A program made the translations under genes and the position numbers. The notes beneath the pieces are model-generated. The model worked only from the letters and a program-made list of their open reading frames with translations, searched no databases and was not told the DNA's origin. A DNA stretch of 34,351 nt from Bacteroidales bacterium (GTDB lineage: Bacteria; Bacteroidota; Bacteroidia; Bacteroidales; UBA932), in assembly GCA_016284265.1 (NCBI GenBank), contig JAEEOM010000106.1, positions 1 through 34,351 on the forward strand. The letters are read 5' to 3'. Below are positions 1-34,351 of the stretch, in pieces. Numbering within the stretch: the stretch's first letter is position 1; each line of letters begins with the position of its first letter.

Positions 1-956
1 TTGCCCTTGTCGCTGAAATACATCTGCTCGATCTTGACATTGCCCACGCCTTGCGGGTCGTTTTCCTTGTCCTCGACCGGGATCCCGTCTTCCTTCAGTT
101 CCAGTACGAAATAGCGGTCCTCCCCTTTCACCTTCACCTTCATCAGGTAACGCATCATCGGTTCGGTGAGCGGATCCAGCCCTTCCACCGCATGCTCCTT
201 GTCAATGCGCGTGCCCATCCAGGTCTCCCCCAAATAGATCTCCTTCGGCTTGAAAGCCCGGCGGTAGCGGTCGCGGGCTGCCTGTCGGGCTTCGAAGGGA
301 TTCGGCGGATTGCCCAGAGCCTGGATACGGTTGGCCAGTTCGTCCATCGCCGCTTCCAACTGCTTGAGCGTGCCCGTGTAGAGTTTCGCCTGGAACATGG
401 CGGAACTGAAGGCCTCCTTGTCATCCCAGCCGACCGCTTCGGAAGCGTCGAACATAAGCAACTCGACGTTGGAGAGGCTGTTGAGATAGCTTTCCCGCGC
501 CACGATGAACTGGCTCAGGAGCGGCGTGAGTTTGTTCATATAGTCGATGATTTCCTGGCTCGGATTGTTGAAGAGTGGCGCCCACATCTTCATGAACTGC
601 TCCGCATCCTTCTCGCTCATCTCGCCGTAAATGATACGCAGGCTTTCGAAAGCCACGGAAACGGCCATGTTGTAGTCGATCATCGCGATCTTATTCACGT
701 CAGGCAGCGGAGCCGGAATGACGGCCTTGACGCCGTCCGGCAACTTGACCGGTTCAGCGGAAACCTTTTCCCACGGCGTGCCGTCGGTCTTCTGGTTTTC
801 CTTGGCGTACGGGTCGTCGGGATTGAACTTGACTTTGGCGACATTGGACGTCGGCAGTTTCAGGTTGAGTTTCTTCTTGTTTTGTGCCAGGGCCGGTATC
901 ACGGGAATCGCGAGAAGCGCCAGCAGCACGGACAATACGGGCAGGAGTCGTTTCAT
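1..956 (-). CDS. Secreted protein of unknown function, truncated by the window edge (3' end missing)
   Basis: Open minus-strand frame from ATG at 956 to the window edge without a stop (absent from the ORF track for that reason). Begins MKRLLPVLSVLLALLAIPVIPALAQNKKKLNLKLPTSNVAKVKFNPDDPYAKENQ, a clear signal peptide. Preceded by a TAACTTTG promoter motif on the minus strand. Confidence 0.8.
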   Translation of the reverse strand, partial: MKRLLPVLSVLLALLAIPVIPALAQNKKKLNLKLPTSNVAKVKFNPDDPYAKENQKTDGTPWEKVSAEPVKLPDGVKAVIPAPLPDVNKIAMIDYNMAVSVAFESLRIIYGEMSEKDAEQFMKMWAPLFNNPSQEIIDYMNKLTPLLSQFIVARESYLNSLSNVELLMFDASEAVGWDDKEAFSSAMFQAKLYTGTLKQLEAAMDELANRIQALGNPPNPFEARQAARDRYRRAFKPKEIYLGETWMGTRIDKEHAVEGLDPLTEPMMRYLMKVKVKGEDRYFVLELKEDGIPVEDKENDPQGVGNVKIEQMYFSDKG

Positions 957-982
957 GGCTATTGATCGAGGGTATAGTTTCT

Positions 983-990
983 CAAAGTTA
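983..990 (-). promoter_or_regulatory. Bacteroidota-type -7 motif (TAACTTTG) for the 1-956 gene
   Basis: CAAAGTTA on + equals TAACTTTG on -, matching TAnnTTTG, 27 nt upstream of the ATG. Confidence 0.55.
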
Positions 991-991
991 C

Positions 992-1023
992 AAAAAAAAG
1001 ATATTCAACGAATTGAATATCTT
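992..1023 (-). terminator. Rho-independent terminator of the polyamine transport operon
   Basis: Perfect 11-bp stem AAGATATTCAA/TTGAATATCTT (998-1008/1013-1023), loop TTCG on the minus strand, followed by a T-run on that strand; lies just downstream of the potD-like stop. Confidence 0.85.
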
Positions 1024-1045
1024 CTTTTCAGGTGACAAAAGAGAA

Positions 1046-2338
1046 CTATCTGCGCGTCTTTTTGCGGCGGCGCTTTTTGCTTTTGTTGCTGAAGAGGATG
1101 GCAGCGATGATAGCCAGGACGGCCAGCGCGATGATGACATAGGTCAGGCTGCTGGCATTGTCACCCTTGATGCGCGACCACATGGCCAGCAGTTTGTCGG
1201 TATCCTTGCCCCAGTCATGCTCCAGCGCGCAGCGGTCGATGACCGACTTGTCCGGATACAGTACCGGATTGACACGCACGGCGGCGGCTTCCGGACCGAA
1301 GAAATAACTCAGGTCGATAGGATCCCACTCTTCGTCGATCTGGGATTCGAGCACTTCGAAAGCGCCGTTCGCCGATACATAGCCTGTTCCATCCATGTTG
1401 CGGATGGCGATGTCCGGACGGCACATGTAATCGATGAAGTAGGTGGCAGCCTTGATGTTCTTCGCGTACTTGGGAATCACCCAGCCGTCGAACCAGACCG
1501 TACTTCCCTCTTCCGGTACAATATAGTCGAGTGAGACGCCCACTTCGGCGGCTTCCTCAATGGCCCAGACTGCATCGCCGCTCCAGTTGAGCGATACGAC
1601 GCCGCGGCCCTTGGTCATCTGGTCCTTGCCGAAATCGGCCTCCCAGCCCAGCACGCCGTCTTTCACCTGCTTGAGATAATTCTCTACGGCAGCGATGGAT
1701 TCGTCGGATGAATCCTGCATCAGTTCCTGCAACGTTACGCTGCCTTCCTTCAGCTCTTTCTGCTTGAGGTAGATCAGCACCGGACCGTACACGTCACGCG
1801 GTGCGTCTTTGATCAGCACTTGGCCGGCAAATTTCGGGTTGCGTATGATGTCCCAAGTTCCGGCTTCCTCGACGGTCACTTTTTCCGTGTTGTAGATGAT
1901 GCCTGTGGTGCCCCACATATAGGCCACGGAATATTGGTTGGCGTCGATTTTCGGGTTGATGTCACGAAAGACCTGGCGGATGTACGGTGAGGTGTTCTTG
2001 TCGATATAGTTGATCTCCTCCGGAATCGAGGCGAAGTCCAGCGGAAGGAGCAACCCCTCATTGAGCATCCGTTCGATGATGTAGTCGGACGGGCAGACCA
2101 CGTCATAATCCTCGCGGCCTTTCTCGATCTTCGAGAGCATCGTCTCGTTGATGTCGAAGGTCTGATACACGATCTTGACCGTTTCGCCGGTCTGTTCCTG
2201 GTACCAGGATTCAAAATCGGACAGGACAGATTCATCGATGTAATCGGACCAGTTGTACACCTTCAGGATCTGGTCGCGATTGGAGCTGCACGAAAGCAGG
2301 ACGGCGGAGAGTGCCGCCAGGATCAGGAATTTCTTCAT
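1046..2338 (-). CDS. potD: Spermidine/putrescine ABC transporter substrate-binding lipoprotein
   Basis: Lipobox LLSCSS, periplasmic polyamine-binding type sequence (LKVYNWSDYIDESVLSDFE), in operon with two permeases and an ATPase. C-terminus carries a TM segment and basic tail. Confidence 0.88.
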   Translation of the reverse strand: MKKFLILAALSAVLLSCSSNRDQILKVYNWSDYIDESVLSDFESWYQEQTGETVKIVYQTFDINETMLSKIEKGREDYDVVCPSDYIIERMLNEGLLLPLDFASIPEEINYIDKNTSPYIRQVFRDINPKIDANQYSVAYMWGTTGIIYNTEKVTVEEAGTWDIIRNPKFAGQVLIKDAPRDVYGPVLIYLKQKELKEGSVTLQELMQDSSDESIAAVENYLKQVKDGVLGWEADFGKDQMTKGRGVVSLNWSGDAVWAIEEAAEVGVSLDYIVPEEGSTVWFDGWVIPKYAKNIKAATYFIDYMCRPDIAIRNMDGTGYVSANGAFEVLESQIDEEWDPIDLSYFFGPEAAAVRVNPVLYPDKSVIDRCALEHDWGKDTDKLLAMWSRIKGDNASSLTYVIIALAVLAIIAAILFSNKSKKRRRKKTRR

Positions 2339-3147
2339 TTCTTGAGATTATTGGCTTCTTGTTTGGATTGACGGACGTTGATCACCAGCAGTACGATCAG
2401 GATGATGACGAAAATGATGCTCATCAAAGGTTTGAGTTCAGGCGTCAAGCCTCCTTTGCGTGCGTCGGCATAGATGTAGGTCGAGAGCGTGTCGAGCCCG
2501 ATGGTCCCGCGGGTGAAGAAAGTGACCGCAAAGTCATCGAGACTCATGGTAAACGACAGGATGAATCCGGAGACCATGCCGGGCCGCAGGGCCGGCACCA
2601 TCACCTTGCGCAGAGCCTGCGCGGGCGTGGCGCCCAGGTCGAGGGCCGCTTCGTAAATATTGGGGTTCATCTGGCGCAGCTTGGGCATTACGTTGAGCAC
2701 GACGTAGGGTGTGCAGAAGGTGATATGCGCCAGGATGACGGTCAGATAGCCCTGGGATATGCCCAGAAATACGAACAGCAGGAAGAGCGACACACCCGTG
2801 ATGACATCCGGGTTGATCATGGGAATGTTGTTCAGGAACGTCATGGTCTGCCGCTTGCGGCCGCGCAGGTTGTAGATGCCGATGGCCGCAATCGTGCCCA
2901 GGATCGTGGCTACAATGGACGCGGCGAGGGCGATCAGCAACGTATTCTTGACGGCGGCCAGCAGCCCCGAGGAGTTCTGCATGCTGCCGTTGAACAGATT
3001 CTCATAGAGTTGCGTCGAGAAGCCTGTCCAGTTGCCCAGCGACTTGGCCTCTGTAAATGAGAAAATCACGATGAAGGCGATCGGGGCATAGAGGATCACC
3101 AGCACAAGCCACAGATAGGCTTTGGCAAAAAACTTCTTCGTGTTCAT
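2335..3147 (-). CDS. potC: Spermidine/putrescine ABC transporter permease
   Basis: Multi-TM permease with EAA-type loop (YEAALDLGATPAQALRKVMVPALRPGMVSGFILSFTMSLDDFAVTFF); overlaps neighbours by a few nt. Confidence 0.9.
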   Translation of the reverse strand: MNTKKFFAKAYLWLVLVILYAPIAFIVIFSFTEAKSLGNWTGFSTQLYENLFNGSMQNSSGLLAAVKNTLLIALAASIVATILGTIAAIGIYNLRGRKRQTMTFLNNIPMINPDVITGVSLFLLFVFLGISQGYLTVILAHITFCTPYVVLNVMPKLRQMNPNIYEAALDLGATPAQALRKVMVPALRPGMVSGFILSFTMSLDDFAVTFFTRGTIGLDTLSTYIYADARKGGLTPELKPLMSIIFVIILIVLLVINVRQSKQEANNLKK

Positions 3148-3920
3148 CAGATGAGGGCCCCACTGGTTTCCTCCTGCTTGTCATCGCCTTGCAAGAGTGT
3201 AGTGATCAAAATGATGAGGAGCATGATGAGCGAAAGGGCCGCACCGTAGTTCCACATCGAGTTGTTGATGTTTTCCTGGATGATCGTACCGAAGAGCTTG
3301 ATCTTGTTGTTGGTCAGGAACTCCGAGATGGCAAAGGTGGAGACGGTGGGCATGAAGACCATCATCACGCCGCTCCATACGCCCGGCATCGACAGGGGCA
3401 GTGTCACCTTGCGGAACACCTGGCCCGGTGTAGCGCCCAGGTCCTGCGCCGCCTCGGCGTACGACTTGTCCATCTTCTTGAGCTGGTTGTAAATCGGGTA
3501 GATCATGAACGGCAGGTAGTCGTAGCACATACCGAAAAGCAGCGTCCCCTTCCCCAGTGGTACGCCCGCCATGCTGAAGAGCTCCGCCGTGGCCAGCGTA
3601 CGCATGAGCGCGTTGACCCACATGGGCAGGATGAACAGCACGACGGTCACGGCACTCCGGTTGAGCTTGTTGTCCGCCAGGATGTATGCCGTAGGATAGC
3701 CGATCAGGATGCAGAGCAGGGTGTTTTCGATGGCCACCTCGATGGAGAGCGCGAAGGTGCTCAGCGCATCCTTGTCGGTGAAGAACTTCGTGATGTTGGC
3801 AAACGTGAAGTGGCCGGATCCGTCCTGCAGCGCATAGAGCAGGATCATCACCAGCGGCAGCACCACGAAGAGCACCATGAAGATGAAATAGGGCAACGCC
3901 CAGCTCGAGCGCTTATTCAT
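3147..3920 (-). CDS. potB: Spermidine/putrescine ABC transporter permease
   Basis: Multi-TM permease with EAA loop ([31 protein letters not shown]); operon context. Confidence 0.9.
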
Positions 3921-5310
3921 GGACCGTCACGGGTTTGGAGAGTTGGATATCTTCGGGAAGGATCTTGATGCCGACAAAGTCGCCCTTGTCCCAGATGTCG
4001 TTGGTATCGACCCAGATGTTCTCGCCTGCTTCGGTCTTCACAGTCAGGTGGTAGTGGTCGCCCATGTAGAGAATGAAGACCACGTTGCCGGTCAGGTCGG
4101 CTTCTTCCTCATGGTCGAGCAGGTCCACTTTCTCGAAACGGATGGTCGCTACGACCTCGTCGCCGGTCTGGAAACCGGTGGTGTCGCAGTTGAATTCCGT
4201 ATCGAGGAACTCGACCTTCCCTTCCCCGGTCACCTTGCCGGCGTAGGTATTGGCCTCTCGTTCTTTCTTCATCACCTGGATGTCGTCGGGATCGATATAG
4301 AGCATCACCTCGCTGCCTACCGGATAAGGATCGTAGTCCTGGATCATGAGTTCATAACCGGTATCGGTGTCAACCCACATCTCGTAGTGTACACCCTTGA
4401 AGATGCAGGAATTGACTTTCGCTTTGAACTGGCATTTGGCCGGATCGGTGGTAAAATAAATGTCTTCGGGACGAACGACCACATCGACTTTTACGTCTTC
4501 GCCGAAACCTTCGTCCACGCAGTCGAACTCGTGTTTGATGAACGCCACGCGCCGGTCGCGGATCATGCGGCCTTTGAGGATGTTGCTTTCCCCGATGAAA
4601 TCAGCCACAAAAGCGTTGACGGGTTCGTTGTAGATGTCGATGGGCGTGCCGATCTGCTGGATCTTGCCCTCATTCATCACGACAATGGTGTCGGAGAGCG
4701 TCAGGGCCTCTTCCTGGTCGTGCGTCACGTAGATGAAGGTAATGCCCAATTTCTTGTGCATCTCTTTCAACTCGATCTGCATGTCCTTGCGCATTTTCAA
4801 GTCAAGTGCGGCGAGCGGCTCGTCGAGGAGCAGCACGCGCGGCTGGTTGATCAACGCCCGGGCGATAGCCACGCGCTGCTGCTGACCCCCGGAGAGACTT
4901 TCCACGTCGCGGTCTTCATAGTCCGACATGCTCACAAGCTTAAGCACTTTCTTCACGCGTTTCTCGATCTCGTCTTCCGGCACTTTCTGGAGCTTGAGAC
5001 CGAAGGCGACGTTGTCATACACGTCGAGGTGCGGGAAGAGTGCATAGCGCTGGAAAACCGTGTTGAGTTTGCGCTGGTACGGCGGTACGTCATTGATGAC
5101 CTTGCCTTCCATGGTGACAGTACCCTCGTCGGGCTTGCCGAAGCCGGCAATCAGGCGCAGCATGGTGGTTTTGCCGCAGCCCGAAGGGCCGAGGAAAGTC
5201 ATGAATTCGCCGCGTTTCACATAGAAAGAGATGTCATCGAGCACCTTCTTGTCACCGAACGACTTGGAGATATGGTCCAGCCGGATGATGATGTCTTTTT
5301 CTTCTGCCAT
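3913..5310 (-). CDS. potA: Spermidine/putrescine ABC transporter ATP-binding protein with extended TOBE-like C-terminus
   Basis: Walker [10 protein letters not shown], signature [15 protein letters not shown], Walker [14 protein letters not shown]; ~465 aa with two TOBE-like segments. Confidence 0.92.
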
Positions 5311-5325
5311 GTCAGGGAGCGGGGC

Positions 5326-6351
5326 TTAGAACAGGTTGAATTCGAAGAAATAGGTAGCGCCCAGCGAGAAGTAGCCATCGATCCAGCGGCGGACGATGTC
5401 GCCTGTCAGGTCGCTGGAGACGGAGGGCGCGGCCATCGCGTGGATGCGCAGGTCGTGGCTGTCACGAAGCGGGTACCAGTTGCAGAGGAGGCCGCCATAG
5501 AAATGACCGCCGGCCGACACCTCTTCCCAGTCGGTACCGAGCCATTCATAACCCAGTTTGGCCGACAGTTCCACTTTGTCCGATACGGCAGCGTCCAGCT
5601 GCAGCGAACCCGAGCGGAGGAAACTGGTCAGATTGATGTCCGTCTTGAGCGAAAGTGCATCAGACACGGCGAGCTTGGCGCCCAGGGCGCCGATCCAGCC
5701 CCATGAACCGGAATGGGTGACCGAACCCATCAGGGAGACGGTTTCTCCTTCCCAGAATGTATTGAAGGTATATGCGTAATTACCCAGGTCCGTCGTCTCG
5801 AAGAAACGGTACATAAGCGGGTCGGTGGTCATCTGCAGCGACACCGTGAGGGTCTCGTCTTCGTTCTGCCATCCGAATCGTCCGCTCCACTGATAGACCT
5901 GCAGGGTGTTCCAGAGCATGGAATTCAGCTGCCAATGGGAATCATAATCATATTCTTCGATTTCGAAATTGGCGATCCGCATGTAGTCTTTTCCGGCCGA
6001 GATGAAGAAATTGCCCATCTTGAGTGTCAGATTGGCCCAGTCCACCCAGTTGGCACTGCCGGCCCGCCAGGTATTGCGATACAAGTCGGCCGTATCGTCA
6101 AAATCCGTGCAGAAGGAGAACCAGTGGTTGCAGACGGAGAACGACAGGTTCCGCGTGATATTTCCCTCGAACAAGGTATAGAGGGAAGTCGTTCCCAGGT
6201 CGAAACTCCATTCGCCGCCGGCATTGTAGGCAGGATCCAGGTCAAGGCGGGGTACAATAAGCAACGTGCCCTCCGACTGTGGTTCATCATCTTGCGCAAA
6301 CACTGCGCACGAAACCAGAAGGAAGGCAAACAAAACAAACAATCTTTTCAT
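5326..6351 (-). CDS. Predicted outer-membrane beta-barrel protein, first large gene of the pot operon
   Basis: Signal peptide MKRLFVLFAFLLVSCAVFAQ, alternating aromatic/polar strands, C-terminal Phe (YFFEFNLF). Confidence 0.7.
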   Translation of the reverse strand: MKRLFVLFAFLLVSCAVFAQDDEPQSEGTLLIVPRLDLDPAYNAGGEWSFDLGTTSLYTLFEGNITRNLSFSVCNHWFSFCTDFDDTADLYRNTWRAGSANWVDWANLTLKMGNFFISAGKDYMRIANFEIEEYDYDSHWQLNSMLWNTLQVYQWSGRFGWQNEDETLTVSLQMTTDPLMYRFFETTDLGNYAYTFNTFWEGETVSLMGSVTHSGSWGWIGALGAKLAVSDALSLKTDINLTSFLRSGSLQLDAAVSDKVELSAKLGYEWLGTDWEEVSAGGHFYGGLLCNWYPLRDSHDLRIHAMAAPSVSSDLTGDIVRRWIDGYFSLGATYFFEFNLF

Positions 6352-6363
6352 CGAAAATTTGAA

Positions 6364-6474
6364 TTATTTGGATTGGACGAAACCGGTTCCCAACGGCACC
6401 AGGCCGCGCCCCGTCACGCAGTAGAGCGGGTCGAAAGAGCTGGAATAGCCGTTGGAATAAAGAAAGTTCTTCAT
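6364..6474 (-). CDS. Candidate 36-aa leader ORF (MKNFLYSNGYSSSFDPLYCVTGRGLVPLGTGFVQSK)
   Basis: ATG at 6474, TAA at 6366-6364, 12 nt upstream of the beta-barrel ATG; sits right behind a TATCTTTG promoter motif; fills the gap between promoter and operon. Confidence 0.45.
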   Translation of the reverse strand: MKNFLYSNGYSSSFDPLYCVTGRGLVPLGTGFVQSK

Positions 6475-6490
6475 GGCCGGATTAATGGCG

Positions 6491-6498
6491 CAAAGATA
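6491..6498 (-). promoter_or_regulatory. -7 motif TATCTTTG for the pot operon
   Basis: CAAAGATA on +; matches TAnnTTTG, 16 nt upstream of the leader ATG. Confidence 0.6.
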
Positions 6499-6509
6499 GA
6501 AAATTAATG

Positions 6510-6517
6510 TAACTTTG
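6510..6517 (+). promoter_or_regulatory. -7 motif TAACTTTG for the AtoE-like gene
   Basis: TAnnTTTG match 19 nt upstream of ATG 6537; divergent from the motif at 6491. Confidence 0.6.
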
Positions 6518-6536
6518 TACACCAAAAACCGAGGCA

Positions 6537-7886
6537 ATGTTTCAAAAAATCATCCGGGGTTGTGTCAAGCTCGTCCAACGCTATCTTCCCGAACCTTTTA
6601 TCTTCGCCATCATCCTGACTGTCGTCGCTTTCGTGGTCGCCATGCCGGTCTGTCGCCAGACTCCGCTCGAAGTGGTGGAACACTGGGGCAACGGTGTATG
6701 GTCCCTCCTGGCCTTCGCCATGCAGATGGCTCTTGTCCTGGTGTGCGGTTCTGCGCTGGCTGCCGCTCCCGTCGTCAAGAAAGGGATCAGTGCGCTGGCC
6801 TCACTGCCCAAGACACCGGCTGGCGCCATCGCCCTCGTCACGGGCATTTCCGCCGTGGCCTGCTGGCTCAATTGGGGTTTCGGCCTGATTGTCGGCGTGA
6901 TCTTCGCCAAGGAGATTGCCCGCAAGCTCCGCGGCGTGGACTACCGGCTCTTGATTGCCTCAGCCTACAGCGGCTTCGTGGTCTGGCATGCCGGCATCTC
7001 GGGCTCTATTCCGTTGACGATGGCCACGCCGGGCGCCGGCCTGAAAGAAATCACCCGTGGCGCTTTGTCGAATCCGGTGCCCATCTCCGCTACGGTGCTG
7101 GACCCGCATAACCTGGTTATGGTGGCGTTGGTCATTACCGCACTGGTACTGGTGAATTCGCTGATGCATCCCAAAGGCCCGCAGGTAATTACCGTGGATC
7201 CGGCCCTGCTGGTGGAGGATGATCCCAAACCGGTTGAGAAACCCGATACCCCCGCAGAAAAAATGGAAAACAGCCGTCTCCTGAGTTGGGTCATCGCATT
7301 GCTCGGACTCTCTTTCGTCGTGATCAAGCTCTTTTTCCGGGGCGGTTCGCTCGACCTGAACACCGTCATTCTGATTTTCCTGTTCCTGGGTGTGATTCTG
7401 CACAAGACCCCGCTCGCCTACGTGAACGCTTTTACCAAATCCGCTTCCGGTGCAGCGGGCATCCTGCTTCAGTTCCCCTTCTATGCCGGAATCATGGGCA
7501 TCCTCATGGGAGTGGGAAAATCGGGCATCTGCCTCGGCACGGTTATCAGCGACGCTTTCATCAATATATCCACGCCCGTCTCCTATCCGTTGTTTACGTT
7601 CCTGTGTGCCGCTGTCTTGAACATGTTTGTCCCTTCCGGTGGCGGACACTGGGCCATTCAGGCGCCCATCATGTTCACGGCGGGTGCCGATCTGGGGGTC
7701 GATCCTGGCCTGACCGGCATGGCGATTGCCTGGGGCGATGCATGGACCAATCTTATCCAGCCTTTCTGGGCCATTCCCGCGCTGGCCATCGCCAAGCTCA
7801 ACGCCAAGGATATCATGGGCTTCTGCCTCATCGACCTGTTTGTTTCCGGAGCCATCATATGCACAGGATTGCTTGTCTGGGCCTGA
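6537..7886 (+). CDS. Short-chain fatty acid transporter, AtoE family
   Basis: Polytopic protein MFQKIIRGCVKLVQRYLPEPFIFAIILTVVAF...GHWAIQAPIM typical of the AtoE/short-chain fatty acid transporter family. Confidence 0.85.
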   Translation: MFQKIIRGCVKLVQRYLPEPFIFAIILTVVAFVVAMPVCRQTPLEVVEHWGNGVWSLLAFAMQMALVLVCGSALAAAPVVKKGISALASLPKTPAGAIALVTGISAVACWLNWGFGLIVGVIFAKEIARKLRGVDYRLLIASAYSGFVVWHAGISGSIPLTMATPGAGLKEITRGALSNPVPISATVLDPHNLVMVALVITALVLVNSLMHPKGPQVITVDPALLVEDDPKPVEKPDTPAEKMENSRLLSWVIALLGLSFVVIKLFFRGGSLDLNTVILIFLFLGVILHKTPLAYVNAFTKSASGAAGILLQFPFYAGIMGILMGVGKSGICLGTVISDAFINISTPVSYPLFTFLCAAVLNMFVPSGGGHWAIQAPIMFTAGADLGVDPGLTGMAIAWGDAWTNLIQPFWAIPALAIAKLNAKDIMGFCLIDLFVSGAIICTGLLVWA

Positions 7887-10192
7887 TCCTGGCCCTGCTT
7901 TCCCTGACAGGGTGCAATCCTGCAGGTGACAGGCCTGTGCCGGGCGTTTCCCGGGAACTGGCCAGTGCACGCTTTGCGCAAATTCAGAATCCGCGTTACC
8001 GCCTGCATTTTGACCTGCCTGCAGAAAGAGAAGCACCTGTCAACGCTTCGGAGACGCTTCAGGTTTTTCTTCCGAAAAAAGCGGATATTATCCTAGATTT
8101 CCGTGAAGGGAATGACCATCTCAATACTTTAAGTATCAATGGAGATACACTGCGTGTTTCTATTGATAACGAGCACATTGTGATTCCAAAAAAGTTTACG
8201 AAATCCGGCGAAAACACGGTTGTGGTCGATTTCACGGCCGGCAATCAGTCGCTGAATCGGCGGGAGGAGTTCCTATATACACTGCTCGTGCCCGACCGGG
8301 CGCGAACCCTCTTCCCCTGCTTTGACCAGCCCGACCTCAAGGGGCGTTATACGCTTTCACTTACCGTTCCGGCCGAATGGACAGCCGTGTCGAATACGGG
8401 AATTGACGGAGAATCCCTGGACGAGGCTGGACGCAAGACCATTCGTTTCGCAGAGACAGAGCCGCTCAGCACGTATCTCTTTTCGTTTGTGGCTGGCCGC
8501 TTCGAGCGCACGTTCTCCCAACGGGATGGGCGGACCATCTCGATGTATTACCGGGAAACCGATCCGGCCAAGCTGGCTCAGCAGCCCGAAATCTTCTCGC
8601 TGGTGTTTGACGCGCTGGATTATATGGAGAAGTACACGGGAGTCCCCTATTCTTTTGCCAAATACGATTTTGTGGTGCTTCCCGACTTCCAGTACGGTGG
8701 CATGGAGCATACAGGTGCCACGCTCTATAATGATCGGCGCATCTTTCTCGGCCCGCAGCCGACCACCGACGAACTGCTCGACCGGGCGCAGCTGATCGCC
8801 CACGAAACCGCCCACATGTGGTTTGGCGACTATGTAACGATGAAATGGTTCAACGATGTCTGGACCAAGGAGGTCTTTGCCAACTGGTTCGCGGCCCAAA
8901 TTGTCCGCCCGGCTTATCCGGACGTGAACCACCAGCTGGGTGACTTGAAATCGTACTACGCGCCCGCTTATGCGGAAGACCGCACCGTGGGGTCCAATGC
9001 CATTCAGCGGCCCCTTGACAACCTGTCGAACGCCGGGCTTATTTACTGCAATATCATTTACGACAAAGCCCCGGTGGTCATGGACATGTTGGCCCGAAAG
9101 ATGGGTCCTGAGGCATTCCGCCGTGGTTTGCAGACCTATCTGGCGCGATTCGCTTACGGCAATGCCACTTGGGACGACCTGATCGAAGCGCTCAGCCCGG
9201 AGGCAGACTTCGACATCGACGCCTGGAGCCGGACCTGGGTCAAGGAAGCGGGAATGCCCAGTCTGACTGCAGAAGAGTATCAGGCGGACGAAATGGCTTA
9301 TGGTTGGCTCCCGCTCGATGAGGCGCAGGCCGGACAGGATTATGCCCAGTATGCCGGACTCAGGGAAACCGCACGCATGCGCACCCTGATGAATCTCTAT
9401 GAAAACGTGTGGCGGAAACGGATTGATGCTGCGCGTTTTGTCACTTGGGCTTCCGATGCGCTCCGAGGGGAGACCAATCCTTTGATTTTCGGATCTCTGC
9501 TAGGTTATGCAGGGGATGCCCTCCGCTTCTCCGGCACAAAGCTCCCCGTTCTGGAGCAGACGCTCCGTCTCCTGGCTGCCGATGAGACGCGGTCTCATGA
9601 GATGCGTCTGCAGGCCCTGCGCGCCCTGTTCCGCCTGGCGGAAGATCCAGGTACCTGCGACTGGCTCTATGCCATCTGGGAGTCCCAGCTTCCTCCGAAG
9701 GGCCTGACGTTGGGAGAATCCGACTATACGAGCCTGGCGTATCAGCTTATGCTCCGTTTCCCGGAACGTGCAACACAGATCAGGACCGTGCAGCGTGGCC
9801 GTATCTCTCATCCGGACCGGCTTGCGACCTTCGATTTCGTGGTACAGGCCGCCACACCGGACAGTGCTGCGCGCGTGACATTCTTCCAGTCGCTGCTGCA
9901 GGCTGAGAATCGCCGTCCAGAATCCCGGGTCCTGAGCGCTCTCGATCTGTTTTGTCATCCGCTACGGGGCGCCGAGTCGGTCGCCTATATCCGTCCGGCC
10001 TTGGATATCTTGCCGGAGATCCAACGGACCGGCGATATCTTCTTCCCTGCTTCCTGGTGCAAACGGATTCTCGGTCCGCAGACGTCCGTTGCGGCAAAAG
10101 AAGAAGTGGAAGCATTCCTCGCTTCTCACGAAGACATGCATCCACTTCTCAAGACCAAGATCCTGCAGGCGGCAGGATGGCTGTTGCAATAG
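7859..10192 (+). CDS. M1 family (aminopeptidase N-like) zinc lipoprotein
   Basis: In-frame ATG at 7859 (MHRIACLGLILALLSLTGCNP, lipobox); HETAH-X18-E zinc motif (HETAHMWFGDYVTMKWFNDVWTKE) and GGMEH motif. Overlaps the upstream stop by 28 nt. Confidence 0.9.
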   Translation: MHRIACLGLILALLSLTGCNPAGDRPVPGVSRELASARFAQIQNPRYRLHFDLPAEREAPVNASETLQVFLPKKADIILDFREGNDHLNTLSINGDTLRVSIDNEHIVIPKKFTKSGENTVVVDFTAGNQSLNRREEFLYTLLVPDRARTLFPCFDQPDLKGRYTLSLTVPAEWTAVSNTGIDGESLDEAGRKTIRFAETEPLSTYLFSFVAGRFERTFSQRDGRTISMYYRETDPAKLAQQPEIFSLVFDALDYMEKYTGVPYSFAKYDFVVLPDFQYGGMEHTGATLYNDRRIFLGPQPTTDELLDRAQLIAHETAHMWFGDYVTMKWFNDVWTKEVFANWFAAQIVRPAYPDVNHQLGDLKSYYAPAYAEDRTVGSNAIQRPLDNLSNAGLIYCNIIYDKAPVVMDMLARKMGPEAFRRGLQTYLARFAYGNATWDDLIEALSPEADFDIDAWSRTWVKEAGMPSLTAEEYQADEMAYGWLPLDEAQAGQDYAQYAGLRETARMRTLMNLYENVWRKRIDAARFVTWASDALRGETNPLIFGSLLGYAGDALRFSGTKLPVLEQTLRLLAADETRSHEMRLQALRALFRLAEDPGTCDWLYAIWESQLPPKGLTLGESDYTSLAYQLMLRFPERATQIRTVQRGRISHPDRLATFDFVVQAATPDSAARVTFFQSLLQAENRRPESRVLSALDLFCHPLRGAESVAYIRPALDILPEIQRTGDIFFPASWCKRILGPQTSVAAKEEVEAFLASHEDMHPLLKTKILQAAGWLLQ

Positions 10193-10193
10193 C

Positions 10194-10439
10194 TTAGGCT
10201 TGCACGGCAGCGACGATGTAGTCGCAGACCTCGCCGACCGTCTCGAACGGGGCGGTGTCGCTGGCAAACTGCATTTGGAATTTGTGCTCGGCTGCCAGCG
10301 AGAGCAGCAGCATCGACAGGGAATCAATTCCCAGGTCATTGACCAGTTTGCTTTCCATGGTTACCTGGCTCAGGTCCAGTTTCGGCTTCACGCCGGCGAA
10401 GATCTCCTTGAGTCCTTCGAAAACACTTTCCCTTGACAT
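10194..10439 (-). CDS. Acyl carrier protein
   Basis: 81 aa with phosphopantetheine site LVNDLGIDSLSMLLL; ATG at 10439. Confidence 0.9.
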   Translation of the reverse strand: MSRESVFEGLKEIFAGVKPKLDLSQVTMESKLVNDLGIDSLSMLLLSLAAEHKFQMQFASDTAPFETVGEVCDYIVAAVQA

Positions 10440-10444
10440 GACTC

Positions 10445-11935
10445 TTACTGGTTGCGTGCGACTTTCATACTGCCCGTGCGCTTGAAGTCTTCTTTGCGGA
10501 CGGTTACTTTCAGGATCCGGTGCGTCGAAGGCAGACTGGCGTTGATCTTTTCGACAAGCTGCTTCATATAGCTTTCCACCTCTTCCCACGATTTGCCTTC
10601 GAAAGCCGGCATCTGCGGGAGGATTTCCACGGCGATGACCTGGTCTCCGTTCAGCTCGTCTTCCTTGACCATGGCGTCACGGACGCAAGGATCGGCGTAG
10701 AAAGGCTCTTCCAGGCTTTCCGGGCTCACGTTCTCGCCGTTGCCCAGGATGATCAGGTTCTTGATGCGGCCCGTGATGTAGAGGAACCCGTCCTCATCGA
10801 AACGCACCAGGTCGCCGGTCTTGAACCAGCCGTCTTCGGAGAAGGCTTCCGCGGTCTTGACGGGATCCTTGTAATAGCCGGAGAAGATGTTGTCCCCCTT
10901 GAGCCAGAGCTCACCGTCCACGACTTTGGCTTCCTGGCCGGGATAGATCTTGCCGATGGAGGTGGGCTTTTCGATGGCATTGGCATTGGCGGAGGTCAGG
11001 TTGGCTGTCTCGGTCAGGCCGTAGCCGAAGCAGAATTCCACGCCCAGTTTCGTAAAGATGTCCACCAACCGCGGCGGCACGTTGGCGGCACCGGAGATGA
11101 TCATGCGAAGCTCGCCGCCGAGGAACTGCGGGCCATACATTTTGCACAGGCCGGCAAGGATGTCGCAAATACCCGGGACAATGACCAGGAGGGTCGGTTT
11201 GATAAACGGCAGTTTGCCGATGGTAGCCTTCATATCCTCGCAGGTATAGATCAGGTTACCCGTATAGAAGCAGCCCATGGTGCCCGCGATCAGACCGAAC
11301 ACGTGGCTCAGCGGAAGTAACGCGATGTAGCGGTGGACTCCGATGACCTTGCCCGGCTTGAAGATCGCATTGTAGCAGCCGCGCATCAGTGCCCGGTGGC
11401 TCAGGACTGCGCCCTTGGGCGCGCCCGTGGTGCCGCCAGTAAAGAAAATGGCAGCCGGCGACTCCTTGTCGACCGTCGCGACAGGCGCGGTCTCAGGGGA
11501 AGTCGCACTGCATGCGAAGACTTTGGCCGGAACCCCCTCTGCCAGGGTCTTGAACTCGTCGCGTACGAAAAGAGCCTGCAGGTCGAAACGCATGCAGCAG
11601 CCTGCGACAGCCTGAGCGGGAAGGCCGGCGGGCAACATCAGGGCCGTATAGCCGGCCGAAGTGATGGCCAGGAACAGTTCGATGGCATCCGCGCTGTTGC
11701 GGTCGAAAACGCCGATGTTGGCGCCTTTCGGCAGACCGATTCCTTCGAGGAATGCGCGACGGTGCGCCACGCGTTCACACAGTTCACGATACGTGTAAGT
11801 CCGGGTATGGTCGCAAACGGCCGGCATGTCGGAATAAGTCTCTTCCAGCCAGTTGACGAATTCAGGTACTGTGGGGAAATAATGCAGCCGGGACAGTTCG
11901 TCCGCTGGCAGCATATCGTAGAAGTAATTGTCCAT
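10445..11935 (-). CDS. AMP-dependent acyl-CoA/acyl-ACP synthetase
   Basis: AMP-binding motif FFTGGTTGAPKGAVLSH, FGYGLTET, WFKTGDLVRFDEDGFLYITGR. ATG at 11935 preferred; the ORF extends to 11983. Confidence 0.9.
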   Translation of the reverse strand: MDNYFYDMLPADELSRLHYFPTVPEFVNWLEETYSDMPAVCDHTRTYTYRELCERVAHRRAFLEGIGLPKGANIGVFDRNSADAIELFLAITSAGYTALMLPAGLPAQAVAGCCMRFDLQALFVRDEFKTLAEGVPAKVFACSATSPETAPVATVDKESPAAIFFTGGTTGAPKGAVLSHRALMRGCYNAIFKPGKVIGVHRYIALLPLSHVFGLIAGTMGCFYTGNLIYTCEDMKATIGKLPFIKPTLLVIVPGICDILAGLCKMYGPQFLGGELRMIISGAANVPPRLVDIFTKLGVEFCFGYGLTETANLTSANANAIEKPTSIGKIYPGQEAKVVDGELWLKGDNIFSGYYKDPVKTAEAFSEDGWFKTGDLVRFDEDGFLYITGRIKNLIILGNGENVSPESLEEPFYADPCVRDAMVKEDELNGDQVIAVEILPQMPAFEGKSWEEVESYMKQLVEKINASLPSTHRILKVTVRKEDFKRTGSMKVARNQ

Positions 11936-11970
11936 ATGGTTTTTGGTTTCAGTCTCGTAAAAAAAACGGC

Positions 11971-11978
11971 CAAAATTA
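11971..11978 (-). promoter_or_regulatory. -7 motif TAATTTTG for the ligase-ACP operon
   Basis: CAAAATTA on +; TAnnTTTG match. Confidence 0.55.
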
Positions 11979-11990
11979 AGCATTTTTTTC

Positions 11991-11998
11991 TATTTTTG
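11991..11998 (+). promoter_or_regulatory. -7 motif TATTTTTG for the 12024 operon
   Basis: TAnnTTTG match 25 nt upstream of ATG 12024. Confidence 0.55.
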
Positions 11999-12023
11999 TA
12001 AGATAGAAAGCCTAAACTATACA

Positions 12024-13145
12024 ATGACCTTATTGACAAAAGAAGTACTTACGCGGCGTGAGCTGCGGCAATTTGTCTCTTTTCCTGAAAATCTTTATCG
12101 AAACAGCCCCTATTGGGTCCCGGCTCTCCATTCCGACGAGTATGACACGCTCGGCCCGAAGAACCCGGCCCTGGATTTCTGTGAGCGCGCGCTCTATCTG
12201 GTCCTGCAAGACGGCGAGATCGTCGGTCGTGTCGCGGCCATCATCAACCACAACGCCAACGAGCGCTGGAAAGAAGAAGTAGTCCGTTTCGGGTGGATTG
12301 ATTTCATCAACGACCTGGACGTGGTCCGCGCACTGATCGACGCCGTGGCCGCCTGGGGAAAGGCGCGCGGCTGCGTGAAAATCAAGGGACCGCTCGGTTT
12401 TTCGGACATGGACAAGGAGGGCCTCCTGGTGGAAGGATACGACCACCTCTCCCCTTTCACGGTGATTTACAACTATCCGTATTATGGGGACCTGCTGGAG
12501 CAGGTCGGATTTGTCAAAGATGCAGACTGGACCCAGAAGATCGTTGATATTCCCGTCGGTGAAGTCCCGCAGATGCAGTTCGCGCCGCTGGTCGAACAGC
12601 GTTTCGGGCTCCACGCTGTCACCAACATGTCCATGAGGCAGATGGGGAAAAAGTACGGTGTCGACCTCTTCCATCTGATCAATACTTCTTTCGCGGAGCT
12701 TTACGAATACTCCCCGCTGTCCGACAAGCAGATCGAAGCCTATCTGAAAGTGTATATCCCCATCCTCAACAAGGATTTCGTGGCGGTCATCGTCGATGCA
12801 GAAGACCAGGTCGCCGGTTTCGCGTTTTGCGTCCCGTCTCTTTCCCAGGCTTTCCGGAAGGCCAAAGGCCGGTTGTTCCCGTTCGGCTTCCTCCATATCC
12901 TGAAAGCGCTCCGAAAGACGGAAGCCATTGATGCGCTGATGATCGGCGTCCTGCCGCAGTACCAGGGGAAGGGTGCCAGCCTGCTGATCTTCAAATATCT
13001 GCTCGACAGCTGCCACAAATATGGCGTGACACGCATGTACGCCAATCCACAGTTGGAGACCAATCATAAAGTGCAGTCAGTCTTCGACGGCATCCTGGAG
13101 ACCCATGAATTCCAGCGCCGCCGTTCTTATGTGAAAACACTATGA
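12024..13145 (+). CDS. GNAT-fold acyltransferase of the YghO-like group
   Basis: Pattern NSPYWVPAL..., GRVAAIINHNANE, IKGPLGFSDMDKEGLLVEGYDHLSPFTVIYNYPYYGDLLEQVGF, typical of large YghO-like N-acyltransferase homologs. Confidence 0.65.
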   Translation: MTLLTKEVLTRRELRQFVSFPENLYRNSPYWVPALHSDEYDTLGPKNPALDFCERALYLVLQDGEIVGRVAAIINHNANERWKEEVVRFGWIDFINDLDVVRALIDAVAAWGKARGCVKIKGPLGFSDMDKEGLLVEGYDHLSPFTVIYNYPYYGDLLEQVGFVKDADWTQKIVDIPVGEVPQMQFAPLVEQRFGLHAVTNMSMRQMGKKYGVDLFHLINTSFAELYEYSPLSDKQIEAYLKVYIPILNKDFVAVIVDAEDQVAGFAFCVPSLSQAFRKAKGRLFPFGFLHILKALRKTEAIDALMIGVLPQYQGKGASLLIFKYLLDSCHKYGVTRMYANPQLETNHKVQSVFDGILETHEFQRRRSYVKTL

Positions 13146-14071
13146 AATTCAACCGCACCATGAAGATGACCGCGCTGGTGGAAAGCGATTTCCACCTGCT
13201 GGGCCTCTTGTCGCGGTTGGGCATTGACCAGCGTTTCGGAGACCGTACGGTCGAAGATCTCTGCGTCGAATCGGACATCGATCCGGACACGTTCCTGCTT
13301 CTTTGTGAAATCTATGCTTCTCCGGATTTCCGTCCCTCGGAAGAGCAGCTTCGCGAATGCCGCATCGCAGATATCCTGTACTACCTGAACCAATCGCACG
13401 ATTATTACGTCAACCGTTCACTGGTCGATCTGGATGCGGCTATCGAATCGCTGATTGCGCCCTGTACTCCGACGCAGAAGCAGGTCATCCGCCGATTCTT
13501 CGCCGACTACCGGACGGAACTCCAGCGCCATTTCGACCTGGAGGAGCGTTCTGTCATCCCGTATGTCCGTAATCTGCTGGTGGGTAATCGCAATACCAGT
13601 TATACCATCGACCGCTTCGAGGAGCATCATACCCAGATTCACGAAACCCTGTCCGACTTGAAGAACCTGATCATGAAGTCGCTGCCGGACGTGTGCGACA
13701 GTCGGCTCCGTATCAGTGTCCTCCTGTCGATCTATAACCTGCAGCAGGATCTGGACCATCATACCTGCATCGAAGACGACGTACTCATCCCGTTGGTCCG
13801 AATGCTCGAATCGCCGGGGCGTACAGCCCGCGCAGAAGCCCATGGCGATCCGCAGCGCGAAGAACTCACAGACCGTGAAAAAGAGATTCTGATCAGCGTG
13901 GCGCAGGGACTGCTCAACAAAGAGATTGCGGATCGGCACAACATTTCCATCAATACGGTGATCACACACCGGAAGAATATCACCCGCAAGATCGGTATTA
14001 AAACCGTACCCGGACTGACAGCGTATGCCATCCTCAACAACCTGATAGACATCAATTCCATCGAATCATGA
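13142..14071 (+). CDS. Hemerythrin (HHE) domain protein with C-terminal LuxR-type HTH
   Basis: Central His/Glu motifs (HFDLEERSVIPYV, HHTQIHETL, HHTCIEDDVLIPLV) and C-terminal LTDREKEILISVAQGLLNKEIADRHNISINTVITHRKNITRKIGIKT. Confidence 0.85.
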   Translation: MKFNRTMKMTALVESDFHLLGLLSRLGIDQRFGDRTVEDLCVESDIDPDTFLLLCEIYASPDFRPSEEQLRECRIADILYYLNQSHDYYVNRSLVDLDAAIESLIAPCTPTQKQVIRRFFADYRTELQRHFDLEERSVIPYVRNLLVGNRNTSYTIDRFEEHHTQIHETLSDLKNLIMKSLPDVCDSRLRISVLLSIYNLQQDLDHHTCIEDDVLIPLVRMLESPGRTARAEAHGDPQREELTDREKEILISVAQGLLNKEIADRHNISINTVITHRKNITRKIGIKTVPGLTAYAILNNLIDINSIES

Positions 14072-14640
14072 AAACACGTATCCTTTTCCTCCCTGTCCTG
14101 CTGCTGGCAGCATTGCTCGTGGTTGCTGGCTGCAAGAAGCAAAAGACCCCTGCACCCGAAAACGATCCTGCAACTGTGGAAGAAGCGCCCGACATGAGCC
14201 AATATATGCCCTCGCTGCAGGTCGGCGAATTCGCCCCGCTCTTCGAAGCGCCCGACATTCTTGACGAGACAGTCGGATTGAGTGACTTTCTGGGCGACTA
14301 TCTGGTGATCGATTTCTGGGCCACCTGGTGCAAGGACTGCCGGGCCGAACTGCCGGGCATGAAAGACCTTTATAACACATACGGCCCGAAGGGCGTCCAG
14401 TTCCTCGGCGTTTCGTTCGATACCGACAAGCAGACGCTTGTAGACTATTGCTTCGCCAACGAAATTCCCTGGATGCAGGTCTGCAACGGCATCAAATGGA
14501 AAGAGAATCCAATTTCGGCCGACTACGACCTCCATTGGATTCCCACCATGTATTTGCTGGATCCTGACGGAAAAATCCTGGGCATCTGCTTTACTGCGAA
14601 AGAGCTCGGCAAGATGCTCGCCACGCTCCAGTATTCCTAG
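14068..14640 (+). CDS. TlpA/ResA-like thioredoxin-fold lipoprotein
   Basis: Lipobox LVVAGC, FWATWCKDCRAELPGM redox motif. Confidence 0.88.
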   Translation: MKTRILFLPVLLLAALLVVAGCKKQKTPAPENDPATVEEAPDMSQYMPSLQVGEFAPLFEAPDILDETVGLSDFLGDYLVIDFWATWCKDCRAELPGMKDLYNTYGPKGVQFLGVSFDTDKQTLVDYCFANEIPWMQVCNGIKWKENPISADYDLHWIPTMYLLDPDGKILGICFTAKELGKMLATLQYS

Positions 14641-15626
14641 ATCAGATTGGTCAACGCCCAGCGGTTGACCTGATTCCGGTCCACGATCGGCCTGATTGCG
14701 AGTTCCGCAGTCGGGCCGATCCGTTTTCTGAGTACGGTCATCTCCTGGATCCGCGAACGGTTGACCGGATCGTGGACCGGATCCATACCCGCCTCCTTGA
14801 GGATCAGGTTACTCCGGGCGGCGATGGAAAGTTCCAGGTAATTCTGGATGTAACAGTACATGTCAAAGAAGACTTCCGGATCGAAGCGCTCCTTGAGCGT
14901 AAGCAGATACTCCCCTGCCTTGGTCGAAGAGAACTCGCCTCGCCGGACAGCGCCCAGCAGGTTGATCTCGTTGTTGATGCCTTCGTCGAGCCAGTCGTGG
15001 ACGAACTTGCTGTTCTTTTTGAAAAGTGAGCGTTTGCTCAAGACGAAATAGACAATCAGCAGAGCCGTCAGGACAAGCGGATTGATCGGCTCCAAGGCAT
15101 GGATGTAGTGGATCAGGATGGCCGCCAGAAAAGCGACGACCGATCCGATCACCTTGGCCCGACGCGAATCGCCGAACTTGCCCTGATGCACCATGATCAG
15201 AGCCATTGCCAGGGTCGAGGTGCAACCGATGTGCATCACGGCCGCCTCGAAGCCGAGGAAAATGGTGTGCCAGAGATTCGCTCCGCCCTGGGCCGTCAGC
15301 CAGAAAATGTTCGCCAGCAGACCGAAACCGGCTCCGATGGCAGAACCATAGATGGTTGCATCCCCCAGCAGTCCCACTTTGTGGCGCGAAATCAGCAAGA
15401 ATAGAAAGGCGCCTTTGCACAGTTCTTCCACGATGGAGACAAGCAGGCGGTTCCCGCCGATCGCCGGAATGCGGCAGATAAGCCAGGAAACCAGGTACAG
15501 GATGATGCCCGCGCCAATACTCATCAACAAGGTGGACCACTTCGTCAGGGAGAAGGAGTCCATCACCAGCAACAGGATGAGGAACATGGCCAGCGGGACT
15601 GCTGTCAGGATGTATAAACCAATCAT
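14637..15626 (-). CDS. PrsW-like polytopic membrane protein (motif 2 altered)
   Basis: VEELCKG (EExxK-like), GFGLLANIF in place of GFxxxEN, AVMHIGCT and ILIHYIHAL histidine helices. Confidence 0.65.
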   Translation of the reverse strand: MIGLYILTAVPLAMFLILLLVMDSFSLTKWSTLLMSIGAGIILYLVSWLICRIPAIGGNRLLVSIVEELCKGAFLFLLISRHKVGLLGDATIYGSAIGAGFGLLANIFWLTAQGGANLWHTIFLGFEAAVMHIGCTSTLAMALIMVHQGKFGDSRRAKVIGSVVAFLAAILIHYIHALEPINPLVLTALLIVYFVLSKRSLFKKNSKFVHDWLDEGINNEINLLGAVRRGEFSSTKAGEYLLTLKERFDPEVFFDMYCYIQNYLELSIAARSNLILKEAGMDPVHDPVNRSRIQEMTVLRKRIGPTAELAIRPIVDRNQVNRWALTNLI

Positions 15627-15631
15627 GTTTG

Positions 15632-16261
15632 TTACTTTGTTCCGAAAATGCGGTCGCCGGCATCGCCGAGGCCCGGCAGGATGTAAGCGTCGCTGTTGAG
15701 TTCCTCATCGAGCGCGGCCACATAGATGTCCACGTCGGGATGGTCCTTCTGTACCCGTTTGACGCCTTCGGGCGCCGCGACGAGGCACATAAGGCGGATA
15801 TTGTTGCAGCCCATATTCTTGAGCATCGTGATGGCGTCCGACGAACTGCCGCCCGTAGCCAACATCGGGTCGGTGACAATCACCAGACGCTGGTCGATGT
15901 CGATAGGCATCTTGCAGTAGTACGACACGGGTTCGTGGGTGGTCTCGTCGCGGTAGAGGCCGATGTGGCCCACCTTGGCGACCGGCAGTAGGGTCAGCAG
16001 GCCGTCCACCATGCCGAGACCGGCACGGAGAATCGGCACGATGGCCAGCTTCTTGCCCGAGATGACGCGGGCGGTCATCTTTTTCATCGGGGTTTCGATT
16101 TCCACGTTCTCCAGCGGAAGGTCGCGGGTGATCTCGTAGCCCATCAGGAGGGAAATCTCCTTCAGCAACTCACGGAAATCCTTGGAACCCGTTCGAATGT
16201 CGCGCATGATGCTCAGCTTGTGCTGCACCATCGGATGGTCAATGATATGAAGTCTGCTCAT
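15632..16261 (-). CDS. upp: Uracil phosphoribosyltransferase
   Basis: [33 protein letters not shown]-binding motif, length 209 aa. Confidence 0.95.
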
Positions 16262-16280
16262 GATTGAATGATATTGGATG

Positions 16281-19100
16281 TTACTTGGTTTCTCCGTACA
16301 TGATCACGCGGGTCTGGTTCCGCTGTTTCAGGATGTTGTCGATGGCCTTGCGTACATCTTCGGTCGTGATGGAATCCAGCACTTTCTCATAGTCGGTGAC
16401 CTCGTCGATGCCAAACTTCTTCCAGAAGTACATCTCACCCGACCAGTAGTTGTTCTGGCGCAGATTGTCCTGGTAGGTCTTGTGCATGTAATCTTTCACT
16501 TTCTTCATGTTGGCCTCCGAAGGACCGTTCTGGACGAATTCGCCGAGCAGTTCTTCGATGCGGGCGTTCAGGCGCTCATAGGAATCGGGGCTGGTCTGGT
16601 AGACGATCTGCAGGTAGGCGTCGGTTTCCTTGGGACGCTGATTCAGGCCACCGGCCGTGCTCACGCCGTACGTGCCACCTTCTTTTTCGCGGATTTCCTC
16701 GGTGTAGATGATATCCAGGATCTGGTGGGCGATGTCGAGGGTCAAGTCGCTCTTCAGATCATTTTTGCCCTTGCCGGTTTCCATATAGACCACGACGGCC
16801 ATAGGAACTTCCATCTCCTTGGCGAAGACCTTGTCCTGCGTGCCCTTGGTGAAGCCCATACCCACTTCGCGGGCTTTCTCCTTCTTGCCCTGTGCGGGCA
16901 GCGAGCCGATGTACTGGGCGATCAGCGGCAGCATCGTCTGCTCGTCGATGGCACCCGTGAAAATGAAGGTGAAGTCGGCGGCGTTGGCGAAGCGTTCCTT
17001 CGCAATCTGCATCACGCGGGCATAGTCCACTTTGTCCACGTCGGCAGCCTTCATCTGGGCCACACGCGGATTGTTGTTGTAGAGGGCGCGGGTCAGGGTA
17101 TCCTGCAAGGCGGTCATCGGCTGTTTCTCGGCGTTGAGCAGCTGGGCGCGCGTCTTGTTCTGCCACGACTTGAAAGCATCCTCGTCGGTGCGCTGGGCCG
17201 TGAAATACAGGTAGGCCAGCTGGAGCATCGTCTCGAAATCCTTCGGGGTCGAATTGCCGCGCATGCCTTCTTCGTAAAGGTTGATGTAGGGATTCACGCC
17301 CGCCTGCTTGCCAGCGAGGGCCTTGGTCAGGGCTGTGGAACTGAAGTTGCCCACACCGCCTTCGGTGAACAGGCCGACGTTCTGCAGGGTGAGGGCTTCG
17401 CTTTCCGGATAGAGCGACGTACCGCCCTGGCTGTAGGCGCGAAGAATGATCTGGTCCTTGTTGAAGTCGGTGGGCTTCACATAGACTGTGGCGCCGTTGG
17501 AAAGCTTGTACATTGTATAGCCAAACTTGTCGGCCTTGCTCTTGACGATTTTGCCGCCGGCCGGAATCTGGGCGAGCAGCGGCTCGTTGGAGACTTCTTC
17601 CTGATAGGCTTCGATATTCTCTGCGGCAACGTCGGCGAGCATCTTCTTCATTTCGTCTACCGTGGGATAGGTCACGCCTTCCTTTTCGGGAAGCATGCAG
17701 GCCAGCACGATGTTCTTGCCTTCTTCCACGAGTTGGCCGAACAGCTGGTTGATTACCTCGACCGGGATGTTCGGGCAGAGCTGCTGCGAGAGCGTATATT
17801 CGTTCTCGATGCCCATGATGGGCTCGGCATCGATGAAGTGGCGCACATATTCCGAGCAGTAGGAAGCGCTGTTCTTCTTCTCGCGGGCGTTGTATTGCGA
17901 TTCAACCTGGCTCATGTATTCGGAACGGGCGCGTTCATATTCGCTTGCGGTGAAACCGCCCCGCTTCGCACGCAGGATCTCGCGCCAGACCGTAGCCACG
18001 GCGTCTTTCAGCTGGGTCTCGCCACTGATCACGACACCCATATAGGATTTCTTGGTCTTGGCCAGGAAAAAGTTTTCGTCGGCGCTGAACTGCGCCATCA
18101 TGAACGGAGGTTCGGGCAGCTGGGTGAATTCTCTCAGGCGCTCGTTGAGCATCATCGTGGACATGCCGACGGCATACTGGTAAACCAGGTAGTTCATGTC
18201 GCCTTTCATTTCGTTCGGATAAGCGTCGTGCTTCCAGAAGAGGAAGGTCTGGGCATACGGGAACTCCTTGTCGGTAGCCATGCTCACGATCGTCTCGTCG
18301 TTGTCTTCTACCTGCACATAGTAGCGCTCGGCCGGGTTGACGGGCGTGGCAATCGTGCCGAAGATGTCCTTGATCTTGGCTTCCACTTCGTTCACGTCGA
18401 TGTCACCGACCACGACGATACCCTGGTTGTCCGGACGGTACCATTTCTCATAGTAGTCACGCAGCACCTGATACGGGAAGTTGTCCACGACCTCCATCAG
18501 GCCGATGGGCAGGCGTTCGCCATATTTGTTGTGATTCGGATAGATCTCGGGCAGGATCTTCTCATAGATACGCATCTGGGCGTTCTGGCGGCTGCGCCAC
18601 TCTTCGTGGATTACGCCACGTTCGCCGTCGATGTCCTCGGGATTGAGCAGCAGGCCGTCGGCCCAGTCATGCAGGATCCAGAGGCAGGAGTCCACGGCGC
18701 TCGGGACCTTGGCCACGGGCACGTTGTCGATGTTATAGACCGTCTCGTCGATGCTGGTGTAGGCGTTCAGGTCGGCGCCGAACTTCACGCCGATCGATTC
18801 GCAATATTTCACCACTCCGTTGCCCGGGAAATGCTCGGTACCGTTGAAGCACATGTGCTCGAGGAAGTGTGCCAGTCCGCGCTGTGATTCGTCTTCCAGG
18901 ATGGAGCCCACTTTCTGGGCGATATAGAAATTGGCCTGTCCCTTCGGCTCTTCGTTGTGCCGGATGTAATAAGTCAGTCCGTTGTCGAGTTTTCCAATCT
19001 TCACGTTGGGATCCACAGGGATCGGGGGCATCTGCTGGGCGGATGCCATCATGCCGAGGCTGAAAGCCAGAGCTGCGATAATAGTAACGATTCTTTTCAT
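16281..19100 (-). CDS. M16 family (pitrilysin/insulinase-like) zinc peptidase, secreted
   Basis: Signal peptide; HxxEH motif [16 protein letters not shown]; ~939 aa, two-domain M16 architecture. Confidence 0.93.
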
Positions 19101-19183
19101 CTGAATGATTGTTGAATTATTAAATATACACTAATTATTCAGGCTATGCTTTATCCATCCTGCAAATGTAATCAAATAAACGT

Positions 19184-19191
19184 TATCTTTG
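19184..19191 (+). promoter_or_regulatory. -7 motif TATCTTTG for the ThrE-like gene
   Basis: TAnnTTTG match 36 nt upstream of ATG 19228. Confidence 0.55.
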
Positions 19192-19227
19192 CAGGGCAAA
19201 GCCTGATTTTACCCATAAGACGCACGC

Positions 19228-20520
19228 ATGGCCGAAAAACTACAGCATCCGGAAGAAAACTTGGAAGAACAGCACGCGCAGGCGCTTGCCGTCGCCTCTG
19301 AGGCAGGACATATCCTGCTTGAGAACGGTGCGGAGATTTCCCGTGTCGAAGAGACGATGGAGCGCATCGCCTCGCATTACGGCGTGGATTCGAAGAGTTT
19401 CTTCGTGCTGAGCAACGGTATTTTTACCACCAGCAGTTTCAACAAGTACGCGAACGTGGAGTTTATTCCTTTCAAAGGGACGCAGCTCGACAAGGTGGTG
19501 GCGGTCAACCAGCTCTCGCGCGATATCGTTGCCGGGAAGTATTCCCTGTCTGAGGCGCGTGCCCGACTGAAAGAGATCCGTATGATGCGGCCGCACCCCT
19601 ATTGGGAGCAGATTCTGGCTTCCGCGCTGGGCAGTGCCGGTTTCTGCATTGTCTTCGGCGGCGGCCTGCTGGATTGTGCGGCCTCGTTCGTCTGTGGCAT
19701 TCTGCTCTGGCTCTTCGTGCTTTATGTCACGGCGCCGCACATGTCGAAGATCGTGGGCAACATTGTCGGCGGGTTTTTCGTCACGGCTTTGTGCATCGCT
19801 TTTCATCGCATCGGGTTCGGGCACAGTCTGCCCAATATGATCATCGGTGCCATCATCCCCTTGATTCCGGGCGTGCCGTTCGTCAATGGCGTCCGAGATG
19901 TAGCTAACGAAGACTACATTGCAGGCGCGACCCGTCTGCTGGATGCGATGCTGGTCTTCTTCTGCATCGCGGCGGGCGTCGCGCTGGCTTTTGTCTGCGA
20001 CGGATTGATTTTCGGGAAATTGATTGTCCTCAAAGGTATGACAGTCGATCCGGTCACTTTTGCGATGCCGATTCAGATCATCGCCTCTTTCATCGGAACA
20101 GCTGCTTTTGCGGTACTCTTCGGCGTACCCCGCAAGTACTATGTTTTATGTGGTGTCTGCGGCGTTCTGGGCTGGATTCTCTACATGATTCTGGCGCGTT
20201 ATGCGGGTTTTACGCCCCCGGCCGCCACGGTTTTCGCCACGATGCTCGTCGTCTTGTCGGCCCGCTATTTTTCGGTGCTCGATCGCTGCCCGGCTATTGT
20301 CTTCTTGCTCTGCGGCATTTTCCCGCTGGTGCCGGGTGCCGGTGTCTTCTGGACATCGTACTATGTGGTTTCCGACCAGCTTCGGCTGGCGCTCAGCAGC
20401 GGCTTCATGGCAGTTAAGGTCACCATCGCCATCGTCTTGGGGATTATCCTGATCAGCGAGCTCCCCGCGCGTTTCTTCTCCGGCCATCGTGCGGCCAAAG
20501 CCTTCCATCGGAATGCTTGA
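19228..20520 (+). CDS. Threonine/serine exporter family membrane protein (ThrE-like, fused two-part)
   Basis: N-terminal GHILLENGAEISRVEETMERIASHYGV followed by ~10 TM segments, PLIPGVPFVNGVRD and FPLVPGAG motifs. Confidence 0.85.
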   Translation: MAEKLQHPEENLEEQHAQALAVASEAGHILLENGAEISRVEETMERIASHYGVDSKSFFVLSNGIFTTSSFNKYANVEFIPFKGTQLDKVVAVNQLSRDIVAGKYSLSEARARLKEIRMMRPHPYWEQILASALGSAGFCIVFGGGLLDCAASFVCGILLWLFVLYVTAPHMSKIVGNIVGGFFVTALCIAFHRIGFGHSLPNMIIGAIIPLIPGVPFVNGVRDVANEDYIAGATRLLDAMLVFFCIAAGVALAFVCDGLIFGKLIVLKGMTVDPVTFAMPIQIIASFIGTAAFAVLFGVPRKYYVLCGVCGVLGWILYMILARYAGFTPPAATVFATMLVVLSARYFSVLDRCPAIVFLLCGIFPLVPGAGVFWTSYYVVSDQLRLALSSGFMAVKVTIAIVLGIILISELPARFFSGHRAAKAFHRNA

Positions 20521-21004
20521 CTTTTTCGTCATGCCCGGCTTGACTGGGTATCTTGCAGCATTGGCTCTGCCAGATTTGGGTGCCTGGGGACTCTGGGGAT
20601 TGTTTATCGGAACCTTTCTGGCGGCCACGGTCGTTCCTTTCAGTTCGGATGTGCTCTATATCGCTGTGCTGCAGATGACGGCCAACCCATGGGCTTGTCT
20701 GGCGGTGGGTTCTTTGGGGAATTGGCTGGGGTCGCTCACGACCTTCGGCATCGGGTGGCTGGGCCGCTGGGAGTGGATCGAAAAGTGGTTCAAGGTTGAC
20801 CATGTCAAGTTGGAAAAGCAGAAGGTATATATCGACAAATACGGCGTCTGGCTGGCCCTTCTGAGTTGGGTTCCCTTCATCGGCGACGTCTTTGCCATCG
20901 CCCTTGGTTTCTACAAGACCAACCCCTGGCTTACCGCCCTTCTTCTCCTGGTCGGCAAAACCCTTCGCTTCCTCGTCTGGAACCTCCTGCTGGGCGCATT
21001 CTGA
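20513..21004 (+). CDS. YqaA/DedA-like small integral membrane protein
   Basis: MLDFFVMPGLTGYLAAL...FLAATVVPFSSDVLYIAVL...GSLGNWLGSLTTFGIGWLGR; start overlaps the preceding stop. Confidence 0.75.
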   Translation: MLDFFVMPGLTGYLAALALPDLGAWGLWGLFIGTFLAATVVPFSSDVLYIAVLQMTANPWACLAVGSLGNWLGSLTTFGIGWLGRWEWIEKWFKVDHVKLEKQKVYIDKYGVWLALLSWVPFIGDVFAIALGFYKTNPWLTALLLLVGKTLRFLVWNLLLGAF

Positions 21005-21057
21005 CGGCCCTTCCTGAGCTTCCCCTTTTTTACGCTGCAACGGACGCAGTTTTTCGT

Positions 21058-21065
21058 TACCTTTG
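21058..21065 (+). promoter_or_regulatory. -7 motif TACCTTTG for the NUDIX gene
   Basis: TAnnTTTG match 20 nt upstream of ATG 21086. Confidence 0.5.
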
Positions 21066-21085
21066 CCGTTCCAAACAGAGAATCG

Positions 21086-21475
21086 ATGAAACAGATCGAA
21101 GTAGTGGCAGCCATTATCCGGCGGGGTGACCAGATTTTCGCCACGCAACGGGGCTATGGCGAGTTTGAGGGTTGGTGGGAGTTTCCCGGCGGGAAAATCG
21201 AGGCGGGGGAAACCCGTGAAGCGGCGCTGCGGCGGGAAATCCGGGAGGAACTCTCGGCGGAGATCGTCATCGACAAATACCTGACAACGGTAGATTGGGA
21301 CTATCCCCTATTTCACCTGACGCTTCATTGTTTCCTCTGTTCGTTGGTCTCGGCATCGATGAGCCTCAATGAACATGAAGCCGCGCGCTGGCTCGGTGCC
21401 GACCAATTGCACAGTGTACACTGGCTGCCCGCAGACGAGGGCATCCTGCCGTTGATTGCTCATGAATTAGCTTGA
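21086..21475 (+). CDS. NUDIX hydrolase, MutT-like
   Basis: NUDIX box GGKIEAGETREAALRREIREELSAEI. Confidence 0.92.
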   Translation: MKQIEVVAAIIRRGDQIFATQRGYGEFEGWWEFPGGKIEAGETREAALRREIREELSAEIVIDKYLTTVDWDYPLFHLTLHCFLCSLVSASMSLNEHEAARWLGADQLHSVHWLPADEGILPLIAHELA

Positions 21476-21480
21476 CACGC

Positions 21481-23148
21481 TTAATTGCTGCCGCCGCCGA
21501 TGAAGGCGCGGAGCAGAGAAGTAGCGGGGATCTCCTTATCTGAGACAGGGTTGAAGTAGTGGATGAATTTCAGGAGGCGGTGCGCCTCGCTGTATTCGGG
21601 GCAATTCTTGGGAATGGTGCGAAGGATCAGTTCGGCGTGGGTATGCAGCACGGCGAATTCCACCAGGTAGGCGGAGTTGAACATCACATCGGCGTTTTCC
21701 TGATAGGGATAGATCCACTGCTCCTCGGCGCGGCGTACGTTCGGCCACTGGTTGATGGTCTCCCGGGCGGAGAAAGAGCCGTTGTTGTAGTCGCGGATGA
21801 TGCGGCGCAGGAGTCGGTTGTCGCTGGTGGGCACCCAGTTGTGGTCGTCGAGTGCGATGCTGGTCAGCGTCGAGATGAAGATTTTGAACGTGCTCTCCGT
21901 CGGGACCTGCGGGATCAGCTGCGGATTGAGAGCATGGATGCCTTCGATCAGTAGCACCTTGCCTTCCGTCAGCTGCAAGTGCTTGCCGTTGTACTCGCGA
22001 CGGCCCGTCACGAAATTGAATTCCGGCACGTCCACGACTTCGCCGCGCAGGAGCGCGAGCACGTCGCGCTCGATGGCCCGATGGTCCACGGTCTCAAAGT
22101 TGTCGAAGTCGTAGCTGCCGTCCGGAAGCTTCGGTGTCTCGATGCGGTTCACAAAATAGTCGTCGGTCGAGAAAGAGATCGGCCGCAGGCCGCAGGCTTT
22201 GAGCTGGACGCTCAGGCGCCGCGTGACCGTGGTTTTGCCGCTGCTGGAGGGCCCGGTAATCAGCACGATGCGCACCGGATGCACGGGATCGTTATAGCGC
22301 CGTTCGATTTCCTCGGCGATCTGCACGAGTTTCTTCTCCTGCAACGCTTCGGAAATCTGGATCAGGTCGGAGGCCCCGCCCGCCTGGCAGACGTGGTTCA
22401 CGTCGCCGGCGTTGCGCAGGTTCATGATCCGGTTCCACTTGAAATCTTCCGAGAAGACTTCGAAAGTCTTGGGCTGGTCCACGTACGGGGCCAGCACTTC
22501 GGGATTGTACCGGTCGGGAACGCGCAGCAGGATGCCGCCGTGATACGGGATGATGTCCCAGACCTTGATATAAGAAGTTGACGGCAGCAGACGGCCGTAA
22601 TAATAATCCACTGTATCCCCCAGCGTATAGAAATCCACATAAGGCTGCCCACTCGTTTCCAGGAGGCGGACCTTGTCCTCGTAGCCTTGTTCACGGAAGA
22701 TCTCGATCGCTTCTTCCAGCCGGACTTCGCGGCGATGGAACGGCAGGTTCTGCGCGATGATCTCCTGCATGCGCGCCTTGATTTTGTGGATGTCCTCTTC
22801 CGTCATCGGACTTCCGTCGGGCTTGTGCCACTCGCAGAAATAGCCGTTCGAAATGGGATGCTTGATTTCGATCTTCGACTTGGGGCAGATGTCCTGCGTG
22901 GCCTTGCAGAGCAGGAAGCAGAGCGAGCGGCAGTACACGCGGCGCGCACTGGCATCGCGCAGGTCCAGGAACTCGATGTCGCGGTTGTTGTATACGCGGA
23001 AACGAAGTCCTTGCGATACGTTGTTGACCTTGGCCGAAACAATGGGATACGGGCGCTCGAATTCGAATTCCGGAAGCATTTCTTCCAGCGTGGTGCCTTC
23101 GTTGAACTGTTTGTACGAACGGGTGTTTTTACAGTAAATCTTGAGCAT
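21481..23148 (-). CDS. Nucleoside kinase: TGS/ThrRS-like N-terminus with uridine kinase-like domain
   Basis: Walker A ITGPSSSGKTTVTRRL, Udk/PRK signature region FSTDDYFVNR, LLIEGIHALNP. Confidence 0.88.
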   Translation of the reverse strand: MLKIYCKNTRSYKQFNEGTTLEEMLPEFEFERPYPIVSAKVNNVSQGLRFRVYNNRDIEFLDLRDASARRVYCRSLCFLLCKATQDICPKSKIEIKHPISNGYFCEWHKPDGSPMTEEDIHKIKARMQEIIAQNLPFHRREVRLEEAIEIFREQGYEDKVRLLETSGQPYVDFYTLGDTVDYYYGRLLPSTSYIKVWDIIPYHGGILLRVPDRYNPEVLAPYVDQPKTFEVFSEDFKWNRIMNLRNAGDVNHVCQAGGASDLIQISEALQEKKLVQIAEEIERRYNDPVHPVRIVLITGPSSSGKTTVTRRLSVQLKACGLRPISFSTDDYFVNRIETPKLPDGSYDFDNFETVDHRAIERDVLALLRGEVVDVPEFNFVTGRREYNGKHLQLTEGKVLLIEGIHALNPQLIPQVPTESTFKIFISTLTSIALDDHNWVPTSDNRLLRRIIRDYNNGSFSARETINQWPNVRRAEEQWIYPYQENADVMFNSAYLVEFAVLHTHAELILRTIPKNCPEYSEAHRLLKFIHYFNPVSDKEIPATSLLRAFIGGGSN

Positions 23149-23151
23149 GGT

Positions 23152-24102
23152 TTACGCGTTGTGCAGGTTCAGGGGATCAAGGGTGTTGTCGATGAAGGTG
23201 AGCATGTCGCTCCACACGCGGTCGCGCTGCGTCTCGTTGTGGATCTCGTGGCGCATCTGGGGATAGACTTGCGCGGTCACGTTGTGGTAGCCCAATTCGG
23301 GAAGCAGGCGCACTGCCCGGCGGAACTGGGAGTCGCTGCCGCGACAGGGGTCCTGTTCGCCGGACATGAAGTGGATATGCATGCCGGGATGCCGGACGCC
23401 CCAGCCTTTGCGGCTGTAACAGTCCTGCATCAGTCCGAGCAGGTTGTAGAAGCCGTTGGCCGTGAAAACAAATTGGCAGAGCGGATCTTCGTAATAGGAC
23501 TTCAGGATCTCCGGATTCGAGCAGACCCACGCCATGGGCCCTTCGCCGGCGAAGGGTTTGCTGTAGGCGCCGAACGACATCTTCTGCAGCAGCTTGGGAC
23601 GATAGTGCCAGCCTTTGCGTCGGCCGAAGCACCAGGCCAGGGCCTTCCCCACTCCCTTCGCGGGATTGTCCACGGGGCAGCCGCTTACCAGCAAGGCATC
23701 GACGCGGTCATCATATTTTTTCAGGAAGGAACGCACAATCATCGAGCCCATGCTGTGACCGTAGAGGATGACCTTGAGGTCCGGGTATTGGGCATGGATC
23801 CAGTCGTTCACGACGCGGACGTCTTCCACCAGGGCCTGCCAGCCGCCATCGTACATATAGCCCAAGTCGTCCGGACTCTTGACGGAAGCGCCGTGGCCAC
23901 GATTGTCGTGGATGACGCACACGAGGCCGTGAGCGGAAAAGAATTCCATCAAGGGGATATAGCGTTCTTTGTGTTCGCACATGCCGTGCACCAGCTGGAT
24001 GACCCCACGGGGCGCCGCACCAGTTGCATCGGGGACCGATTCAAGAGCGGCCAGTGTCAGCCCGTCGGCCGAAGCGGCCAGCGTGAAAGAATTGATTGCC
24101 AT
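23152..24102 (-). CDS. Alpha/beta hydrolase (lysophospholipase/monoacylglycerol lipase-like)
   Basis: VQLVHGMCEHKERY, DNRGHGAS, nucleophile elbow YGHSMGSM, C-terminal MRHEIHNE His. Confidence 0.88.
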   Translation of the reverse strand: MAINSFTLAASADGLTLAALESVPDATGAAPRGVIQLVHGMCEHKERYIPLMEFFSAHGLVCVIHDNRGHGASVKSPDDLGYMYDGGWQALVEDVRVVNDWIHAQYPDLKVILYGHSMGSMIVRSFLKKYDDRVDALLVSGCPVDNPAKGVGKALAWCFGRRKGWHYRPKLLQKMSFGAYSKPFAGEGPMAWVCSNPEILKSYYEDPLCQFVFTANGFYNLLGLMQDCYSRKGWGVRHPGMHIHFMSGEQDPCRGSDSQFRRAVRLLPELGYHNVTAQVYPQMRHEIHNETQRDRVWSDMLTFIDNTLDPLNLHNA

Positions 24103-24122
24103 GCCTGTTCGCGTTTATCCAA

Positions 24123-24130
24123 CAAATTTA
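24123..24130 (-). promoter_or_regulatory. -7 motif TAAATTTG for the hydrolase gene
   Basis: CAAATTTA on +; TAnnTTTG match, 20 nt upstream of the ATG. Confidence 0.55.
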
Positions 24131-24172
24131 AAAAAAATGAACGATAAACCGACATCCGGGACGATTTATTTG

Positions 24173-24180
24173 TATTTTTG
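24173..24180 (+). promoter_or_regulatory. -7 motif TATTTTTG immediately before the SprT-like ORF
   Basis: TAnnTTTG match ending 5 nt before ATG 24186. Confidence 0.5.
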
Positions 24181-24185
24181 ACCTG

Positions 24186-29906
<5,721 letters not shown>

Positions 29907-29926
<20 letters not shown>

Positions 29927-30824
29927 TTACCGGTTCGGCTGGCTGGTTGCCGACTATCTGAACGAAAATCCGTGTGCTGTCACGCCGGATTTGCTGCGCA
30001 GCGTGCTTCCTGAAGACGCTGATGCGGCAACCGAACAGGTAGTTTATGCAGCGCTGCTCGGCGGATTGTTAGGGCTGGATCCAACGACTTCGGAAGAAGA
30101 CTGTTTCCTGGAAGATCGTTATCTGCGTCCCGGATTGCAGCGTCTTGAGATTACGCCATGGCGGGAGAATCCTTATTATCAACAGATTCTTTTTTCGCAG
30201 GACGGCGTTGGCGGCAGGAACGGCTGGGCGCTCGCCTGGCAGGAATACCAGCCCTACGAATTGTTTCTGCGTGATGATTTGATCCTCACTGACGATTTAC
30301 GGCAGATTCCAGCACTCGGCTATTTTCCGGATTCGTTCCGCTATCCTTCCGTACTACAGGACGGCCGCGAGTGGATGTCCATCAAGCCCAGTGAAATCGC
30401 CAGTTCCCAGGCCGCCATTGATGCTGCCGCGGGGCGTGTAGTCACCTTCGGCCTCGGTCTCGGCTACTTCGCCTTTATGGCGGCACGCAAGCCGGAGGTG
30501 TCATCCGTAACGGTGGTCGAACGGGATCCGTCCGTCATTGCCCTATTCAGCGAGCACATTCTTCCTCAGATTCCTGATAAAGATAAGATAACTGTTATAC
30601 AGGCAGATGCATTTGATTATCTCGAGCATCAGATGAGCAAGTGCCCGCCCGATTTCGTCTTCATGGATATCTGGCACGACATCGCTGACGGCACGCCGCT
30701 CTACGTGCGCGCCCGGCTTTACGAAACCCGTTTTCCCCATACCCGTTTCATGTATTGGATCGAGCGCTCTCTCCGCTGCGCGCTCGTCGATGAACTCACA
30801 CAACGCGCCGAATCTGCCTTATGA
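29907..30824 (+). CDS. Class I SAM-dependent methyltransferase (spermidine synthase-like Rossmann domain)
   Basis: VVTFGLGLGYFAFMAARKPEVSSVTVVERDPSVIALF and PPDFVFMDIWHD; start at MDIRSL overlaps the antiporter stop. Confidence 0.72.
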
Positions 30825-32518
30825 TCGCATACCTGTTCACTTTGCTTTCCTTGGTCGTTCCAAGGTTGGTCGACCTTCCCGATTCGGCTCTTCGCATGAG
30901 CGCTACGGAAATCACGAATGTGCAATACGAGGCTTTTGATCCCGCGCATGAGCGGACCTTCTCCCTGGGAGACGACGATGCGGTCGTGATGGTATCCTGG
31001 CATGAAGCGCGCGCCTATTGTGTCTGGCTCTCCAAGCAGACCGGGCGCCGGTTTCGCCTCCCCACCGAAGCAGAGTGGGAACTCGCATGCCGCGCCGGCA
31101 CGACAACCGCCTATCATACGGGAGATCAGTTCCCGGAAGCACAGTGGAAAGCCCAGCGGAACAACCGGTATAAAGAACCTGTATCCCTGACGGTTGCACA
31201 GTTCGCGCCCAACGCGTGGGGCCTGTATGACATGCATGGAAATGTCGAGGAATGGTGCCTCGATCCTTGGGATGAAACCGGCGCGTTCCGCGTGACGCGC
31301 GGGGGCAGTCATAACATGGAACTTCGTTACTTGCGCAGTGACAGCCGCAGCGCTGCCATGCCGGACGATCGCTCCGTCCTGCGGGGATTCAGGATTGTGG
31401 AGGACGTTGCTGTTCGGGTAGCTGAACCCGTTTTTATGACACCGCAACCTTATGTGCTGCCGCCAGCCGATTCGTTGACACCGTTCTATGCACACAATCA
31501 CCAGCCGGCAGTGGCTGCCCTCGCGGGCGGTGACCTGCTCGCCATCTGGTTTTCCTGCGAGGCAGAAGCCGGCCGTGAGATGGTCGTGCTGCAGTCTCGT
31601 TTCCACCAGGGTGTCTGGTCGCCTGCCCGGCTTTTCTTCAAAGTACCCGAACGGAACATGACAGGCAGTGCGTTGCTTCGGCTCGATGACGGTACCCTGC
31701 TGCACTTCAACGGTGTCGGTGATGCAGGTGAATGGCGCGACCTGGCGCTGGTCTTGCGCCGGAGCCTCGACGGTGGCCTGTCGTGGAGCCTCCCACAGAT
31801 GGTCGGGGCGACGCATGGGCCTCGACATCAGGTCATTGCGGGCCCTATTGTTACGGGTGACGGATGCATCCTGCTCTGCTGTGATGCGGGGCCGGGCGGA
31901 GAAGACGGCACGGCACTGCATGTCTCCGCAGACGGCGGTCTCACCTGGAAAGATACAGGCAGTACCTTAGCCGGTATTCATGCCGGTATCGTCGAACTGA
32001 AGGACGGAACGCTGATGGCATTGGGACGCGGCAACGCCATCGACGGTCGCATGCCTTGCAGCCGCAGCACTGACGGCGGTCATTCCTGGTCGTTCAGCGC
32101 CTCGCCGTTCCCACCGATCGGAAGCGGCCAGCGACTGGTCTTGAAAAGGCTCGCAGAAGGACCGCTCCTACTCTGTTCGTTCGGCCCGAACGGTCTTTTC
32201 GTTGCACTTTCGTATGATGAAGGTCAGTCGTGGCCCGTCCGCAAACTACTGACTGATAACAGCCTTTTGACCGGCAGCAAAAAGTCGGCAGATGACAACA
32301 TGGCGACCGACGGCACTCTTCATACCGGGGGCAACGTGCAGAAGGATGGCAGCTCTCGAACATTCGACGGCGGAGCATGGACCGGTTCTTTCACGATGGA
32401 TGCCACGCATGCGGAACCGCGCGGCTACCTCGCTGTCACACAGACGCCCGACGGCCTCATCCACCTCCTCTCCAGCCGCCTCCATTATCGCTTCAACCTC
32501 CAGTGGATTGAGCAGTAA
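30821..32518 (+). CDS. SUMF1/FGE-fold domain fused to BNR (sialidase-like) repeat domain
   Basis: TEITNVQYEAF, RLPTEAEWELACRAGT, NAWGLYDMHGNVEEWCLD, TRGGSHNMELRYLRSDSRSA, then Asp-box repeats SLDGGLSWS, SADGGLTWK, STDGGHSWS, SYDEGQSWP. Confidence 0.88.
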   Translation: MIAYLFTLLSLVVPRLVDLPDSALRMSATEITNVQYEAFDPAHERTFSLGDDDAVVMVSWHEARAYCVWLSKQTGRRFRLPTEAEWELACRAGTTTAYHTGDQFPEAQWKAQRNNRYKEPVSLTVAQFAPNAWGLYDMHGNVEEWCLDPWDETGAFRVTRGGSHNMELRYLRSDSRSAAMPDDRSVLRGFRIVEDVAVRVAEPVFMTPQPYVLPPADSLTPFYAHNHQPAVAALAGGDLLAIWFSCEAEAGREMVVLQSRFHQGVWSPARLFFKVPERNMTGSALLRLDDGTLLHFNGVGDAGEWRDLALVLRRSLDGGLSWSLPQMVGATHGPRHQVIAGPIVTGDGCILLCCDAGPGGEDGTALHVSADGGLTWKDTGSTLAGIHAGIVELKDGTLMALGRGNAIDGRMPCSRSTDGGHSWSFSASPFPPIGSGQRLVLKRLAEGPLLLCSFGPNGLFVALSYDEGQSWPVRKLLTDNSLLTGSKKSADDNMATDGTLHTGGNVQKDGSSRTFDGGAWTGSFTMDATHAEPRGYLAVTQTPDGLIHLLSSRLHYRFNLQWIEQ

Positions 32519-32592
32519 CCGATCGACGAACTATTCAACGGCCGGCTTTGCATTTGGTAATTAGAAAGTGGTGACAGAAAGCGCGCAAAAAT

Positions 32593-32632
32593 CCAGCGAT
32601 GCTCATCTTATCCAGTGATGCTCCAGTGATGC
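32593..32632. repeat. Three close copies of CCAGYGATGC
   Basis: CCAGCGATGC 32593-32602, CCAGTGATGC 32612-32621 and 32623-32632. Confidence 0.7.
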
Positions 32633-32705
32633 GTGTAATCGTCTGCCGCTGTTGACAATGTACACTAGCTGATTGACAGGGACTTATGGGAACCGTCGGC
32701 GGCAG

Positions 32706-32726
32706 GTCTGCTTAGGAGAAGCAGAC
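32706..32726. repeat. Perfect 8-bp hairpin GTCTGCTT-aggag-AAGCAGAC
   Basis: Direct reading; no T-run after it, so not called as a terminator. Confidence 0.75.
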
Positions 32727-32892
32727 TGGACGCTTTAATCGCCCTCACAGCCCTTCCTGCGCATATTGCTGCGGCAGACGAATACACGTTCACTGAAAAA
32801 AAAGGATATGGATAAATGCATCGGTCAGGCATAGGCGCCGCACTCATCCGGCCACATCAGTAGAGGATTCCCGCTGATCCCGAAATCCTTTC

Positions 32893-33147
32893 GGTGAGCA
32901 AGTTGGAGGCCTCTGCTCACCATGACTTTCTTTCACTCCCTCCGGTGAGCGAAGCGACTGTCTCAGCTCACGGTGGCCTTCTTTCACTGCCTCCGGTGAG
33001 CGAAACGGCCTCTCCGGCACACGGCGGCCTTCTTTCGGCGCCTCCGGTGAGTCAAACGACCATCTCTACTCACGGCGCCCCTCTTTCACACACATCGGTG
33101 TGTAAAACGGCCTCTCCTACTCACCACTCGGGATAGCGGCTTTCACC
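32893..33147. repeat. Tandem array of five 51-bp units, each with an inverted repeat (GGTGAGC-N15-GCTCACC)
   Basis: Left arms start at 32893, 32944, 32995, 33046, 33097; right arms at 32915, 32966, 33017, 33068, 33119: exact 51-bp period and 22-nt arm offset in all five. Confidence 0.92.
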
Positions 33148-33154
33148 CATCGAG

Positions 33155-33353
33155 TGGCAGATTTTCCCCATCGAGCGGCCGGTTGGGGGTTTCCTCGGCC
33201 AGGTCCGGGAGCCCCTCCACAGGCTCCTGCGGACCTGGACGGGAGAAAACCCGCTTCAGCAACGACCTGCCAATCACCTCAATCACTCCCTTCAGGCCGC
33301 AACTGACTATCAACGCGGTTATCCTTGACAGCGTGCTGGCAGGAGATAACCGC
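33155..33353. repeat. Left arm of a ~1.1-kb inverted-repeat structure (hairpin A 33187-33252 + hairpin B1 33315-33353)
   Basis: Colinear with the reverse complement of 34038-34263 across two hairpins and the ~60-nt spacer between them. Confidence 0.85.
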
Positions 33354-33447
33354 TCTCTGCTACCGTTGAATCACCCCGTCGGCGAAGCCATCAACAAGTC
33401 CGGACAGGATCTTTGCGGCGCCACTCCGGGCAAGGTCCCCTATAGAC

Positions 33448-33477
33448 CACCCCATGGGACCAGAAGTCCGAGGGGTG
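33448..33477. repeat. Hairpin CACCCC-atg-GGACcagaaGTCC-ga-GGGGTG
   Basis: 6-bp outer stem, internal loop, 4-bp inner stem. Confidence 0.55.
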
Positions 33478-33505
33478 CCACGCCACGAATCAGAGCTATC
33501 TGCCT

Positions 33506-33655
33506 ATGGTGGAAAAGGACCATTGTGTGGAATTGGTTTCCGCCAAAGTGTCCGCACTCATGGTCGTCCCGATGATGGATTTCGCATATCAGCTGCAGAC
33601 ACTGGCTTTCCAAAGGTGGGTCTACTCAGGCGAAGCCAAAGAGCACGAAGTCTAG
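33506..33655 (+). CDS. Possible 49-aa small protein (MVEKDHCVELVSAKVSALMVVPMMDFAYQLQTLAFQRWVYSGEAKEHEV)
   Basis: ATG-to-TAG ORF with protein-like composition inside the inverted-repeat structure; below the ORF-track length cutoff. Confidence 0.25.
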   Translation: MVEKDHCVELVSAKVSALMVVPMMDFAYQLQTLAFQRWVYSGEAKEHEV

Positions 33656-33688
33656 GGCCGGCCTGCTGCGGACACTTGGGTTGGCTGG

Positions 33689-33999
33689 CGCGAGCCCGGT
33701 GATTCGCTATTCTGTCCTTGTCTGACCGACTCTTCTCGGGCTCGCGTTTGTACATCTCGTCTGTATACCCCGTGTTTGTACACATTGTGTCCATCTCGAG
33801 CCGGATCATCCTTTGTCCTGCCACCGCCGGTTTGACTTCTCCCCGGCTCGTGCCAGACGCATCTGCCCGTCCCGAGCCGGATTATTCACCGATCTATCTA
33901 TGGCTGGCTGCCTTCTGCCGGGCTTGGGCAGGTTTATGAAAAGCCCAAGCCCGTTGTCTCGTGGTCTGACCATCGTCGAGTGATACTGAATTGGGCTCG
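33689..33999. repeat. Four stem pairs with exactly 38-nt loops (CGAGCCSG ... CSGGCTCG)
   Basis: Arm starts 33691/33737, 33797/33843, 33873/33919, 33946/33992: 46-nt offset in all four. Confidence 0.8.
33919..33953. repeat. Perfect 11-bp hairpin CGGGCTTGGGC-N13-GCCCAAGCCCG
   Basis: Direct reading; joins the third right arm and fourth left arm of the 46-nt-offset array. Confidence 0.85.
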
Positions 34000-34037
34000 G
34001 AAGCGACTGATGTTTTGAGCGTCGTCTATGGCGTAGG

Positions 34038-34263
34038 GCGGTTATCTCCTGCCAGCGCAACGGGCCCCGGAGTCCCGGGGCCGGGCCCAGCGCTGTCAAG
34101 GATAACCGCGTAATTTGTCAGTGGCTGTTTGCGAGGGCGATTAACTAGTCAGGCCAATCTTGGCTGATGCGGTTATCTCCCGTCCGGGCCCGCAGGAGCC
34201 TGAGGAGGGGCTCCCGGGCCCGTCCGAGGATAACCGTTCGGCCAAAAGGGGGCAATCAGTCAC
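34038..34263. repeat. Right arm of the ~1.1-kb inverted-repeat structure (hairpin B2 34038-34109 + hairpin C 34170-34236)
   Basis: Reverse complement is colinear with 33155-33353; B2 contains an additional GC-rich core relative to B1. Confidence 0.85.
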
Positions 34264-34351
34264 GTACCCAAACGAAATCAATCGGTCGCGAGCTCGAAAG
34301 ATGTCTATTCGTCTCGAGCCCGAAATGGGTCTGTCAGTTGTGATCCCGAGA

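Follow-up and report, generated by a model that had tools for sequence, protein, structure and literature searches.

REP elements and REP-associated tyrosine transposases (RAYTs) are known chiefly from Proteobacteria, and a GTAG-type foot is a hallmark of canonical REPs. To our knowledge, how a RAYT chooses and multiplies its hairpins is an open question. TnpA_REP cleaves and rejoins single-stranded DNA at REP hairpins (PMC8266576, Corneloup/Ton-Hoang group 2021), and a separate REP family belongs to each of these transposases (PMC6006769, Quentin et al. 2018). The REPs of P. fluorescens SBW25 form tandem arrays and favor spacings of 71 and 110 bp (PMC3116915, Bertels and Rainey 2011). Subclass 2.6 of the TnpA_Y1 proteins, from Bacteroidetes, comprises proteins of ~179 aa with a YIH[QN]NP motif and is associated with ‘atypical secondary structures’ (PMC6006769).

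In the window, by which we mean the whole 34,351-nt stretch of Bacteroidales DNA that was analysed, we find an array of hairpins at a pitch of 51 bp. It is very probably a REP/BIME-like array, whose hairpins would be substrates of a cognate RAYT encoded elsewhere in the same genome (G000), on contig C160. Like REP/BIME elements and REPtrons (for example, those of E. coli), the family to which the array belongs consists of short palindromes in many intergenic copies and tandem clusters, with a transposase gene flanked by copies and one hairpin family per transposase. Its palindromes, 29 nt long with 6–7-bp arms, fall within the 20–40 nt of the broad REP/BIME description, which also includes dispersed intergenic copies and a flanked RAYT, both found here. 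In contrast to REP/BIME, the units are head-to-tail and lack a GTAG/GGAG foot, the transposase is ~320 aa long with a non-NP tyrosine motif, and a 51–52-nt pitch is constant across unrelated hairpin families. A search for a GTAG/GT[AG]G (or CGTC) foot at the hairpins found none, the consensus being CC[TC]TC/CTCC before and GCGGCC after the hairpin, and inspection by eye revealed no common foot in the other hairpin families.

Two further systems invite comparison. The SBW25 REPINs resemble the array family in having a preferred spacing within each REP group, tandem arrays and clusters adjoining RAYT genes, but they are inverted doublets whose spacing varies between REP groups, whereas a single pitch is shared here by many different hairpin spellings and tracks with the transposase clade. 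Subclass 2.6 shares the phylum, the HxH motif NH[LIV]H and flanking structures without a GTAG consensus; the ~320-aa family is set apart from it, by description, in having Y-x-NRN instead of YIH[QN]NP. Pitch as such is not new, because SBW25 REPs already have preferred spacings. In the open-access literature, we found no report of RAYTs in this genus or of a 51-bp pitch, and within that literature it seems new that the pitch stays constant between unrelated hairpins and is tied to the clade of the transposase. The window array is thus ordinary in kind and unusual in form.

The array is intergenic and starts 374 bp past the stop codon of the upstream gene (Table 1). Its units are direct repeats without a consistent reading frame, each containing an imperfect hairpin with arms GGTGAGC (unit positions 1–7) and GCTCACC (positions 23–29). 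The initial annotation placed five full units at 32893–33147, with an exact 51-bp period and a 22-nt arm offset. Period and offset are borne out by five steps from 32893 and by Tandem Repeats Finder (TRF; period 51, score 178, at 32928–33089), and all five hairpins are present; unit 5, however, is homologous in its hairpin only, so that the array ends at 33125 and positions 33126–33147 lie outside it. A covariance model matches units 1–4, which were part of its training set, with E-values of 1e-12 to 1e-16 and the unit-5 hairpin with an E-value of ~5e-4. These values, together with similar arrays elsewhere, place the array far above chance. In single-stranded form, its folding surpasses that of dinucleotide shuffles (z −2.9 as DNA, −2.8 as RNA). 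Upstream of the array, a 315-aa ORF (29877–30821, + strand) adjoins a Na/H exchanger–TrkA_C gene; it has no Pfam match, and its sequence suggests a methyltransferase-like protein.

Table 1. Coordinates of the hairpin array and neighbouring features in the window
Feature	Coordinates	Strand	Remarks
Gene upstream of array	30821..32518	+	FGE-sulfatase domain and BNR repeats (Pfam)
51-bp-pitch hairpin array	32893..33125	.	Five hairpins and four 22-nt linkers
Hairpin 1	32893..32921	.	GGTGAGC-N15-GCTCACC
Hairpin 2	32944..32972	.	
Hairpin 3	32995..33023	.	One arm mismatch
Hairpin 4	33046..33074	.	GTGAGT/ACTCAC
Alternative 6-bp hairpin	33088..33103	.	ACACAC-ATCG-GTGTGT, spanning unit 4/5 boundary
Hairpin 5	33097..33125	.	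Last; array homology stops here
Second dispersed repeat, ~1.2 kb	33130..34351	.	Directly 3' of array; contig ends within

The arms pair as originally described (GTGAGC/GCTCAC in units 1 and 2, GTGAGT/ACTCAC in unit 4, a single mismatch in each of units 3 and 5), and the alternative hairpin across the unit 4/5 boundary is likewise present. Across the units of the family, stems are better kept than loops and linkers, as had been proposed from the window, and the homologous arrays of relatives, where stem conservation was to be checked, keep both stem and pitch. What does not hold up is the reading of the compensatory change in unit 4 as a sign of selected pairing. In the stems of 36 distinct units, 92.6% of positions are paired compared with 92.4% in shuffles, 268 of 500 of which score as high. 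For 58 units, related copies included, there are 326 Watson–Crick pairs versus 316 in shuffles (25 of 2,000 as high). At the arm positions that vary in the family, 5/25 and 7/23, matched and unmatched combinations are as frequent as in shuffles, and arms are often mixed, for example GTGAGT with GCACAC. The single compensatory change is therefore weak evidence that proves nothing alone. The hairpins themselves are real, despite the lack of covariation above shuffles within the family; selection for a hairpin is indicated instead by palindromes at other RAYT loci, which are spelled differently yet are still palindromic.

The repeat is dispersed. G000, which holds the window on contig C69, comprises 2.4 Mb in 206 contigs, and the repeat occurs on at least 10 other contigs, frequently at their ends, for about a dozen loci in all; copies are intergenic at those loci where position was read. 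The consensus of 58 distinct units is GGTGAGCGAATCGGCCTCCTCTGCTCACGGCGGCCTTCTTTCACGGCCTTC, in which both arms are the best-kept part. When a 51-nt covariance model built from 36 units was used to scan 40 genomes of the genus, matches numbered 54 in G000, 51 in G063, 41 in G028, 17 in G013 and 7 in G015 (record JAFZAF010000057, a MAG of Bacteroidales from the omasum of water buffalo), with few or none in the remainder; the four genomes besides G000 represent other species. Strong arrays form inverted pairs 2.3–3 kb apart; some arrays are irregular, with a one-base slip at L010 and a 41-nt unit at L016. The alternative hairpin is nearly unchanged at array ends on contigs C28, C29, C94, C81 and C27, and thus has been inherited together with that array end. 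At two loci, L015 and L019, an array forms the 5' leader of mqnE, whose predicted ATG lies inside the last hairpin (5068–5096 and 2488–2516, respectively). Contigs C160 and C19 share an array and this gene start, as a duplication or strain variant.

Inspection of the sequence between paired arrays located the cognate RAYT. In G000, G063, G028 and G015, an inverted array pair encloses mqnE and a ~330-aa RAYT gene, and, where the contig extends far enough, glnS borders this segment at one end and a VOC/rnhA pair at the other. In G013, arrays lie on both sides of a RAYT relative with 54% identity. Array copies flank the RAYT at L015, L063, L064, L065 and L075. An exception is a fifth inverted pair, on G063:C4, between whose arrays lie genes for a porin and an M24 peptidase but no RAYT, which is unsurprising for elements also present at a distance from their transposase. 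The window array is not near any RAYT and is a non-autonomous member, distant from the gene on C160. The array-rich genomes are exactly the 5 of 40 that have RAYT members sharing 54% or more identity with the G015 protein, a co-occurrence whose p of 1.5e-6 presupposes independent genomes and so exaggerates the independence of these related genomes of one genus. The RAYT family itself is present in 31 of the 40 genomes and, elsewhere in the order, in 3 of 148 genomes, G000 included (E≤1e-10).

The assignment of the cognate RAYT rests on its protein family, because the protein alone matched no family in a Pfam search, and a scan of G000 with Y1_Tnp, which gave no match, misses the true RAYT gene. 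Residues H87, H89 and Y146 are invariant in all 27 aligned members at identities down to ~20%, and this HxH plus tyrosine of the ~320-aa family reads as an HUH/Y1 signature. Pfam Y1_Tnp matches 15 of the 27 members at E≤0.1 (best 7.8e-5), NCBIfam REP_Tyr_transpos matches four (best 6.7e-9), and the RAYT at L171, from another genus of the same taxonomic family, is above the Y1_Tnp cut-off. Against the PDB, the family profile matches HUH transposases best, 2xm3 at the top (E=0.004); alignment to short Y1 transposases is weak and confined to the HxH region (E 0.0019, probability 14%). The YxxxNP motif of class 2 RAYTs is absent, with YINRNG in the cognate clade and YxNRN in most of the 27, and a single-sequence AlphaFold2 model of the RAYT (pLDDT 31) was of no use. 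On these sequence grounds, we take the family to be HUH/tyrosine proteins related to RAYTs, of a divergent Bacteroidales type.

The same pitch recurs at RAYT paralogs whose hairpins are unrelated to those of the window. TRF detects 51-bp arrays on both sides at L124 (ATGGACGG...) and L133 (GCTCCC...), a 51-bp array at L134 and a 52-bp array at L111 (GGTGCAAA...); the L171 RAYT of the other genus has 52-bp arrays on both sides. Paralogs without arrays often have only two hairpins at the same spacing, with hairpin groups typically placed one upstream and one directly past the stop codon. In a scan of 131 RAYT flanks of 420 nt, a direct repeat is present at lag 51/52 in 49 and at lag 71/72 in 12, whereas seven other lag pairs give 1–4 of 131 each. 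Control segments yield 13 of 329 at lag 51/52 (Fisher p 4e-19); as the scan was designed after 51–52 examples had been seen and includes orthologs, such p-values are indicative. Many lag-repeated segments are palindromic above shuffles, with spellings unrelated between paralogs, and for dyads at RAYTs (n=45) the direct orientation is better in 25 and the inverted in 12. Identical ~80-nt hairpin elements occur at L115 and L117 (a RAYT on G000 C105 and its G033 ortholog), directly past the stop codons of the RAYT and of the upstream gene and in the same orientation. Other tandem repeats at RAYT loci have periods of 64 bp (L139, 1433–1642) and 284 bp (L143, 3246–4324).

Pitch also follows descent. 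In a tree comprising 64 RAYTs, clustering of the labels 51 and 52 is evident, with 0 of 500 shuffles as low; on one side, 34 of the 41 RAYTs are at 51–52, the other side having 71–72 or none, except for long-branch L171 (52); this is a quick tree, and branch support and near-copies limit its reading. A second clade has hairpin repeats at lag 71–72 (L151, L153, L155, L156, L157 and L161). The pitch class (51, 52 or 71–72) thus follows the RAYT clade, which is inheritance and not proof of an enzyme-imposed pitch. A conserved GAAA in the linker, present in 14 of 32 cases on the RAYT-sense strand versus 3 on the opposite strand, is only a lead, as the list was hand-made and chosen post hoc.

How else could such arrays be read? 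A strict pitch over many loci would also suit iteron-like sites that a regulator or nucleoid protein binds as double-stranded DNA: five helical turns take up about 51 bp, which would place half-sites on one face of the helix, and half-sites are kept beyond the need for pairing, given that mixed GTGAGT/GCACAC arms persist. We consider this unlikely, as it leaves unexplained the RAYT gene between inverted arrays, the equal pitch of unrelated palindromes at other RAYTs and the 71–72 class; a double-strand site function could exist in addition to a RAYT role. The intergenic position of the arrays, 3' of genes at several loci, and their better-than-shuffled folding would fit a function in the transcript, where RNA hairpins would influence the upstream mRNA at its 3' end through stability, termination or attenuation, and known REPs can affect upstream mRNA 3' ends as a side effect. 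This reading is nevertheless quite improbable, since an Rfam search at the array returned no family at E<0.1, covariation is not above shuffles and the arrays to either side of one gene pair are oriented differently. The period also equals 17 codons, and an 80-aa ORF (32894–33136, + strand) is open in the window, but a protein of 17-residue repeats has next to no probability: this coding repeat is ruled out by broken frames in other arrays, with stops in all six frames at L009 and L014 and the slip and short unit of L010 and L016, and no Pfam family matches. The array was also rejected as a CRISPR array, as its linkers are themselves conserved and its repeats vary, unlike identical repeats with unique spacers.

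A last alternative concerns the ~1.2-kb repeat, which adjoins the array but is not a member of the array family as such. Full or partial copies, 81–91% identical, occur on a dozen G000 contigs, and the repeat, which is intergenic and has long inverted arms (33187–33356 and 34035–34235), also occurs in the genus outside G000, in seven genomes. On G063:C62 (L190, 1952–3685), two copies flank a PDDEXK_2 gene (E 1.5e-37), of the PD-(D/E)XK nuclease family transposases. As a candidate element of another G000 RAYT, the repeat had no match within RAYT loci. Several G000 array ends are near-identical jointly with the 1.2-kb module, as they would be were the array a passive tandem repeat that expanded and was carried along with it. 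Many arrays lack the module, however (L015, G028 and G063, and C160 and C19 in G000), and same-pitch hairpins attend RAYT genes genus-wide, making passive carriage very improbable.

We therefore favor the RAYT system, because dispersed hairpins with their own transposase and a co-diversified hairpin sequence match the known TnpA_REP arrangement. That the hairpins are cleaved and mobile, and that the pitch is due to the transposase, we infer from sequence; among the data there is no empty site or moved copy. The RAYT may recognize hairpins on an exposed strand, as during replication, and may cleave and rejoin DNA beside them, such that groups of hairpins would be copied or moved from one intergenic site to another. 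Arrays could then grow in whole 51-bp steps by local slippage or by unequal recombination. The transposase clade may set or keep the pitch, while hairpin sequence would turn over with each RAYT lineage. A more specific possibility, which we hold tentatively and at somewhat less than even confidence, is that each RAYT clade works on hairpins at a fixed center-to-center distance (51, 52 or 71–72 nt). Sequence would drift freely and pitch could not, because, in strand transfer, the enzyme would engage two adjacent hairpins simultaneously (or a phased array).

For this group of bacteria, the array family accounts for a repeat at which metagenome assemblies break. More broadly, one genus with dozens of RAYT paralogs is a natural experiment that separates the geometry, which would be what is read, from the sequence, which is not kept, and the question of two hairpins or phasing becomes directly testable.
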